Shown one piece after another: positions 1-64,000 of a stretch of DNA of 64,000 nt (its first letter is position 1; every line of letters begins with the position of its first letter). Below the pieces are notes generated by a model. The model was not told where the DNA came from. It worked only from the letters and a program-made list of their open reading frames with translations, and ran no database searches. Where the stretch lies: the NCBI GenBank assembly GCA_002709695.1, contig PAQF01000057.1:1-64000 (forward strand). The letters are read 5' to 3'. A program made the position numbers and the translations under genes. Origin of the DNA: Candidatus Poribacteria bacterium. Its GTDB lineage: Bacteria; Poribacteria; WGA-4E; UBA9662.

Positions 1-1300
1 CAAATAAAGCTAATTTGGTATCAGCATTCAACCAGTAGTTTGCTTCCAAGTAAAGTTGATCGGCATCATTTCCAATTCGGTGGCCAATAATTGAGCCGAA
101 ATGTGTGTATTGGTTTTCCTCCACCAAGTGGGTGTATGTCCAACGATTTACACGAGCGTACTCAGAGACTAATGATAATTGCTGAGATTTCAGCAAATTG
201 TTCCATATGATACCAGTTAAGAAAGCAAAATCGTTGGGGTCTCCACGCCCGACATACGAAAAATCGTCCACAAAAAGTTCGCCGTAGATGCGCAACCCTT
301 TAATGGGACGAATGGCGCCTTCGAGAATAAGCATGATGTTATCGTTTCGGGTTAAACCTTCCTTTTCGGTATTTGCATTGAATTGACTGGCGTAGTACGG
401 CAAGATCGGGTTGAGATAATACCATTCTGGCCCTCTCGCATCACCACCATAAAGTACTATTTCTGAAATCCCCAGTTCAATTCGGTCGTTCAACCGCCAG
501 TCAAGACGGTGTCCCGATAAATAGCGGGTTGCTAAGTATCGCCGTTTTTCCTGATGCCACATACGATCTAATTTTGAAATGAAAGCTGTCCCACGTACTG
601 AGGAGAAATCACTGGAAATGAATATTAGATCAAATGGTGGTGAATTATCTGATATTCCTACTGCATGCCGACGGCCGGTTCCCCAAAAGATCTGATTTCT
701 TCCTATAATTAAGTTTGTTCCTTTAGTAAAAGGAATGTCTAAGTAAGCTCGTTTGAAATCAGCAGTGTAATTACCTTGCCATTGATTAATTCTTTTTTCT
801 GCTGTTGAGCCTTGAGTCGGATATTTGGTTGCTGACTTAGTGCGATTAAAAAGTTTATCTACCTCTAGTTCCTGGTAGATAATCATCTTTTGACCGAGTT
901 GATAGCGTAGAGCTTGTTGATAAGAAGGTGAAATTTTGGAACTTTCTGCATGACTTCGTATTGATATTAGGCTTCGCGTCTGGAACTTTTCAGTTGAGTC
1001 CGAGTTATTGGGACCTAGCTGGAGTTGATTTTCCAATTTCTGGAGTAGCTGAAGGTGGATTTTGGCTGGTCTGAGTTTTTTAGATTTGATTTGTTTTTTT
1101 GCTATTTCTACAATCTTTGCAATATCTGATCGTTTATAGGGACGTGTGTGGCGATGTAGACCATTAATGACTCCATCTGTTTCTAGCTTTTCGATTACTC
1201 GATTGACCGATGAATTGAATTCAAAAGGAAGATTGGGATCTGCATTGATCCATTTGCTGGATAAGAAGATGGATATGATGATCAAAGATTTCAGTTTCAT
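1..1300 (-). CDS. Wzi-like capsule assembly outer-membrane protein (partial, C-terminus beyond window)
   Basis: The reading frame opens at the ATG at 1300 and stays open to the window edge, giving about 433 residues without the C-terminus. The N-terminus (MKLKSLIIISIFLSS) is a short signal peptide. An alpha-helical, charged stretch of about 120 residues follows. The rest alternates polar and aromatic residues like an outer-membrane beta barrel. The segment GRNQIFWGTGRR followed by SDNSPPFDLIF matches the signature of the Wzi/capsule-assembly family (PF14052), whose members are outer-membrane barrels that help hold capsule or exopolysaccharide at the surface. It is divergent from the oxidoreductase at 1437. 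The family call rests on motif recall; another outer-membrane porin-like barrel is the main alternative. Confidence 0.7.
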   Translation of the reverse strand, partial: MKLKSLIIISIFLSSKWINADPNLPFEFNSSVNRVIEKLETDGVINGLHRHTRPYKRSDIAKIVEIAKKQIKSKKLRPAKIHLQLLQKLENQLQLGPNNSDSTEKFQTRSLISIRSHAESSKISPSYQQALRYQLGQKMIIYQELEVDKLFNRTKSATKYPTQGSTAEKRINQWQGNYTADFKRAYLDIPFTKGTNLIIGRNQIFWGTGRRHAVGISDNSPPFDLIFISSDFSSVRGTAFISKLDRMWHQEKRRYLATRYLSGHRLDWRLNDRIELGISEIVLYGGDARGPEWYYLNPILPYYASQFNANTEKEGLTRNDNIMLILEGAIRPIKGLRIYGELFVDDFSYVGRGDPNDFAFLTGIIWNNLLKSQQLSLVSEYARVNRWTYTHLVEENQYTHFGSIIGHRIGNDADQLYLEANYWLNADTKLALF

Positions 1301-1436
1301 CGGTTTGACAGCTTAATTGATGTTTAGCCTATATGTCAAGTCAGGACTCGAATTTTCGACTTGAACTTTTCTTGGGCTACTACTAGAATAGCCAATTAAT
1401 GTCATCTTAATTTGTTGCTTGTAGATGGAGGCGTTT

Positions 1437-2477
1437 TTGAAAGAGATCAAAGTTGGAATTATTGGTGCGGGTGGGATTGCATGTAGCGTTCATATTCCCA
1501 ACTATCAGAAAATTGAAAATGTCCACGTAGTTGCTGTTGCCGACATTAAACCTGAAGTGGCTGAAAAGGCCGCAAATCGATTTAATATATCGAACGTTTT
1601 TACTGATTGGGAAGATCTCCTGAAAATCGATGAAATTGAGGCTGTAAGTGTTTGTACTCCCAATGCTTTTCATGCAGAACCCTCTATAGCAGCTATAGAA
1701 GCCAATTGTCATGTTTTATGTGAGAAACCAATGGCTGTCAATGTTGCCGAAGCTCAAGCGATGACAGATGCTGCTAAGGAACACCAGAAAATATTGCAGA
1801 TTGGTCTAGCATCCCGTTTCAGTCCCGGATCCTTGTACCTCAAAGATCTTATTGATGGTGGTAGACTTGGTCAGATATATTATGGACGAGCGGTGGCCGT
1901 GCGTCGACGTGGGATTCCAAGTTGGGGTGGATTTACACGCAAAGATATGTCTGGTGGGGGTACCCTCTTTGACATTGGAGTTCATTCGATTGATCATGTT
2001 ACTTGGCTGATGGGTGCACCTAAACCAATCTCGGTTTTTGGGTCAGCTGTGACTAAATTTGGTGATCGGCATGATGTCATTAATCCCGATTGGGGAGCTT
2101 GGGATGTTGATAATTTTGATGTCGATGATTTTGCTACTGGATTGGTTCGATTTGAAAATGGGGCTATGTTGACCCTCGAGACATCGTGGGCTTCTAATAT
2201 TGAAAATGTTGGTGGATCTTATATTTTGGGTACAGATGGTGGTGTACATGTGGTGGGAGATACTGTTTTTGAGCAACGTAATGGGAAACTGGTCGATACG
2301 CCAATTGAGCTCCCATCTGGCCCTGGAGGACATGAAACCGAAATTAGGCGTTTCATTGATGCTATCCGAAATGATCTCCCTTCGCCTGTAGATCCTGAAG
2401 AAGTATTGAATGTTCAGAAGATCATGAATGCAGTTTATCAATCCACTGAAACAGGTAGATCAGTAGATCTTTCTTAG
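1437..2477 (+). CDS. Gfo/Idh/MocA family NAD(P)-dependent oxidoreductase
   Basis: A protein of about 346 residues with an N-terminal Rossmann fold (VGIIGAGGIA at the start) and the family's active-site signature CEKPM near residue 95, followed by the C-terminal alpha/beta domain with GGGTLFDIGVHSIDH. Members oxidise or reduce sugars, inositols and related polyols using a bound nicotinamide cofactor; the substrate cannot be told from sequence. An ATG exists at 1425, but it overlaps a strong ribosome binding site, GGAGG at 1427-1431, five bases before an in-frame TTG at 1437. I therefore prefer TTG 1437, which also gives the usual compact N-terminus. It is divergent from the Wzi-like gene and ends 2 bases from the convergent amidotransferase gene. 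Confidence 0.88.
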   Translation: MKEIKVGIIGAGGIACSVHIPNYQKIENVHVVAVADIKPEVAEKAANRFNISNVFTDWEDLLKIDEIEAVSVCTPNAFHAEPSIAAIEANCHVLCEKPMAVNVAEAQAMTDAAKEHQKILQIGLASRFSPGSLYLKDLIDGGRLGQIYYGRAVAVRRRGIPSWGGFTRKDMSGGGTLFDIGVHSIDHVTWLMGAPKPISVFGSAVTKFGDRHDVINPDWGAWDVDNFDVDDFATGLVRFENGAMLTLETSWASNIENVGGSYILGTDGGVHVVGDTVFEQRNGKLVDTPIELPSGPGGHETEIRRFIDAIRNDLPSPVDPEEVLNVQKIMNAVYQSTETGRSVDLS

Positions 2478-2479
2478 AA

Positions 2480-3211
2480 CTATTGTTGATTATAAATTGG
2501 ATTGACAACTTTTGTCAGAAAGTTAGAAAAAACAGTGTGGCTGTAATGAGCTAAACTCTTTGCTTCTATGTTAGTTTGTTGTTGAATTTGCTGAGGATTC
2601 ACAATTCCCTTCAATGAGTCTAGTTCGCCCTGGTATTCATCCAACCACGTATTGATCATTTCGCTTGTTACTTCTAAATGGAATTGTAGTGCGTAACAGG
2701 TTTTTCCGAGTCGAAAAGCTTGGTTTTGAAATAGGTTGGAACTGGCTAGATGAATTGTGCCTAAGGGAAGGTTGAAGGTATCACCGTGCCAATGAAAAAC
2801 AGTGAGCTTGGAGGGTAACTGGTTGAAAAGCGGATCTGTTTTTCCTTGATTTGTAAGGGAAATTGGCAACCAGCCTATTTCTTTTTTTTCTCCTGCATAG
2901 ACTTTTGTGTTCAATGCTTTGGCAATTAGCTGTGAACCCAAGCAAATCCCAAGTAGTGGTTTGTTTATATTGATGGCTTGTTTGATCAATCGGTCTGCAT
3001 CCAGAAGAAAAGGAAACTGGTCTGTTTGGTATACGTTCATGGGACCGCCAAGGATAATCAGTCCGGCATAATTTTTCAGCGTTTGTGGGGTTCCTTCTCC
3101 TTTGGCAAGTTGAACAATTTTATAATCATAACCATGTGATGTTAAAATGTTTGCTAATGAACCGAGTCCTTCACATTCAACATTTTGCAATACCAGAATT
3201 TTTTTCCCCAT
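2480..3211 (-). CDS. class I glutamine amidotransferase (GMP synthase-like GATase1 domain protein)
   Basis: A stand-alone GATase1 domain of about 243 residues. The nucleophilic cysteine lies in LLGICLGSQ, and the His-Glu pair in LQFHLEVTSE, so the catalytic triad appears intact. LIILGGPMNV is the usual oxyanion-side motif. Free-standing members of this family hydrolyse glutamine or gamma-glutamyl compounds and pass ammonia to a partner; the partner is unknown here. The frame is open upstream to 3319, but those residues are not family-like and would overlap the divergent ABC ATPase. The ATG at 3211 (MGKKILVLQ) matches normal family starts and lies downstream of a GAGGTG sequence. Confidence 0.85.
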   Translation of the reverse strand: MGKKILVLQNVECEGLGSLANILTSHGYDYKIVQLAKGEGTPQTLKNYAGLIILGGPMNVYQTDQFPFLLDADRLIKQAININKPLLGICLGSQLIAKALNTKVYAGEKKEIGWLPISLTNQGKTDPLFNQLPSKLTVFHWHGDTFNLPLGTIHLASSNLFQNQAFRLGKTCYALQFHLEVTSEMINTWLDEYQGELDSLKGIVNPQQIQQQTNIEAKSLAHYSHTVFSNFLTKVVNPIYNQQ

Positions 3212-3247
3212 ACCATTATCATAACACACCTCTATGATTGAAATGAG

Positions 3248-3985
3248 ATGATGATTTCTACTTTTGATTTGACCAAAGCCTTTGGCCAGCTTATGGCCGT
3301 TGATAAAATTACCTTGCAAATTGAACCCGGTGAGCTTTTTGGCTTTTTGGGGCCAAACGGTGCTGGTAAGACGACGACGATTAATATGTTAACTGGTTTG
3401 ATTCGGCCGACATCTGGTACCGCAATTATCGATGGTGTTGATGTTTCTCTTAACCCAAGACAGGTTAAGGCAATTACAGGGCTTGTGCCAGATACTCCAA
3501 AAGTTTACGAAACGTTGACCGGTCGCCAGTTTGTTCGTTTTATGGCTAATTTGTATGAAGTAGATCCGAAAGTTGCTGGAAATCGAATGGAACATTTTCT
3601 GGAACGTTTCGATTTGATTGGTTTTGAGGATGATTTGATCAAGAGTTACTCATATGGTATGCAGAAGAAAATCTTGCTTATTGCAGTATTGGTACACAAA
3701 CCTCGCCTCTTCTTCCTTGATGAGCCGACAAGTGGGCTTGATCCTAAAAGTGCTAGGTTGGTCAAAGAAATTCTCCGTGACCTTTGTGACCAAGGTCACA
3801 CGGTATTTATGACCACCCACATCCTAGAGATTGCGGAAAAAATTTGTGATCGTATGGCTATTATTAAAAGTGGGAAACTTGTCGCAGTGGGAACGATTGA
3901 TGAACTTCGAAATACAGAAGAGAATTCTGACCTAAGTTTGGAAGACATTTTTCTGGAGTTGACGGAAAATAGGAATTATGAGTAA
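3248..3985 (+). CDS. ABC transporter ATP-binding protein (exporter type)
   Basis: A 245-residue ATPase with Walker A GPNGAGKTTT, a divergent signature SYGMQKK, Walker B LFFLDEP with SGLDP as D-loop, and the switch histidine in MTTHILEIAE. The layout is that of the single-domain ATPases of CcmA/NatA-type exporters. It overlaps the next gene by 8 bases (the permease ATG at 3978 lies inside the last codons), so the two are almost certainly translated together and form one transporter. The substrate is unknown. The start at 3248 is an ATG directly followed by a second ATG; only a weak purine-rich stretch precedes it. Confidence 0.92.
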   Translation: MMISTFDLTKAFGQLMAVDKITLQIEPGELFGFLGPNGAGKTTTINMLTGLIRPTSGTAIIDGVDVSLNPRQVKAITGLVPDTPKVYETLTGRQFVRFMANLYEVDPKVAGNRMEHFLERFDLIGFEDDLIKSYSYGMQKKILLIAVLVHKPRLFFLDEPTSGLDPKSARLVKEILRDLCDQGHTVFMTTHILEIAEKICDRMAIIKSGKLVAVGTIDELRNTEENSDLSLEDIFLELTENRNYE

Positions 3986-5681
3986 TCTGGTTTTGTTGCT
4001 TCGCACTGATTTTCAATCTTGGCGGAATACTATTCGTTATGATGCAGAAACTCAAAAGAAAAGGTTGTTGGAGCTCGTTGCTTTCGCCATTATTGTGTTT
4101 GCCTTCTTTTTTATCATGCAAGCATCATTTAGCTTGATCGGTCGAGGATTGCTAAGGAATGTTAATTCCATAACAGCCGTATCCAAAGTAGTCAGTTTCT
4201 TGGTGGGACTCGGCACTTTTATACTGATAAAAGATGCCATTCAAGGCTCTATTGTCCGCCTTTATGAAGCTCATGAGAACACCATTTTGTTCTCTGCATC
4301 GATATCTCCAACTGTTGTCTTTACTTCAAAGTTGATTTCTGTCTTGGGAAGCAATCTCTTCAACATGTTGGTGTGGTTAGTTTTACCATGGTGTCTTTTC
4401 GTACAACTGGTTGAAAGTTTTTGGCAGGTTCAGTTTGCTTGGTATTTCTATCTGTTTCTTATTTTGGTTTGTCTGCTTTTATTTGTCATTATCGTGACTC
4501 AAACAATTCTTTTGATGCTGATTATTAATCGTTTTTTTTTGTCTCGTCAAGTTGTTGGTATGTTTAAAGTCCTTGTGGCAACAATTACCATAGGCGTTAT
4601 TGCTATTTTATCCTTCTCATTTTTGGCAATTGAGGATTCCTATAAGTTTGCGCAGACTTTTCTGTCTCAGAACAGTTCTGATAGTTGGAGTTGGTATCCA
4701 CAACGGTGGGCGACCAATTTTCTGTTGAGCTTGCACCCGGAAAGTCATTATGTTGAATGGTATTGGTTGATCCAATTAGCCAGTGTTGGTTTGGTCCTTC
4801 CAATACTGACGGTACTCGTTGCTTCAAAGGTTTACTATCATAGTTGGGAACTTTTTCAGCGGACAGTCAAACGCCAAAAGAGGAAAGCAAGATTAATTAT
4901 CTTAAGTAACTGGGTATGGAAAGGGAAAATTAGATCTATGATGATGAAAGATTTCTTGGTTTTTATCCGTTACCGAGGACGAATAGTCATGGTTGTAATG
5001 TTGTCAGTGATATTAACTATTGTTTTAATGATGATCTCGTCAGAGATGCATCAAAGTGGAATGGAAAGGTTCGACGAAAGTTCCATTTTTGGTGTGTTTT
5101 CGCAGGTTATGTTGTACAGTGTTATAGCCAGTCTTGGTTTAACGTGGTCAGGGTTTAAAGTTGAGAGAGAGACATGGTGGATTCTTAAGTCGAGTATGAT
5201 TTCACCGAAATTACTTTTTCGGAGCAAGTTTTTGGTGGCAACAATTTGTGCAACTGTCTATGCTAATGCTTGGATATTTGCCATCATGATTGTTACCAAG
5301 ATTCCAACCGGATTTTGGTTGCCTGTGTTGGGAATGTCTACTTTGATGATTGCAAGTGTAACTGCCTTTAATACCGCTGTGGGTTCTTTGCCTTGGGTTT
5401 GTGAAATCGATGTACATGGCCAAACTCGTAGACGGAGACCTATGATACGGGTTGCCACTATGGCTTTGACAATGGTTGTTAATATCGTGGTGTTGGTAAC
5501 TCCTTTGATGACTTGGCAATTTGTTTTTATCGCTGAAAACCAGTTTGGTTTGCTTGAAGGATATTCGATAGCAGTTATTCAGCAATTGACCCTTTTGATG
5601 ATGATAACATCACTGATATTATTGTGTTTGGGATCGAACATGATTGGTATCAGATTCCTGAGAAAAAGCATGTCGGGTTAG
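3978..5681 (+). CDS. ABC transporter permease, large putative exporter subunit
   Basis: A 567-residue integral membrane protein with roughly twelve hydrophobic segments, for example around residues 37-55, 78-96, 118-140, 155-180 and 195-215, then a second set after residue 330. A hydrophilic stretch rich in Arg and Lys (around residues 300-330) splits the two halves. This two-half arrangement with a preceding CcmA/NatA-type ATPase resembles the PF16949-type putative exporter permeases. It overlaps the ATPase gene by 8 bases, which supports a dedicated pair. Nothing visible tells the substrate. After its stop comes a 100-base AT-rich spacer holding the promoter of the next operon. Confidence 0.8.
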   Translation: MSNLVLLLRTDFQSWRNTIRYDAETQKKRLLELVAFAIIVFAFFFIMQASFSLIGRGLLRNVNSITAVSKVVSFLVGLGTFILIKDAIQGSIVRLYEAHENTILFSASISPTVVFTSKLISVLGSNLFNMLVWLVLPWCLFVQLVESFWQVQFAWYFYLFLILVCLLLFVIIVTQTILLMLIINRFFLSRQVVGMFKVLVATITIGVIAILSFSFLAIEDSYKFAQTFLSQNSSDSWSWYPQRWATNFLLSLHPESHYVEWYWLIQLASVGLVLPILTVLVASKVYYHSWELFQRTVKRQKRKARLIILSNWVWKGKIRSMMMKDFLVFIRYRGRIVMVVMLSVILTIVLMMISSEMHQSGMERFDESSIFGVFSQVMLYSVIASLGLTWSGFKVERETWWILKSSMISPKLLFRSKFLVATICATVYANAWIFAIMIVTKIPTGFWLPVLGMSTLMIASVTAFNTAVGSLPWVCEIDVHGQTRRRRPMIRVATMALTMVVNIVVLVTPLMTWQFVFIAENQFGLLEGYSIAVIQQLTLLMMITSLILLCLGSNMIGIRFLRKSMSG

Positions 5682-5719
5682 ATATTAATAGTCATTAAAA
5701 TATATGTAGGATTATTGGC

Positions 5720-5748
5720 TTGCGATTTTTTTTACTCTCTGCTATAAT
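5720..5748 (+). promoter_or_regulatory. sigma-70-type promoter of the sugar-binding protein / cyclase operon
   Basis: TTGCGA at 5720-5725 and TATAAT at 5743-5748 are separated by 17 bases. The -10 box is a perfect consensus. It lies 70 bases upstream of the ATG of the solute-binding protein gene and reads towards it. Seen by eye; not tested. Confidence 0.65.
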
Positions 5749-5817
5749 CGGTCAGGCTTTTTGTATAGGGTGGATTGTGTTTTAGGCTAAGTGGATTTAG
5801 AAAGGAGCAAGTTTGGG

Positions 5818-7125
5818 ATGCGGAGCAAATTGTGGTTACCTGTCGTTTTTCTTTTAGTTTTGGGTTTGTGTGTTGTCGAAACTCAAGGAGAGACACTAAG
5901 AGTGGCTTGGGCTGAATGGGCACCAGCGGATTATTTACAAGAATTGTCTAAGGATTTTACTAAAGAAACTGGAATTGATGTAGAAATTGTTCAAATTCCT
6001 TGGCCAAGTTTTCAGAATAAGATTGATCTGGGGTTTGTTGGCAAAAGTGATAGTTATGATATTGTCATCGGGGATAGTCAATGGCTTGGTAGTAACTCTG
6101 TTGGCGGGCATTATGTCAAATTGACTGATTGGATCGGCAAAAATGTTGATGTGGATTCCATTTACGGGCCAGCGATGACAGCATTTGCTGAGTATCCCAA
6201 AGGGAGCAAAGAATACTGGGCGCTTCCTGCTGAGGTAGATGCTAATGGTTATGTCTACCGTAAGGATCTGTTTGAAGATCCAAAGGAAAAGCAAGCATTT
6301 AAAGATAAATATGGATACGAGTTAAACGTACCCGAAACCTATCAGCAGTTGAGGGACGTGTCTGAATTCTTTACTCGACCTCCAGATCTGTATGGTATAG
6401 CGACTTATTTTAGTAAAGAGTATGATGGGATCACTATGGGGTTCCAACAGGTGATGTGGTCTTTCGGTGGGTCGTACGGTGACCCCGATACCTACAAGGT
6501 TAAAGGTTATATTAACAACGATGATTCGTTGAAAGCTCTGGAGTATTATAAGGAGCTGATAAAATTCTCGCCACCTGATGCTCCAAATTATTATTGGCAA
6601 GAAACACTAGATGCGTATAAGGCAGGTAAGGTGGCTATGGCCATGAACTATTTTGCTTTTCTGCCTGGCGCGGTGGACCCAGCACAAAATCCGGATTACC
6701 ACGATAAAAGTGGTTTCTTTATTGCTCCTAAAGGACCTAAAGGTCATTACATTAGTATTGGGGGGCAGGGCATGTCGATTTCTTCCTATTCTAAGCGTCA
6801 GCAGGTTGCTAAGGATTACATGAAATGGTTTATTCAGAAACCTGTTCAGGAAAAATGGGCTATGCTTGGTGGGTTTACGCCGCACAAAGAAGTTCTGCAG
6901 TCTGATGTCTTTCTGAATGCGACTCCTTTCAACAAGGCTTTTGCTGCTAGTTTCCCTTACTTGCGAGATTTCTGGGCTATCCCGGAATATGCTGAGCTAT
7001 TGGATGTTTGCCAAACAAATTGGAACGCTGTTGTCGTTGGATCCAAATCTGCTAAAGAGGCTCTAGATACCATTGCTAACAAGCATGAAGAGATCTTTGA
7101 AGATGCGGGATACTACGACGAATGA
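5818..7125 (+). CDS. extracellular carbohydrate-binding protein of an ABC importer (family 1 SBP)
   Basis: A 435-residue protein beginning with a signal peptide (MRSKLWLPVVFLLVLG, cleavage near residue 24). The mature part begins ETLRVAWAEW and has the two-lobe layout of family 1 solute-binding proteins (MalE/UgpB-like). Typical elements are DIVIGDSQW, the hinge-region ALPAEVDANGYVYRKDLF and, near the C-terminus, WAMLGGFTPHKEV. No lipobox is visible, so it is probably periplasmic. The frame is open from a GTG at 5791, but AAGGAG at 5802-5807 places the start at the ATG at 5818. It is the first gene after a strong promoter; the cyclase gene follows 131 bases later and the two permeases and ATPase come after that. 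The sugar is unknown. Confidence 0.9.
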   Translation: MRSKLWLPVVFLLVLGLCVVETQGETLRVAWAEWAPADYLQELSKDFTKETGIDVEIVQIPWPSFQNKIDLGFVGKSDSYDIVIGDSQWLGSNSVGGHYVKLTDWIGKNVDVDSIYGPAMTAFAEYPKGSKEYWALPAEVDANGYVYRKDLFEDPKEKQAFKDKYGYELNVPETYQQLRDVSEFFTRPPDLYGIATYFSKEYDGITMGFQQVMWSFGGSYGDPDTYKVKGYINNDDSLKALEYYKELIKFSPPDAPNYYWQETLDAYKAGKVAMAMNYFAFLPGAVDPAQNPDYHDKSGFFIAPKGPKGHYISIGGQGMSISSYSKRQQVAKDYMKWFIQKPVQEKWAMLGGFTPHKEVLQSDVFLNATPFNKAFAASFPYLRDFWAIPEYAELLDVCQTNWNAVVVGSKSAKEALDTIANKHEEIFEDAGYYDE

Positions 7126-7256
7126 TCTAGAAAAACGAACCTGAGTGAGATGTCAAATGTAACGAATCAAGTTCTTCGCAAAGCGTAACCGGGTTATTTT
7201 CTTAAGTATGCTTTGTGATTTATTCTACATTTTTACAAGCTATAGGAGTAAGTGGT

Positions 7257-9587
7257 TTGCAAGACGAACAACAAAATGAAGTTGAAGTTGCTGAAGAAGT
7301 GGAAACTTCGCCTGCGGAAGTGAGCACTTCTGCTAAGAAAGCTGAAGTCGTTGAGGAAATCGAGGATCGTCGGCCAAAGTTCATACAAGGCATGGAGGCA
7401 TTTGTTGATACCAAACTTTTTCAGGGGCTTATGCTCATTACCACGATTTATGCTCTTATTGGTACTGACATTGCCGCTTGGGTTGGGTTATCCCAGGAAC
7501 AGTATCATGTTATGCACTGGGTGTCTTTCATCGCTTTAATCTTATTCTTTGTTGAATGGTTTCTTCAATGGGCTTGTAAAGATGGTTATTTTGATGGGGG
7601 AAAAGGCTTTTTCTTCTGGTTAGACTTTATTGCTGCGTTATCCCTGATTCCGGATGTGCCTTGGATAGCTGAACCGTTGGCTGCTGCAATGGGATTGGGT
7701 GGCGGTGCTGGTGGAGGTCTGGCTATTGCTAGGGCTGGTCGGGCTGCGCGTGCTGGTGCTAGAGCCGGTCGAATCGCACGGATCTTCAAACTTTTGAAAA
7801 AAGCTTTACCTGCTATTCAAAAAATGATGGGTAAAGAGTTACCTGAGGATGAAGAGGATGATGACCTTGGAGAACTCGCACCCAGTGCTATCGGTGGTGT
7901 TTTTGGCGATTTGATGACTCGAAAAGCGATTGTTGGTGTTATGTTGATGTTGGTTTTTGTGGCTATGTTGGACTATCAACCACCACGTCCGTTCGATACT
8001 GCTGGTTTGGGGCAACTTGAACAAACTGCTGGGGAGATGCAAGAACTCTTGGTAGAGCAGTACAAGAGGAAATTCAACTTCAAAGGCGAGTTGGTGCAGG
8101 ACGAGGAAGCAGCTTTAGAAACCTTGTTGGCAGAGCATATAGAGTTTCGGGCGTTAGGTATCGATACTAAAGAGGATAAAGCTGCAGATATCAAACGAAA
8201 GATGCGTATCGACGAGATTAACGCGATTATTGCTCTCGCTCCGCCTAGATTGGTTTACTTGAACCTAAACGGTGAAACCGTTGAGTCTGCTTGGGATAAA
8301 ACATTGATCATGTCTCCGATTTCCGGAGGAGGGGAAGCGCGTTTCGACAAACGTAAAGAAACGGTATTGAAGAAGTCTGATGTTCTACGGATCTTTACTC
8401 CTAATGCGCAGAGCCAAGCTTGGTTCGATATCCGGCATGAAAAGGCTATGGAAGGTAAGAATGCTTTCTTCATGACGTTGTTTGTTGTTGTCCTCCTTGG
8501 TACTGGTTCTATGCTTTTTCAATCGGATGCTGAAAAACTGTTTATTGGTCCAATCATGAAGATGACAGATATTGTCCGAGAACTGGCGGACAATCCCTTG
8601 GCTGCTCTTGACGCGGGAGGAGATGAGGATGACAGTGAAACAGCTGTGGTCACAAAAGCCATGGTCAAGATTGGGGGTATGTTGCAGATTGGTTTCGGTG
8701 AAGCTGGGGCAGAAATTATTGCTCATAACATGGCTTCAGGTGGTGAGCTCGATGTTATGATTCCGGGCGAGAAGATTGAGGCCATTTATGGTTTCTGTGA
8801 TATTAGAAGTTTCACAGATGCCACCGAATGTTTGCAAGAAGATGTTATGCTTTTCGTTAATGAAATTGGTGGTATTGTGCATCATGCTACTGTGCAATCG
8901 GGCGGGGCACCAAACAAGAATATTGGTGATGCTTTCCTCCTGATTTGGAAGCCCAAAACGGGTGAATCAATGATGAGTCTTTGTGATGGTGCCTTGAATT
9001 CGTTCATAGAGGTTATTGAAGAATGCAATGCTTCCAGAAGACTGAGGGAGATTACTCAGCATGAAGGTTTGCAAGCAAGAATTCCTGGTTTTACCACTAA
9101 AATGGGATTTGGTTTGCATCTCGGTTGGGCTATTGAAGGAGCTATTGGTTCTAATTACAAGGTAGACTGTTCGTACCTGTCACCTAATGTTAATATGGCT
9201 GCCAGGCTTGAAGCTGCTACCAAGCAATTCGGTGCTGAAATCCTTCTCTCTGGTGATTTCTATCAAGGGCTTACACCGGCAATGAAGGCTAAGTGTCGCC
9301 AGATAGATCACATTACTGTCAAGGGAAGTATACAACCCATGAAACTCTACTCCTGCGATGTTACCTTTCCTCCTGGAGTTAATGCTACATCTTATTACGA
9401 TACCTTTGGTAAAGGGGTAGATCTCTATACGGCTGGTTCTTGGATGGAAGCTAAAGAGGTATTTGAGTCCTGTTTGGAAACATGGACAGATGATATTCCA
9501 CCGCAGAATATCCTGACGGTTATGAAGGAAACAGACTTTACTGCCCCTGACGATTGGGAAGGTTATCGTGCGTTAACTGAGAAGTAA
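7257..9587 (+). CDS. voltage-sensor-like membrane domain fused to class III adenylate/guanylate cyclase
   Basis: About 776 residues from the TTG at 7257, chosen because AGGAG at 7244-7248 precedes it by 8 bases; a GTG at 7215 is the alternative and residue numbers here count from that GTG. After an acidic N-terminus come S1 (69-90), S2 (100-121, FFVE with Glu114), S3 (131-148, LDF with Asp137) and an Ala/Gly-rich S4 (173-196) with Arg at 173, 176, 179, 183, 186, 189 and Lys at 192 and 195. A fifth segment (238-254), a roughly 160-residue extracytoplasmic region and a sixth segment (417-437) lead through a HAMP-like linker to the cyclase domain. It keeps both metal aspartates (Asp529 in CDIRSFT, Asp572 in NIGDAF), Lys568, and the Asn660/Arg664 pair in NVNMAARLE. 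The second base-selecting position is Pro657, so ATP versus GTP is open. No pore region is visible after S4. It sits between sugar-transporter genes. Confidence 0.85.
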   Translation: MQDEQQNEVEVAEEVETSPAEVSTSAKKAEVVEEIEDRRPKFIQGMEAFVDTKLFQGLMLITTIYALIGTDIAAWVGLSQEQYHVMHWVSFIALILFFVEWFLQWACKDGYFDGGKGFFFWLDFIAALSLIPDVPWIAEPLAAAMGLGGGAGGGLAIARAGRAARAGARAGRIARIFKLLKKALPAIQKMMGKELPEDEEDDDLGELAPSAIGGVFGDLMTRKAIVGVMLMLVFVAMLDYQPPRPFDTAGLGQLEQTAGEMQELLVEQYKRKFNFKGELVQDEEAALETLLAEHIEFRALGIDTKEDKAADIKRKMRIDEINAIIALAPPRLVYLNLNGETVESAWDKTLIMSPISGGGEARFDKRKETVLKKSDVLRIFTPNAQSQAWFDIRHEKAMEGKNAFFMTLFVVVLLGTGSMLFQSDAEKLFIGPIMKMTDIVRELADNPLAALDAGGDEDDSETAVVTKAMVKIGGMLQIGFGEAGAEIIAHNMASGGELDVMIPGEKIEAIYGFCDIRSFTDATECLQEDVMLFVNEIGGIVHHATVQSGGAPNKNIGDAFLLIWKPKTGESMMSLCDGALNSFIEVIEECNASRRLREITQHEGLQARIPGFTTKMGFGLHLGWAIEGAIGSNYKVDCSYLSPNVNMAARLEAATKQFGAEILLSGDFYQGLTPAMKAKCRQIDHITVKGSIQPMKLYSCDVTFPPGVNATSYYDTFGKGVDLYTAGSWMEAKEVFESCLETWTDDIPPQNILTVMKETDFTAPDDWEGYRALTEK

Positions 9588-9602
9588 AGTATAAAAACTG
9601 AG

Positions 9603-9646
9603 AGAGCAGTCGATTAGAAATCCTTGATTCGGCTGCTCTTTTTTTT
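9603..9646 (+). terminator. Rho-independent terminator after the cyclase gene
   Basis: An 11-base-pair stem, 9603-9613 against 9629-9639 with one G-T pair, is followed by a run of T through 9646. It begins 16 bases after the cyclase stop codon. It separates the binding protein-cyclase unit from the permease genes, which should therefore have their own promoter or depend on read-through. Confidence 0.85.
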
Positions 9647-9710
9647 ATCGTTTGTCTTAGGCGCCAAACACTTTTCTGCTAAGTTAAACATCAAGAAAGA
9701 TTGATTTTAC

Positions 9711-10628
9711 ATGCGTTCAGAAGGCCTACCAAAAGGTCTCAATGATTATCAGATTAAGATGATGTTCATTACACCGACCATGATTTTGTTGGTTTTGATG
9801 AATATCTTCCCGTTGCTTTGGTCGTTGTACTTAAGTTTTCATCGTTACAAAGCTTCTCTGCCAACCCGGCCCGCGAAGTTTATTGGGTTGCGTAATTATT
9901 CTCGGCTTTTGTCTGACCCCGAAGTATGGGAGTATTTTCAAACTACCGCTTATTTCGTTGTCCTGGCTGTGCTAATCCAGTTCATCATCGGTTTTGGGTT
10001 GGCTTTGCTGCTAAACCGTGAGTTTGCTTACAAGGGAATGATTACCACGCTAATCTTGTTACCGATGATGCTCTCACCGGTTGTCGTAGGATTGTTTTGG
10101 CGGTTCATTTTTGCTTCCGATAATTCTGGGTTGGTCAACTATTTCCTTAGTCCGGTATTAAACACGTTGAACATGCAACCGATTGGTTGGACAACAAATC
10201 CCAAGATGGCTATGATTGCCGTGGTAATTGTTGATACATGGATGTGGTCACCTTTCATGATGCTGATTTCTTTAGCGGGGTTATCTGCCATACCTAAGTA
10301 CCTCTACGAAGCCGCAGATGTCGATCGCGCTTCGACGTGGTTCAAGTTTCGCTGGATTACCTTGCCGCTGGTTTCACCCCTTTTGTTAATTGCATTGCTA
10401 TTTCGTACGATGGATGCATTTAAGATGTTCGACATCGTCTATGTGTTGACGCGTGAAGGTGGGCCGGGTACGGCGACAGAAACAGTCTCTATGAACCTTT
10501 ATAAACTGGCGTTCCGGAATTTCAATACAGGGAAGGCTTGTGCCATGGCATATATTCTTTTAATCATCATTGTTGCACTAAGTAATATCTATGTTAAATA
10601 TTTGAATCAAGTAAAGGGAGAGGCATAG
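9711..10628 (+). CDS. sugar ABC transporter permease (MalF/UgpA type)
   Basis: A 305-residue membrane protein with six hydrophobic segments and the BPD_transp_1 signature EAA loop (YEAADVDRASTWFKF) near residue 197. The N-terminus IKMMFITPTMILLVLMNIFP is the usual first segment of MalF/UgpA-like subunits. It forms the importer channel with the next gene. It lies 64 bases after a terminator, so its transcription may be separate from the binding protein gene; I found no convincing -35/-10 pair in that gap, and the ribosome binding site (AAGAAAG) is weak. Its stop is 1 base before the start of the next permease. Confidence 0.92.
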   Translation: MRSEGLPKGLNDYQIKMMFITPTMILLVLMNIFPLLWSLYLSFHRYKASLPTRPAKFIGLRNYSRLLSDPEVWEYFQTTAYFVVLAVLIQFIIGFGLALLLNREFAYKGMITTLILLPMMLSPVVVGLFWRFIFASDNSGLVNYFLSPVLNTLNMQPIGWTTNPKMAMIAVVIVDTWMWSPFMMLISLAGLSAIPKYLYEAADVDRASTWFKFRWITLPLVSPLLLIALLFRTMDAFKMFDIVYVLTREGGPGTATETVSMNLYKLAFRNFNTGKACAMAYILLIIIVALSNIYVKYLNQVKGEA

Positions 10629-10629
10629 A

Positions 10630-11784
10630 TTGGCAAGTAAGCGGCAGATAGGACTGGGACACTATATTATTTTGATTGTCATTGCTATAGCTGTTGTTGT
10701 CTATTTGATCCCAATTTATTGGATTATTGTAACTTCCTTAAAATCACCCAGTGACATCGTGACCAAAGTTCCCAAGTTTCTGTTTCGTGTAACGTGGGAG
10801 AACTATCACAAGCTAATGCCGGCGGAGATTCCTCTCATTTTTTATGTCTTCTTGGTTGAATCACTAATTGGGATTTTTTTGGTTTGCCTGTCGCTCAAAA
10901 AAGATGTGGTCATAGTACGGAGTTTGATTCCCGTGGGTTGCATTGTGTTTGTCTTAACTGGCTTTTATGCTTTTGTAACTACGGTGAACTACAATTTTCT
11001 GATGTTGATAGTTTATGCTGGAGCTGTTTATTGGTTGATTAGAAAAACTGCGACTACTGCCACACAAGTCTTACTTATTTGGGGTAGTCTTGTTGCCTTT
11101 TCTCTGGTGGCTGTTTGTGTTGTGCTGTCTGGGGCTGGGTCCAAGTATTTTCATCAGTTGCTGAATAGCATTATCATTGGGTTCGGTAGCACTATTTTGG
11201 CTGTTGGGTTAGGAACCTTTTCTGCTTATGCCTTTTCGCGTTTTGAAATCTTAGGCAAGGAAGATCTACTGTTTTTTATTCTTAGTACGCGGATGTTGCC
11301 TCCAGTTGTGGTCGTTATTCCGGTTTACTTAATGTATAGTAAGCTTGGGTTACGAGATACACATTTGGGTTTAATACTATTATATACTACTTTTAATCTG
11401 TCATTTGCTGTCTGGTTGATGAAGGGGTTTATTGATGAAATCCCAAAAGAATATGAAGATGCGGCGTTAGTAGATGGATACACGCGTTTCCAAAGTTTCT
11501 TCAAGGTCGTTTTCCCACAGTCAGTAACAGGAATTGCCGCTACAGCAGTATTTTGTTTGATTACGGCTTGGAATGAATTTGCTTTTGCTCTTGTATTAAC
11601 AGAAGTTGGAGGCAAAGCTGTTACTGCTCCTCCGTCTATTACCAGTGCAACTGGATCTGGTGGGGTAGATTGGGGAATGATTGCGGCTAAAACTTTCATC
11701 TTTTTGTTACCTGTTGCGGTTTTTACTTTTTTAATGCGGAAGCATTTACTTCGTGGTGTTACTTTTGGTGCTGTTAAAAGGTAA
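10630..11784 (+). CDS. sugar ABC transporter permease (MalG type) with an extra membrane insertion
   Basis: A 384-residue MalG/UgpE-like permease starting at TTG 10630, with AGGGAG just upstream. The first membrane segment, VPKFLFRVTWENYHKL, and later YFHQLLNSIIIGF, EYEDAALVDGYTRF (EAA loop) and the C-terminus are standard. Family members are usually about 270-300 residues. Here roughly 100 extra residues (about 67-168) sit between the first periplasmic loop and the second normal segment. They contain four hydrophobic stretches, near 69-89, 93-114, 118-136 and 145-166. The ATPase gene follows after 3 bases. It should pair with the MalF-like subunit upstream. Confidence 0.9.
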   Translation: MASKRQIGLGHYIILIVIAIAVVVYLIPIYWIIVTSLKSPSDIVTKVPKFLFRVTWENYHKLMPAEIPLIFYVFLVESLIGIFLVCLSLKKDVVIVRSLIPVGCIVFVLTGFYAFVTTVNYNFLMLIVYAGAVYWLIRKTATTATQVLLIWGSLVAFSLVAVCVVLSGAGSKYFHQLLNSIIIGFGSTILAVGLGTFSAYAFSRFEILGKEDLLFFILSTRMLPPVVVVIPVYLMYSKLGLRDTHLGLILLYTTFNLSFAVWLMKGFIDEIPKEYEDAALVDGYTRFQSFFKVVFPQSVTGIAATAVFCLITAWNEFAFALVLTEVGGKAVTAPPSITSATGSGGVDWGMIAAKTFIFLLPVAVFTFLMRKHLLRGVTFGAVKR

Positions 11785-11787
11785 GTA

Positions 11788-12903
11788 ATGGCAAATCTAA
11801 AACTAAAAAATATCAAGAAGAGTTTTGCCGATCAAGTGGCACTGGATGATCTCAATCTTGATATTGCGGATGGTGAATTTTTTGTTATTTTGGGACACAC
11901 AGGATCTGGGAAAACAACAACACTTAGATGTATTGCTGGTTTGGAGCGACCTGAGCAGGGGGAAATCTATATGGATGATGAATTGATATCGGATATGACC
12001 CCGGCTAATCGCGATGTTGCCTTTGTCTTCCAGGAGCATATTTTGTATCCGCATATGACTGTTTACGAAAATATGGCTTTTCCTCTTCATCCAAGAGGGT
12101 ATTCCGAATCGGAAATTAATTCGAAGGTGGTGGAGATCGCTGAAATGTTGCATATTGAGCATCTTCTAGAACGGCAACCGAGTCAACTTAGTGGTGGAGA
12201 AACACAACGTGTTGGACTCGGTCGCGCTATGGTACGCCAACCGAAGGTGTTTTTGATGGACGAACCGATCTCGGCATTAGATGCAAAATTACGTGCTGAA
12301 ATGCGATCTGAGATTAGATTGCGTCAACGTCAAACGGGTATTACGACGCTTTATGTGACCCATGATCAAACTGAAGCCATGTCAATGGCGGATCGAATTG
12401 CTATCCTCAAGGATGGTGGTGTAATGCAAGTTGGAACCGCGACAGAAGTCTATCGTTCACCAGCTAACCTGTTTGTGGCAGACTTCATTGGTAACCCAAG
12501 CATAAATTTGATTTCTGGCAAGGTTTTGGCCGAAGATGAGAATATTCTGATGAATTTCTTAGGCAACCTGAAATGGCAGGTTACTGACGCGGAGATTGTC
12601 AAGAAACTGGCAGTAGTTGATAGGGATTGTGAAGTGATACTTGGCGTTCATCCAGAAGACATTAGTTTGGAAGACGGACAAGATACAAATGGTATTCCAG
12701 CTGAAATATATGAGTCTGAACCTTTAGGTGCCGAAACGATTGTGTCCCTGAGCTTGGGGGAGAATACCGAAGGAGAAACAATAATCCTGAAAGCGAGAAC
12801 TTCACCCGATTTTGATGAGGCCGCTGGTCAATCAGTTTCGATAAACTTTGATCAGAAACGAGTGCTCTTCTTCGATGCGGTAACTGGAAAAGCTATTCGC
12901 TGA
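11788..12903 (+). CDS. sugar ABC transporter ATP-binding protein (MalK/UgpC type)
   Basis: A 371-residue ATPase with Walker A GHTGSGKTTT, signature LSGGETQRVGLGRAM, Walker B VFLMDEPISALD and switch histidine in YVTHDQTEAM. After residue 235 it has the C-terminal OB/TOBE-type regulatory region (FIGNPSINLISG, LGVHPEDISLED) seen in MalK, UgpC and MsmK, which energise carbohydrate importers. It follows the MalG-type permease by 3 bases and completes the importer with the binding protein at 5818. Nearby there is no glycoside hydrolase or sugar kinase that would reveal the substrate. Confidence 0.94.
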   Translation: MANLKLKNIKKSFADQVALDDLNLDIADGEFFVILGHTGSGKTTTLRCIAGLERPEQGEIYMDDELISDMTPANRDVAFVFQEHILYPHMTVYENMAFPLHPRGYSESEINSKVVEIAEMLHIEHLLERQPSQLSGGETQRVGLGRAMVRQPKVFLMDEPISALDAKLRAEMRSEIRLRQRQTGITTLYVTHDQTEAMSMADRIAILKDGGVMQVGTATEVYRSPANLFVADFIGNPSINLISGKVLAEDENILMNFLGNLKWQVTDAEIVKKLAVVDRDCEVILGVHPEDISLEDGQDTNGIPAEIYESEPLGAETIVSLSLGENTEGETIILKARTSPDFDEAAGQSVSINFDQKRVLFFDAVTGKAIR

Positions 12904-12941
12904 AAAAATTGAGCCAACGGCCTTAGGCGGTTCTGGGAGAT

Positions 12942-13805
12942 CTAGAATCTCTTAACTTTCTTTTTGAAACCTCCACCGTATTTATCACTGAGTTCTTTTT
13001 CTACGTTTTGCTGATGTTCAACTAGTTTCTGTTGCATGCAAAATGATGAAATTTTGTCAGTGACCTTCGCTTCTTCAAAGGGATTCTCAAAAACCCAAGC
13101 AACGGCAATATTATCGTTGTCCGGTTTGTCAGGATTTTTAAGAACTCTAACGATCCGAGAGACTAAAGTAGTTTTTCCATGATATTCGTCGTCTTCACTG
13201 AATTTTGGGAACTTCGGATTGGTAACGGTTAAATCAACCGCCATCCCTTCATGTATTCCTGAACCTCGTTTCACTTCGACTAATACCCCCGAGCCGCTTA
13301 CTTCTACTGATTGAACTGGTGTTTCTGGTAGGGTGAATTTTTTTCTGCGACCTTCACCTTCACTAGCCGAAATGGACATAGAAAGACGCGCAGCGATCCT
13401 AGTAAACTTTCTTTCTTGGATGTCCATGGTAAAGTTAGAAAATTGTAGTACATGTCCAAGTTCTGGGTCGAAAAAAGACTCTTCTACTACTTCTGCCTCC
13501 TCAACACCACCAATTCTAATCGAAGCATACAATTCTTGGTCTGATAATGCTCCATCCGGAATTGGTTCCGTGAACTCTCCTACTGGTGGGATGTTAACAC
13601 AAACAATTTTGGAATGTATAAAACCGAGTTTAGCGGGTACTTCGTCCATATAGTCAGGGAAGTTTTCGATTTCCTCTGTCAGTTCGTAATCAATTTCAAC
13701 GTCGCGGTCAACTTCTGAATCTTTAATTGCTTTAATAATTTCTTCTTTCGTTTCAGGTACTTCAAACTCTGTAGCTTCTCCTGTCAGTCTGCTTTTTAAA
13801 CCCAT
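12942..13805 (-). CDS. PilZ-like domain protein, possible cyclic-di-GMP receptor
   Basis: A 287-residue soluble, acidic protein. Residues 131-195 look like a PilZ domain: an arginine-rich entry (Arg132, Arg136, Arg140 in ERKFTRIAAR) and, 28 residues later, EVSGSG, close to the (D/N)xSxxG motif but with Glu in the first position. The preceding 130 residues could be a YcgR/PilZN-like beta domain. The basic C-terminus ends KKKVKRF. PilZ proteins usually bind cyclic di-GMP and act on motility or exopolysaccharide synthesis. It is convergent with the ABC ATPase gene, ending 38 bases from it. I am moderately sure of the fold and unsure of ligand binding because of the Glu substitution. Confidence 0.5.
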   Translation of the reverse strand: MGLKSRLTGEATEFEVPETKEEIIKAIKDSEVDRDVEIDYELTEEIENFPDYMDEVPAKLGFIHSKIVCVNIPPVGEFTEPIPDGALSDQELYASIRIGGVEEAEVVEESFFDPELGHVLQFSNFTMDIQERKFTRIAARLSMSISASEGEGRRKKFTLPETPVQSVEVSGSGVLVEVKRGSGIHEGMAVDLTVTNPKFPKFSEDDEYHGKTTLVSRIVRVLKNPDKPDNDNIAVAWVFENPFEEAKVTDKISSFCMQQKLVEHQQNVEKELSDKYGGGFKKKVKRF

Positions 13806-14178
13806 GATCCTTCTCCCTGATGATTATATAGCTTTTTAGGTCTTATCGTAGAGGTTGCTGTGAACCGAGATGTGTAGTGGGGGCTACCTAATAATTCTAT
13901 TTTATATGGCTTTAAGAGTCAAGAATTTTTTCAGACATTGGCTGAAAATTTTATCTGACTTTCTGATTGCTAAAAGATGTCATTGTATTTATAAGTTTTA
14001 TGATAAATTTATAACATGCATGTACAGAGCAGAATGTATTTTGCGAATGCTACTAGGGTTATATCAGGATCGTAGGTTATACTTGCATATGTCTTTAAAA
14101 AACGTTTGGGTGTTTTGTGTGCACTTGATTTTTTAATGCCAAACTCCTGTTAGTTCTTATAGGGTTGGGAAAAATTGG
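13806..14178. other. intergenic stretch without a convincing gene
   Basis: A 373-base AT-rich gap between the divergent PilZ-like and nitrilase-like genes. An 88-codon open frame at 13870-14136 (+) has no ribosome binding site, is rich in Cys, Phe and Leu by chance-like composition, and is not credible. Promoters for both flanking genes probably lie here, but I could not pick a clear -35/-10 pair. Confidence 0.5.
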
Positions 14179-15054
14179 ATGTTGTCAAAAGTGAAAGTGT
14201 CTGCCATCGCCATCGGTAGTAATGGTGATTGTCAGAGTAAACTCGCATTGGCTTTGGATCATCTGAAAACGTCTGGCGAGTTTGAAGTTGATATCGCTTG
14301 CCTACCCGAAATATTTGCAGGCAAGCATCCAGAATCTATTCCTGGCCCAATAACTGATGCAGTTAGTGAGCTGGCTCGAAAATACGCCATGTATGTTATT
14401 TGCCCAATTGTGGAGGATGATCAGGAGAAGCAATATAATACAGCTGTCCTTATCGGACGGAAAGGTGAGATTATTGGTAGTTACCGTAAAGTGTTTGTTT
14501 TCTGGGGAGAAAACCTTTCACCTAGTCAAAGTGGCGTTGGATATTTTGAAACTGATATTGGTCGGATATGCATACTAACCTGTTTTGATATTAATTTTCC
14601 TGAACTATGGCAATCTGCGGATGAGTTAGGGGCCGAGATCGTATTTTGGCCTAGTGCCTATGGGGGTGGAATGCCATTAAATGCTTTTGCTGAATTGTAC
14701 CATTATTACGTTGTTCCAGTAGGTGCTGGCAACATAATAGACATTACGGGAGAAGAGATAGTTTGCCACAATCCGAGGGAACAACATTTTATTGCGACGC
14801 TTGATCTCGACCGAGTCTTCATTCACGATAATTATACACAGGAAAAAGTTCAGAAAATGCTTCTGGACTATAGAGGAAAGGTTGAAATTGAGCGGCGATA
14901 CGGCATGGAGGCATGGACTCTAATTAGGTCAGTGGATCCTAATGTAAGTGTACGGCAATTATGCCGGAAGTACCACATTGAAACGTTGCGTCAATATCAG
15001 CATCGAAGTCGTCTGCAGATTAATCGTATTCGTGAATGCGGAGGTATTGTATGA
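14179..15054 (+). CDS. carbon-nitrogen hydrolase (nitrilase superfamily)
   Basis: A 291-residue protein with the complete Glu-Lys-Cys triad of the nitrilase superfamily: Glu44 in CLPEIFAG, Lys104 in YRKVF and Cys135 in LTCFDINFPE. The core alpha-beta-beta-alpha fold covers residues 5-260. The tail (about 230-291) is richer in Arg and resembles the long C-terminal arm of some amidase-like members. The family hydrolyses nitriles, amides or N-carbamoyl compounds in the cytoplasm; the substrate here is unknown. Start at ATG 14179, after GGGTTGGGAAAA. It stands alone, 152 bases before the FG-GAP gene. Confidence 0.88.
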   Translation: MLSKVKVSAIAIGSNGDCQSKLALALDHLKTSGEFEVDIACLPEIFAGKHPESIPGPITDAVSELARKYAMYVICPIVEDDQEKQYNTAVLIGRKGEIIGSYRKVFVFWGENLSPSQSGVGYFETDIGRICILTCFDINFPELWQSADELGAEIVFWPSAYGGGMPLNAFAELYHYYVVPVGAGNIIDITGEEIVCHNPREQHFIATLDLDRVFIHDNYTQEKVQKMLLDYRGKVEIERRYGMEAWTLIRSVDPNVSVRQLCRKYHIETLRQYQHRSRLQINRIRECGGIV

Positions 15055-15206
15055 AAACTATTGTTTTGTTTCTATGTAATCCTCCTTATTGCATTTTTTT
15101 TGTAACTATAACTTCGGTTTAAGCTTTAGAAAAAATATGATAAAATTTGAATATTCAATTAGTATAAGTTGCCAATTTTTTTAAGTGGTTCTGAAAAGCG
15201 AAATAA

Positions 15207-16916
15207 ATGGGATATTACTGCGCAGTTGCGATTAAACGGGGCTTAAACCCAATCGCCGAAATATTTTTTATCTGTATCTGTTTTTGTGTTGCTTTGTTCT
15301 TGTGCTTTCTATCGGTCCAATTAGGTTATGCCGATGGCCGTTCGGTTGTGTTTACGGATGTTACTCAGGGTTCAGGTATTAAATTCAAGCATTACAATGG
15401 TAGGAGTCAACGTCGTCACATCGTTGAAACTATGGGAGCAGGTGCGGCCTTCTTGGATTATGATAACGATGGTTTTCTCGATTTATACATTGTGAATGGT
15501 GGTTCTTTGGAAGACAAAAAAAGTCGGGTTGCCTACGGGAATATGCTTTATAGAAACAATAATGGCAGTGGCACTTTTTCTGATGTTACGGAAAAAGCCC
15601 GTGTTGGCGATTCTCATTATGGGATGGGAGTTGCTGTGGGAGACTATAACAATGATGGTTTTGTTGATATCTATGTGACCAATTATGGTCCTAATGTTCT
15701 TTACCAAAATCAAGGAGACGGAAGTTTTGCAGATGTTACCCAGAAAGCAAAAGTTGGCAACTCAGATTGGGGGACAGGTTGTGCCTTTCTCGACTTTGAT
15801 TTGGATGGTGATTTAGACTTGTATGTTGTTAATTATGTTGAGTATCGTACGTCGATGAAACCATGTATCAATTTAAAAACTGGAGTTATTGAATATTGCC
15901 ATCCGCGGACATTTCGGCCAGCTAAAGACGTCCTTTATCAAAACAATGGAGATGGAACCTTTACTGATGTAACTAGGGAATCTGGTGTTTACAATACTAT
16001 TCCATGTAGAGGGTTAGGGATAGGAATAGGTGATTGTGATAATAATGGGTATCCTGATATATATATTGCTAATGATACTGACCGAAACTGCTTTTATTTG
16101 AATAATGAGGGCGTTTTCGAGGATATTGCTTTTTCCTCAGGAACGGCTTTTAATAAAGATGGTATACCGGAAGGTGGTATGGGGGTTGATATTGCAGATT
16201 ATAATAAGGATGGATGGTTGGATATTTTTGTCACCAATACGGAAACCAACACGTTGTACAAGAGCCACGGTGATGGCACCTTTACTGATATAAGTGATGA
16301 AGCTAGTTTGGGTGGTGTCTCAGCTTCGTTGGTTGGGTTTGGAACAAAATTCTTTGACTATGATAATGATGGTGAGCTGGATATTTTCGTGGCCAACGGA
16401 GAAGTACAGGAATTTATTGATCCAACGACCAGAAAGTCTACTTATCCTCAGAGAGACCAACTGTACAGGAGTAATGGAGATGGAACTTATACTGAAGTCT
16501 CCGCTTCTTCGGGGAAGTATTTCTCGAAGAAATACGTTGGTCGTGGTGCTGCTTTTGGGGATTATGATAACGATGGTGATATCGATCTCCTTGTTTTCAA
16601 TTGTAATCAAAGCGTGACTCTACTTCGGAATGATGGGGGGAATGCCAATAATTGGCTTTCAGTTAAACTCGTTGGAGTACAGAGTAACCGAGATGGAATT
16701 GGAGCACGTATTCGTGTCACTACAGAAGGAGAAGTACGTGTGGCTGAAGTCCAAAGTGCGGCTAGTTATCTTTCAGCCAATGATCTTCGAGTTATCTTCG
16801 GTTTAGGAAGGAAAAAGGTTGTTGATGAAATTGAAGTGCTTTGGCCGGGTGGGAACAAGCAAACGCTGACTAACATCAAGGCTAATCAATTGATCGAGAT
16901 TACTGAAAAGATATGA
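15207..16916 (+). CDS. secreted FG-GAP/VCBS-repeat protein with ASPIC/UnbV C-terminal domain (CRTAC1-like)
   Basis: A 569-residue protein. An N-terminal hydrophobic segment (about residues 18-40) serves as signal peptide or anchor. Seven FG-GAP-type repeats follow, each with a calcium-loop pattern such as DYDNDGFLDLY, DYNNDGFVDIY, DFDLDGDLDLY, DCDNNGYPDIY, DYNKDGWLDIF, DYDNDGELDIF and DYDNDGDIDLL, consistent with a beta propeller. The last 90 residues match ASPIC/UnbV (GIGARIRV, then EIEVLWPGG). Such proteins are extracytoplasmic and bind calcium; their ligands are mostly unknown. It overlaps the HEAT-repeat gene by 4 bases (ATGA), so the two are translationally coupled. Confidence 0.92.
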   Translation: MGYYCAVAIKRGLNPIAEIFFICICFCVALFLCFLSVQLGYADGRSVVFTDVTQGSGIKFKHYNGRSQRRHIVETMGAGAAFLDYDNDGFLDLYIVNGGSLEDKKSRVAYGNMLYRNNNGSGTFSDVTEKARVGDSHYGMGVAVGDYNNDGFVDIYVTNYGPNVLYQNQGDGSFADVTQKAKVGNSDWGTGCAFLDFDLDGDLDLYVVNYVEYRTSMKPCINLKTGVIEYCHPRTFRPAKDVLYQNNGDGTFTDVTRESGVYNTIPCRGLGIGIGDCDNNGYPDIYIANDTDRNCFYLNNEGVFEDIAFSSGTAFNKDGIPEGGMGVDIADYNKDGWLDIFVTNTETNTLYKSHGDGTFTDISDEASLGGVSASLVGFGTKFFDYDNDGELDIFVANGEVQEFIDPTTRKSTYPQRDQLYRSNGDGTYTEVSASSGKYFSKKYVGRGAAFGDYDNDGDIDLLVFNCNQSVTLLRNDGGNANNWLSVKLVGVQSNRDGIGARIRVTTEGEVRVAEVQSAASYLSANDLRVIFGLGRKKVVDEIEVLWPGGNKQTLTNIKANQLIEITEKI

Positions 16917-18073
16917 AAAAGATGGGCTTATGTCATCTTAATTCTGGGGTCAGGTATCTATATCTGCCACAAAAGCTTTTGATCGTATTTCATCTCATGT
17001 TTTGCATGTGTATGATAACTGTTGCCCAGCAAGATGAATCCCAGATAAAATTTCTTATGCGTCAACTTGATGATGAAGATGTAGCTGTTCGTAGTAAAGC
17101 GGCTAAGACACTAGGATCTTTCGGTTATAAAGCGCAGGTTGCGGTTCCTCTGCTGATTGGTTCCCTTAATGATGAATCTCGGTATGTACGTCGTAATGCT
17201 GCTTTTGCTTTAGGTCGTATTGGTGGGGATACTGGTGAATCGGTACCAGCACTAATTACAGCACTTGGTGATGGTGATTGGACTGTGCGGTTAAATGCGA
17301 CATCCGCGCTTGGTAGCATTGGTGAGAGTGCTAAGGCTGCAGTTCCGTTTTTAATAAATGTTGTGGATGATGTGAACTGGGAAGTTAGTGTTAATGCCGT
17401 GAAGTCGTTGGGACAGATTGGTCCTTCTGCTGGCATTGCCGTGCCAGTTTTGGGACAAGCTTTAAAAAGTGAAAACGAGATGATACGCAGTAACGCTGCG
17501 ATGGCATTGAGTGGAATTGGCAAGGCTGCTATTCCCGTATTGGTATCTGCACTAACTGATACCAATAAAATTGTTCGTCGCACCGCCGCATTTTCACTGA
17601 GCCGAATTGACAAACTGCCTAAGGAAACTTTACTTGCTTTGACGGTGACCTTGAATGATAGTGATGTGAGTGTACGCGTTTCTGCTGCCGCCGCATTGGC
17701 TAAAGTTGATCCTTCCAGTCGAAAAAAGACCGTATTAATTTTAACCGAAGCTTTGAATAGCAAAGACGAATTTGCTCGTGGGTTTGCTAATTACAGCTTA
17801 AAAAAAATCAGAGAACTTGATGCACTTTTCATTGAAGAAAAAGTGAAATCCCTTATTCTACAGTTACGTAATAGTGATGCAACCATACGTTATAAAGCAA
17901 CTGTGGCTTTGGGGAAGATGGGTCAAACTGCGTCGGGAGCCGTTTCGGATTTAATTAAGTTGCTAGATGATCCGGATAAAAGAGTGAGTTCACATACGTT
18001 TGCAGTATTGAGCAGTATTAACAGCCCGGAGGCAGTCAAAGCCGTCAATCAGTATCTTGAAAACCAGAAATAA
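16913..18073 (+). CDS. secreted HEAT-repeat protein
   Basis: A 386-residue protein with a signal-like hydrophobic segment near residues 22-40 (LLIVFHLMFCMCMI), followed by about ten HEAT/PBS-lyase-like helical repeats. Recurring pieces are VRxxAAxALGxIG and VPxLIxAL (for example SVPALITALGD, AVPFLINVV, AIPVLVSALTD). HEAT solenoids are protein-binding scaffolds. The gene begins inside the stop codon region of the FG-GAP gene and is convergent with the LamG gene at 18087. The coupling suggests that the solenoid and the propeller act together, probably outside the cytoplasm. No enzymatic motif is seen. Confidence 0.88.
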   Translation: MKKMGLCHLNSGVRYLYLPQKLLIVFHLMFCMCMITVAQQDESQIKFLMRQLDDEDVAVRSKAAKTLGSFGYKAQVAVPLLIGSLNDESRYVRRNAAFALGRIGGDTGESVPALITALGDGDWTVRLNATSALGSIGESAKAAVPFLINVVDDVNWEVSVNAVKSLGQIGPSAGIAVPVLGQALKSENEMIRSNAAMALSGIGKAAIPVLVSALTDTNKIVRRTAAFSLSRIDKLPKETLLALTVTLNDSDVSVRVSAAAALAKVDPSSRKKTVLILTEALNSKDEFARGFANYSLKKIRELDALFIEEKVKSLILQLRNSDATIRYKATVALGKMGQTASGAVSDLIKLLDDPDKRVSSHTFAVLSSINSPEAVKAVNQYLENQK

Positions 18074-18086
18074 TCAGCTATACGAG

Positions 18087-18893
18087 TTATCTGCTTGATT
18101 TAATTGTTGCCCAAGTGCTGGTCAATTTTCCAGTTGGATTCACTGCAAGAAACCTGTCGAGGCCTTTCTCGATTATTTCTTTAACTTCTTCTTGGCTGAA
18201 GCCGTATTCCCAAACAGAGACCTCGTCCATCATGCCTGTAAATGGGCGTTTGTTGTCAATATTAAATCCAACGCGTGCTCCTTGATCCCAGTCTGCTGAA
18301 ACAGGTAGTTCTCCTGCGGCTTCTCCAACTCGTTTGCCATTGATGAACAGAATTGCCCCTGGCTTTTTCTTTCGGTCATAGGTTCCAGCATAATGTACCC
18401 ATTTGCCTGGTTTGGGGCTACCTGCTTTCATATCGAATATCTTATTTCCTGCTGCTGCACGGAGTAGCCAGCGGTATGTAGCTTCGCCTACACGTATTTC
18501 TGGATGTGTTAACCATGTGTTGTCGGCTGATCGAGCGTTGAAGATTGCGTGGTGAGCACCGTTATTTTCAACGTTTACCCATGCTAAAATGCTAAAGGCA
18601 TTAGTTGGGATATTTCCATCCTTTTTGACTTTTTCCGGTTCTAGTTTAAGGTAACTTCCTGATTCAAATTCCGCTACTTTCCCACGATCGGGATCTTCGA
18701 CGATCTTGATGTTTCCTTCGATTTCCCCATCGTAACCATTACCAGATTGGTCTGGTACTTTGCCGTTATTAATTTCGGAATAATCATAGTAAAAGACGAG
18801 ACCTTCGCTTTTATCTCCGGCTGCAAAAACTTGTGACGTACCGCTAATTAGCACGAGTGCTAAAATAGAGGTGAGATAAATTTTTACTTTCAT
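18087..18893 (-). CDS. secreted LamG/concanavalin A-like domain protein (tandem copy 1)
   Basis: A 268-residue protein with a signal peptide (MKVKIYLTSILALVLISG, cleavage after VFA near residue 25) and one LamG/jellyroll domain (PF13385 type). Landmarks are FYYDYSE, DQSGNGYDGE, FSILAWVNV, WVHYAGTYD, LFINGKRVGE and GMMDEVSVWEYG. The last 15 residues form a tail, KLTSTWATIK, shared with three other LamG proteins here. The ribosome binding site is GAGGAG. It is the last of three tandem paralogues on this strand, and a terminator-like hairpin lies upstream of it. LamG domains generally bind sugars or proteins at surfaces; the ligand is not predictable. Confidence 0.9.
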   Translation of the reverse strand: MKVKIYLTSILALVLISGTSQVFAAGDKSEGLVFYYDYSEINNGKVPDQSGNGYDGEIEGNIKIVEDPDRGKVAEFESGSYLKLEPEKVKKDGNIPTNAFSILAWVNVENNGAHHAIFNARSADNTWLTHPEIRVGEATYRWLLRAAAGNKIFDMKAGSPKPGKWVHYAGTYDRKKKPGAILFINGKRVGEAAGELPVSADWDQGARVGFNIDNKRPFTGMMDEVSVWEYGFSQEEVKEIIEKGLDRFLAVNPTGKLTSTWATIKSSR

Positions 18894-19015
18894 CTCAGTG
18901 GACTCCTCATATCGAAATTTTAAAATAAAAAGAGCAATCTAGAAGCTAGATCACCCTTTTTTATATCGTATAGACAGGTATTACTGTGATTTGATACGTC
19001 CCCATTTTGTGGCTA
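18781..19015 (-). repeat. near-identical 5' leader block, copy A
   Basis: This block and 19684-19920 are close copies. Each contains the 3' end of the upstream LamG gene, a terminator-like hairpin, the ribosome binding site and the signal-peptide codons of the next LamG gene. The signal peptides differ at only two of the first 25 residues, while the LamG domains behind them have diverged much further. Boundaries were judged by eye. Confidence 0.75.
18922..18956 (-). terminator. intergenic terminator or attenuator between LamG copies 2 and 1
   Basis: On the minus strand an 11-base-pair stem (with G-T pairs) and a 3-base loop, 18932-18942 against 18946-18956, runs into a T-rich tail (complement of 18922-18931). 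It lies between the stop of LamG copy 2 and the ribosome binding site of copy 1, so it may lower expression of the downstream copy. Confidence 0.7.
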
Positions 19016-19796
19016 GTTTTTTTACCGGATCAACAGCTAGATAGCCGTCTAAGCCTTTCTCGATTATTTCCTGAACTTCATTTTTGGTGATATTTCGTTC
19101 CCAGAGTGAGATTTCATCCATCTTTCCCATGTACTGGCGTGCATCGTCAACATTAAACCCGACACGTGCCCCTTTGTCCCAGTTTTCATTGACGGTTTTC
19201 CCTTTGCTTCCTGCGCGCTCGTCGCTACCTGCTACTTTGCCATCAATATAGAGTACGGTTTTTCCTGTTGCTGAATCATAGGTGCCAGCAAAATGGTGCC
19301 ATGCGTTTTTTTCCGGTTTTCCTGCCTTAACTTCGCCAAGTGTTCCTTCAGGTTTATCACCTCTAACCAACCATCGGTAGATTCCTGAGCCTGGACGGAC
19401 TTCCGGGTGCGTTAACCATTGACCATCTGATGACCAAGCATTAAAAATTGCTTGATCTCCATCCCCAGTAACGTTGACCCAAGCTAGTAAACTAAATGCT
19501 TCAGTGGGAATGTTTCCATCGTCCTTGATTTTTTGCGGATCCAACTTGAGATAGCAGCTGCCACCTTTAAATTCCCCAACCTTGCCGTGTTTCTTATCAT
19601 CGACGATTTTGAAACTGCCTACTACCTCCCCATCATAACCATTACCTGACAAGTCAGGTACCGACCCACCTACTATTTCGGAGTAATCATAGTAGAAGAT
19701 CAAACCTTCGCTTTTATCTCCAGCTGCAAAAACTTGTGACACACCGCTAATTAGCACAAGCGCTAAAATAGAGGTGAGATAAACTTTTACTTTCAT
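18981..19796 (-). CDS. secreted LamG/concanavalin A-like domain protein (tandem copy 2)
   Basis: A 271-residue paralogue of its two neighbours. The signal peptide (MKVKVYLTSILALVL, cleavage after VFA) is nearly identical to copy 1. The LamG domain (DLSGNGYDGEV, FSLLAWVNV, WHHFAGTYD, LYIDGKVAG, MGKMDEISLWE) is closer to copy 3, with which it shares a PGxGIYRW-(L/T)VRGDKP segment. It ends KLATKWGRIKSQ, the tail common to this group. Terminator-like hairpins lie on both sides of the gene, and its GAGGAG ribosome binding site is within the repeated leader block. Function beyond carbohydrate or protein binding is unknown. Confidence 0.9.
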   Translation of the reverse strand: MKVKVYLTSILALVLISGVSQVFAAGDKSEGLIFYYDYSEIVGGSVPDLSGNGYDGEVVGSFKIVDDKKHGKVGEFKGGSCYLKLDPQKIKDDGNIPTEAFSLLAWVNVTGDGDQAIFNAWSSDGQWLTHPEVRPGSGIYRWLVRGDKPEGTLGEVKAGKPEKNAWHHFAGTYDSATGKTVLYIDGKVAGSDERAGSKGKTVNENWDKGARVGFNVDDARQYMGKMDEISLWERNITKNEVQEIIEKGLDGYLAVDPVKKLATKWGRIKSQ

Positions 19797-19920
19797 CTCA
19801 GTGGACTCCTCATATCGAATTTTAAAATAAAAAGGGCAACCTAGAAGCTAGATCACCCTTTGTGATATTGCATAGACAGGTTATTATCGTGATTTGATAC
19901 GTCCCCATTTTGAGGCCAGT
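19684..19920 (-). repeat. near-identical 5' leader block, copy B
   Basis: The partner of 18781-19015. It covers the end of LamG copy 3 (the GRIKS tail codons), the hairpin, the ribosome binding site and the signal-peptide codons of copy 2. It suggests recent tandem duplication or gene conversion limited to the gene boundary. Confidence 0.75.
19824..19858 (-). terminator. intergenic terminator or attenuator between LamG copies 3 and 2
   Basis: On the minus strand, GGG-anchored arms 19848-19858 and 19834-19844 pair over 11 positions around a 3-base loop, followed by a T-rich tail (complement of 19824-19833). It is more GC-rich at its base than the copy at 18922, so probably a stronger stop. 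Confidence 0.75.
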
Positions 19921-20666
19921 TTGTCTTTGGCATCAACTGCGGTTACAATACCGTTCATAAATGCCTTGACTTTATCTGCACCCAATGCCTCATTCCAGAG
20001 TCCGATCTCGTCCATCCTACCGACAAATGGACGTCCATCATCAGCGTTTCTGCCAACACGAGCTCCTTTGCCCCAGTTTTTATTGACGGTTTTCCCTTTG
20101 CTGCCAGCACGTGCATCTTTACCGACCTGTTTACCATCAATGTAAAGAGTGGCAACTCCACTGGCTGAATCATAGATGGCTGCATAATGGTGCCATTCAC
20201 CTTTGACCGGTTTTCCTGCTTTGACTTCGCCAATTGTGCCCAATGGCTTATCGCCTCTGACTGTCCATCGGTAGATTCCTCCACCTGGACGAACTTCTGG
20301 ATGAATTAGCCATTGACCATCATTTGACCAGGCATTAAAGACTGCTTGGTCGCCATCGGCTTCAACATTGACCCATGCTAGCAGGCTAAACCCCTTGGTA
20401 GGGATCAGGTTGGCAGGCACTTTGGGCCCGTTTAAGTCTAGGTAACCGCCATCTTTGAACCTGGCAGCTTGTTTGCCGACTTTTCCTTTGTCCAGTGTTA
20501 CTTTGCCAACGATTTTTCCGTGAAGATTATTCCCTGATCGATCAGGGATAGCACCATCTTTGATTTCCTCAAAATCGTAGTGAAAAACGAGACCAGCGAA
20601 AGAGCTAGTTATACCTACCACGAATAATGTTAGCATGATAAATATTGCTGTTATATGTTGTCGCAC
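19884..20666 (-). CDS. secreted LamG/concanavalin A-like domain protein (tandem copy 3, promoter-proximal)
   Basis: A 260-residue protein that is first in transcription order of the three tandem LamG genes. Its signal peptide (MRQHITAIFIMLTLFVVG, cleavage near residue 24) differs from the other two, but the LamG domain (DRSGNNLHGKI, FSLLAWVNV, WHHYAAIYD, LYIDGKQVG, VGRMDEIGLWN) is clearly paralogous. It ends KLASKWGRIKSR, the shared tail. A good minus-strand promoter lies about 105 bases upstream at 20772-20801. Role: secreted or surface binding module with unknown ligand. Confidence 0.9.
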   Translation of the reverse strand: MRQHITAIFIMLTLFVVGITSSFAGLVFHYDFEEIKDGAIPDRSGNNLHGKIVGKVTLDKGKVGKQAARFKDGGYLDLNGPKVPANLIPTKGFSLLAWVNVEADGDQAVFNAWSNDGQWLIHPEVRPGGGIYRWTVRGDKPLGTIGEVKAGKPVKGEWHHYAAIYDSASGVATLYIDGKQVGKDARAGSKGKTVNKNWGKGARVGRNADDGRPFVGRMDEIGLWNEALGADKVKAFMNGIVTAVDAKDKLASKWGRIKSR

Positions 20667-20771
20667 TGAAGGTTCTCCTTAATTCGACATCGGTTTAAAT
20701 GAAGTTTTAAATAAAACATCAAGCTAGTGATGTAAGAGTGAACGGCTAATTGGAGCCATGCTATTCTAAGT

Positions 20772-20801
20772 ATTATATTCGATCATGCTTTTTTTTTGCA
20801 A
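20772..20801 (-). promoter_or_regulatory. sigma-70-type promoter of the tandem LamG genes
   Basis: Read on the minus strand, TTGCAA (complement of 20796-20801) and TATAAT (complement of 20772-20777) are 18 bases apart, about 105 bases upstream of the ATG at 20666. The -10 box is a perfect consensus. Confidence 0.55.
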
Positions 20802-20847
20802 GTTTGTGGTAATTTAAGGTGCTGGTTGGTCTGTATAAGATAGGGTG

Positions 20848-22236
20848 TTATCTTTGATCTATTGACACTGCTGGTTTGGCCGTCCACGTTTGGCGTTTTG
20901 CCATGGTTACAACGTTGTCGGCGTGGAAATCAGGTGTCATCAACCAACCGCCAATTCTCATGTTTTTAAAGTCTTCTCGTTCGGCTAGGGTTGGTAGGTT
21001 ATTTGCCTGTTCAATTGTGACCCATGGATTTGGCTTTGGAAGTTGGGATAGTTTCCTGATCAGGTGCGCGGCTGTTTTCAGAAAATCGCCTGGGCTAATT
21101 TGAATGCTACCTAAATTAATTATGGAAGGTACACGATGGTAGGAACTTACTGTCTGGTTCGTTTGGGACGCGCAATTTAAAAATGTAGCTAAACTTACCT
21201 GAGTTGGTGCTTCTGAAATTGCATCCTCTGTTGGGCCAATGGGGCGGCGGACTGGGATTACTAAAGGGAGTTTTTTAATATGGTTATACTCGTCCAAAAT
21301 GAAAGTGGCAACGCCAAAAATCTCGGCTGGAGATAGATAAATGCTGCCTGAATAATGGTAGGTCAGTTCGTATGAAACTTTGTCTAGAATATTCATGGCC
21401 GTTTCTAACGAAATCCAAATGTCCTTTTCTATATATTTTGCATGAATTTCCTGATAAGTGGCGATTGGGATTTTCTCATTAGCAACGAATTCTAGAAATA
21501 GATCTGTTGCTTCACGAATTGCTATTACGTCTGCTTTTGGTCGTTTAGGAATAGGTACCCATTGTGCTTTTGGTGTGTTCTTGCCATCTTTGAAATTTAA
21601 TACATCACCGAAAGCTGAGGCCATCATACAACAAGGGTGGCTATACATAATTAAGTATCCATCTGTTCTACTTGTGTATGTGTTGAGGAAGTTGTTTTTC
21701 ATGTGTTCGAATCGATTGTTCGTGTTCATTGACTCCTCAAAAGAGAGGTGGTATTTTAAACAGAGCTGGTTACAAAACCACATTGGATGACCTGGTGAAA
21801 ATTCGATAGGAGCGTCGGTAAAAACGGGTAGGCCAAGAATTGACATACTGTAGGCGACCTGTGGTCCCCAGCTATTGCCTGGTTTGCAGTAAGCGGTTGG
21901 TCGTCGTTCCATGATATCCCACAGATCTGAAATTCCGATTGTTTCTTCCATCAGGCATCTTCGCACGCCATCATCCCAGCTAAGTTCATTTAAATATTCT
22001 GCGTGTGTTGGGTGAACCGAATGAAGATTTGAATGATAGTTAATCTCGTGTTCTTTTAGTGCATCAATAATATCCTGTCTGTTACGGTCTCTCAATACAC
22101 GTGCTTTTTCTCCTACTATGCAAAAACACCCTCTAAGATTATATTTGGTTAGTAAATCAGTCCAAACTTTTGTTGCTTCATCAGCCCAAGGCGCTTGGTA
22201 CTCTTCAGTATCATACGAAAAAACGACGGTTACCAT
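20848..22236 (-). CDS. polysaccharide deacetylase-like (NodB-fold) protein
   Basis: A 462-residue protein without a signal peptide. The N-terminal half has NodB-homology features: FSYDTEE at residues 6-12, where Asp9 would be the first metal or base aspartate, and HSNLH at 68-72, matching the H(S/T)xxH zinc motif. YCKPGNSWGP near 117 stands in for the RxPxG motif but lacks the arginine. The C-terminal half (about 270-462) is unassigned and ends with WLMTPDFHADNVV. NodB-fold enzymes remove acetyl or formyl groups from sugars or act on related amides. The missing arginine leaves the activity uncertain. It is divergent from the Gfo/Idh/MocA gene at 22437. Confidence 0.65.
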   Translation of the reverse strand: MVTVVFSYDTEEYQAPWADEATKVWTDLLTKYNLRGCFCIVGEKARVLRDRNRQDIIDALKEHEINYHSNLHSVHPTHAEYLNELSWDDGVRRCLMEETIGISDLWDIMERRPTAYCKPGNSWGPQVAYSMSILGLPVFTDAPIEFSPGHPMWFCNQLCLKYHLSFEESMNTNNRFEHMKNNFLNTYTSRTDGYLIMYSHPCCMMASAFGDVLNFKDGKNTPKAQWVPIPKRPKADVIAIREATDLFLEFVANEKIPIATYQEIHAKYIEKDIWISLETAMNILDKVSYELTYHYSGSIYLSPAEIFGVATFILDEYNHIKKLPLVIPVRRPIGPTEDAISEAPTQVSLATFLNCASQTNQTVSSYHRVPSIINLGSIQISPGDFLKTAAHLIRKLSQLPKPNPWVTIEQANNLPTLAEREDFKNMRIGGWLMTPDFHADNVVTMAKRQTWTAKPAVSIDQR

Positions 22237-22335
22237 TTTCTTTCCTGGTTATGACTCTCAAATTATGTAGTTACAGATATATTTTGCTTTACCTGTTGCA
22301 GTGGAACTGCTAAATTAGTATATGCACACAAGTTA

Positions 22336-22365
22336 TTGGCATTCTACCAAACATCATTCTATACT
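22336..22365 (+). promoter_or_regulatory. possible promoter of the second Gfo/Idh/MocA gene
   Basis: TTGGCA at 22336-22341 and TATACT at 22360-22365 with an 18-base spacer, about 70 bases upstream of the TTG start at 22437. Moderate match only. Confidence 0.4.
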
Positions 22366-22436
22366 ACGAATGAAAAATGTGCTGATGATGGCCATCAACT
22401 TGCACAAAACGTTACACGCTATTAAAGGATAGAGTC

Positions 22437-23459
22437 TTGAAAAATTATCGAGTTGGGTTAATTGGTTGTGGTGGTCGACAGAATGCGCATGTTTCTACTT
22501 TTCGGCAGATTAAAAATTGCGAAATTGTCGCTGCTACAGATTGGAATCAGAACGTATCTGAGGAGTTTGCCGAAAAACATGGTATTCCAACAACCTATGT
22601 ATCAGTGGAAGAAATGCTTCAGAGTGTGGATCTGGATATTGTTACTATTGTCACTCGTCCTAAATGGATGTTTGGACCTGTTATGGAAGCGTTGAACAGC
22701 AGTGTTAAAGGGATTTTGATGGAAAAACCTTTTGGGGTGAACATTGAGGATTCTAGGTCTATGCTTGAAGCAACCGAGAAATCTGGCAAAACACTTGTTG
22801 TCAACCATCAATATCGGTTTTTTGAGTTGACTGAGCGTATGCGACAGATTTTGCTTCTCGGTCAGCTTGGAGAGGTCGAATATTTTCGGGCTATTAGTGC
22901 TATAAAACTTCATGGCCAAGGTACACACATGATCGATTTTGTTCGCTATTTGTATGATGATCGTCCGTTTGCTTGGGCTTTAGGTAACTTCACTGGAAAA
23001 GAGTCTTTTGATGCTAAACAGATTGGTCCTGATTTTGATGTTGGTGTGGTTGCTTTTGACGATGGAATTCCCTTATATGTTGAGTCAGGGCAAGGGTCGA
23101 TGCAAGCTCCTTATCCGGGTAATGGGTTAAACTTGTATGCCGATGCGGTTTGTACTAAAGGACGAATTTGGTTTGGCCTCTCACATGGATTGCGGATTTG
23201 GTGGCCTGATGGGAATTATGAAGAAGTCCCTGGAGCTTGGCCAGCGATAAGTAATCCCGCCCAGATTCGTTTAGTAGAAAATATGATAGACACCATAGAA
23301 AATGGTACTGAACACCGATGTCATGCTAGTAAAGCTTATGCTACCCAAGAGGCTTTATGTGGCCTTTTGGAATCTGGGTTGACTCATCAGAGAGTGCCGT
23401 TTCCTTTAGATATTGCACCGGATTTGATGGAGCGTGTGCGCTCAGTTGTTGGGGCCTGA
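22437..23459 (+). CDS. Gfo/Idh/MocA family oxidoreductase
   Basis: A 340-residue Rossmann protein with GLIGCGGRQ at the N-terminus and the family's MEKPFGV signature near residue 98, then NHQYRF as the start of the catalytic domain. The central GQGTHMIDFVRYL holds the conserved His and Asp of the active site. The start is a TTG preceded by GGATAGAG; no upstream ATG is in frame. It is followed 112 bases later by a PhyH gene on the same strand. Pairing of the two families suggests oxidation of a sugar-derived or hydroxylated small molecule, but no substrate can be named. Confidence 0.88.
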   Translation: MKNYRVGLIGCGGRQNAHVSTFRQIKNCEIVAATDWNQNVSEEFAEKHGIPTTYVSVEEMLQSVDLDIVTIVTRPKWMFGPVMEALNSSVKGILMEKPFGVNIEDSRSMLEATEKSGKTLVVNHQYRFFELTERMRQILLLGQLGEVEYFRAISAIKLHGQGTHMIDFVRYLYDDRPFAWALGNFTGKESFDAKQIGPDFDVGVVAFDDGIPLYVESGQGSMQAPYPGNGLNLYADAVCTKGRIWFGLSHGLRIWWPDGNYEEVPGAWPAISNPAQIRLVENMIDTIENGTEHRCHASKAYATQEALCGLLESGLTHQRVPFPLDIAPDLMERVRSVVGA

Positions 23460-23571
23460 GGTTTTTGAAGATTGTTCGCTTTTCTCACTGTAATAAAAAC
23501 ATTAATAGGCTAAGTCGGTACTTAAATTGAAAATACTTTTATATTAAAAAATTACGATCTTGGAGGGAGTA

Positions 23572-24279
23572 TTGAAAATATTGGATATTAATGAGATAGA
23601 GCAATTCAGGTCTCAGGGGTATTTGGGGCCTTATTCTCTTTGTTCTGTTGACGAAATGAATCATACTGCAGAACAGATTGAGCAGTTGCTGAATACTGAT
23701 CCTCCGGACCATAAGAATCGAGTTCATAACCGCCATCTTGATCATCAATTGATACACCAATTGTCAACGGATCCTCAGATTGTTAACCGTATGGCTTGTT
23801 TATATGGTCATGACCTTTTATTATGGCGTACGAATTTCTTCGTCAAGGAATCTGGTGCCAAAGAAATCCCATGGCATCAGGACTTTAACTATTGGCCCTT
23901 GGAGCCACCTATCATCGTTTCTGCTTGGATTGCTATTGATCCTAGTACCGTTGAAAATGGTTGTCTTCAAATCATCCCGGGGTCCCATCGTCGAGTGATA
24001 CCTCATGTTGAATCGACACCAGAAGTTCAGTTTAATCGGATGGGCGATCCTGATTACATTGATCTCGGTGATATTGTGACTTTGGAGATGGAACCTGGCG
24101 AATTCATTCTTTTTAATGAGAGGACGTTACACCAATCTGATCCTAACCATTCTAATACACGTCGAATAGGTTTAGCTGTTCGCGTGATTATCCCGATTGT
24201 TAAAGTTTTGGATTGGGATTCGCCAGAGCATACGCTTATCACAATTAGTGGAAAAGATCGGCTTGGAATTAACAATTGA
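23572..24279 (+). CDS. phytanoyl-CoA dioxygenase (PhyH) family protein
   Basis: A 235-residue Fe(II)/2-oxoglutarate-dependent oxygenase fold. The iron ligands are visible as His102 and Asp104 in PWHQDFNYW and a distal His in RTLHQSDPN; an Arg about ten residues later (RRIGLAVRV) fits 2-oxoglutarate binding. The frame is open from a TTG at 23560, but GGAGG at 23562-23566 lies inside it and positions translation at the TTG at 23572 (MKILDINEIEQF). The family hydroxylates small molecules, not only phytanoyl-CoA. It is probably co-transcribed with the oxidoreductase upstream. Confidence 0.88.
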   Translation: MKILDINEIEQFRSQGYLGPYSLCSVDEMNHTAEQIEQLLNTDPPDHKNRVHNRHLDHQLIHQLSTDPQIVNRMACLYGHDLLLWRTNFFVKESGAKEIPWHQDFNYWPLEPPIIVSAWIAIDPSTVENGCLQIIPGSHRRVIPHVESTPEVQFNRMGDPDYIDLGDIVTLEMEPGEFILFNERTLHQSDPNHSNTRRIGLAVRVIIPIVKVLDWDSPEHTLITISGKDRLGINN

Positions 24280-24395
24280 AGCGGATGTTCTGGACCATGT
24301 CTTTGATTGCTGAACAGAGTGATTGAGTCTGGGATTTTTCTTTTTACTAACAATGTCGATTTGGTGGAACATTGGCTGAATTCATGAGTTGATGG

Positions 24396-26330
24396 TTAAT
24401 AACCTTTACTAAAAGGGTAAACAAACAGATCAAATTTCCAACCTAGCAAATACCAGATACAACCGATTACTACATCTCCGAGAAATAGACCATAGAAAAA
24501 AGGCAAAACTCTCCGATACAGTTTCATCCCTCCATATTTGAAGATAATTGACTTTAGAATTAAGCTGATTAGAAGACAGAACCACAAGACCCCGATGCCC
24601 TGTGTTGGTGCCAAAATGTACCCTAGTGGATGAAACGGCCACCAAATGAAACGCAACCGCATCAATGTCAGTACAGCGGCAAATGTTGCACCGCTGAGGG
24701 TGAATCCGGCTGCCATCAAGTTAGCTTCTTTGGGATAAAGAAGTAGAAATTCTAGGCGGTTAAAAACTTCTCGCCCATAACCAGAAGCCCAGTAACCAAC
24801 GTAGGGGGTGTCTGCTCCTCGTTGATAATATAAAGACAGAAACATCCAGAAGGTTCCAATGATTGCTACTGCTGTTGTTCCCATCATTAGCGATAATATT
24901 TTTCGATTTGGAATCCCAACACGCTCGGCGATTTTGAAGCCTTCCAGTTGGTGTGGCATTGGCGTGGCGGAAAACGAGCGATTAAACCAATGGTATAGAG
25001 ACAAGATTGCTATTGATGACGGTTTCAGATGACTTGTGCCGATGGATTTGATCAGGAGGTAATGCGGAAATATATGCTGTAAGTCATGTCTGGGAAATCC
25101 AAGTTGGGCTCGAATCCTAGTTACGACGAACGTCAAGGCTAAATATGTGGTCAAAAGCATTATTGATAAGAATAGGGACATCCCTGCCTGGACTGAAAAA
25201 ACTAAGAGAAATAGCAACCCTCCAATCAGTCCTCCAATTGCTAGTTTCAAAGAAGTTGGTTCTTCATGCTCAGATTTTAACCCTAATCTCAATCTTTCCC
25301 AAATTTCTCGTAGATATGACCGGTTCAGCAAAAAAATGAGGAAAAAAAAACTCAGTGCGGCGCCCATCGCTTGCTCGTTGGCAAATGGAAAGGAGGGTAT
25401 TTGACGCCAACCGACTAAACTAGTGATCAAATATTGAAACTTCAGAAAAAAATAGAAAAAACAACAGGAAAAAGCTAACTCTACCGGAATTAGGAAACAG
25501 ATGGCTAAGACATAGGGTGGCATGGCAATTTTAAGTGATCCAATGTCGCTCCATGGTTTTTGGATCAGAAAAGGTGACAAGTTGCCTCTTAGTTGGAGAG
25601 CTGGAATTGTTGGTTCAAGGAAATTGAGATTATTTAACATAGTCAGGGACCCTGCCAGAGTGAATCCGATCCAAAGCAAGGGTGTTTTAAGAAAGTAGGA
25701 GGTTTGGGTGACGATGGCTAGCGGCAATTGGATAGTTGGATAGGCCAATTTTTCTCTTTCGATCCATTGCCGTCGGAAGATCAGGTTGAAGCAGAACATT
25801 ACCAAAGAAAGCGCAAAAACAAAAGCCCCCCAGCTCAATAGGGGAGCTGCCCATGCTTTTAAGTTTTGGATGGAATAAAGTGTGGATTCTCCTTCATAGA
25901 ATCCGCGTAGTACTTCTCTTTCATTCACTGTGAGCCAGTTTGGTAGATATCTCCACAATAATTGTTCCCACTCATTTTCTGGTGTGGCAAACCAATAAGC
26001 ATGGCCGATAATGGATAAGAGTATCTGCAGTAGAGCATGAGTACAGTAGTTTGAAGATAGGCTTAAGATAACGTACAAGGCCATTAGTTCGCTGGATGCT
26101 AACTTCAATTTGGGGGAAAATTTACCACTAAGTAAATTTAGAAGTGAGAGGAAAAATAGGATGAAGACAACATTAACGAAGGGGACGATGTAGATAAAAT
26201 AGGCCCGTGGAGATTCACGCATGGCTTCCACTTCAATCATCCACCGGAAGTTAAAAAAAATCACAATCAAGCCAATAACTATAACTCGAAGTGTGATGCC
26301 AGGAGAACTCTGGTTCGTTGTCGTTTGCAT
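24396..26330 (-). CDS. large polytopic membrane protein, DUF6785/DUF6784-like
   Basis: A 644-residue protein with about fourteen hydrophobic segments throughout its length. The segment LASSELMALYVILSLSS near residue 80, followed by an aromatic ATPENEWEQLLWRYLPNWL, and WWPFHPLGY near the C-terminus match, from memory, the DUF6785/DUF6784 family of membrane proteins found in Poribacteria, Planctomycetes and relatives. Its fold is suspected to resemble oligopeptide transporters, but no substrate is known. The protein starts at ATG 26330 and is flanked by two PhyH genes. It could move the substrate of these oxygenases, which is only a guess from position. Confidence 0.7.
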   Translation of the reverse strand: MQTTTNQSSPGITLRVIVIGLIVIFFNFRWMIEVEAMRESPRAYFIYIVPFVNVVFILFFLSLLNLLSGKFSPKLKLASSELMALYVILSLSSNYCTHALLQILLSIIGHAYWFATPENEWEQLLWRYLPNWLTVNEREVLRGFYEGESTLYSIQNLKAWAAPLLSWGAFVFALSLVMFCFNLIFRRQWIEREKLAYPTIQLPLAIVTQTSYFLKTPLLWIGFTLAGSLTMLNNLNFLEPTIPALQLRGNLSPFLIQKPWSDIGSLKIAMPPYVLAICFLIPVELAFSCCFFYFFLKFQYLITSLVGWRQIPSFPFANEQAMGAALSFFFLIFLLNRSYLREIWERLRLGLKSEHEEPTSLKLAIGGLIGGLLFLLVFSVQAGMSLFLSIMLLTTYLALTFVVTRIRAQLGFPRHDLQHIFPHYLLIKSIGTSHLKPSSIAILSLYHWFNRSFSATPMPHQLEGFKIAERVGIPNRKILSLMMGTTAVAIIGTFWMFLSLYYQRGADTPYVGYWASGYGREVFNRLEFLLLYPKEANLMAAGFTLSGATFAAVLTLMRLRFIWWPFHPLGYILAPTQGIGVLWFCLLISLILKSIIFKYGGMKLYRRVLPFFYGLFLGDVVIGCIWYLLGWKFDLFVYPFSKGY

Positions 26331-26487
26331 GGCTGCTTTTTTAACGGTTTAACAATTAAATCATTTTAAAATCGGGGCTAGGTAGAAAATTAGTGGGTAA
26401 AGTGGCGTTGAACTAGTAATTTGGAGGAGTTGACTATCAACTTTCAAGAGGTGAATATAGCGTTAGTGTGAGTTGGTGGACCTGACT

Positions 26488-27408
26488 CTAAATCGCCAAC
26501 GGAGGCACACGCAGAATTTCGGCTTTTTCTGCTGGTGAAAAACGGCTGATTTCTGGTTGGCATTGGTTCAAGGAAAATGGTTTTTTGTTAGTAGTCATAG
26601 GCAGCCCAACCTCTTCTGACATAGCAAGATTGGATTCAGCCCGGTGTTGGATGGCCAGATGGATCACTTGTGCCCGCTGATGGATATGTTCAGGTGTAAA
26701 GACATTCACGATCGTATCACGGCGATGGTAACCGAAGTAAACGGTGATGCGCAGATCTGAGGAGGTGTTGACAAAGGATCCATGAATTAGGTTGCGATCG
26801 TGTACGATGATGTCACCAGCATCCACTGGTACTGGAATCGAATTTGGTAATTGTTGCCCATGCTTTTCGACCATCGATTTCAAGTTTACCTGTCCCCAAC
26901 GATGTGATTTTGGAATTACGTGTAGGCACCCGTTATCCTGCGTTGAAGGGTAAAGATAGATTCCGAAGTTGACACCGCGTACTGGCTGAACGCCGGTTTT
27001 GAAATTGCCATCTTGATGCCATTCAAACGAGGCTCCATTTTCGGGCATTTTGATGACAATTGATTCGGCAAACGGTACAAAATCGGAACCGTACAGGGAG
27101 GTTACTGCTTGAAGCAATTTTGGATGGCCGTAGGTCCGCAGGACCACCTCCGACCGCGCCAGCGGGTTGCTGATACGGTTGATAACTTGATGCTCATTAG
27201 CTTGATCCAGAACTGTAAATCCGTAGTCTCCGGGATTTGCAACCGCTTGGCCATACCGGTTTTTGCTGGCTCCGAGATGAATTGGTGCTGAGTCAATCAT
27301 CCAATCCAGTTCCTGGCGAAGCATCTCGATTTCGGTTTCCTGTAGCAGTTGTTTCAGTACCAGAAAACCATTTTCTTGGTAACTATCGGTTTGGGCACGA
27401 GTCAGCAT
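26488..27408 (-). CDS. phytanoyl-CoA dioxygenase (PhyH) family protein
   Basis: A 306-residue member of the Fe(II)/2-oxoglutarate oxygenase family. The iron-binding His and Asp are in FEWHQDGNF, the distal His in RNLIHGSFVN, and an Arg for 2-oxoglutarate follows in SSDLRITVYFGYHRRD. It begins MLTRAQTDSYQENGFLVL, the usual family opening, and is longer than its three relatives in this window because of a C-terminal extension of about 50 residues. It lies 26 bases upstream of the fourth LamG gene on the same strand, so the two may be co-transcribed only by read-through from here. Substrate unknown. Confidence 0.9.
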   Translation of the reverse strand: MLTRAQTDSYQENGFLVLKQLLQETEIEMLRQELDWMIDSAPIHLGASKNRYGQAVANPGDYGFTVLDQANEHQVINRISNPLARSEVVLRTYGHPKLLQAVTSLYGSDFVPFAESIVIKMPENGASFEWHQDGNFKTGVQPVRGVNFGIYLYPSTQDNGCLHVIPKSHRWGQVNLKSMVEKHGQQLPNSIPVPVDAGDIIVHDRNLIHGSFVNTSSDLRITVYFGYHRRDTIVNVFTPEHIHQRAQVIHLAIQHRAESNLAMSEEVGLPMTTNKKPFSLNQCQPEISRFSPAEKAEILRVPPLAI

Positions 27409-27434
27409 CTTAAATCCCGGGTCTCTAATTTATT

Positions 27435-28236
27435 CTAATTCAAATGCCGTTTTAATTTAGACCAGATTATGGGTAATCGTCCAGTAGGATCAACCATCAT
27501 GATGTCACCTTCCAGAGCTGTTTTGATTTCGGCCTGTGTTAAGGCCCGATTAAAAATGGCTATTTCATCAATGATTCCATTGAAGAAGCGTGTAGCATCT
27601 TCATTGAAGTCTTGTCCAATTTTTAAAGGAGTCTCGTTATCAAACAGGGTTTTGGTTGCTGCAGCTTTGCTCTCGTTGGCTAGTTTGCCATCTACATACA
27701 TCCTGAGGAAATCTCCCGCTTTAAAACTGATGGCAGCATGGTGCCATTGACCATCTTTTAGAACTGCTTCGCTATGAACATCCGTGACACTGACTCCCAG
27801 CTGAAACTGTCCATTGGATGATACCTCAGTTGAAAGGGCACCTGTTATCTTATGGTGCAGGCGCAAATTGTAGGTGCGTTGGCCACCAGGCCCCCAGTAT
27901 TTGGAGATAATGCCCCGTGTGTTGTCGTATTTGTCGGACATGAACCATGCCATATAGGAAATTTCTTTGGCTGGATTCAAGGTTGCGTTATCCTCTACTT
28001 CGACGAAATCGCCTACCTTTCCACTGAATTCTAAAGCTGTACCGTATTTTCCCTTAACCCATTTAACCCCGCCCTGTATTTTTCCCTCATTACCGTTATT
28101 GGATTCATCTTTGATGACTTTACCAGTGTTTGCACTAAAGGTGAAATAAAGCATACAAGCATCTTGCTGAGCTATGGTAGGTAGGCTAAAAACGGTTGTT
28201 GTTTAAACCCATAATCAAAATTCTGAAATATAGCAT
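27435..28236 (-). pseudogene. secreted LamG protein with a frameshift inside the signal peptide
   Basis: The intact frame covers 27435-28154 (239 residues from an internal ATG) and begins within the LamG domain (MLYFTFSANTGKV), without a signal peptide. Upstream, the ATG at 28236, preceded by AAGGAAA, encodes MLYFRILIMGL and then runs out of frame at TTTAAAC (28201-28206). Removing one A there joins it to TTTVFSLPTIAQQDA and then to the LamG frame, giving a textbook signal peptide with cleavage after TIA. So the gene is either broken by a one-base insertion or carries an assembly error. The domain keeps WHHAAISFK, MYVDGKLAN, GIIDEIAIFNRAL and the tail RLPIIWSKLK. Related to the tandem copies at 18087-20666. 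Confidence 0.72.
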
Positions 28237-28518
28237 TGCTTTTTCCTTAAGCTAGACCTTATTTTGATTTAAATTAGTGTTTTACAAGGAATTTTTAATT
28301 TAGTAGGGATTATCTTCTACAATTTACGGACGTACAAAAGATAGTATGGCGAGGTGTGTTGAAAATATCAAGAAAATATATTTCTTGTTGTTAAAGTTTA
28401 AGCGTATGCAATGTTCTTTGAATACTCAAAAAAGTTTGAAAAATATACGAACTTGGGGCAAGGGGTCTTTATTCAGGCATATTAAACGGATTTGTTTTCA
28501 GAAGTTATGTAAAGACGT
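28237..28518. other. AT-rich intergenic stretch
   Basis: A 282-base gap upstream of the fourth LamG gene and downstream of a PhyH gene, both on the minus strand. It presumably holds the LamG promoter. I saw no clear -35/-10 pair, hairpin or small gene. Confidence 0.4.
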
Positions 28519-29250
28519 TTAACGTAAGGATGATGTTAATTCTTGAATGTCTGTTCGGAAGACCCAGGTGCCATTCTTAACGTAGTGGATGGCAAAGGCT
28601 CTGCGTATGCGATCAGGGGACTGGTTAGCATAGGAACCATGAATTGTTAATCCGGTAAAGAACACACCGCCACCACGGGGGACTGTTAGTTTAAGGATTT
28701 CGTCTGGGCCGACATCATCCATTTCAAATGAGTGTAGACGTTCTGTCCATTTTTTCCCATTTTTGTCTTGCATTTCATAATCTGTTTCCCAACTAGTGTG
28801 TTCTGAATTGTTCAGATTCTTATGAGCGCTTTGCAAGCCTTTAAGATTACTGCCGGGAACAACGCACAAGCCTCCGTTTTCTGGGTCTGTGTCATCCATA
28901 GCGACCCAACAGGCCATAAGGGTGTTAGGCTCATTTTTGATGTAATGCGTATCCTGATGTATAGCTATACCTGTGCCTCCGTCCGGTTGTTTGTTGAGAT
29001 ACATACTTTGGACAATTTGGGGGTCACCATTAAGAAGTTGGCTGGTAATACCTGTAATGTTTGGGTGTGTGGCCAAGTATTGCCATTGTGGATCAGTGGT
29101 ATGTGTACGGAGTCCTTTTTGCCAGTCTTCGGGTTTAGGTTTTGATTCGTGATTAAGAAAATCTGAAACTTCCTGATCGGTCAGCAGATTTTCTACCATT
29201 AGAAAACCTTCATTGTGATATTGTTTGATCTGATCTCTTGAAATTAACAT
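28519..29250 (-). CDS. phytanoyl-CoA dioxygenase (PhyH) family protein
   Basis: A 243-residue oxygenase with iron ligands His and Asp in AIHQDTHYI and the distal His in LTIHGSYANQS; the downstream RIRRAFAIHY supplies the 2-oxoglutarate-binding Arg. The opening MLISRDQIKQYHNEGFLMV and MACWVAMDDTDPENGGL are hallmark family stretches. It is followed on the same strand by nothing close (the next gene start is 28236), and preceded by the mannitol-dehydrogenase-like gene 115 bases upstream. Substrate not predictable; it differs enough from the other three PhyH proteins here to have its own. Confidence 0.9.
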   Translation of the reverse strand: MLISRDQIKQYHNEGFLMVENLLTDQEVSDFLNHESKPKPEDWQKGLRTHTTDPQWQYLATHPNITGITSQLLNGDPQIVQSMYLNKQPDGGTGIAIHQDTHYIKNEPNTLMACWVAMDDTDPENGGLCVVPGSNLKGLQSAHKNLNNSEHTSWETDYEMQDKNGKKWTERLHSFEMDDVGPDEILKLTVPRGGGVFFTGLTIHGSYANQSPDRIRRAFAIHYVKNGTWVFRTDIQELTSSLR

Positions 29251-29364
29251 GGTAGGTGTTTTCCCGTTTCCTTATAAGAAATTAGTTTTTTTGGTAACAG
29301 TACTTTTTATTTGATGGCAATGTCTGTTTGAAATTGGATGTTCATCATGTCGTGTACGTACGGG

Positions 29365-30831
29365 CTATGATGAGATTTGTTTTAATAGGTTGAGGCACGT
29401 TTCTCCATTAACCAGTTTATGATAAAACTTGTTGATTCTTGTCATGAAATCTCGGTTTTGGCTTAGGTCGACCTGCTGAGTTCCCGATGGTGGTGTCCAG
29501 TGGTCTGTGTTTGCGAATATTTGCTGCATGCGTATTTCAACGTCCGATTGGTTGATACCAAATGCTCCGTTTAATGTGTTTTGAATCGCTCGATTTGGAT
29601 CTTTAATTTCATAGTTTACGTCGAGGTCGGTTTTCCCAGTGTATGTTTGGTCGTTGATATTTATAGGTGTTAGGAAACGTAGGACAGTGGCGACTGAATA
29701 GGCGAATTCATCTTTGAAAGACTCTGTTGAATTGTGGTAGTTAGGTGATTTAATGATATCAGCAGCACGTTCACGTAGCTTTATTGTTTCAATGATATTA
29801 ATTCTAGTGTTGCTGTCTCTCATTTGGCGGATCCGGTTGATGAATTCCAGGCTGTAATTGTGTGCACTACGACCAGAAATGGGGATGTCCGACTCGACAA
29901 TCTTGGCATACCCATCCATCAGTCGTTCAAGATGAGGACCAAAAACGCTATGATTAGCTGCGTCATTAACCGTTTCAATTCCGGATAACATCCCTTTGTG
30001 TGTTATACCTGGAACATGAACCGAGTTAATTAGCAGTAATTTCCAATCGTGATGGGGATCAATACTTTCTGTTGTGACTACAACGCCTGAATCTGTGAAG
30101 TCAGCGAACGGTACGCGTAACATCTGGTGTTTGTCTTGGATAACCAAGCCTATTGCTGGCATTTCCTCTGTGTAAGTAATTAGGTTATCCTGACGATTGA
30201 TACGGTTAGCTGCTTCCTGCTGTATTTCTGTTGGTACATCTTGAGATTGTGGGACAATTCGGTCTCCCATTTCATCAAGAAACCCGACATTTTGTGACAA
30301 CCAATTACTGTATTCAGGTGATCTGAACGGGTATTCGTTCAGCAGAATGTTTCGTACAATGTGTCCGTTGTTTCGGATATTGTCAGTATTCATGACACAT
30401 ATGGAACTGTCCACTCCGTGGTAACTGAAGTATCGAAATAACGTTTCATCAAGTACATCCATTGCCATCTCACCTGGTGCGATACCCGCTTCGGTTACGC
30501 CTATTAGGATCAGGTCAAGTTCCATTTCAGTATGGGCATAAAAGATTTCACGTCCTGATTCTAAAGCTAGGGTGGTGGCGCCTACGACACTTTCAATTCG
30601 TTGAACGTTTTTGATTCCTTTGAGATCAAAAACGACAACGTGGTAAATTCCTTGCTGTTGGTTGAAGGCTTCAGCTTTTTCTGAGCCACGGGGTTGGCCG
30701 ATGAAAATACCTCCATGGTAGATTCCGCGCTGATTGAGTTGATGGACAAATTCATGGGTTAATGCTCTTTGCAGACCACCTGCTCCTATGGCAAGTATTT
30801 TTACTGGTAACTGATCGGGGGCTTTTGGCAT
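29365..30831 (-). CDS. mannitol dehydrogenase-family polyol/uronate oxidoreductase
   Basis: A protein of about 488 residues resembling the MtlD/UxuB/UxaB long-chain dehydrogenases. KILAIGAGGLQRAL near the N-terminus is the nucleotide-binding loop, and CVMNTDNIRNNG, FLDEMGDRIVP and LLLINSVHVPGITHKG correspond to the conserved blocks that surround the active site and catalytic Lys. The family interconverts polyols or aldonates with ketoses using NAD(H). The frame is open to 30888, but that extension overlaps the Rieske gene; the ATG at 30831 (MPKAPDQLP) is the natural start, with AAGAAAG ahead. It lies 25 bases downstream of the Rieske gene and is probably co-expressed with it. Confidence 0.8.
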   Translation of the reverse strand: MPKAPDQLPVKILAIGAGGLQRALTHEFVHQLNQRGIYHGGIFIGQPRGSEKAEAFNQQQGIYHVVVFDLKGIKNVQRIESVVGATTLALESGREIFYAHTEMELDLILIGVTEAGIAPGEMAMDVLDETLFRYFSYHGVDSSICVMNTDNIRNNGHIVRNILLNEYPFRSPEYSNWLSQNVGFLDEMGDRIVPQSQDVPTEIQQEAANRINRQDNLITYTEEMPAIGLVIQDKHQMLRVPFADFTDSGVVVTTESIDPHHDWKLLLINSVHVPGITHKGMLSGIETVNDAANHSVFGPHLERLMDGYAKIVESDIPISGRSAHNYSLEFINRIRQMRDSNTRINIIETIKLRERAADIIKSPNYHNSTESFKDEFAYSVATVLRFLTPININDQTYTGKTDLDVNYEIKDPNRAIQNTLNGAFGINQSDVEIRMQQIFANTDHWTPPSGTQQVDLSQNRDFMTRINKFYHKLVNGETCLNLLKQISS

Positions 30832-30856
30832 AATTTGTTCTTTCTTAATGTTCGGT

Positions 30857-31432
30857 CTATAGATTCTCCAAGAGAACCATATCTCCATTAATGGTAGCTT
30901 TAAAATGTATCAGTGGACGGTTCGCAGGGCCTTTGGTGACCTCTCCCGTTAGTTTAAAGCGGGATCCATGGAGAGGACAGATGAGTAGTTTTTGATCTGC
31001 GTCATATTTAACAGGAGCTTTGTTGTGAGTACAGTTAATGGTGTTAGCATAGATAGTTTTTTTGTCAGCTCTTACTAGGAGGATTGTTTCTTTTACCCCA
31101 AGTGCTTTTAGTATTGCTTTGTTTGCAACTTTTTGGTTACCCCCAATTTTCTTTAATTGGTTACTTATTTTGACTGATGGACCTTTAGGAACTTCAGCTA
31201 CCGGCTTGGTGATAGCTTTTTCTTCGACGATGGGGTTCTTGGAAGTTTGTTCTTTTAAGGGGGATTGTATTGGTCTAGGGTTGTCTTCATTACTACAACC
31301 TAAAATAGTCAGGGCACAGGTACTGGTGGCAAGTGTCGATGATTTCTTAAAGAATCCTCTTCTGGTCATTTCATCGTTAGTTTTTTTGTGGGTCAGTGGG
31401 TCCAGTTGGGTTTTCATATCTGTGGAGGTCAT
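30857..31432 (-). CDS. Tat-exported Rieske [2Fe-2S] lipoprotein
   Basis: A 191-residue protein with a twin-arginine signal (MTRRGFFKK at 22-30) followed by a lipobox-like LTILGC with Cys46, suggesting export folded and anchoring as a lipoprotein. After a proline-rich linker, the Rieske domain has Cys134-x-His136 (NCTHNKAP) and Cys152-x2-His155 (ICPLHGSRF), the complete cluster ligand set. The protein is small, so it is an electron carrier subunit rather than an oxygenase. It precedes the mannitol-dehydrogenase-like gene by 25 bases. A partner quinol or cytochrome protein is not in the window. Start could be 31432 or the internal Met at residue 6 or 22. Confidence 0.88.
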   Translation of the reverse strand: MTSTDMKTQLDPLTHKKTNDEMTRRGFFKKSSTLATSTCALTILGCSNEDNPRPIQSPLKEQTSKNPIVEEKAITKPVAEVPKGPSVKISNQLKKIGGNQKVANKAILKALGVKETILLVRADKKTIYANTINCTHNKAPVKYDADQKLLICPLHGSRFKLTGEVTKGPANRPLIHFKATINGDMVLLENL

Positions 31433-31579
31433 GAAGCAAATTATGTGATGTTAGTCTATAATTATAGCATATTGCGTTTGGCAAACATGCACAAATGTGT
31501 TGCTCATAAATTTTACTTGACTCTGGAGTTTTTCTGGAAGAAAATGGGTAAAATAGAATTTTAGATAAGGTATGTAATA

Positions 31580-32518
31580 TTGAAAAACAGTACCCTTGCC
31601 TTACCACGTCGTCGATTAGGGCGGACGGAACTAATAATTCCTGTTATTCCATTTGGAACGCAGGGATTTGGAAACCACTTTGGCTTCGTTGAGGATGAAG
31701 AAGCGGTTGATCTAATCTTGCACTCTATAAGCTTGGGTGCAAATCACTTTGATACAGCTCGATGCTATGGCGATTCTCAAAGAAAGCTAGGCTTGGCTGT
31801 GAAAGAGGTTGCACGGGAAGACATTATCATCACCGCAAGGGTTTGCCACCATTCTGCTGAGAAATGGGGTGGTTATGGTTCAGGCCGTCCGGATTATTCG
31901 GCGGAACGAACTATTGCTGATGTGGAGGATCAACTGGAGCATATGGGGATCGACTACTTTGACGGTATGATGATTCATGATCCGCCTGAAATTGAGCCGA
32001 CGTTGGAGAAGGGTGGGTCACTTGAAGGTCTCTTAAAATGTAAAGTCCGTGGGTTAGTACGTAACATTGGTTATGGTATGCGTCAGCACGATTTTCATGT
32101 TAAAACGATTGCTACTGGAGATGTTGATTTTCTCCTTTGTTTTAACGATTTTAACTTGGTTCGTCAAACTGCGATGGAGACGGTTCTTCCGGCTGCTTAC
32201 CAAGCTGATGTTGGTGTCATGAATGGCTGGTCAATCCTCCGTGGTTTGTTGACAGGAGTTGATATCGATGCTGAAGTTGAAAAGGGCCGGTGGAAAAATG
32301 ACCCTGATTTGATGCAGGCTAGAAAAATTTGGTTGTGGTGTCAAGAGCATGATGTCAGTTTGATTCAGCTCGCATTACAATTCTGTTTGCAGGATCAACG
32401 GGTACATGGCAATAATATTGGATCCCTCAATATTGAGCAACTTGAAGCCAATTTGACTGCGGCTGCTACGCCATTGTCTGATGAAGTCTGGGAGAAATTT
32501 AACGTACAGGAATTTTAA
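31580..32518 (+). CDS. aldo/keto reductase family protein with Lys-to-Arg active site
   Basis: A 312-residue TIM-barrel reductase-like protein that starts at TTG 31580. Three residues of the AKR catalytic tetrad are present: Asp58 and Tyr63 in HFDTARCYG, and His133 in MMIHDPP. The Lys expected in the next strand appears replaced by Arg87 (IITARVCHH). The C-terminal NAD(P)H region (LALQFCLQD, then NNIGSLNIEQLEANL) is recognisable. Many members of this subgroup lack firm function. It is 2 bases upstream of the PhyH gene at 32521, so the two are one operon. With the altered Lys, it may be a weak reductase or act on an unusual substrate. Confidence 0.82.
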   Translation: MKNSTLALPRRRLGRTELIIPVIPFGTQGFGNHFGFVEDEEAVDLILHSISLGANHFDTARCYGDSQRKLGLAVKEVAREDIIITARVCHHSAEKWGGYGSGRPDYSAERTIADVEDQLEHMGIDYFDGMMIHDPPEIEPTLEKGGSLEGLLKCKVRGLVRNIGYGMRQHDFHVKTIATGDVDFLLCFNDFNLVRQTAMETVLPAAYQADVGVMNGWSILRGLLTGVDIDAEVEKGRWKNDPDLMQARKIWLWCQEHDVSLIQLALQFCLQDQRVHGNNIGSLNIEQLEANLTAAATPLSDEVWEKFNVQEF

Positions 32519-32520
32519 AC

Positions 32521-33327
32521 ATGTCGCATGAGAAAACAAGAAATCGTTGGGAACAATACCAAGCAGATGGTTTTTTTATTCAGTCAGATCCTATCGTTCC
32601 ACTGGATTTAGTTCAACGAGCGAGTCAGGGGATGGATCAACTTCGTGAAGGACATTATGAAACTGGTAGTCCGCCGCATTCATCGTATTGGACTCCGGGA
32701 GATGATCCCAAGAAGCTGTGTAAGATTGAGATGCCACAATTTGCCAATCAGGCAATTATGGATTTGGTCAGTTATTCAGCAATTGGTGAGTTGGCAGCAG
32801 AATTAACCGGTGCTGAGTGGGTTCAGGTATGGTGGGTACAATTACTGGGTAAACCACCTGTTGATTCAGATAGTCAAACTAATATTGGTTGGCACCAAGA
32901 TCGAAATTATTGGGGAAGTTGGGAGGAAGGAAGCCAACTTTTTACTGCGTGGGTAGCTATCAGCGATGTGACTGTCGATTGTGGACCGATGAAATTTCTC
33001 CGTGGTTCATCTAAATGGGGGGTTTTAGAAGGCAGCGATTTTTATGGTCAAGACCACCAGGCACAGCAGTCTGCTATTGGAGTGCCGGAAGGAGAACAGT
33101 GGGAAGAGGTAGCGGCTATTCTTCCTCCCGGTGGGGTTAGTTTTCATGATAACTTGACTTTTCATGGTAGTGGTCCAAACTTATCGGATAGCATGAGGCG
33201 TAGTTTTGCTATTCATCTTCGTACGGAAAAGTCACGCCCTGTTGATGGTAAACGTCAAGGTTTGACTGCATGTATTGATGATAATAACCATTGCCCTGTT
33301 ATTTATGGAGAGGTTTCTAACAAGTAA
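32521..33327 (+). CDS. phytanoyl-CoA dioxygenase (PhyH) family protein
   Basis: A 268-residue oxygenase fold with His and Asp ligands in GWHQDRNYWG, the distal His in LTFHGSGPN, and an Arg in MRRSFAIHLR. The centre holds LFTAWVAISDV and GPMKFLRGSSKWG, both typical of the family. Its ATG lies 2 bases after the aldo/keto reductase stop, so it is translationally linked to that gene. Its 3' end overlaps the convergent glycosyltransferase gene by 25 bases. Hydroxylation followed or preceded by carbonyl reduction of one substrate is a reasonable but unproven reading of the pair. Confidence 0.9.
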   Translation: MSHEKTRNRWEQYQADGFFIQSDPIVPLDLVQRASQGMDQLREGHYETGSPPHSSYWTPGDDPKKLCKIEMPQFANQAIMDLVSYSAIGELAAELTGAEWVQVWWVQLLGKPPVDSDSQTNIGWHQDRNYWGSWEEGSQLFTAWVAISDVTVDCGPMKFLRGSSKWGVLEGSDFYGQDHQAQQSAIGVPEGEQWEEVAAILPPGGVSFHDNLTFHGSGPNLSDSMRRSFAIHLRTEKSRPVDGKRQGLTACIDDNNHCPVIYGEVSNK

Positions 33328-34871
33328 AGATAGAATCCTTCGTCGCCAATTGTTGAGTTGGTGAACTGGCTGATTTTTTTGATTCCGTTCTGTTTTGCTA
33401 AGAGGTCAGGTAGGCCTCGGTTGAGAATAATTAAGACCTGATCCTTCTCAAGGTTCTTGGCTTTTTGAATTACTTGTTCATCTGAAATTCCATTGTGACG
33501 TTTGTTATCCCACCTGACAAATGATCCGGGTCGATGGCCGCGCATATAGTGGATCTGCTGGGGATTTTCTAGATATCCAACTACTGTGCTAACTGCATAA
33601 TCCATATCACCAATTATGGGCATGAAATTCATGCTTCTTCCGATAATATATTGTGCTGTCTGTTTGCCATGGGAGAATACGTGTTCTTTATCTAGACGAA
33701 CAGCACGGATACCACCAGAAGCATGTGCCACTAGAATTAGGGTAAGAATTGGGGGTAACGATTTTTCCAACCAGTTGCATAGGATGTTGAGAGGTTTTAA
33801 AAAAAGAGTTTGGTCACAATCATTGGAGATCCAGGCGGCCATCAAAAAAGCAATGAATAAAAAGCCGTGGTGTCGAATACCTCCAAAATATTTTGTGTAA
33901 AAAAAGACTAGCAGGCCTAACATTGCTGAAGTATAGATGAATAAAGCGGTTGGTTTTCTTAGCAGTAAGGCTATAGTCCAGATAAAAATGGCTATCGAAA
34001 TTCCCAGATTCCAGTTTTGTATGATTGGAAACTGCTCAATCCAGCGAGATCCCCAGAAATGCATTTGATTTTTTGGGATAGGGAAATACGCTCGTGTTAT
34101 TATTTTGATGACGTTTTTGAGGTGGCTGAGGTCAAAATTTGTTTTCCAACCAACAGCGAATCCAGTGTCTGGTGGTGGATTGAGTTGCAATATCGCTGTT
34201 AGTATGCCGATCCACATTATGCTGAACCCTATCCAGATTTTCCTGTGGATTGTGTTTCCACTATCGATTAACTGTTTTCGTTTGAATATGTATTCGAAGC
34301 CAAGTCCAATTGTAATACAAATGGTGAGGATCAAAGCATGAACACTGGTGTGACTGGTTAGGAACAAGGAGATGCTGATTAAAATAATTCGCTGGTATCG
34401 GTTTCGAAACAAAATACAGAAAATACAGATTAATAAAAATCCAATTCCGTAGTTTCGGCAAACAATTCCGTATTCGTAAAGTACGAAATATCCAAAAGAA
34501 AAGAGAATTTTCTGCAATGGAGTGAAAGGCGAATACTTGGCGAAGAGAAAGACAGTTGTAGCGGCTATCAGCAAATGTAATATCTGCATACTGGCGGGTG
34601 CATGCGTGATTCTAGTCAATGGCATTAGTAATAGATGCCACAGTGGAGGGTGACCTTCGTACTTCATGTGGCTTAGGAGATCTATTGGACCAGTACTGTC
34701 TCGAGCCAATAGCCATGCTTGGATTTCGTCACGCCACATTTCATGATGGATTGCTCCAAGTCCGCCGACAACTAGGAAAACTGCCGTGAGTACGAGCGGG
34801 AAAGCAGGTGTTTGACCGATCTTTCGGTAATGATTAAAAGTGGTAAGAGCTCTGGATTGGCCTTGATTCAT
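33303..34871 (-). CDS. polytopic membrane glycosyltransferase (GT39/ArnT-like)
   Basis: A 522-residue membrane protein. After the first hydrophobic segment (about 24-40) comes MWRDEIQAWLLAR, an acidic loop of the kind that holds the catalytic Asp in PMT/ArnT-type GT-C enzymes, then YEGHPPLWHLLLMPL, a second hallmark. About ten further hydrophobic segments follow (roughly 95-420) and a hydrophilic C-terminal domain of about 100 residues. Such enzymes transfer a sugar from a polyprenyl-phosphate donor to proteins or lipids on the outer face of the membrane. It overlaps the PhyH gene by 25 bases tail to tail, and nagA lies 50 bases upstream on the same strand. Donor and acceptor are unknown. Confidence 0.72.
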   Translation of the reverse strand: MNQGQSRALTTFNHYRKIGQTPAFPLVLTAVFLVVGGLGAIHHEMWRDEIQAWLLARDSTGPIDLLSHMKYEGHPPLWHLLLMPLTRITHAPASMQILHLLIAATTVFLFAKYSPFTPLQKILFSFGYFVLYEYGIVCRNYGIGFLLICIFCILFRNRYQRIILISISLFLTSHTSVHALILTICITIGLGFEYIFKRKQLIDSGNTIHRKIWIGFSIMWIGILTAILQLNPPPDTGFAVGWKTNFDLSHLKNVIKIITRAYFPIPKNQMHFWGSRWIEQFPIIQNWNLGISIAIFIWTIALLLRKPTALFIYTSAMLGLLVFFYTKYFGGIRHHGFLFIAFLMAAWISNDCDQTLFLKPLNILCNWLEKSLPPILTLILVAHASGGIRAVRLDKEHVFSHGKQTAQYIIGRSMNFMPIIGDMDYAVSTVVGYLENPQQIHYMRGHRPGSFVRWDNKRHNGISDEQVIQKAKNLEKDQVLIILNRGLPDLLAKQNGIKKISQFTNSTIGDEGFYLYLLETSP

Positions 34872-34920
34872 CTTTGTTGGTTTTACAAACGCAGATTTTG
34901 CTAGATTGTGGCAATTACGG

Positions 34921-36096
34921 TCAAATATCTTCTATTAGTTTACCGTTGATGATTACTTTGTGGACATTAATATTGTTATCGAATAGAATCAAGTCTGCAA
35001 CCTTACCCACTTCAATACTGCCAAGTTGATCGTCAACACCGATAATCCGCGCTGGTACAAGACTGGCCATCTTAGTTGCTTCAACCAGTGGAACATCTGC
35101 TAAATCACGCATCACGCGGACCGTTTGGTTCATTTGGATGGTACTGCTGGCGTAGCCTGTTTTATCTGGTGTAGTGGCAACTCCATTTTTAATGATGCTT
35201 TTGGTTCCATTTTTGCTTCCGAAGGCATAGATACCATCTGGCATTCCTGCACCTCGTTGGGCGTCAGTAACAACAGCAAGCTGATTGGAACCTTTGCATT
35301 TTACCGCTAGTTTTAAAAGTTCTGGTGGTAAATGTTTGCCATCGGCAATAACTTCTGTAGTTAATTGGTCCATGAGTAGTATGGATTCAATCACTCCACC
35401 TTCGCGCTGTGGTCCATTCTTTATAATTCCTGACATAGCGCAGTAGAGGTGGGTACTATGTTGGAGTCCAAGTTCGCATGCTTTTTGTATTTGGTCGTAG
35501 TTGGCGTTGGTATGTCCACAACTGGCAACAATACCTCGGTGACTCAATTCAGCAATCAGCTGGTTAGCCCCATTAATTTCTGGTGCAAGGGTCATTACGC
35601 GGATGAGATCTGTTGCCTCCAGCATCGGTAGGTAATCTTCAGGTTTAGGGTCACGAATAGCTGAGGCTAAGTGACATCCTTTTTTGTTGTAGTTAAAGTA
35701 TGGTCCTTCTATATGTATGCCGAGTAATTTGGCTCCTGTTACAGGATGGATTTGGTCTAGTGCCTGAATGGCATCCATGATGTTCAGATGAGATTCAGAT
35801 GCAGTAGTAGCCAGGAGTCCAGTTGTCCCTCCTTGGGTGTGGTAGCGGATGATTTTCCGAATGTCTTCAGCTGTGGCATCCATGAAGTCTGAGCCATTAC
35901 CTCCGTGTACGTGCAAGTCGATAAAACCAGGCGATACATAGAGTCCATTTGCTGAAATAGATTGGCATTCGTCAATTGTGGTGTTGCTAGGCATAATACC
36001 AACAATTCTGTTGTTTTCGATAACAATACAGTGGTCTTTCAAAATTTTACTAGGTGTAATTATGTTTCCGTCTTTGATTAAGAGCTTAGAACCCAT
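34921..36096 (-). CDS. nagA: N-acetylglucosamine-6-phosphate deacetylase
   Basis: A 391-residue amidohydrolase. It has the metal-binding HVHG motif (FIDLHVHGGNGSDFMD), the family's GIHIEGPYFN with the metal-binding Glu, His residues in SCGHTNANY and STHLYCAMSG, and the catalytic Asp in VVTDAQRG. The N- and C-terminal strands (LLIKDGNIITP, VGKVADLILFD) form the usual small beta domain. It converts GlcNAc-6-phosphate to GlcN-6-phosphate plus acetate in amino-sugar breakdown and cell-wall recycling. No nagB or GlcNAc transporter is adjacent. The glycosyltransferase gene lies 50 bases downstream. Confidence 0.93.
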   Translation of the reverse strand: MGSKLLIKDGNIITPSKILKDHCIVIENNRIVGIMPSNTTIDECQSISANGLYVSPGFIDLHVHGGNGSDFMDATAEDIRKIIRYHTQGGTTGLLATTASESHLNIMDAIQALDQIHPVTGAKLLGIHIEGPYFNYNKKGCHLASAIRDPKPEDYLPMLEATDLIRVMTLAPEINGANQLIAELSHRGIVASCGHTNANYDQIQKACELGLQHSTHLYCAMSGIIKNGPQREGGVIESILLMDQLTTEVIADGKHLPPELLKLAVKCKGSNQLAVVTDAQRGAGMPDGIYAFGSKNGTKSIIKNGVATTPDKTGYASSTIQMNQTVRVMRDLADVPLVEATKMASLVPARIIGVDDQLGSIEVGKVADLILFDNNINVHKVIINGKLIEDI

Positions 36097-36562
36097 TTTT
36101 AAAAGGCCTGGTGGTTCAAATTTACCTAAAAGATTGAGTCGCTTGTTGTTCTTTGTGGACCTGATCGGAGATTTGAAATCGCGTTACGGAGAAATCAATA
36201 GCCATCATATAACAGGTTCGTTTTGATCTCAAGCAATTTTAGGTGCTGCCAGGTTGGATTACAACCATTGTAGGTGGGATCTTAGTTAGGTGATGGAGAT
36301 CATCAGTACAAAGTGTTGTTCTTAGTTCTCGGGGAAAAACTACAGGTTTTTTTAAATACTTGTTTCTATTACGGTTTTGTTTTGTAGGAATTTTTTGCAA
36401 CAGTAAGCGTATCTTCTTTTTACTCCCGATTGACAGTGATTAGGACTAAATGTTTGTCCTCATGCTTTGGATGGATGTTCCAATTGTGTTACAATTTTCT
36501 GACAGAGTCTTAAAGGCGTTAAATTGTTGCTAAGTTTATACTTTCATCAAAGGGAGGGTGTC
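36097..36562. other. intergenic region between divergent nagA and kinase-like genes
   Basis: A stretch of 466 bases. A plausible plus-strand promoter lies at 36467-36495. A 13-codon in-frame extension upstream of the kinase-like gene (36524-36562) is probably not translated. I see no RNA gene or strong hairpin in the remainder; the nagA promoter must lie here, but I could not identify it. Confidence 0.45.
36467..36495 (+). promoter_or_regulatory. possible promoter of the kinase-like gene
   Basis: TTGGAT at 36467-36472 and TACAAT at 36490-36495 with a 17-base spacer, 67 bases upstream of the ATG at 36563. A moderate match to sigma-70 consensus. Confidence 0.4.
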
Positions 36563-38155
36563 ATGGTTGATAAGAGTAAGTCAAAGAAAATCGAACCTTT
36601 GCCAATTGCCAGTTTTGGTCAAGGAGAGAGAGCTTTCTTGATCCAGAAAGACTCGGCTGATCCCTCTTGTATTTTGACCTTTCCTCAATTACTAAAGGCC
36701 AAGTTGGATACTGAGGGTGGCCAAGTCGGCAGCCGGCAGAATCCAATACCATTAGTAGTAGATTCGCTTATTGGTAAGGGGGTTGTGTTGGAACGAAGGT
36801 ACAATGTGGACCAAGGTGAGCATGAAGGAAGACCTGTGAACCATATTGTATTGGGGGATGCGGACAAGGCAGTTCGGGTCTACATGACGAAGGATGGTAT
36901 GGTCCATTGGGCAGAAAGGCCTAAGCAGATAGCAGTTGATGCTCCCCAGTGCTTGATAGTTGATCGTGGCCAGTTAAAGGAAGGTAGTGAACTCTTGCTC
37001 TATGGCCTTCTTGAGGAAGGGAAAGGCAAAGAGATCCAGCAGTTTGTGCTTAATGATGATGGTACCTTGTCGTCCATGCATGCTCCGGACTTAGTTTGGG
37101 GTTGGGAGCCTGCGGCTATTAGAAAAGCTAGGCTGAATAGGATCTCAGCCTTTGTGATCAAGCATGCTAATTGGCCTGTTAAGTTGGATCCTGTCTCTTT
37201 CAAGGTTAATGAGCTTAAAGGAGGTAGATCTCCGCTGACGGAAGTCATCTATACTGTTGAATTACCAAATGCGGATTTCACTCCCGCCAAAGTAGTACTG
37301 AAACAGTATGTAGATAATCCTCTGAGGAATCGGCGCATGGTGGCAGCGTCAAATGTCTTTTCTAAGGTAGGTGGAGCTCCAGCCGTAATCGCGTCGGCAG
37401 ATAACTGGGTTATTGAGCCGTTTGTTGGCCAAAAGCCAGAATTTAGTACTGAGATTAGGATAAAACGGATAGCAGAGTTAGCGGCACGTCTTCACTTGGC
37501 TCCTATCGATTGGTTCGTTTCCTTTCGAGACGAGATGTGTCAGAAGTATCCTTGTTTACAGGATGTTCCGGTTGGTTCACTGATCTGGCCTTGTGCCGCC
37601 TACCATGACGGGCATTTAGAAAAGTATACAACGGAGGAAATGCAACAATTAAGTGTTGCATTACCTTCGCCATTGTCTGAGAGTGGGGGGGAGATAGTAA
37701 GCACACATGGAGACTTGCATAATGGTAACATTTTGTTAACCCAAGATGATGTGCTTTTGGCAGTTGACTTTGAGCATTCTGCTGTCAGCCAGGTCCGAAA
37801 AGATCTTCTGTATAATTCTTGGGAAAATGGGGCTAATAGACGTACCTTTTGTGCTGCCTATTTGCAGGCGAGAGGTATAGCGCTCAATGAAGGTGAAGTA
37901 GACCGATTGGCGGTGGATATGATATTAGGGGCGGTGGTGAATTTCCGTTTGTTGTGGGGTTTATTTTTACCAACGGGAGGTTTTGCTGGCCAGATAGAAA
38001 TGGGTCAGGCTTTGTTGGAATTAAGTCAGTTGAACGAAGCCGTGGAAGGTTTAGGAGATGACTTAGGAAAATGTGCCCTTTTGGTAGATGAAATTGATGT
38101 TTGGAAATGTATAAAAGATATAGGTTTGCTGTTAGATGTATGTACTAGGTATTGA
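36563..38155 (+). CDS. APH/choline kinase-fold phosphotransferase with an unassigned N-terminal domain
   Basis: A 530-residue soluble protein. The C-terminal 270 residues carry the catalytic signature of aminoglycoside/choline-kinase-like enzymes: STHGDLHNGNILL with the catalytic Asp and Asn, then LLAVDFEHS with the metal-binding Asp. KVVLKQYVDNPLRNRR is the likely ATP-binding Lys region. The first 220 residues are mostly beta-strand-like (VVLERRYNV, VRVYMTKDGMVHWAERP) and I do not recognise them. GGGAGGG at 36552-36558 supports the ATG at 36563 over the longer frame from 36524. The product could phosphorylate a sugar, an amine or a small antibiotic-like molecule. The gene stands alone, convergent with the beta-helix gene. 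Confidence 0.7.
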   Translation: MVDKSKSKKIEPLPIASFGQGERAFLIQKDSADPSCILTFPQLLKAKLDTEGGQVGSRQNPIPLVVDSLIGKGVVLERRYNVDQGEHEGRPVNHIVLGDADKAVRVYMTKDGMVHWAERPKQIAVDAPQCLIVDRGQLKEGSELLLYGLLEEGKGKEIQQFVLNDDGTLSSMHAPDLVWGWEPAAIRKARLNRISAFVIKHANWPVKLDPVSFKVNELKGGRSPLTEVIYTVELPNADFTPAKVVLKQYVDNPLRNRRMVAASNVFSKVGGAPAVIASADNWVIEPFVGQKPEFSTEIRIKRIAELAARLHLAPIDWFVSFRDEMCQKYPCLQDVPVGSLIWPCAAYHDGHLEKYTTEEMQQLSVALPSPLSESGGEIVSTHGDLHNGNILLTQDDVLLAVDFEHSAVSQVRKDLLYNSWENGANRRTFCAAYLQARGIALNEGEVDRLAVDMILGAVVNFRLLWGLFLPTGGFAGQIEMGQALLELSQLNEAVEGLGDDLGKCALLVDEIDVWKCIKDIGLLLDVCTRY

Positions 38156-38171
38156 CTGACAAAGGAGATAT

Positions 38172-39140
38172 CTAGGGATTATACTCTCTTTGGACGCCAG
38201 CGTCAGATACGCGGTTGGATCTAGGCTCCAATACTTCATCTACTCCATAGAATTGCTCACTATCACGTCCTGTGCCTCTTTCAATAGCATCGCTCTCGTT
38301 GTTGCCCAAAATAAAGTTTCCTCGTAACCTCCCTCCGCTATAAACTGCCCATCCTCCATTTCTAGTGATGTTGTTATCTAGAATTTCCGGTTCAGCAGAA
38401 GAATAGCAAACAATCGCATGCTGATAATTATTTGTTAATTCATTCCTTTCAATTTTTGGTCGGGCCCTGTCATCACAGATAATACCAAATTCATTTGCTT
38501 GAATCGTATTTTGAACTATTGTAGGTGAGATGCTGCCAACACACTTGATTGCGGTGCCGTTTTTGTTAATGTCATTTTGGGTAATAAGTGGGGAAGCGTG
38601 GCACAAAATCGCACTTTTACTACCTGTGATTAGACAGTACTCCAATTGGGCCGTATCTGAATCACAAATGACTGCGGTGGCAGCGTCTTGAATGTGGCAG
38701 TATGCAATACGCGAATTATGACTGGTTGATTTAATATGAATACCGATCCAATCCCCTGCCTCGGGAGGATCGTCTTCTGTACCAAGCGAACCAAATTTTA
38801 TCATACGCTCCTGTTCGCCTTCTGCATAAAAAGAACCGAAAATAACAAGGTGATGGTTCCCAGTAATAGGGTCGAATCCAACAATTGTTCCTGGACGTAT
38901 TGTTAGTGATGAACCTTCAGGAACAGTGACATTTCCAGTAACACGAACCACCCCAGACCAGATTTCATTGTTGTCTAGAACCCCTGTTTTTTCCAGTGGT
39001 TTCTCCCGTGTTCCAACGTTGCCGACATTCACCACTATCTCTTGGCAACCGATGAAAAAAACTGACCATATACCTACAGAAATTAATCGGATAGCAAACC
39101 CATTTATGAAAAAATGCGCATGCGCTTTATTCAATCTCAA
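38172..39140 (-). CDS. right-handed beta-helix lipoprotein
   Basis: A 322-residue protein with an N-terminal hydrophobic segment ending in a lipobox-like FFIGCQ (Cys32), so probably a lipoprotein. The body is a parallel beta-helix of the NosD/PbH1 type, seen as repeated short turns such as SRIAYCHIQDAATAV, AQLEYCLITGSKSAI, SPLITQNDINKNGTAI and SPTIVQNTIQANEFGI. Such repeats form carbohydrate-binding or lyase folds; no catalytic residues can be pointed to. The start overlaps the end of the cohesin-like gene by 14 bases, so it is the third gene of a coupled surface-protein operon (WD40-dockerin, cohesin-like, beta-helix). Confidence 0.8.
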   Translation of the reverse strand: MRLNKAHAHFFINGFAIRLISVGIWSVFFIGCQEIVVNVGNVGTREKPLEKTGVLDNNEIWSGVVRVTGNVTVPEGSSLTIRPGTIVGFDPITGNHHLVIFGSFYAEGEQERMIKFGSLGTEDDPPEAGDWIGIHIKSTSHNSRIAYCHIQDAATAVICDSDTAQLEYCLITGSKSAILCHASPLITQNDINKNGTAIKCVGSISPTIVQNTIQANEFGIICDDRARPKIERNELTNNYQHAIVCYSSAEPEILDNNITRNGGWAVYSGGRLRGNFILGNNESDAIERGTGRDSEQFYGVDEVLEPRSNRVSDAGVQREYNP

Positions 39141-40026
39141 TTTTTATTACACCGCGTGGGGTTCGGCCATCAGTTGGATTGAGATACTTCTGTGTTTGGT
39201 CAAGGTTTTCAAGAGGTTGTCCATTTTGGTCTGTTAGTTTAGGGCTAGCACCGCGTATTAATCGCACTTTGATTTCGGCTGCTCCGGGTTTAACTGCACG
39301 AAAAGTAGCCACTGCTAGAGTCTGAGATCTTGAGCCGACTGTAACTGTATCCTGTCCTTTTGTCATTGTCATGCCGATTGCCATTCGGCCAGGGGCGGGA
39401 TCCGAGTTTAAGTCATGAACTATTGGCATGAGCGATTTCGAAAAAGGCGAATCCTCATTGGGATTGAGCGCTTTAGCTTCTACGTTTAAAGCAAAAAGTC
39501 GGCTTCGTGTATAATCCAACTCCACAATAACCCCAAAGAGGTTTTCGACATTTTTAACTTTAATTTCGACAGGAACTTCTTCGCCTGGACTAAAAACTAG
39601 TTTGGGAGTATCAATTATTAGTAGCGGAACGCCAATTGGATCGAGTGTGATGTCTGCAGAGATCGGCTGATTTCCGACATAAGAAAGCTCTTGGCGTCCT
39701 TCTAGCACTAGATCACCATACTCGTATCCTTCAACTTTAATAATTCGGTTTTCGCCTATTGGAACACGAAGCGTGGAGAATTCTGTAGCTCTGGGTGTCA
39801 GAACGAATTGATCACGAATTGGAGGTTCAAATGGGACTTGCCTGCCTTTGGCGTCAAGATAAAGGAGCTCTACTACTACTCGGAGCTCAGGTGTTTGAAA
39901 GGAAGGAGCCAGAGCGATAGTAACACTAGTCAATTGATCCTCTTCTCCCATGGTGAAATTACGAGATGTGTCACATCCTATGGTAAAAATAATTACAAAG
40001 AGGCTGGTGATCCAAAGATACTTCAT
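39127..40026 (-). CDS. lipoprotein with a cohesin-like domain
   Basis: A protein of about 299 residues, starting at the ATG at 40026 after GGGAAAG; a TTG fifteen bases earlier is possible. IIFTIGCDTS is a clear lipobox, so the protein is anchored to a membrane. Residues 20-145 look like a beta-sandwich. Residues 150-290 read like a cohesin domain (PF00963): KLVFSPGEEVPVEIKVKNV, then LFGVIVELDY and, later, LAVATFRAVKPGAAEIKV. Cohesins bind dockerins, and the preceding gene encodes a protein with a dockerin-like pair of calcium loops. The stop overlaps the start of the beta-helix gene by 14 bases, giving tight coupling. Confidence 0.72.
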   Translation of the reverse strand: MKYLWITSLFVIIFTIGCDTSRNFTMGEEDQLTSVTIALAPSFQTPELRVVVELLYLDAKGRQVPFEPPIRDQFVLTPRATEFSTLRVPIGENRIIKVEGYEYGDLVLEGRQELSYVGNQPISADITLDPIGVPLLIIDTPKLVFSPGEEVPVEIKVKNVENLFGVIVELDYTRSRLFALNVEAKALNPNEDSPFSKSLMPIVHDLNSDPAPGRMAIGMTMTKGQDTVTVGSRSQTLAVATFRAVKPGAAEIKVRLIRGASPKLTDQNGQPLENLDQTQKYLNPTDGRTPRGVIKIEIE

Positions 40027-40051
40027 ACTGAACTTTCCCAAACTATTTTGC

Positions 40052-43000
40052 TTACTTCAATATAATGAGCCGTTTCTGGCTAGAAAAGTTGCCAGCTTTA
40101 ATCTGGTAGAAATAGATCCCGCTTGCTATTAGTTCTCCCCAATCGCTTCGTCCATCCCAGTAGGCGGCGTTAGTACGATTGAGATAATACCCAGCTTTCC
40201 TATATCCAAGGTCAAGTCTTCTGACTTTTCGACCTTTTAAGTCATAGATTGTAATTGATACTTCTTGAGCTTCTGCCAGTTGGAATGGAATCCAAGTCTC
40301 TGGGTTGAAAGGATTTGGATAATTATTGAGTAACTTCGTAACTGTGGGCAGACTCTGCATACGTAGTTGCTCAATAATATTTTTTAATGCTACTGCGAGT
40401 TCACTGCCTACACTGGTCTGGCGACTTCTGATTTGAAGACCGAAATACATTTTTTCATAAATCTCAAGCATCTCAGGGTGAGAAAATTGAGATTGTATTG
40501 GTGAGTTAGGAGCAGATGATGTAAGTTCATCGCCTATTGTTTTTTTCCAATTGTCGTTAATGGTGAAAACATCATCGAGATTGATAACACCGTCCCCATT
40601 CGCATCGGCATAAGTTGCTTGTTTATTGGACCAGGATATGGCAGGTTGTAATCGCCAACTACTATTGCCTTTTCGGCGAATCTCACCATTAAGACCCCAA
40701 AATTGGCCAACTGGTAGTATATCAAAAACGTTTACATCTCCATCACGGTTAGTGTCACCAGGCCAAACAACTAAACCTGTTGTGAATTCGAGAACGGCAG
40801 CTTCTAGAAATTTTCCGTTTACATCTTCAATTCCACTGCTAACACGGATGGTAATTGTTTCCTTCTCGCGTAAAATACTTCCTGGATTGAAGGTAATCAT
40901 GTTAGTGCCTTCAACCGCATATTGCTCTTCATTCTGAGAATAGGTAATAATCGACCCGTTTTCTAACTTTCCTTCAACCCTAAAATTAAATGGTGTTAGT
41001 GTTTCCATATTGAGTTTAGAAAATGTGGGGACTCGAACTCGAATACGGTCAGTTACGGCAACTTCCGCTGTTCGGTTTGGCTCAATTAGATCAATCAATT
41101 CTCCTGTTCGCTCTTCTTCGGTTAGGATTCCAATGTCCCAGACCAACACTGTTCCATCTAGTGATGAGGAAACTAGCAAATTTGTGCCATCGTCAAGGCG
41201 TGAGAAAGCTAGCCCCGTTACTTTTTTCGTATGGCCACTGAATTGTTGTAAGCCTTCTTCGGGATTACCATGACTCCACATTAAGATTGAGTTCTCAATT
41301 CCAACAGCCACGAAGCGTCCATCAAGGGAAATACTTAAGGCAGCTACTTCTCCAGATGCAACACTTTTATCCACAGAGAGCTGGTGAGTTTGGAGAATTG
41401 AACGGTCCTTTAAGATATCATAGAACTGGACAAATCCATTTTGCAGACCAATAACAAAGCGATTATCGTTCTTAACTGGGCTGAAAGCCACTTTTGTCCC
41501 TGGGGTGCCTATATTCAGAATTGAATTTTTTGGTTTATTTGTTAATTTCTGGATACCTTGATCTAGTGAAACTTGGTAGAGTGCTACCGTGCTGTTTGCA
41601 GCAAGTAATGCCATTATCGACCCTTCGAAGTTGAAACTGATGTCGATCAGAGGTGTATTTTTGAAATCAAGGTCATTCTCAAATTGTGGCGCTCCTTTTT
41701 GGCGTACGCGAACACTACCATCTTTTCCCACGGAACCAATCCATTGTCCTGACGGATCGTAGGCAACCATGCTGGATATTGTCGTCTCAGGGTGGCTTAA
41801 TCCTGACTGGGCAGCACTGTCACTTGGTGGATCAGATGTAATATCTAACACTGCTATCTCATTACTCTGTAATGCGATAGCGACTTCGTTAGCAGATGGA
41901 CTTAATTTGATATCATTTACCTTAGAGGGAAAAGGTAATCTTCTTTTTTCTGTCATCTCATCCAAATCCCATATCACGGCCCGCTTTGATTTGTAATTAA
42001 CTAGTAATTGGCGGTTTGTGGTTGTAGATGAAGAATGAATTGAGGAAATCTGCGGGTGAAAATCTGTAAATTCGGTGTTAATTGGAATTGCGATCTCAGC
42101 TAATCCAAGTTTGAAAAGTACGAAGGATTGGTTCAGTGGATTATTATCAGCACCAATTGCTAAAACCTTCTTTTTGGGATGAAATGCCAGTGTAATACTG
42201 TCAGCGCTGAAATCCCGATTAAGCAGCGGGCTGCCTTTTCGGGTGGCATCGGATTGGAAGACTTCCCATACTCGTAGCTTTTGGTCAGTTGCGATTGCAA
42301 GAAGGTTTCGTTGGGTTGGGTGGAAGATAATGTCGAAGATTTTTTCATTCGGAATTTGAGTTAAAAACTCGGGTCTAGGGTCAGCAACGACTTGGCGATA
42401 GATTTCGCTTGAATTGGTTTGGGTATTATATGCTCCTATTAGCAAGTGGTTTCCATCACTGTTGAAGGTTATGTTATTGATGACAAGATCTGCTGGAAGA
42501 ATACCTTTTTGAATGTTGCGGAATATTGATTCTGTCGAGCTCTTCCGCCAAATAAAAATTTCTGTTTGAGAAGCAACCGCAATACGTTGATCCATGCCTG
42601 CTACCCCAGGGTCGAATACTACATCAATAACTTCTCCTTCAAGTGTGAAAATTTGTGACAAACTCGTTTCGTCCTCACCCACAGCGTAAACAAAAACTTC
42701 GCTTTGTTCCTTCTTTCCTTCTTGAGCAATAGCCCCAATAGCCATCCATTCTTCATCAGTGCTGATGGCGACTGTTTGAATTGGTGTTCTTTGGACTTGT
42801 GATGGTGGGGTAATTGGATGACGAGGATTATTTAAGTCAAAGATCTTCAGGCCATCTACGGTAGCGATTGCAACACGCTCGTGTGACATAAACCCCAAGT
42901 CTACCGCGAAATTTTCTAGCCGGATGAATCCTGCCTGTTTTAAACTCTCGGCATCGATAATGCGTATACCGACTGATGTTGTAAGGGTAATTAGTTTTGC

Positions 43001-43183
43001 GTCCGGTGAATAGTTTACTCGTTGGATTCGCCCGTATCCTATGCGGTCAACTGCTTTGTCAGGAAGAAAACCATTACTATCGGCAACAACTAGTAATGGC
43101 GCAAGAAGCGCAACTAGTACTGGCGCAAGAAAAATAACAACAAAGAGCTTGGCTGAAAAAGAACTTCCCCAGAATTTAACCAT
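40052..43183 (-). CDS. secreted WD40-repeat protein with dockerin-like loops and a FlgD/Por-type C-terminal tail
   Basis: A 1043-residue protein. The N-terminal hydrophobic segment (residues 12-34) is a signal peptide. Residues 45-690 are WD40-like beta-propeller repeats (for example VVAFDPSGQWIGSVGKDGSV and SSSLDGTVLVWD). A Big_5-like Ig domain covers about 700-790. Two calcium loops, DTNRDGDVNVFD and DANGDGVINLDD (about residues 807 and 862), form a dockerin-like module. The C-terminus from about 950 holds LLNNYPNPFNPET and then FYQIKAG, a FlgD-Ig or Por-sorting-like tail. It heads a three-gene operon with the cohesin-like and beta-helix lipoproteins, 25 bases upstream of the former. The divergent neighbour is a PorX/PorY-like pair. 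Confidence 0.85.
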   Translation of the reverse strand: MVKFWGSSFSAKLFVVIFLAPVLVALLAPLLVVADSNGFLPDKAVDRIGYGRIQRVNYSPDAKLITLTTSVGIRIIDAESLKQAGFIRLENFAVDLGFMSHERVAIATVDGLKIFDLNNPRHPITPPSQVQRTPIQTVAISTDEEWMAIGAIAQEGKKEQSEVFVYAVGEDETSLSQIFTLEGEVIDVVFDPGVAGMDQRIAVASQTEIFIWRKSSTESIFRNIQKGILPADLVINNITFNSDGNHLLIGAYNTQTNSSEIYRQVVADPRPEFLTQIPNEKIFDIIFHPTQRNLLAIATDQKLRVWEVFQSDATRKGSPLLNRDFSADSITLAFHPKKKVLAIGADNNPLNQSFVLFKLGLAEIAIPINTEFTDFHPQISSIHSSSTTTNRQLLVNYKSKRAVIWDLDEMTEKRRLPFPSKVNDIKLSPSANEVAIALQSNEIAVLDITSDPPSDSAAQSGLSHPETTISSMVAYDPSGQWIGSVGKDGSVRVRQKGAPQFENDLDFKNTPLIDISFNFEGSIMALLAANSTVALYQVSLDQGIQKLTNKPKNSILNIGTPGTKVAFSPVKNDNRFVIGLQNGFVQFYDILKDRSILQTHQLSVDKSVASGEVAALSISLDGRFVAVGIENSILMWSHGNPEEGLQQFSGHTKKVTGLAFSRLDDGTNLLVSSSLDGTVLVWDIGILTEEERTGELIDLIEPNRTAEVAVTDRIRVRVPTFSKLNMETLTPFNFRVEGKLENGSIITYSQNEEQYAVEGTNMITFNPGSILREKETITIRVSSGIEDVNGKFLEAAVLEFTTGLVVWPGDTNRDGDVNVFDILPVGQFWGLNGEIRRKGNSSWRLQPAISWSNKQATYADANGDGVINLDDVFTINDNWKKTIGDELTSSAPNSPIQSQFSHPEMLEIYEKMYFGLQIRSRQTSVGSELAVALKNIIEQLRMQSLPTVTKLLNNYPNPFNPETWIPFQLAEAQEVSITIYDLKGRKVRRLDLGYRKAGYYLNRTNAAYWDGRSDWGELIASGIYFYQIKAGNFSSQKRLIILK

Positions 43184-43364
43184 TTGTATTTCCTAAATGT
43201 ATGAAACACTACGGTGTGAAACGCCTCTAGAATTGTGTGAATATATACTCTAATTTCTTAATTAAGCAATTGGTACAATAGCAACGTCGAACTTCCTCAC
43301 AAACACATAATTTAGCACACGTTGGAACCACTGTCAATAAGGAAATCCGTGGATTGAGATTTCT

Positions 43365-43394
43365 TTGACTTTGTCGCTCTATTTGCGTTATAAT
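43365..43394 (+). promoter_or_regulatory. sigma-70-type promoter of the histidine kinase / PorX-like operon
   Basis: TTGACT at 43365-43370 and TATAAT at 43389-43394 with an 18-base spacer, 39 bases upstream of the ATG at 43433. A strong match. Confidence 0.65.
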
Positions 43395-43432
43395 TCCGAG
43401 ATTACGTAGGGCCTTTTTGAGGTGGTGCTATA

Positions 43433-44917
43433 ATGCTTTTCGGAAGGGAGAAGCTCGCCACAAGATCTGTTGCATCGGTTTTTTTGCTCGCCTACTTTGT
43501 TGTTGGTATTTTCAGCCTACTGTGCGCATTCGTTTATTATACACGACAAATCATCGAACTGAACTGGAATCTTGAAAAGCAGGTCGCTCCCCTTGCTAGC
43601 TTGGCTGCAGAGATTCCAAGTTTAACGGAAGTGGGCTTGCAAAATCGGCTCAATGAATTCATTGTTCAATCTCTCCCCTTGAGTCGCTTATCATTTATTA
43701 TTACAGATAATACCGGTGAGCAAGTCATAACTGCTCGTGGTATTGATCCAGTTATTGAGAGGAAGTTGAACCAGACTCCACAGGTGCCATTTTCTGAGGC
43801 CGAGAGAGACAAAGTTAACATTATACTCGGCCGCATGAAAGACGAAGGTAAGATGAGTACAATTCGTTATATGGTTGAAAATAGGAAAACTTATGGTTAC
43901 ATTTACCATGGTGAAACAGATGTAAACGCCATAGATCAATTGCCTTTTGTGATTACTGATTTGGGGAAAAATCCCCAGAAATGGCAAATCTGGGGAGATC
44001 TAATTCAGCGTAAAGGTTCAGAGCCTAACCAATTTCAACAGGCACAGCAGTTAGTTCGTAACTCCACTTTACAAGATCTTTTTGTACCGATACAGACAAC
44101 GCCGTTGTGGGAAACAGGTTACTTCTATTATCAGAAAGCGCCCTACTATGGCCTAATCGTAATGCCGATTGTCTTAACCGTTGTTTTTTTCGTTTTTCTC
44201 TCACTTGGATTTGTGGCCTTTCGTCAAATTAGAGTTTTTGAGCAGACAGCTATTTGGTCTGGGCTGGCGAAAGAAACTGCTCATCAACTTGGGACGCCAA
44301 TTTCTTCTCTAATTGGATGGGTTGAGTTGCTTGAAGAACGAAGCAGTACGAAAGATGATTCCGCAACTAGTGAGATTCATACTGCTATGCGGAAAGATAC
44401 TGATCGACTTCAGAGTATCACGAAAAGGTTTAGTCGCATTGGGTCTCAACCGAGCAAAAACAAGGCAGATGTCAACCAAATTATCGATGAGGCAGTTGAA
44501 TATTTTCAGAAGCGCCTGCCACGTCACTCGGTGAAAGTCAATATTATGGTCAATCGTGGAGAGATTCCCGAGGTGACTGTCAATCAGGAACTATTGCAGT
44601 GGGTGCTAGAAAATTTAATTCGAAATTCTCTTGATGCAATGGATAAGCCTGTAGGTGTTATTGAAATTAAGTCGAGATATGAGCAAAAGAAAAATTGCGT
44701 TGTTATTGAGTATTATGATAATGGTAAAGGGATTATCCGAGGAAATCAAAAAAAGATCTTTCGACCAGGTATGACGACCAAAAAGCACGGCTGGGGGATG
44801 GGCTTAGCGCTTGTTAAGCGAATTATTGAAGAATACCACCAAGGTCAAATTAGATTAGTAAGAAGCAATCCGAAAGGAACGCAATTTAATGTATTGCTGC
44901 CTGTTGAAAGAAGTTAG
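43433..44917 (+). CDS. membrane sensor histidine kinase, probable partner of the PorX-like regulator
   Basis: A 494-residue protein with a membrane segment near residues 14-36, an extracytoplasmic sensor region to about 238, and a second segment near 240-262. The dimerisation helix has His284 in AKETAHQLGTPI. The catalytic domain shows the N box (NLIRNSLDAM), G1 (DNGKGI), F box (FRPGMTTKKHG) and G2 (GWGMGLALVKR). PorY of Bacteroidetes has a comparable kinase architecture. The gene lies 39 bases upstream of the PorX-like response regulator on the same strand, so the two form a two-component pair. A strong promoter precedes it. PorY identity is inferred from the partner, not the sequence alone. 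Confidence 0.92.
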   Translation: MLFGREKLATRSVASVFLLAYFVVGIFSLLCAFVYYTRQIIELNWNLEKQVAPLASLAAEIPSLTEVGLQNRLNEFIVQSLPLSRLSFIITDNTGEQVITARGIDPVIERKLNQTPQVPFSEAERDKVNIILGRMKDEGKMSTIRYMVENRKTYGYIYHGETDVNAIDQLPFVITDLGKNPQKWQIWGDLIQRKGSEPNQFQQAQQLVRNSTLQDLFVPIQTTPLWETGYFYYQKAPYYGLIVMPIVLTVVFFVFLSLGFVAFRQIRVFEQTAIWSGLAKETAHQLGTPISSLIGWVELLEERSSTKDDSATSEIHTAMRKDTDRLQSITKRFSRIGSQPSKNKADVNQIIDEAVEYFQKRLPRHSVKVNIMVNRGEIPEVTVNQELLQWVLENLIRNSLDAMDKPVGVIEIKSRYEQKKNCVVIEYYDNGKGIIRGNQKKIFRPGMTTKKHGWGMGLALVKRIIEEYHQGQIRLVRSNPKGTQFNVLLPVERS

Positions 44918-44956
44918 ATGATAGCCATAATGCAAGAAGGGATTAAGTAAACAAAA

Positions 44957-46513
44957 ATGCAGTCTGCAACACATAGCATTTTGTGGGTCGATGACGAAAT
45001 AGACGTTTTAGAACCGCATATATGTTCTCTTCGTAGCAAACGTTACTCGGTTACCCCAGTTTCAAATGGGGTTGATGCCGTTGCGATTATTAAAGAATCA
45101 CATTATGACGTGGTAATTCTGGACCAAATGATGCCGGGACAGGATGGGATGGAAACGCTCGATCAAATTCGGCAGGTCAATTCAGCAATACCCGTTATTA
45201 TGGTTACTCAAATTAGCGATGAATTGTTTATTGAGGAGGCATTAGGGAAGCAGATTGACAGTTTCTTAGTCAAACCAGTTGGGGTGGCTCAAATTTTGTC
45301 GACTTTGAAAAGGGTTCTGGATCAAAACAGCATCGTTGAAGGGCAAATTCCACGAAACTACACAGCAAGCTTCAATGAGATTAGAGAGTTGACCCAAGGC
45401 CATCCAAGTTGGAGGACTTGGATAGATGTGTATCTGAAATTACTGTCTTGGGATTTGGCCTTTGATGAATTAGGAGAAACAGGGTTTAAAGAAACACACA
45501 AAGAACAGAGAAAAGAGTGTGAAGCTTTCTTCTCCAGGTATATTGAGGAAAATTATGTTGGTTGGTTACGTCTTAAGGACCGACCAGTTTTATCAGTAGA
45601 CATTTTGAACAAATATGTTATTCCTCATTTGCGTGAAAACAAACAAGTTTATTACATCGTTGTTGATTGTATGCGTCTAGATCATTGGCTAATAATTGAG
45701 CCGATGCTTAGGCAATTCTTCTACATGAATCAAGATTATTATTATTCAATTTTACCGAGTGCTACGCTCTACTCTCGTAATGCCCTCTTTAGTGGGTTGT
45801 TTCCAAGTGAAATTGCTCAGAAATATCCAGAGTACTGGCAAGAGGGGGATGTCGATGAAACAAGCACAAATCGATATGAGAAAAAACTGCTCCAATCAAA
45901 ACTACAACAAGAAGGAATTCAACTAAAACCACAATTAAGATATTTTAAGATTTTTGATGTTAAAGGTGGCAATGAGTTCGTGCGCCAAGTCACTGCTTTC
46001 GATCAGGTTAGTCTTTCGACCTTGGTCGTTAATTTTGTTGATATTTTGACACATCAACGCTCACAATCAGACATTTTGCAACAAATTTCCCCAGATGAAT
46101 CGGCTTTCCGCTCTCTAGTGAAATCATGGTTTACACATTCCGTATTGTTTGAAATCCTCAAAATTATTGCTAAACGAGATGCCATGGTAGTCTTGACTTC
46201 TGATCACGGTTCAACTTTGTGTAACCGTCCCTCCCGCGCCTTTGGCAATCGTGAAACCTCGACAAGTCTTCGGTTTAAATTCGGGGCGAAATTAAGAGCT
46301 GATCAAGCAGTTCACATTGATCGTCCAAATGAATATAAATTACCAGCAGAATCTCCTACCAAAAACTATATTCTTGCCAAAGAAGACCACTATTTTGTCT
46401 ACCCTAATCAGTTTAATGAGTATACGCGGCAATTTCGAGGAGGATTTCAACATGGAGGAATATCAATGGGTGAAATGATTTTGCCGGTTGTTACAATGGT
46501 GCCGCGCGGGTAA
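44957..46513 (+). CDS. porX: PorX-like response regulator with PglZ/alkaline-phosphatase-type output domain
   Basis: A 518-residue protein of the same size as PorX. Residues 1-125 are a receiver domain with the acidic pair at DDE (12-14), Asp56 in VILDQMMPG and Lys106 in FLVKP. After a helical linker, residues 230-510 form a PglZ domain of the alkaline-phosphatase superfamily: VVDCMRLDHW (Asp237), SATLYSRNALFSG with Thr270 as presumed nucleophile, VLTSDHGS and FQHGG. In Porphyromonas and Flavobacterium, PorX controls the type IX secretion system and its PglZ domain is a zinc enzyme acting on oligonucleotides. It is expressed with the kinase upstream and lies beside genes for dockerin, cohesin and sorting-tail proteins. 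Confidence 0.88.
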   Translation: MQSATHSILWVDDEIDVLEPHICSLRSKRYSVTPVSNGVDAVAIIKESHYDVVILDQMMPGQDGMETLDQIRQVNSAIPVIMVTQISDELFIEEALGKQIDSFLVKPVGVAQILSTLKRVLDQNSIVEGQIPRNYTASFNEIRELTQGHPSWRTWIDVYLKLLSWDLAFDELGETGFKETHKEQRKECEAFFSRYIEENYVGWLRLKDRPVLSVDILNKYVIPHLRENKQVYYIVVDCMRLDHWLIIEPMLRQFFYMNQDYYYSILPSATLYSRNALFSGLFPSEIAQKYPEYWQEGDVDETSTNRYEKKLLQSKLQQEGIQLKPQLRYFKIFDVKGGNEFVRQVTAFDQVSLSTLVVNFVDILTHQRSQSDILQQISPDESAFRSLVKSWFTHSVLFEILKIIAKRDAMVVLTSDHGSTLCNRPSRAFGNRETSTSLRFKFGAKLRADQAVHIDRPNEYKLPAESPTKNYILAKEDHYFVYPNQFNEYTRQFRGGFQHGGISMGEMILPVVTMVPRG

Positions 46514-46654
46514 AATGGAGATAGATGAGCATTAAGAGAATATATCTGCTATGAGAAAAGTTTGATGCAATTTTCATGGTGATTTTCTCCTTCTAAAGTG
46601 ACATGAAAACATGATCTCTCCGCCTCCACAAACATCAGTAATTGGAGGTAACTA

Positions 46655-48202
46655 ATGAAGAAAGAAATTCTTATCTCTGAAGATCAGTATGAATCAAGGT
46701 GTGCTATTCTTGAAAATGGCTTACTCAGCGAAATTTATATTGAACGTCAGAATGAACAGCGGGTTCTAGCCAACATATATAAGGGACGTGTTGACAATGT
46801 TCTTCCCGGTATGCAGATTGCTTTTGTCGAGATCGGTCTTGAAAAACATGGTTTCTTACATGCGTCGGATATTGAGTATAGTTTCGAAGATATCGAAGAT
46901 GAAAATGCGTCTACTAAGATATATACTGATTCAGATGGTTCTCCATTACGTAGCCGGCGAAGGAGAAGTGAACCTGCGATTACTGATGTCATTGAAACTG
47001 GCCAAGAAATTCTCGTGCAAGTTGCTAAAGCTGCAATGGGTACAAAAGGTGCCCGTATTACAAGTACCATTTCCCTTCCAGGTAAGTATGTCGTTTATCT
47101 TCCCACTTCATCAAGCGTTGGTATATCGCGACGAATTGAATCTGCAAAGGAAAGGCAGCGTTTAAAAGATCTAGTTCAGTCTTTTAGGCCTGACACTGAG
47201 GGCGGGTTCATTATTCGGACAGCAGCTGAAGGTAAGAGCGAGGAGAATCTCTCTGCTGAGATTGCCTATCTTCTAAATACTTGGAAAAGAATTAGCCAAA
47301 AGGCTAGTCGTGCTAATGCTCCAAGTTTAATTCATAGAGACCTTGGGTTTACTGAGCGGATTATACGCGATTATTTTAACAGTGATGTTAACGAATTGAT
47401 TATTGATTCTAAGTCGCAATACGATACAGCCATTAATTATTTTACTCTGTTGTTGCCTGAATTTAAGTCTCGTGTGAAATTTTACAAAACGAAATCTATC
47501 TCGATGATGGAGAAATTCGGTATTGAAACAGGACTGAAAAAAGCACTGGGGCGTAAAGTTTGGTTGCGCAGTGGAGCATATATCATAATCGAGCAAACTG
47601 AGGCAATGGTTTCAATTGATGTTAATACAGGGAAATTTACGGGAGAGAGCGATGCCGATAGTACCATATTGAAAGCAAATCTAGAAGCAGCTGAGGAAAT
47701 TGTGCGCCAGTTGCGCTTGAGGGATCTTGGCGGTATTGTAGTTATTGATTTCATTGATATGGATCGCCATGAGGATCGAAAGAAAGTTTATCAAGCATTA
47801 CAGCAGGAAATCAAAAAGGATCGTGCTAAGACAAATATACTCAGGATTTCTGAACTCGGACTGGTGGAAATGACCCGTCAGCGTACCCGTCCGAGTATAG
47901 GAAGTGTTCTTACTCAGCTATGTCCGTACTGTGACGGGCATGGTTTCGTTCTATCTGTTGACACTGTAGTGACTAATGTTCTGCGGACAATTAAAAGAGT
48001 CGCCCGAGGATCTAAGAAAAAGGATTTTAAGGTTGTTGCCAATGAATTAGTTGTATCCCGCCTTCTCGATCGACGATCAAAATTGATACAGCAGCTTAAT
48101 CGAGAAATGAATCTTCGTGTTCAAATTGAGGGTAATATTGATTTACATCTTGAGGATTATCAGATCTTGGATGAACATAATCGGCAAGTTCGCCTAGATT
48201 AA
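46655..48202 (+). CDS. rng: ribonuclease E/G family endoribonuclease
   Basis: A 515-residue protein with an S1-like RNA-binding part (NIYKGRVDNVLPGMQIAFVEIG), the Mg-binding catalytic aspartates in VSIDVNTGKFTG and VVIDFIDM, and the zinc-link CPYCDGHG near residue 431. Length fits RNase G or a short RNase E lacking the degradosome scaffold. It processes rRNA and starts mRNA decay by cutting 5'-monophosphorylated AU-rich RNA. GGAGG lies 8 bases before the ATG. It precedes the rplU-rpmA genes, an arrangement common in bacteria, but those genes have their own consensus promoter right after its stop. Confidence 0.95.
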   Translation: MKKEILISEDQYESRCAILENGLLSEIYIERQNEQRVLANIYKGRVDNVLPGMQIAFVEIGLEKHGFLHASDIEYSFEDIEDENASTKIYTDSDGSPLRSRRRRSEPAITDVIETGQEILVQVAKAAMGTKGARITSTISLPGKYVVYLPTSSSVGISRRIESAKERQRLKDLVQSFRPDTEGGFIIRTAAEGKSEENLSAEIAYLLNTWKRISQKASRANAPSLIHRDLGFTERIIRDYFNSDVNELIIDSKSQYDTAINYFTLLLPEFKSRVKFYKTKSISMMEKFGIETGLKKALGRKVWLRSGAYIIIEQTEAMVSIDVNTGKFTGESDADSTILKANLEAAEEIVRQLRLRDLGGIVVIDFIDMDRHEDRKKVYQALQQEIKKDRAKTNILRISELGLVEMTRQRTRPSIGSVLTQLCPYCDGHGFVLSVDTVVTNVLRTIKRVARGSKKKDFKVVANELVVSRLLDRRSKLIQQLNREMNLRVQIEGNIDLHLEDYQILDEHNRQVRLD

Positions 48203-48204
48203 AT

Positions 48205-48234
48205 TTGACATATTAAGGAATTGTTTGATATAAT
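48205..48234 (+). promoter_or_regulatory. consensus sigma-70 promoter of rplU-rpmA
   Basis: TTGACA at 48205-48210 and TATAAT at 48229-48234, both perfect consensus, with an 18-base spacer. It begins 3 bases after the RNase stop and lies 44 bases upstream of rplU. Confidence 0.75.
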
Positions 48235-48277
48235 CGAAAGTTAGGTTTTATTTCGGATAGATCATGAGGGATTTTAA

Positions 48278-48592
48278 ATGTACGCAGTTTTTGCCTCTGG
48301 TGGTAAGCAACATCGGGTCGAAGTTGGTATGCTAATCGATATAGAGAAGTTAGATGTGTCTATCGGTGAAATTGTCAATTTTTCTAATGTCTTGGTTGTT
48401 TCTGATGATGAGGGAGATCTCCAAGTCGGGTTACCATATCTTGAGAATGCAACTATTACTGGTGAGGTAGTGAAACAGACGAAAGGCAAGAAGATTCTCG
48501 TTTTTAAATCAAAGAGGCGTAAAGGTTACAGTCGGAGACGTGGGCACAGGCAGAATCTTACTCGAATCAGGATAACCGGCATTGAAAGTTAG
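48278..48592 (+). CDS. rplU: 50S ribosomal protein L21
   Basis: A 104-residue protein of normal L21 length. It starts [15 protein letters not shown], the family's opening, and ends with the basic rRNA-binding segment [17 protein letters not shown]. It binds 23S rRNA in the large subunit. It is transcribed from the consensus promoter at 48205 and lies 40 bases before rpmA; GAGGG at 48267 precedes the ATG. Confidence 0.97.
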
Positions 48593-48632
48593 ACCATTAT
48601 GCATTATGTTGAAAATTTTAAAGGAGACGTAA

Positions 48633-48899
48633 ATGGCGCATAAAAAAGGGGGGGGTAGCACCTCAAATGGCCGCGATAGCACATCTAAGCGCCTTGGAGT
48701 AAAAAAATACTCAGGTTCTAAGGTCTTAGCTGGGAACATCATTATTCGCCAGCGGGGAACAAAAATTCATCCAGGGAATAATGTGGGGCTTGGAAACGAC
48801 CACACCATCTTCTCAAAAATTGAAGGTTACGTTCGTTTTGAACGCAAGGATAAATATCGTAAGCAAGTGAGTGTATACACTCAACGACCTGATTTCTAA
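48633..48899 (+). CDS. rpmA: 50S ribosomal protein L27
   Basis: An 88-residue protein with the standard L27 start [16 protein letters not shown], then [22 protein letters not shown] and [11 protein letters not shown]. It has no N-terminal extension of the kind removed by Prp protease in Firmicutes. It lies in the peptidyl-transferase region of the large subunit. AAGGAG precedes the ATG, and an intrinsic terminator follows 33 bases after the stop. Confidence 0.97.
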
Positions 48900-48931
48900 A
48901 TTTAATTGCTGAAGAAGCATTGTAATATCAT

Positions 48932-48963
48932 AAAGCCCCGCGTTTCAATGGGGCTTTTTTTGT
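48932..48963 (+). terminator. Rho-independent terminator after rpmA
   Basis: An 8-base-pair stem, AAAGCCCC at 48932-48939 pairing with GGGGCTTT at 48950-48957, and a T run to about 48961. It ends the rplU-rpmA transcript before obgE. Confidence 0.88.
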
Positions 48964-49039
48964 AATCTGCGGTGGATTTTCATTCTCTGGCAGCCGAATT
49001 TCTTTATAGCTCGTTCCGATTTAATTCCAAGAATAAGCC

Positions 49040-50326
49040 ATGGATTTAGATAAAGCCAAGATTTATGTGACAGGAGGGAAAGGTGGGGATGGATGCATTA
49101 GTTTCCGCCGTGAGAAGTATATTCCTCGAGGTGGACCAAATGGTGGGGATGGTGGAAATGGAGGTAGTATAGTCTTAGAAGCTACCGCAGGGATGACTAC
49201 GCTTATAGATCTTCGTTATAAGCCACATCAAACAGCTGATAATGGTCAACATGGTATGGGAAAATTGAGGAATGGTGGGAGTGCAGAGGATCGGGTTGTT
49301 AAGGTTCCTGTAGGTACCATTGTTCGTGTTCATAATTCGGATGAGATTGTTTCTGACTTAGATAAAGTTGGTCAATCTTTCGTTGCAGCCCAAGGAGGAA
49401 TTGGAGGTCGGGGTAACGCCCATTTCCGCAGTTCAACTTTTCAAACACCTCGTGTTGCTGAAAAGGGAGAACCGGGTGAAGAACGTACTCTAGATCTTGA
49501 AGTTAAGTTGATCGCTGACGTTGGGCTAGTCGGTTTCCCAAATGCGGGAAAGTCAACGCTGCTCTCAAGAACCTCTGCTGCCAAGCCCAAAATTGCTGAT
49601 TATCCATTTACAACGCTGACACCAAATCTCGGTGTTGTCCGAATTGCTAGCGATAAGAACTTTCTCTTAGCTGATATTCCTGGTTTAATTGATGGTGCAC
49701 ACACTGGCTCTGGTCTTGGGCATGATTTCCTTCGTCACATTGAGCGTACTAAAATACTGATCCATGTTATTGATGTCTCAGCTAGTGATGGGCGAGATCC
49801 AATTGAAGACTTCGAGCAGATTAATAAAGAACTTTTTCTCTATAATAAGCGCTTAGCTCGTACCCCACAATTAGTTGCTCTAAACAAAACAGATCTACCT
49901 GTCGCTCAAGATCATCTCCGGGAGATTTTGGGATATTTTGGCAAACGGAAAGTCTATGAAATATCTGCTTTAACGGGGCAGGGTGTCAACACGCTCATGA
50001 CATCAGCATATCGATTGTTGGATCGTATCAATAAAGAGTTTCAAAAGAAAAATCCTCAACAGAAACCTGTGACGATAAAAGAATCGAGGCCCAAAGAAAA
50101 GATAAAAGTAGTACATAAGAAAGGTCGTTTTTTTTTAGAAGGGAGAGAGGTAAGACGAGCCGCTTTGATGACAGATTTTGGGAATGAACAAGCAATTGTG
50201 ATGTTTTATCGGAAGTTGAAAAAAATGGGAGCTATTAATGCTCTGATAAAAGCTGGTGTACAAGAAGGGGCTACTGTTCAAATTGATGAATTCGAATTTA
50301 CATTCAACCAAAACCCAAATGATTGA
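49040..50326 (+). CDS. obgE: GTPase Obg/CgtA
   Basis: A 428-residue protein with all three Obg domains. The glycine-rich N-terminal fold (1-158) includes GGKGGDGCISFRRE and GGPNGGDGGNGG. The G domain has G1 GFPNAGKSTLLS, G3 DIPGLIDGA and G4 NKTD. The C-terminal OCT-type domain covers about 345-425. Obg is an essential GTPase in late 50S ribosome assembly and stress control. Clustering behind rplU-rpmA is the usual bacterial order. The terminator at 48932 means that it needs read-through or its own promoter. Its stop overlaps the proposed proB start. Confidence 0.96.
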   Translation: MDLDKAKIYVTGGKGGDGCISFRREKYIPRGGPNGGDGGNGGSIVLEATAGMTTLIDLRYKPHQTADNGQHGMGKLRNGGSAEDRVVKVPVGTIVRVHNSDEIVSDLDKVGQSFVAAQGGIGGRGNAHFRSSTFQTPRVAEKGEPGEERTLDLEVKLIADVGLVGFPNAGKSTLLSRTSAAKPKIADYPFTTLTPNLGVVRIASDKNFLLADIPGLIDGAHTGSGLGHDFLRHIERTKILIHVIDVSASDGRDPIEDFEQINKELFLYNKRLARTPQLVALNKTDLPVAQDHLREILGYFGKRKVYEISALTGQGVNTLMTSAYRLLDRINKEFQKKNPQQKPVTIKESRPKEKIKVVHKKGRFFLEGREVRRAALMTDFGNEQAIVMFYRKLKKMGAINALIKAGVQEGATVQIDEFEFTFNQNPND

Positions 50327-51449
50327 ATTTGACCGAAAACAGTTAATGGCATCGGTCAAACGCGTGGTAGTAAAGGTTGGCAGTTCGACACTATCAAGGA
50401 ATTCTGAACTTTCTAGCGAGCGGTTAGACCATCTTACATATGATCTAACAAAATTAAAACAGAGAGGCACTGAGGTTGTACTTGTTACCTCTGGTGCCAT
50501 TCTTGCTGGTGGACGACAACTTGGATTTAACCAGCGTCCTGGGACAATACCTGAATTACAAGCGTCTGCTGCTGTCGGTCAAATTCAATTGATGCAAGCA
50601 TATCAGTCACGACTACAGCAATATGGTCAAATTCCTGCTATGGCATTATTAACACAGGAGGACTTTACCAGTCGACAACGTTATGTGCACATAAGTGATA
50701 CGCTTCTTACCTTGCTTAGGTTAGGGGCTATACCAATAATCAATGAAAATGATACTGTTACAGTTGATGAAATTAAGGTGGGCGATAATGACACTCTTGC
50801 TGCCTATGTAACCAATTTAATTGATGCATATCTGCTGATTATTTTATCTGACCAGAAAGGTTTTTACACTGCTGACCCACGTACGGATATAGATGCAAAA
50901 TTAATAAATGTTGTTTCCAAGATTGATGATACAATTCGTGTGTTAGCAGGAAAGTCTAGTACTGATGAGGGCACTGGAGGGATGATAACGAAACTTTTGG
51001 CTGCCGAAATTGTAACAGGTTCTGGTGGGTTGATGGTGTTAGCTGACGGATCTGAGAAAAATATTCTAAATCGCATTTTGGATGGTGAAGCGATTGGGAG
51101 CCTTTTTTTACCGCAAAAGCGAATATCCTCACGTCACCGTTGGATTGCTTACTCGAGACCGCCAAAAGGTCAGGTTTTTGTTGATGAAGGAGCGCATCAT
51201 GCTTTGTTAAATCATGGTGGTAGTCTCTTACCATGTGGTGTAAGAGAAATTACTGGGGATTTCGAGTTTGGTGATACCATTTCGTGTCGAGATCAGAACG
51301 ACAAGGAATTTGCCAGAGGTTTAGTTAACTATAATACTCAAGAAGCTCAACGGATTATTGGGAAAAATACACATGAGATTGAACAAGTCCTCGGTTATCA
51401 TCATTATGATGAAATAATCCATCGTGATAATTTGGTACTAATCTCTTAA
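50319..51449 (+). CDS. proB: glutamate 5-kinase
   Basis: A protein of about 376 residues with the amino acid kinase fold: VVVKVGSSTLSR, SGAILAGGR, NENDTV and GTGGMITKL, followed by a C-terminal PUA domain from about residue 280 (GQVFVDEGAHHALL). It phosphorylates glutamate as the first step of proline synthesis, with feedback inhibition by proline in most bacteria. The frame is open from 50256, deep inside obgE. I place the start at the ATG at 50319, which overlaps the obgE stop by 8 bases; a second ATG at 50346 is also possible. proA is not in the window. Confidence 0.93.
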   Translation: MIEFDRKQLMASVKRVVVKVGSSTLSRNSELSSERLDHLTYDLTKLKQRGTEVVLVTSGAILAGGRQLGFNQRPGTIPELQASAAVGQIQLMQAYQSRLQQYGQIPAMALLTQEDFTSRQRYVHISDTLLTLLRLGAIPIINENDTVTVDEIKVGDNDTLAAYVTNLIDAYLLIILSDQKGFYTADPRTDIDAKLINVVSKIDDTIRVLAGKSSTDEGTGGMITKLLAAEIVTGSGGLMVLADGSEKNILNRILDGEAIGSLFLPQKRISSRHRWIAYSRPPKGQVFVDEGAHHALLNHGGSLLPCGVREITGDFEFGDTISCRDQNDKEFARGLVNYNTQEAQRIIGKNTHEIEQVLGYHHYDEIIHRDNLVLIS

Positions 51450-51600
51450 AGGAAACCTTATTATTCTTTTGTTGGAAAAAATAATTAGATGTACGATTGT
51501 GGGCTTGATTTATGTGTTATTTTAGATTGAAACTAGATAGTAGAGTTGCTATTATTCAGTGAATTAAATCAATCTTTTTAAGGTAGTCAGGAGGGGCGTT

Positions 51601-52116
51601 GTGCAAAAAGTGTTTGACATGACCAGTATCCGTCAAAAATATCCAAATCGTTGGTTGTTATTGATTATATATAGTTATGAGGATGGTCAACCAGTTTCTG
51701 GAAGGGTACTTGCCTACTCAAAGTCTCGCACAAAAGTCTATGATGCGCGAACAAGGACCAGAACGCATAATCCCGACTTAGATATGCGGATTGTGTTTAC
51801 CGGAGATCAGGAGGAACTGGAAAAGGCAAGCCCGGATTTAGATTTGAGTTTGGCGATGGCGGAAGGTGAGAATCATGCTTTACTGTCATCTTTCCTTTTT
51901 GCTGAGGATATGGAGAAAGCTCTTGCAGCAGCTGAATTGAAGAAGAAACAGATCTCAGATTTGGAAAGAATCTATAAAGAACAAAACGTTGCTAATACAT
52001 CTGCGAATTGGCATAATGCTTATCAGTCTGCGGTTGATAAAAAAACGGTTCCTAATCAAGCGAAGGCCTCAGATGAAAACGTCATCCGGAATCGAAAGAA
52101 GCCAACTGATGAATAA
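51601..52116 (+). CDS. uncharacterised 171-residue protein, coupled to a secreted repeat protein
   Basis: A GTG-start gene with AGGAGGGG seven bases upstream, so translation is well supported. Residues 1-65 contain IRQKYPNRWLLLIIY and VSGRVLAYSKSR, a compact alpha/beta-looking unit that I have no firm name for. Residues 80-130 form a helical, Glu/Lys-rich stretch (AEDMEKALAAAELKKKQ) that may be a coiled coil, and the rest is polar and disordered-looking. No signal peptide is present, so it is cytoplasmic. Its last 8 bases overlap the start of the next gene, and the two are translationally coupled. Function not predicted. Confidence 0.75.
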   Translation: MQKVFDMTSIRQKYPNRWLLLIIYSYEDGQPVSGRVLAYSKSRTKVYDARTRTRTHNPDLDMRIVFTGDQEELEKASPDLDLSLAMAEGENHALLSSFLFAEDMEKALAAAELKKKQISDLERIYKEQNVANTSANWHNAYQSAVDKKTVPNQAKASDENVIRNRKKPTDE

Positions 52117-54847
52117 TCTGGAAAATTATCAATCGGTTATTGTAAAAGGTTTTATATATGCTTTTTTGGTAATTACAGTCAGTGGCCACTTAATTTCACA
52201 ACAGAAATTAACAACTGATGAACTTAGCCGGATTGAGGAAGACTTTGCGAAAAATGCTACAGCTAGAATTAAGGGGAAGGTGTTTTGGTCAGGTAAAGAT
52301 ATCTCAAATACCACAGTTCAGGTTTATAAGGACAAATCCCTCAAAGAACCATATACAGGTGTAACACAATTGATTAATGGGAAGTTTGATATTCGTGTTG
52401 AACCTGGCGATTATTATTTGGTGGCGTTTGTAGATCTAGATAGATCTGGCAAATTTGACCTTGGTGATGGTATGGGGGTTTTTGGGGTTACTAACTGGAA
52501 CAATCCAACGCAGGAAAAACGACTGATTTCTATCGATAGTTACCAATCCATCAATGGTATTAATGTTCCTATTGTGGCACGATTACAAGATGTTAAAGGC
52601 TTTAACAAAATTGTTTCAACTGCTGAATATAAAGAAAGCGCGCTAACTAAATTTAGAGATAAGCTGGAGGAAATTACTTCTGGTATACAAGGCCATATAA
52701 TTTGGGAAGATTTTCAGTCGCATGAAAAAGTATCTATTTCTGCCTACACTGATTTGTCATGGAAGTATCGTGTAGCGGTTTGTCAAATGGAAGAGGATCA
52801 GACTTTTGCCCTTAATTTAAAGCCTGGGAAATATTACTTGCTTGCTGTCGTTGATCGTAATGAAAGTAATAATTTTGATTCTGGGGATTTAGTTGGTATG
52901 TATGGTTTAGAAGATGTATCCGTTGACTCCTACCCACGTCCTGTTTTAGTTAGTAAAGCTAATGTTACTAAAGGAGTAGGAATTGCCATTACAGGGCGAC
53001 AGCTGGCAAATGGCAAAACTATTCCCATGAATCAGTTGGTCAAACCGGTTTCAAATGATGGAGAAGTAGTGGTGGTCAAAGGGAAAGTTATTTGGCCCGG
53101 TCATTCCTTGGAGAACTCGATTGTGCAGATCTATGAGGAAGCAACTATGATAAATCCAATTAAGCAATTTGGGCTTGATCTTAATGGAGAATTTGAAGTT
53201 CCACTCCCATCCCAAAGTTACTATTTTTTGGTTAATGTTGATAGTGACGGTGATGGTAAATATAGTGTGGGTGACGCAATTGGAGGATTTGGAACTGATG
53301 ACATCATTAACATTCCTCCCTCATTAGTGAAACTTGGGGAAGGACATAGTACATTGATCGAAATAACCATCAGTGCAACGTACTCTGATGATGGTCAACT
53401 TGAACCTGTTCACAGGTTGGAATGGGTTACACCAACGTCAGAAGTTCGTAGTGGTATTGAGGGACGAATACTTTGGTCAAGTCAGGAATTCAAGGTTGGG
53501 GTCATCTCCCTTTCACAAGATGATGATTTTAATCAACCTGTTGCATATCCCGTCAGTTTTCGCGAGGATGGTAAGTATAGGATTAATGTTCCACCTGGTG
53601 ATTATTACGTGATGGCTGTTGTTGATCTCAACGGTAACCAACATGCAGATTTACGAGATGGTGTAGGGGTTTATGGGACTCAGCGTCCTGTTCAAGGGAA
53701 TCCACACATGATATCTGTCTTTTCAGATTATATAACACCTTCAATTGACATTACCATCTCCGCAATTTATATTGACCAATTTGGCAATATAGCTGAAATT
53801 GATGATGGTCATCGTCATACAATCCAGATGCAGTATGGCAAACCCGATGATACTTTTCAGTTTACGCGTTCAGGTATACAAGTCGAAGAATGGTGGTATT
53901 GGGGGCAGGGGGTTGGCTTCGTCTTTGAAGCTACTGATAAAGGTTGGCGGTTGCAGGATCAGCAGGAATTCGATCCTGCTTTGCAGGATAAAGCTGGCGA
54001 TGCCATAGTATTTGATGATCCGCAAGGAGTAGCCCACTACATTAGTAATGTATTAATTTTTTACGATTACGATAATTTAGTTTGGGGTTATGCTCCAGAT
54101 GGAACAAATGAACCTCTGGGTGTTGGCAAAAAGCCAACAGTTTCGATGGATGGACGGATTCTGTACACTGACTCTGATAATAATGTGATTGTCAATGATC
54201 AAGGGGAGATTGACATTTTTTTGGATCGTAGAGAGCTCGCTAAGGATCCGGCTATGTCTCCAGATGGGAATTATGTTGCATTTGTGCGTCGTGGGCCAGA
54301 TAGGCAAAGACTCTATGTTAAACACATTTCAACTGGGAGCGAATTCGTCATTCCTTCAACAGCAATTGAAGTCTCAACACCAAGTTGGAATACAGCAGGC
54401 GAAATCTTGGCGTATAGCGCACGAGGAACAATCGAGAATCCACAGGTGCGAGATGACCGGAATATCTATGCATATGACCGTGTCAGAAATCGTATCGACC
54501 CTATATGTGTTAGCTTGAATGACGATGCTGAGCCGAGATGGTCACCAATCAATCACAATGTTATGGCTTTCAGCCGAAAGGAAGGCAGGCATCGTCAAAT
54601 TTGGCTTGCCGAACTAAACCCAGAAAACGGAATACGAGAAACTCAGATTACAAATTATGGTGGAGAAAAGCCTGCTTGGCTACCTAATGGTGAGCAAATT
54701 CTTTACGAAAATAATGGACAACTCTGGCTAATCTCTATTAATGGGACGGAAAATCATCCGGTTAAGGTGAACGAGCAGATGATGTTTGGGGGAAATCCAT
54801 ATGTAGTTCCTTCTTTGGTTTCGGATAGGCGAAATATGTCGAATTAA
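52109..54847 (+). CDS. large secreted protein: four beta-repeat/Ca-loop units plus a TolB/PD40-like propeller
   Basis: A protein of about 912 residues from the ATG at 52109. The frame is open further upstream inside the preceding gene, but a hydrophobic signal segment (FIYAFLVITVSG) lies near residues 12-25 from this start. Four repeats begin near residues 52, 191, 321 and 447. Each starts with (I/V)xG(K/H/R)(V/I)xW, continues into a PGDYYLVAFVD-like strand, and ends with an Asp/Asn-rich loop such as DLDRSGKFDLGDGMG, typical of Ca binding. Residues about 700-900 hold PD40/TolB-like blades (DPAMSPDGNYVAFVRR, EPRWSPINHNVMAFSRK). The repeats recall prealbumin or carboxypeptidase regulatory-like domains. 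Function unknown; probably extracytoplasmic. Confidence 0.8.
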   Translation: MNNLENYQSVIVKGFIYAFLVITVSGHLISQQKLTTDELSRIEEDFAKNATARIKGKVFWSGKDISNTTVQVYKDKSLKEPYTGVTQLINGKFDIRVEPGDYYLVAFVDLDRSGKFDLGDGMGVFGVTNWNNPTQEKRLISIDSYQSINGINVPIVARLQDVKGFNKIVSTAEYKESALTKFRDKLEEITSGIQGHIIWEDFQSHEKVSISAYTDLSWKYRVAVCQMEEDQTFALNLKPGKYYLLAVVDRNESNNFDSGDLVGMYGLEDVSVDSYPRPVLVSKANVTKGVGIAITGRQLANGKTIPMNQLVKPVSNDGEVVVVKGKVIWPGHSLENSIVQIYEEATMINPIKQFGLDLNGEFEVPLPSQSYYFLVNVDSDGDGKYSVGDAIGGFGTDDIINIPPSLVKLGEGHSTLIEITISATYSDDGQLEPVHRLEWVTPTSEVRSGIEGRILWSSQEFKVGVISLSQDDDFNQPVAYPVSFREDGKYRINVPPGDYYVMAVVDLNGNQHADLRDGVGVYGTQRPVQGNPHMISVFSDYITPSIDITISAIYIDQFGNIAEIDDGHRHTIQMQYGKPDDTFQFTRSGIQVEEWWYWGQGVGFVFEATDKGWRLQDQQEFDPALQDKAGDAIVFDDPQGVAHYISNVLIFYDYDNLVWGYAPDGTNEPLGVGKKPTVSMDGRILYTDSDNNVIVNDQGEIDIFLDRRELAKDPAMSPDGNYVAFVRRGPDRQRLYVKHISTGSEFVIPSTAIEVSTPSWNTAGEILAYSARGTIENPQVRDDRNIYAYDRVRNRIDPICVSLNDDAEPRWSPINHNVMAFSRKEGRHRQIWLAELNPENGIRETQITNYGGEKPAWLPNGEQILYENNGQLWLISINGTENHPVKVNEQMMFGGNPYVVPSLVSDRRNMSN

Positions 54848-54872
54848 AAGAAACTCTTTTGTTGATATCTGT

Positions 54873-54901
54873 TTGACATGGTCTGATGGATATGATATGA
54901 T
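54873..54901 (+). promoter_or_regulatory. sigma-70-type promoter of the ferredoxin gene
   Basis: TTGACA at 54873-54878 and TATGAT at 54896-54901 with a 17-base spacer, 112 bases upstream of the ferredoxin ATG at 55013. Strong match. Confidence 0.65.
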
Positions 54902-55012
54902 TATTTGCTCGGGATGTCTCAGTTTGAGGTTACTATAATGCCGATAGTAGTCCTAGTAGAATAATAACTGTTGAGTGTGTTTTTAAGGTTTATAGCTTTA
55001 GGAGTAGATAGT

Positions 55013-55276
55013 ATGACTTATGTAATTTGCGAGCCATGTGTTGATGTAAAGGATACGGCTTGTGTTGACGTTTGTCCTGTTGATTGTATTCACCCAACTC
55101 CGGATAATGAGGAGTTCTTTGAGGAAGAGGTACAACTTTACATTGACCCGGAGGAATGCATCGATTGTGGGGTTTGCGAGCCTGAATGTCCCGTTGAAGC
55201 AATTTATGCTGAGGATGATGTTCCGGAGGAGTGGGAAAGTTTTACTGAGAAAAATGCGGATTTCTTCGCTGCTTAA
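55013..55276 (+). CDS. 7Fe-type ferredoxin ([3Fe-4S][4Fe-4S])
   Basis: An 87-residue acidic protein starting at the ATG at 55013, with AGGAG 8-9 bases upstream; the frame upstream of that has no ribosome binding site. Cysteines fall in [17 protein letters not shown] and [12 protein letters not shown], the pattern of seven-iron ferredoxins with DEEFFE-like loop (NEEFFEEEV) in between. The C-terminus [17 protein letters not shown] matches ferredoxins of the Thermus/Azotobacter type. It is a cytoplasmic electron carrier. It is preceded by its own promoter and is convergent with the YkgJ-type gene at 55301. Confidence 0.93.
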
Positions 55277-55300
55277 ATTTGAATTGTAATAGACGTTCGA

Positions 55301-55900
55301 CTAGCTCAATAAGCGTTTAACCAGGTAACAGTTTGGTACGCCGCGAGGGTTGCTCTCGTTTTCCTCGCTTAAGTCTCGACATTTTTCCCAGTACTGGTCA
55401 TATTGTATTGGTTTGTATTCCTTCCGTTTACCAATAAAGGTTTTCCAACAACAGCCGATTTGGTTGTTATTGGTGATTGGATAACCCCAAACTCTGCATA
55501 TGATCGGTCGGTGTTTGTAAACTGAGCATACGCCTCCGACAAGCATAGGACACTCTCCTTCAGAAGTGCCTTTTAGTGCTTCGATTATGTTCGTACCTGA
55601 TGTCTCTGGGAAGTTTTTTTCAGTGAATCCTACTGTATTGAGTTTGGTGATGGATTTGGAAGCTTTTTCCAAGATATGGCTCTGAATTTCTTTTGGTAGT
55701 TTTTGTAACCCGATTTTTAGATCTTGAGCTTCAATTTCACTAATTCTCATCGTTGCAGTGTTGTAACAACAGTCATAGCAACTTTCAGGGCAGGGAAAAC
55801 CACCAATTTGTTTCTGCAATCTCAGCGTTTCGCGCTCAATCTCGTCTATAATTTCCTGATACTCAGCTAACGCCTTTTGGCCAGTTATGTTTGGGGGCAT
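55301..55900 (-). CDS. YkgJ-type cysteine-cluster protein
   Basis: A 199-residue protein of the YkgJ family (PF03692), with the expected cysteines CPESCYDCC near residue 37, CPMLVGGVCSVYKHRPIICR near 117-136 and a late CC pair. The family probably binds a metal, likely iron-sulfur or zinc; its biochemical role is not settled. It is the last gene of the minus-strand run, 11 bases downstream of the cold-shock fusion gene. The ATG at 55900 is directly preceded by GGAAGATC. Confidence 0.85.
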   Translation of the reverse strand: MPPNITGQKALAEYQEIIDEIERETLRLQKQIGGFPCPESCYDCCYNTATMRISEIEAQDLKIGLQKLPKEIQSHILEKASKSITKLNTVGFTEKNFPETSGTNIIEALKGTSEGECPMLVGGVCSVYKHRPIICRVWGYPITNNNQIGCCWKTFIGKRKEYKPIQYDQYWEKCRDLSEENESNPRGVPNCYLVKRLLS

Positions 55901-55911
55901 CCGATCTTCCT

Positions 55912-56754
55912 TTACATTTTGTTTTGTGTAGGGAACGTCTTAAGGTAATGGATAACATGCAGGAATATAACGATCTTCGCGCTGTTTTCTAAAATCATCT
56001 TCACTTCAGCATTACTTACCCAATCAACCAAACCGTGAAAGGTTTCTCCTTCAATAATCTTAACCTCGATTGGGTATCTTCCTAATCGTGCCTCTCGGAT
56101 CTCATCGATATTCACTTGGTAATCTGGGTCATGGGATTCAGTTTCTATATTTTCATCATTTTGTAAGCTAGAATCATGCTTCAAAATTGATTCGATCCCA
56201 TCCAAATCCTCGGCTTTATAACAATATTTGACCTCAGTTTTCGGTACTTTTTGTTTGCCATCTTTGCCGTGAAGCAAAAATGAGTCTGTGTTAGCTTGGA
56301 TAATTGTAACTGATCTTTCTATATCACCCCGCATAGCGAAGAACATTGGAGTTTGCTGACGGATTTGCTTTTCAATATATAAATATCCGAAATTCATCCG
56401 GTTATCAGCTGAGGTATGGTCATTGCCTTCGCGTGATGATGTATTATCGGTAGGAAGGAGGGATCCGTCCTCGGTATCCATCCAGTTTGGAATATTATTC
56501 TCACGTGGAATTAAATTTTTTCCTTGACGTAACCATCTGCGTTCAAATGCTGTTAAGAGTATTTCGACATCTTGTCCTACCAAGCCTTTCTTACCCTCAG
56601 TAACCTTGTATTTTACAGTTTGCCCAACTCGTATGTCATCATAGGGGCTATCAATTGCTGAACTGTGAATAAATACATCTGCTTCTCCGTCATCTTGGGC
56701 AATGAACCCAAACCCTTTTTCCGAATTATAATATTTTATTTTTCCTCTTGGCAC
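55912..56754 (-). CDS. cold-shock domain protein fused to two Sm/Hfq-like segments
   Basis: A 280-residue protein starting at GTG 56754, which shares one base with the preceding stop codon; GGAGGA sits 8 bases upstream. Residues 1-68 are a cold-shock domain with RNP1 KGFGFI and RNP2 DVFIH. After a polar linker, residues 125-178 read like an Hfq/Sm fold (QQTPMFFAMRGDIERSV, then SFLLHGKDGKQKVPKTEV). Residues 218-272 look like a second one (YPIEVKIIEGETFHGLVDWV, then KIVIFLHVIHYL). The Sm calls are based on pattern similarity to Hfq's Sm1/Sm2 and need structure prediction. The protein is probably an RNA chaperone. It lies in a row with murF and the GH113-like gene. Confidence 0.72.
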   Translation of the reverse strand: MPRGKIKYYNSEKGFGFIAQDDGEADVFIHSSAIDSPYDDIRVGQTVKYKVTEGKKGLVGQDVEILLTAFERRWLRQGKNLIPRENNIPNWMDTEDGSLLPTDNTSSREGNDHTSADNRMNFGYLYIEKQIRQQTPMFFAMRGDIERSVTIIQANTDSFLLHGKDGKQKVPKTEVKYCYKAEDLDGIESILKHDSSLQNDENIETESHDPDYQVNIDEIREARLGRYPIEVKIIEGETFHGLVDWVSNAEVKMILENSAKIVIFLHVIHYLKTFPTQNKM

Positions 56755-57863
56755 TAGTTATCCTCCTCCCTAAAGGAAAATGGTGATTGGTTTAATTCTA
56801 GGTTTTCCGTTTCTTGGTTTATTCTTTGCGATCTATATGCAGTTAGAGATGAAGGTAAATCGTCGACACCATCCTTTTTTTGACTCCACTCTGCAATTTT
56901 ACTTTTAATAAATGCACTTTGGCGTGCGGTTTCAATCCATTGTTGTGTTTCGTCTTCCTTGCATATCAACACTTCACATTTATCTCCCCAAATATCTAAA
57001 CATGTTTCCCACCATTTTTGATAATAATCCAGATCTGATCTGTGTGGGCCAATTAAGTCGCATTCAGTAATCCATAACGGTTTCGTACCACGCCACATTT
57101 CAACTGATTCGACATAGTTAATTTCAAAACCACTTCTTTCATACTGAACCCATTTTTCTAATAAATCCTCATATTTTTTATCTTCAGGTGGCCAGTATAA
57201 GTTAAGTCCAACTGCATCTAACGGAAATCGAAATCCACTTCGGTAAATAGATCGTGCAACTTGTGCTCGTTGAACATCAGGGATTTCAAAACGTTCCGAC
57301 TGAAAAACTAGATCTAATGCACGACTGTGCCTTCCCAAGAGTGATGACCAAAAAAGTGCCCAACGAAAACGTTTAATCAATGGCTGAGAAAAATTACTAG
57401 CATATACTAAAGATACTTCAAAACCAGTCATTGCGTCAATAACTTTAGCCCACTCCTCACGTTGAGCATGAGTTCCAACTAAATCGCTACCAACACAAAA
57501 GTATTGTGGACGATAGTCTCGAGTGAGACTTTCAAGTTCAAGCTTAATACGTCCCATAAGCAAACCCCATGAATTCATGTCGACTGTACCAACCCAACCT
57601 TGCCAATTAGGAGGTTGTTTCCCATTAGATTCTCTAGGTAGAAAGTGTGGCTTTATCATTAACTCAAAGCCACTTTGTTTTACTTCGTTGACCAGATTTT
57701 TGATTGGTAAATAGACACCAACGAGTCGTGCACGATCATCACGATCTAGCAAGTATTGCGGCACAATCACGATAATCTCGACTCCAATCTCGCGTAAATT
57801 CGCTAGGATCTCTGGGTAGTTGGTAAAATGATAGTCGTTCCAAAGAGTGTAACCTAACTTCAT
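56754..57863 (-). CDS. GH113-like TIM-barrel protein with Asp at the acid/base position
   Basis: A 369-residue protein without a signal peptide. The strand pattern and motifs IVIVPQYLLD, LMIKPHF, YFCVGSDLVG and LWITECDL follow the GH113/GTA-type glycosidase barrel. The usual acid/base motif GTEL reads GSDL here (Asp127), while the nucleophile-like Glu267 in TECD is kept. The substitution could reduce or change activity. Its start overlaps murF's stop by 4 bases, and its stop shares a base with the cold-shock gene. The tail after residue 320 is polar and disordered-looking. A cell-wall or carbohydrate role is plausible next to murF. Confidence 0.65.
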   Translation of the reverse strand: MKLGYTLWNDYHFTNYPEILANLREIGVEIIVIVPQYLLDRDDRARLVGVYLPIKNLVNEVKQSGFELMIKPHFLPRESNGKQPPNWQGWVGTVDMNSWGLLMGRIKLELESLTRDYRPQYFCVGSDLVGTHAQREEWAKVIDAMTGFEVSLVYASNFSQPLIKRFRWALFWSSLLGRHSRALDLVFQSERFEIPDVQRAQVARSIYRSGFRFPLDAVGLNLYWPPEDKKYEDLLEKWVQYERSGFEINYVESVEMWRGTKPLWITECDLIGPHRSDLDYYQKWWETCLDIWGDKCEVLICKEDETQQWIETARQSAFIKSKIAEWSQKKDGVDDLPSSLTAYRSQRINQETENLELNQSPFSFREEDN

Positions 57864-59206
57864 AGAAAACCGTTCAATACCCTTTCAAGTTCTACACTAC
57901 GTGATCCTTTGAGTAAAACAAGATCTCCCGAAGCTACAACATCACGTAGCACATCTGTTGCTTCATCGGCAGTGTCACAATGATTTATCGATGCCATTTC
58001 ATGTTTTAGCCCATCCGAAATTTTTCGGCTACAATCTCCGACTGTGATCAAAGTTTTGACATTTGGGCGAATATATTGTCCAATTTCAAAATGAAATTGG
58101 GACGTTTGTGCTCCCAGTTCCAACATATCACCTAAAATTGCTATTCGTTTGCCTTTAGTATGAGTGTTACTTAACATATCTAGTGCAACTCGAGCTGAAT
58201 TTGGATTAGAGTTGTAAGCATCATTAATTATATTAAAATTATCTACTTTGGTCCATTGTAGGCGCATTTCAGGTGGAGAAAAATGTTCTAGGCCAATTCG
58301 AATTTCCTGGCAGGACAAACCTGCCCATTTCCCGATACAAGCAGCTGCTAGTGCATTTGAAATATTGTGTGTTCCAGCACAACGTAAATGTATTTCTTCA
58401 ACATCTTGATCATCGAATTGCAAATGGAATTTGGGTTTTCCATGACTGTCAATATCAATGTTGCTAGCAAACACATCTGCTGGGTTTTTATGACCAAAGG
58501 TAACGAAGTCAACGGGGAATTCTCGTTGAATCCTTTCGCTGTAGTCATCGTCGGCGTTTAAAATTGCCAAATCCACATGTTCAAGGATAGAGACTTTTTC
58601 TCTAAAAACACCTTCGATTGATTCAAGAAATTCCAAGTGGCTAAATCCGATGTTTGTGATTACGGAAACATTAGGTTTTACAATGCTTGACAAATGTTTG
58701 ATTTCACCTGGTTGATTTGATCCGATTTCCAACACGCCGATTTCATCTTGAGCATTCAGTTGTAGCAATCGATTTGGTATGCCAATGCGATTATTAAAAT
58801 TTTTCTTGGATTTAAAAACGGTGTACCGCTGGCCAAGTATCTCTGCAACCATGTCCTTGGTTGTCGTTTTTCCATTGCTCCCAGTGATTGCTACAATTGG
58901 AATCTCAAATCGATTTCGATGTAGGTTCGCAATCTTACCATAGGCAATTAGTGTATCTTGCACCTCAATTACGACCGGAAGGTTTATATCAGCAGATTTT
59001 GAGACAATGATACCGATAGCTCCATTTTGTTTTGCTTGGTGAATGAAATCGTGACCATCAAAATTTTGGCCGATTATTGCGACAAAAAGATCTCCCGCAA
59101 CTAAGGTCCTAGAATCGGTGGAAACACTATTAATAATAGTGTTGTGTTCTCCTTGGACTAAACGGCCATCTGTCTTATTAACGATTTCAGATATGGTAAA
59201 ATGCAT
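57860..59206 (-). CDS. murF: UDP-N-acetylmuramoyl-tripeptide--D-alanyl-D-alanine ligase
   Basis: A 448-residue Mur ligase. It has the P-loop GSNGKTTTKDMVAE near residue 109, the MurF-type N-terminal domain (VSTDSRTLVAGDLFVAI), LEIGSNQPGEI in the central domain, and NDAYNSNPNS and AILGDMLELG in the C-terminal region. It adds D-Ala-D-Ala to UDP-MurNAc-tripeptide, which implies a peptidoglycan-making cell. The rest of the mur/dcw cluster is absent; instead it is followed, with a 4-base overlap, by the GH113-like gene. The ATG at 59206 is used. Confidence 0.95.
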   Translation of the reverse strand: MHFTISEIVNKTDGRLVQGEHNTIINSVSTDSRTLVAGDLFVAIIGQNFDGHDFIHQAKQNGAIGIIVSKSADINLPVVIEVQDTLIAYGKIANLHRNRFEIPIVAITGSNGKTTTKDMVAEILGQRYTVFKSKKNFNNRIGIPNRLLQLNAQDEIGVLEIGSNQPGEIKHLSSIVKPNVSVITNIGFSHLEFLESIEGVFREKVSILEHVDLAILNADDDYSERIQREFPVDFVTFGHKNPADVFASNIDIDSHGKPKFHLQFDDQDVEEIHLRCAGTHNISNALAAACIGKWAGLSCQEIRIGLEHFSPPEMRLQWTKVDNFNIINDAYNSNPNSARVALDMLSNTHTKGKRIAILGDMLELGAQTSQFHFEIGQYIRPNVKTLITVGDCSRKISDGLKHEMASINHCDTADEATDVLRDVVASGDLVLLKGSRSVELERVLNGFL

Positions 59207-59272
59207 AGATAATAGTGAAATTTCAATACAACATATTAGCTTTTTATCCGGAAGTGAGAGAGACTAATCCTT

Positions 59273-60106
59273 CTAGAAGTTAGAGGGATTAGTGTTATCA
59301 GCTTCTGGCTTTTCATCTAAGGTTAGAATTTTACTCGTTGTGACAAATTCTTTTGATTTAAATTGACGGAGGTACATTCGCAATTCATCATTGCGAGGGT
59401 CCAATTTATAAGCCTTTTCGAGATTATCTTTTCCAACATCTAATTGACCGATTTTGATGTACAAAGCTCCCAGGTTCTGATAGGGGGCATCATAAGCTGG
59501 CTTGATATCAATCGCAGCGACGTATGAATCACGTGCTTTCAAAAAAAACTCTTTTGTCCTTCCAACAATAATATTAACTTTTTTGCTCGTACTGGACCAA
59601 TGCTTATTGGAGACATATGCTCCTGTTTGTTTTGCTTTTTGTGCGATTTGTGCAGCCATTCCATGAGGGCAGATAAAAGCTAAATATCCAGATTCAACTT
59701 CACGCAACGCGGTTTCAAGCTCCAGATGTCCTTCAGAAATTGTATTAGCTGTTAAATCTCGTTCCCAAGATGGCCAAGTACTACCTGCGAATTCTAATCC
59801 CAGTGCATAGTAGGTTGCCCCTAAGTCATTCCAGACCTCTGAATTTTGAGGTCGCATTTTCAAAGCCCCTTTTAGTTTTAGGATAGCCTGTTCATACTTT
59901 TTACCACTGTGGTCGATTCGTGCTTGTTCACGTAAATCTTTGAATTCTTGGCTGTCCATGTTGACTATTTCAGTGTTGTCTTCATCTGACTGCATTAATA
60001 TCACGATGGAGATTAAGATAACTGTTGAAACGATGCCGCCGATTATCAATGGAACTCGGTTTCTTTTTAAGACGCGTGGTCCTTCTTCAATACCCTTTTT
60101 TCCCAT
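59273..60106 (-). CDS. membrane-anchored TPR protein
   Basis: A 277-residue protein with a basic N-terminus, one membrane segment (about residues 18-38, IVSTVILISIVILM) and TPR motifs outside it. One set lies around residues 58-95 (GKKYEQAILKLKGALKMRPQN), a second around 195-260 (YDAPYQNLGALYIKIGQLD). The section between (about 95-190) contains a less regular helix region. TPRs mediate protein contacts. It lies between murF (66 bases) and the HtrA gene (56 bases), so it might serve the cell envelope. No catalytic motif is seen. Confidence 0.82.
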   Translation of the reverse strand: MGKKGIEEGPRVLKRNRVPLIIGGIVSTVILISIVILMQSDEDNTEIVNMDSQEFKDLREQARIDHSGKKYEQAILKLKGALKMRPQNSEVWNDLGATYYALGLEFAGSTWPSWERDLTANTISEGHLELETALREVESGYLAFICPHGMAAQIAQKAKQTGAYVSNKHWSSTSKKVNIIVGRTKEFFLKARDSYVAAIDIKPAYDAPYQNLGALYIKIGQLDVGKDNLEKAYKLDPRNDELRMYLRQFKSKEFVTTSKILTLDEKPEADNTNPSNF

Positions 60107-60162
60107 TTCAATGTCTACTCACTTTCCTGCTGTGGATTTCATCAATGACATAAATTGATTGT

Positions 60163-61557
60163 TTACCGAACGAAAAGGTTGCGAATAGCCCATTCCTCAC
60201 GATCTCGCTCAAAAAAAAGTGAGAACCTCTGATTACGGCGCAATCGGACAACAATCTGTTTAAAATCTTCTAGTGAATCGATTTCGATATTCCCGATCTT
60301 ATAAATCAAATCTCCTTTTTGCAGTCCTTTCCTCGCAAGTTCACTGCCTTTATTAATTTTAGACACAATTACACCACGATGGCCGTAATGATTCAATTCG
60401 TTCTTATGTTGCTGTCTAACCTTTAATTCCCAACCATCGATTTCATAGTTGCGTTGCATTTCTTTAATTGTAATTTTGATTTGTTGTTGAATACCAGCTC
60501 GAAATATCTGGAAAGTGATCTCTTCATTTTTACTAATTAACCGAGTAATCGCACGGTATTCGTCTTGATCCATTATTGTTTGATTATTTATTCTTGTGAT
60601 AACATCACCACGTTTAATTCCAGATAGAGCAGCGACGCTTCCATTCTTCACTTGTGATACAAGAACTCCAGTTGTTTCTGAGAAATCCACTGCTTCGGCT
60701 AGGTCCTGCGTTAAATTTTGTACACCCAACCCAATTGCTGGCGGAATAATTGCACCATCGTCAATAATCCTCGTAACAACTTTTTTGGCAATATCTGCGG
60801 GAATTGCGAAGCCAATGCCCTGAGATCCTCCACTTGTGGAATAAATTGCTGTATTGACCCCAATTAGTTGACCATGAAGGTTAACTAGTGCACCTCCGCT
60901 ATTACCGGGATTGATCGAAGCGTCTGTCTGAATCAGATGACGATAAAGCCTATTTTCTGTTTTTAAAGTTCGGTTTTTGGCACTAACAACACCGATAGTG
61001 ACTGTTGGTTTAGGGTTGCCTACAGCAGATGCAAACGGATGTCCTATGGCAATGGCCCATTCGCCAATCATCAAATCATTTGAATTTCCGAATTGAATTT
61101 CGAGTAGTTGAGAAGAAGGCGCAATCTTCAGAACGGCAAGGTCCGATGATTGGTCTAATCCCACAACCTGAGCTTCGAATTCCTGCCCGTCAAACAGAAT
61201 AACTTCAACAAAATCAGCACCTTTGATTACATGTTGGTTCGTAAGAATATATCCATCTTTATTAATGATAATCCCGGAACCTAATCCATGAAGTTCCCGT
61301 TTTTGAGGTATTTGGAATGGCATGTCAAAGAATGGCGACCAGAGATCTTGAAAAAATGGGTTAACTGTATACTCTTGAATTTGCGTTGTGCTAATATTGA
61401 CGACAGCGGGACTTGCATATTCGATGGCTTTAACAATAGCATTTTTACGGGAATCTGATAATTCCTGCTGTAAATTAGCGTTTTTTCCTATACACACAAC
61501 TGTCAAAAAGAGAAATAAAGGAAATGTGTAAATAGTATGTCGAAATCGATGAAGCAT
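60163..61557 (-). CDS. htrA: HtrA/DegP-type serine protease with two PDZ domains
   Basis: A 464-residue protein from the ATG at 61557, which shares its first base with the trkH stop codon. The frame is open further upstream inside trkH, but this start gives a proper signal segment (IYTFPLFLFLTVVCIG). The trypsin-like triad is His in TNQHVIKG, Asp in SSDLAVLK and Ser in NPGNSGGALVN. PDZ1 (about 285-370) starts IGLGVQNL; PDZ2 (about 390-464) contains GVIVSKINKGSELARKGL. Such proteases handle misfolded proteins in the periplasm. Translation is coupled to trkH, an unusual partner for this gene. Confidence 0.93.
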   Translation of the reverse strand: MLHRFRHTIYTFPLFLFLTVVCIGKNANLQQELSDSRKNAIVKAIEYASPAVVNISTTQIQEYTVNPFFQDLWSPFFDMPFQIPQKRELHGLGSGIIINKDGYILTNQHVIKGADFVEVILFDGQEFEAQVVGLDQSSDLAVLKIAPSSQLLEIQFGNSNDLMIGEWAIAIGHPFASAVGNPKPTVTIGVVSAKNRTLKTENRLYRHLIQTDASINPGNSGGALVNLHGQLIGVNTAIYSTSGGSQGIGFAIPADIAKKVVTRIIDDGAIIPPAIGLGVQNLTQDLAEAVDFSETTGVLVSQVKNGSVAALSGIKRGDVITRINNQTIMDQDEYRAITRLISKNEEITFQIFRAGIQQQIKITIKEMQRNYEIDGWELKVRQQHKNELNHYGHRGVIVSKINKGSELARKGLQKGDLIYKIGNIEIDSLEDFKQIVVRLRRNQRFSLFFERDREEWAIRNLFVR

Positions 61558-63278
61558 CACTTCTTCCAAAGCTGTGGTGTAAACAGTATTAGTACGGTGT
61601 ATAGTTCTAAGCGGCCTAAAAGCATGCATAAACACAAAACCCATTTGCCGATTGGCTGAATATGTGCATAATTGTTCATTGGTCCAACACTTCCTAACCC
61701 TGGGCCGATGTTCATCAGTGCAGATGCAACCGCAGTGCTTGCACTGATTAGGTCTAGTCCTAATCCTGTTAGGGCAACTGTTGCTACTGTAAATACCGCT
61801 ACACCGATAAAGAAAAAGCCCAAAATATTAGTTATAGTTTCTGGAGGAACAACTTGGCCATTTAACTTTATAGGTAAGACGGCATGTGGCAGAATCAAAT
61901 GCTTAATTTCACGATACCCATGTTTAATCAAAAGTAAAAACCGAACTTGTTTCATCCCACCACCAGTTGATCCCGCACAACCACCAAAAAACATTAGGAA
62001 AACTAATATTACTTGCGACATAAATGGCCACTGTTCAAAATCTGTAGTTCCGTAACCCGTTGTGGTAACGATGGCTAAAACCTGAAATCCTACGAAGCGT
62101 AATGCTTCGCCAATGGACTTGTAGACAGGGGTTGCGTGGTAAATATCATAAGCGGAGCCGTCAATTACAATTTGTGCAAGGCTTTCGTCAACAAAATAAA
62201 TTTGGTCTTTGTATTGGACCTGTTTATTGGTCACTGGATAGGTCTCGCGTCCTATTTTTACAATTTGATTTTGGGTCACTGAGGAGGTAACATCGTTAAT
62301 TATAGTAACAGATTGCCACGTGGTATTAATCACTAAAATCACCACTATCAATCCAACCATAAAGGCGTAAAATCGAAATTCCTCATCTTTTAGATAGTTA
62401 TGGAAGTCACCCTTGAGTGCCTTATAGTGGTGGGAGAAATTAGTTCCCGCAATGAACATGAAAACCATGATAATTATATCAATATAAAGGCTATTATAGT
62501 GACCAATGCTAGAGTTCTTAGGCGAGAAGCCTCCAGTAGCCATGGTTCCAAAGGCGTGACAAAAAGCGTTATACAGTCCTTCGCCAAAGGTTTCACGCAC
62601 GTTTTCAGGTACGATCCAAACTGTTCCAACCCACAGAAAAGCTACTTCTACTAGAGTGAATAGAACATAAACCCACCATAAAACTTTTGCTGTTTCTTGG
62701 ATTCTTGGAGTCATCCGGTCGCTTTGTGGCCCTGGTGCTTCGGCCCGATACAATTGCATACCACCGACGCCAAGCAAGGGCAAAATTGCGACAACTAGGA
62801 CTAAAATACCCATGCCACCAAACCAGTGTGTGAAACTTCTCCAAAACAGAATTCCATGTGGTAAGTGTTCAATATCAGTCAGAATTGTTGCCCCAGTGGT
62901 TGAAAAACCTGACATTGACTCAAAGTAGCTATCCGTAAAGCGGGTGAAACTTGAAACTTGCTGGTCTATTCCATTTCCAAGAAAGTCTTGGTAGAAAAAG
63001 TACGGCAATGCGCCTACCATTGCAATTAATAACCAGCCGAAAGTGACAATTGCAAAGCCTTCTTTATTTCCCAATTCCCGGTTAGTACTACGAGTAGCCA
63101 AGTGCAAGAGACCACCTGCAATGACTGTGATCACAATCGTTTTGACAAAAGCCATTAAATCTTGTTCTCCACTACTAGTTGTATTGTAGTAGGCAGCAAT
63201 CGCCAAAGGTACCGACAGTGCCACTGAAGCAGCAAGTAATAAATTACTAAGTATGAATAAGACCTGTTTCAGATTCAT
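61557..63278 (-). CDS. trkH: TrkH/KtrB-type potassium transporter with an enlarged extracytoplasmic loop
   Basis: A 573-residue membrane protein with four P-loop repeats: SGFSTTGATIL, GTMATGGFSPKN, VTTTGYGTTDFE and NIGPGLGSVGP provide the glycines of the K+ selectivity filter. GGCAGSTGGGMKQVR is the typical region between repeats. Usual TrkH length is about 480-490. The excess is mainly a hydrophilic segment of about 75 residues (near 316-390, containing KIGRETYPVTNKQVQYKD) before the third P-loop. It overlaps trkA by 4 bases (ATGA) and shares one base with htrA. It should form a K+ uptake system with the TrkA protein encoded just upstream. Confidence 0.93.
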   Translation of the reverse strand: MNLKQVLFILSNLLLAASVALSVPLAIAAYYNTTSSGEQDLMAFVKTIVITVIAGGLLHLATRSTNRELGNKEGFAIVTFGWLLIAMVGALPYFFYQDFLGNGIDQQVSSFTRFTDSYFESMSGFSTTGATILTDIEHLPHGILFWRSFTHWFGGMGILVLVVAILPLLGVGGMQLYRAEAPGPQSDRMTPRIQETAKVLWWVYVLFTLVEVAFLWVGTVWIVPENVRETFGEGLYNAFCHAFGTMATGGFSPKNSSIGHYNSLYIDIIIMVFMFIAGTNFSHHYKALKGDFHNYLKDEEFRFYAFMVGLIVVILVINTTWQSVTIINDVTSSVTQNQIVKIGRETYPVTNKQVQYKDQIYFVDESLAQIVIDGSAYDIYHATPVYKSIGEALRFVGFQVLAIVTTTGYGTTDFEQWPFMSQVILVFLMFFGGCAGSTGGGMKQVRFLLLIKHGYREIKHLILPHAVLPIKLNGQVVPPETITNILGFFFIGVAVFTVATVALTGLGLDLISASTAVASALMNIGPGLGSVGPMNNYAHIQPIGKWVLCLCMLLGRLELYTVLILFTPQLWKK

Positions 63279-64000
63279 TTTGCCAAAAATAACTCTTCAA
63301 TTTCTGGAATAGCATCAGGTAAGCTGAAAACGATGATACGGTCTCCAGGTAAGATGGTTAAACCCCCTGTTGCTACTGTATGTATACCATTACGTACGAC
63401 GGCAGCGATCAAAGCATTACTAGGAAATCGAATTGAGTTGATTGGTTTACCCGTAACCTTTGTTCCCTGGTCGACAATCAACTCCAAGACTTCAGCTTCA
63501 ATTTCGTGTAAAGATACTGCGGAAACAATATGAGCGCGTCTAACGATATGTAGGATTCTGCTAACTGCAATCAAGTGTCGGCTGACAACAGCGTCCAATA
63601 ACGGTATGTCTGCCAATATAGGGAGGTATCTCGGTTGCTGGATGAGTGCAGAAACATACTGGGCCCCATTCTGTTTAGCTGTTACACAAGCCATGATATC
63701 GTCTTCATCATGACCTGTAACAGATATGAATCCATCAACGCCTGTGATACCAATTTCGTCTAGGAAGTGCGGATCAAGGTAGTTACCGCATAGTACAGTT
63801 GTTTTTTTTAAAACTTCTGAAGCTCTTTCTGCGTCGTTCAAATTTTTGTCGATTAATTTGATATCAATTCCACTATTTTCAAGTAATTGTGCAATGTATA
63901 TACCGACTCGATTTGCTCCAACTATAATAACGCGAGTTGGTTTGATATTATGAGAGACATTGCAAAAATCAAGCATTTCATCAATCGACTTACGGCTGCC
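63275..64000 (-). CDS. trkA: TrkA potassium-uptake regulatory subunit (partial, N-terminal half beyond window)
   Basis: The frame is open to the window edge, and an internal ATG at 63976 is not the start: the residues before it (GSRKSIDE) continue a TrkA chain. Visible are the second NAD-binding RCK domain (VIIVGANRVGIYIAQLLE, then LIDKN and GFISVTGHDEDDI) and the second TrkA_C domain (LELIVDQGTKVTG, LPGDRIIVFS). Full TrkA is about 450 residues, so roughly the first 210 are missing. It binds NAD(H)/ATP and gates the TrkH channel. Its stop overlaps the trkH start by 4 bases. Confidence 0.9.
   Translation of the reverse strand, partial: GSRKSIDEMLDFCNVSHNIKPTRVIIVGANRVGIYIAQLLENSGIDIKLIDKNLNDAERASEVLKKTTVLCGNYLDPHFLDEIGITGVDGFISVTGHDEDDIMACVTAKQNGAQYVSALIQQPRYLPILADIPLLDAVVSRHLIAVSRILHIVRRAHIVSAVSLHEIEAEVLELIVDQGTKVTGKPINSIRFPSNALIAAVVRNGIHTVATGGLTILPGDRIIVFSLPDAIPEIEELFLAK

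Follow-up and report, generated by a model that had tools for sequence, protein, structure and literature searches.

Gene Structure and Domain Layout

The window analyzed here, a stretch of 64,000 nucleotides from a Candidatus Poribacteria bacterium (contig PAQF01000057.1, assembly GCA_002709695.1), carries on its plus strand a single uninterrupted open reading frame that ends at 9587 and has two candidate starts, a GTG at 7215 (giving 790 aa) and a TTG at 7257 (giving 776 aa). The TTG is to be preferred because a ribosome-binding-like AGGAG, read in the sequence, lies eight bases upstream of it (7244..7248, plus strand) and an 86%-identical ortholog starts at the equivalent TTG; we therefore place the whole cyclase gene at 7257..9587. 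An initial annotation of this DNA had placed the cyclase at 7257-9587, where the reading frame is indeed present, but it mixed the two forms: its residue numbers are correct for the 790-aa protein, whereas its start coordinate is that of the 776-aa protein. Residue numbers throughout this work refer to the 790-aa reading from GTG 7215, and all features of the gene given below lie on the plus strand.

Hydropathy analysis of the protein gives hydrophobic stretches at approximately residues 63-93, 95-123, 128-157, 226-257, and 410-440. Together with the profile matches described below, these define an architecture of which we are practically certain: an S1-S4 region, then a membrane pair that encloses an external region, and finally the class III cyclase domain. 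The membrane pair had been annotated as surrounding a roughly 160-residue external region, and this is what we find: TM5 (residues 238-254; 7926..7976) and TM6 (residues 413-436; 8451..8522), both assigned by hydropathy, are separated by an extracytoplasmic region of about 158 residues (residues 255-412; 7977..8450) to which no Pfam family was matched. This region is 77% and 28% identical to its counterparts in the two orthologs and is the fastest-evolving large part of the protein, with some 80 additional residues in the second-genus ortholog; such divergence suggests that the orthologs may bind different ligands or no strict ligand at all. TM6 is followed by a signaling linker (residues 437-515; 8523..8759) that had been described as HAMP-like. 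The likeness is one of appearance only, in that Pro446 and an NPL motif resemble HAMP by eye, but no Pfam HAMP match was obtained in the linker up to an E-value of 10.

The class III cyclase domain (residues 516-715; 8760..9359) scores 37.7 bits against Pfam Guanylate_cyc when the catalytic domain is searched alone (cut-off 21.9), and its catalytic set is complete, comprising not only the metal-binding aspartates (Asp529 and Asp572) and the Asn/Arg pair of the transition state (Asn660 and Arg664) that had been recognized previously, but also the purine-site residues Lys568 and Ser653. Among solved structures, every one of the nearest chains is an adenylyl cyclase, and bPAC, OaPAC, a CyaB, and CyaC head the list. 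A lysine together with a hydroxyl residue at the purine site is the class IIIb pattern, which goes with ATP, and Ser653 aligns with the corresponding Thr of bPAC to give a class IIIb-like pattern; K568 and S653 thus point to ATP rather than GTP as the probable substrate, and we infer adenylyl cyclase activity. The class IIIb enzymes bPAC, OaPAC, CyaC, and CyaB1 share this Lys plus hydroxyl arrangement (Ser653 standing for Thr) and are the closest solved domains, yet their sequence similarity is distant only and their inputs are light, PAS/GAF domains, and others rather than a voltage sensor. A homodimer is expected because the single chain bears the full catalytic set. The C-terminal extension (residues 716-790; 9360..9584) is conserved in the orthologs and belongs to no family.

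A Pore-Less S1-S4 Region with Voltage-Sensor Motifs

The N-terminal membrane region comprises S1 (residues 66-89; 7410..7481), S2 (residues 98-120; 7506..7574), S3 (residues 131-151; 7605..7667), and an S4-like helix (residues 170-197; 7722..7805). Pfam Ion_trans matches residues 68-201 over profile positions 3-129 of 241, which corresponds to S1-S4 without the pore, at an E-value of 4.9e-4 for the whole protein and 4.6e-5 for the isolated region; Ion_trans and Guanylate_cyc were the two profiles proposed in the initial annotation as a check. The isolated sensor region of the window protein reaches 23.2 bits, 1.8 below the Pfam cut-off of 25, and the ortholog from the second genus exceeds this cut-off with 25.6 bits (28 in another search). 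No S5-P-S6 pore follows S4, as had been noted: the Ion_trans match ends at position 129 of 241, the site of the channel S4-S5 linker and pore is occupied by an acidic cytoplasmic linker (residues 198-237; 7806..7925), and hydropathy beyond S4 gives one helix, the external region, and one further helix.

The motifs of the charge-transfer center are likewise where they had been claimed, with F111 and E114 forming FxxE in S2 and D137 lying in the LDF of S3; all three residues are invariant in the three orthologs. The ortholog motifs LFFxE (S2) and WLDF (S3) align in register with LFTxE and VDL of Kv channels, and a profile comparison (hhalign) of the sensor region with 30 Kv-type channels of the phylum gave a score of 37.1 at 66% probability, whereas the highest score among 100 column shuffles was 29.2. 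Single pairwise comparisons with Kv channels are less uniform: the window sensor scores 50, below its shuffle maximum of 61, and only the second-genus ortholog stands clearly above its own (69 vs. 60). The best plausible matches of a PDB search with the three-sequence sensor-region profile are weak ones to NavMs (E 0.04) and Nav1.7 (E 4-7). The resemblance to bacterial sodium channels proposed in the initial annotation is therefore present in the weak NavMs match but is not exclusive, as Kv-type channels are resembled as well. Measured against Kv1.2, the spacings of the protein from E to D (23) and from D to R1 (36) suit Kv better than BacNav.

The S4-like helix carries nine basic residues (R173, R176, R179, R183, R186, R189, K192, K195, and K196), mostly at every third position; the positions given previously are all correct. 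The R/K ladder has eight members with a single +4 step, a regularity matched in only 2 of 20,000 segment shuffles. Its origin by chance from Ala/Gly/Arg-rich coding can be ruled out by these shuffles together with the codon changes in S4, which are exclusively synonymous between the window species and its sister (seven in 24 sites, none non-synonymous).

Conservation was compared over three sequences, namely the window protein, its same-genus sister species, and the second-genus ortholog. Relative to the sister species there is no residue change in S3, S4, or TM5, though synonymous sites differ, and relative to the second genus S3 (90% identity) and S4 (75%) are the most conserved membrane parts, whereas S1 (46%), S2 (35%), and loops such as that between S3 and S4 (41%) diverge. 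S2 is diverged overall, yet F111, F112, and E114 are retained, and D85 near the end of S1, D137 of S3, and all six S4 arginines are invariant across the two genera. As read from these alignments, a functioning charge-transfer center would be expected to leave just such a pattern.

The membrane placement of S4 requires separate consideration. The earlier caution that this helix is unusually rich in Ala and Gly is well founded: by hydropathy the basic helix (170-197) is not hydrophobic, and its best 19-residue segment has a membrane-insertion sum of 13.8 (on the scale of Hessa and colleagues), compared with 8.2-9.8 for S4 of Kv-type channels of the phylum, that is, 4-6 units less favorable for insertion, and with about 0.4-8.4 for the other helices of the protein. 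The helical moment over the first part of S4 is strong (0.48). Counting S4 as a span, the K+R content is three in the N-terminus, zero in the S1-S2 loop, two in S2-S3, and zero in S3-S4, and the end of S4 is strongly basic; this placement fits an N-terminus inside the cell and puts the cyclase in the cytoplasm. S4 thus probably spans the membrane. The structure prediction suggested in the initial annotation recovered the helices in the expected order but with low confidence. From the three-sequence alignment, which is too shallow for either prediction, AlphaFold2 gave a poor model of the sensor alone (pLDDT 53.4, pTM 0.37) and a meaningless one of the full-length protein (pLDDT 33.8). In a fold search with the low-confidence sensor model, about 35 of the best 50 matches were to voltage-sensor proteins, with the Ci-VSP sensor, KvAP, NavAb, and SLC9C1 among them; no match was significant (none with E < 0.001).

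In sum, Pfam, profile comparison, conservation, and topology all support a pore-less, sensor-like S1-S4 joined to a class III cyclase, and we hold with high confidence that a sensor-type module and a cyclase are fused in this one protein.

Distribution and Probable Gain of the Gene

Among 85 Poribacteria genomes, the gene occurs in all three genomes of one family and in 0 of the 82 others, the orthologs being 86% (same genus) and about 50% (second genus) identical to the window protein; the next best matches are cyclase domains of about 27% identity. A scan of 84,980 prokaryote species with two narrow motifs of 7-8 residues returned only the two known Poribacteria orthologs. Scans of viral contigs gave no match, a plasmid search gave cyclase-domain matches only (<33% identity among the matches listed), and a literature search for peptide motifs of the family returned nothing relevant. 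Contamination by a protist contig is excluded by the presence of the gene in three assemblies and two genera, with bacterial transporter genes on both sides.

These flanking genes, all on the plus strand, encode an extracellular solute-binding protein of a sugar-type ABC transporter (SBP_bac_1; 5791..7125) upstream of the cyclase, and two ABC permeases (9711-10628 and 10630-11784) and a MalK-like ATPase (11788-12903) downstream, and their order is common to all three genomes with the cyclase. The solute-binding protein is present in 78 of the 85 Poribacteria genomes, and in three genomes of other families its gene is followed directly, after short gaps, by the permease gene, with no cyclase between them. 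The cyclase gene was most likely gained by insertion into an ABC-transporter cluster in the ancestor of one family, since the binding-protein and permease genes adjoin elsewhere and loss in all other families would be less economical.

Directly 3' of the cyclase gene lies a strong intrinsic terminator (9600..9646, plus strand; -21.5 kcal/mol, z -4.9). The sister species has its counterpart (L023:8370-8417; -21.9 kcal/mol, z -5.5), in which the altered bases keep the stem, and none was seen in the third genome (L024, second genus). Given a terminator in this position, expression of the cyclase is probably coupled more closely to that of the binding protein than to that of the permeases. Besides the window gene, the genome has nine cyclase-family matches in eight frames. 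Cyclic-nucleotide-binding matches number six, of which one lies within an Ion_trans channel.

Relation to Known Voltage-Sensor Proteins and Cyclases

The closest described parallel is the sensor-cyclase family of Phytophthora PPTG_13136 and PPTG_13761, reported from at least 90 flagellated or ciliated organisms, whose pore-less layout is, according to PMC12223298 (Sci Rep 2025), confined to stramenopiles and alveolates. Compared by published description, these proteins share with the Poribacteria protein an N-terminal Ion_trans match, S4 motifs, and the lack of a pore, with a C-terminal Guanylate_cyc domain at ~520-760 and a few hundred residues between the two, so that the layouts are nearly superposable; they differ in that the PPTG family is eukaryotic and located on flagella, whereas the Poribacteria protein is bacterial and encoded in a transporter gene cluster. 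Contrary to the restriction described in PMC12223298, the architecture of that family (Ion_trans without the pore plus Guanylate_cyc) is found here in a bacterium. In the Poribacteria protein, the pore-less sensor-cyclases known from stramenopiles and alveolates thus have a counterpart among bacteria; the kind is known in protists, and its bacterial version in a transporter cluster is new. Presumably, protist sensor-cyclases also share its unusual cyclase motifs, which we treat as a lead only.

Voltage-sensor domains also stand N-terminal to class III adenylyl cyclases in ciliates and Plasmodium, where a K+ channel is part of the fusion (Weber et al. 2004, cited after the review PMC10651576; Schultz et al. 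1992), and a 2025 viewpoint describes channel-cyclases as seemingly restricted to protozoans (PMC12414865). In Paramecium, hyperpolarization is followed by an increase in cAMP. These cyclases contain a K+ pore, whereas the Poribacteria protein has none and instead carries an external domain between two extra helices. Ci-VSP, whose sensor ranks among the top fold matches of the low-confidence model, likewise joins a pore-less S1-S4 to a cytoplasmic enzyme, but is an animal phosphatase with demonstrated voltage control; in the voltage-gated Na+/H+ exchanger SLC9C1 (PMC6052114, PMC10620092), S1-S4 controls a non-channel partner, namely a transporter that bears a cyclic-nucleotide-binding domain. 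NavMs, NavAb, and Kv-type channels share the S2 F/E and S3 D in register as well as the S4 Arg ladder; they differ in having an S5-S6 pore and a far more hydrophobic S4. The passages on voltage-sensor proteins in the review PMC10651576, which collects the topologies of all those reported in a figure, name channels, phosphatases, SLC9C1, and protozoan cyclases with a K+ pore and no bacterial enzyme.

Proposed Mechanism and Alternative Explanations

We hypothesize that the protein is a two-input, membrane-bound adenylyl cyclase that receives membrane potential via S1-S4 and a ligand via the external domain, which as a whole is the best explanation and one we favor by a small measure. Residues 66-197 would form a pore-less four-helix bundle of the voltage-sensor type, in which the S4 Arg ladder, held by Asp85 (S1), Phe111 and Glu114 (S2), and Asp137 (S3), would shift with membrane potential; movement of S4 in the membrane is a plausible means of gating the enzyme. 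TM5, the external domain, and TM6 would act as an ordinary receptor module for a ligand, perhaps one tied to the sugar-binding protein encoded next door, and the linker would convey both inputs to a homodimeric class III cyclase converting ATP to cAMP. Within the same cell, this cAMP may in turn address proteins of the CRP type or the channel with a cyclic-nucleotide-binding match. The gene would have been gained once in one Poribacteria family, inserted in the ABC-transporter cluster. Such are the ligand input, the voltage gating, and the origin of the gene that we infer here; for the narrower proposition that membrane potential controls cAMP production, we consider the balance to be even.

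The main rival holds that S1-S4 derives from a channel sensor and has kept its membrane fold, yet is degenerate or repurposed as an anchor, dimerization, or docking module, with the signal coming from a ligand of the external domain, as is usual for one-component receptor cyclases. The half of the protein from TM5 through the cyclase is by itself a complete receptor cyclase, the gene adjoins that of a sugar-binding protein, S4 is without the usual bulky residues, and protein-organizing roles of cyclase membrane domains have been discussed (PMC12414865); however, an exact Arg ladder, E114, and D137 across genera would be unexpected of a mere anchor when S2 has only 35% identity, and the external domain is the least conserved part (28%). 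On this evidence we regard a repurposed sensor as rather unlikely. An alternative topology, in which the Arg-rich helix is not transmembrane but an amphipathic or lipid-binding helix on the cytoplasmic face, would leave three helices before TM5 and an N-terminus outside; it draws on the very low hydrophobicity of the helix, the strong moment in its first part, and the lack of a confident bundle in the models. This topology would, however, place R52, R53, and K55 outside and the K/R-free S1-S2 loop inside, contrary to the well-established positive-inside rule, and the Ion_trans match continues through S4 to profile position 129, while Ala/Gly filling and strict three-residue spacing are, in our judgment, atypical of interfacial helices, all of which makes it improbable.

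Conduction of protons by the S1-S4 bundle in the manner of Hv1, with the cyclase sensing the local change in pH, has very little probability in our estimation. Hv1 has an Asp in S1, and the invariant D85 lies near the outer end of S1 here. Pore-less sensor domains can conduct, as the review PMC10651576 has it for Hv1, but no Hv1-specific motif was seen in the protein and nothing demands proton conduction. We accordingly retain the two-input cyclase as our working model.

Bacterial membrane potential varies and carries information, and to our knowledge few direct molecular readers of it are known besides channels. If the model is true, a single bacterial protein, the sensor-cyclase, would convert voltage to cAMP, and the electrical state of these bacteria may directly set a chemical signal. 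We raise only tentatively, at somewhat less than even confidence, the prospect that it is the first bacterial enzyme in which a genuine S4 sets cAMP by potential alongside a ligand input, arising through protist-bacterium transfer or representing a bacterial source of the protist family. The protein would extend to bacteria a layout that PMC12223298 confines to stramenopiles and alveolates, raising the question of the direction of gene movement between protist and bacterium. It would also offer a prokaryotic protein for purification, structure determination, and voltage tests, and one that might serve as a tool for voltage-to-cAMP conversion.

Other Features of the Window

Directly upstream of the solute-binding protein gene lies a second ABC unit (3248-5681), consisting of an ATPase (3248-3985) and a large membrane protein without a Pfam match (3978-5681); the latter is conserved in the sister species, and no counterpart was seen in the part of the second-genus genome that was covered. 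Downstream of the MalK-like ATPase gene, on the opposite strand, a PilZ-like protein (12942-13805, minus strand; E 0.12 only) occupies the same place in each of the three genomes, with identities of 86% and 38%, and a link to cyclic-di-GMP is possible. Farther along, 15207-18073 and 40052-43183 encode FG-GAP/UnbV, HEAT-repeat, and WD40-type repeat proteins; dockerin and secretion-tail domains accompany the last of these.
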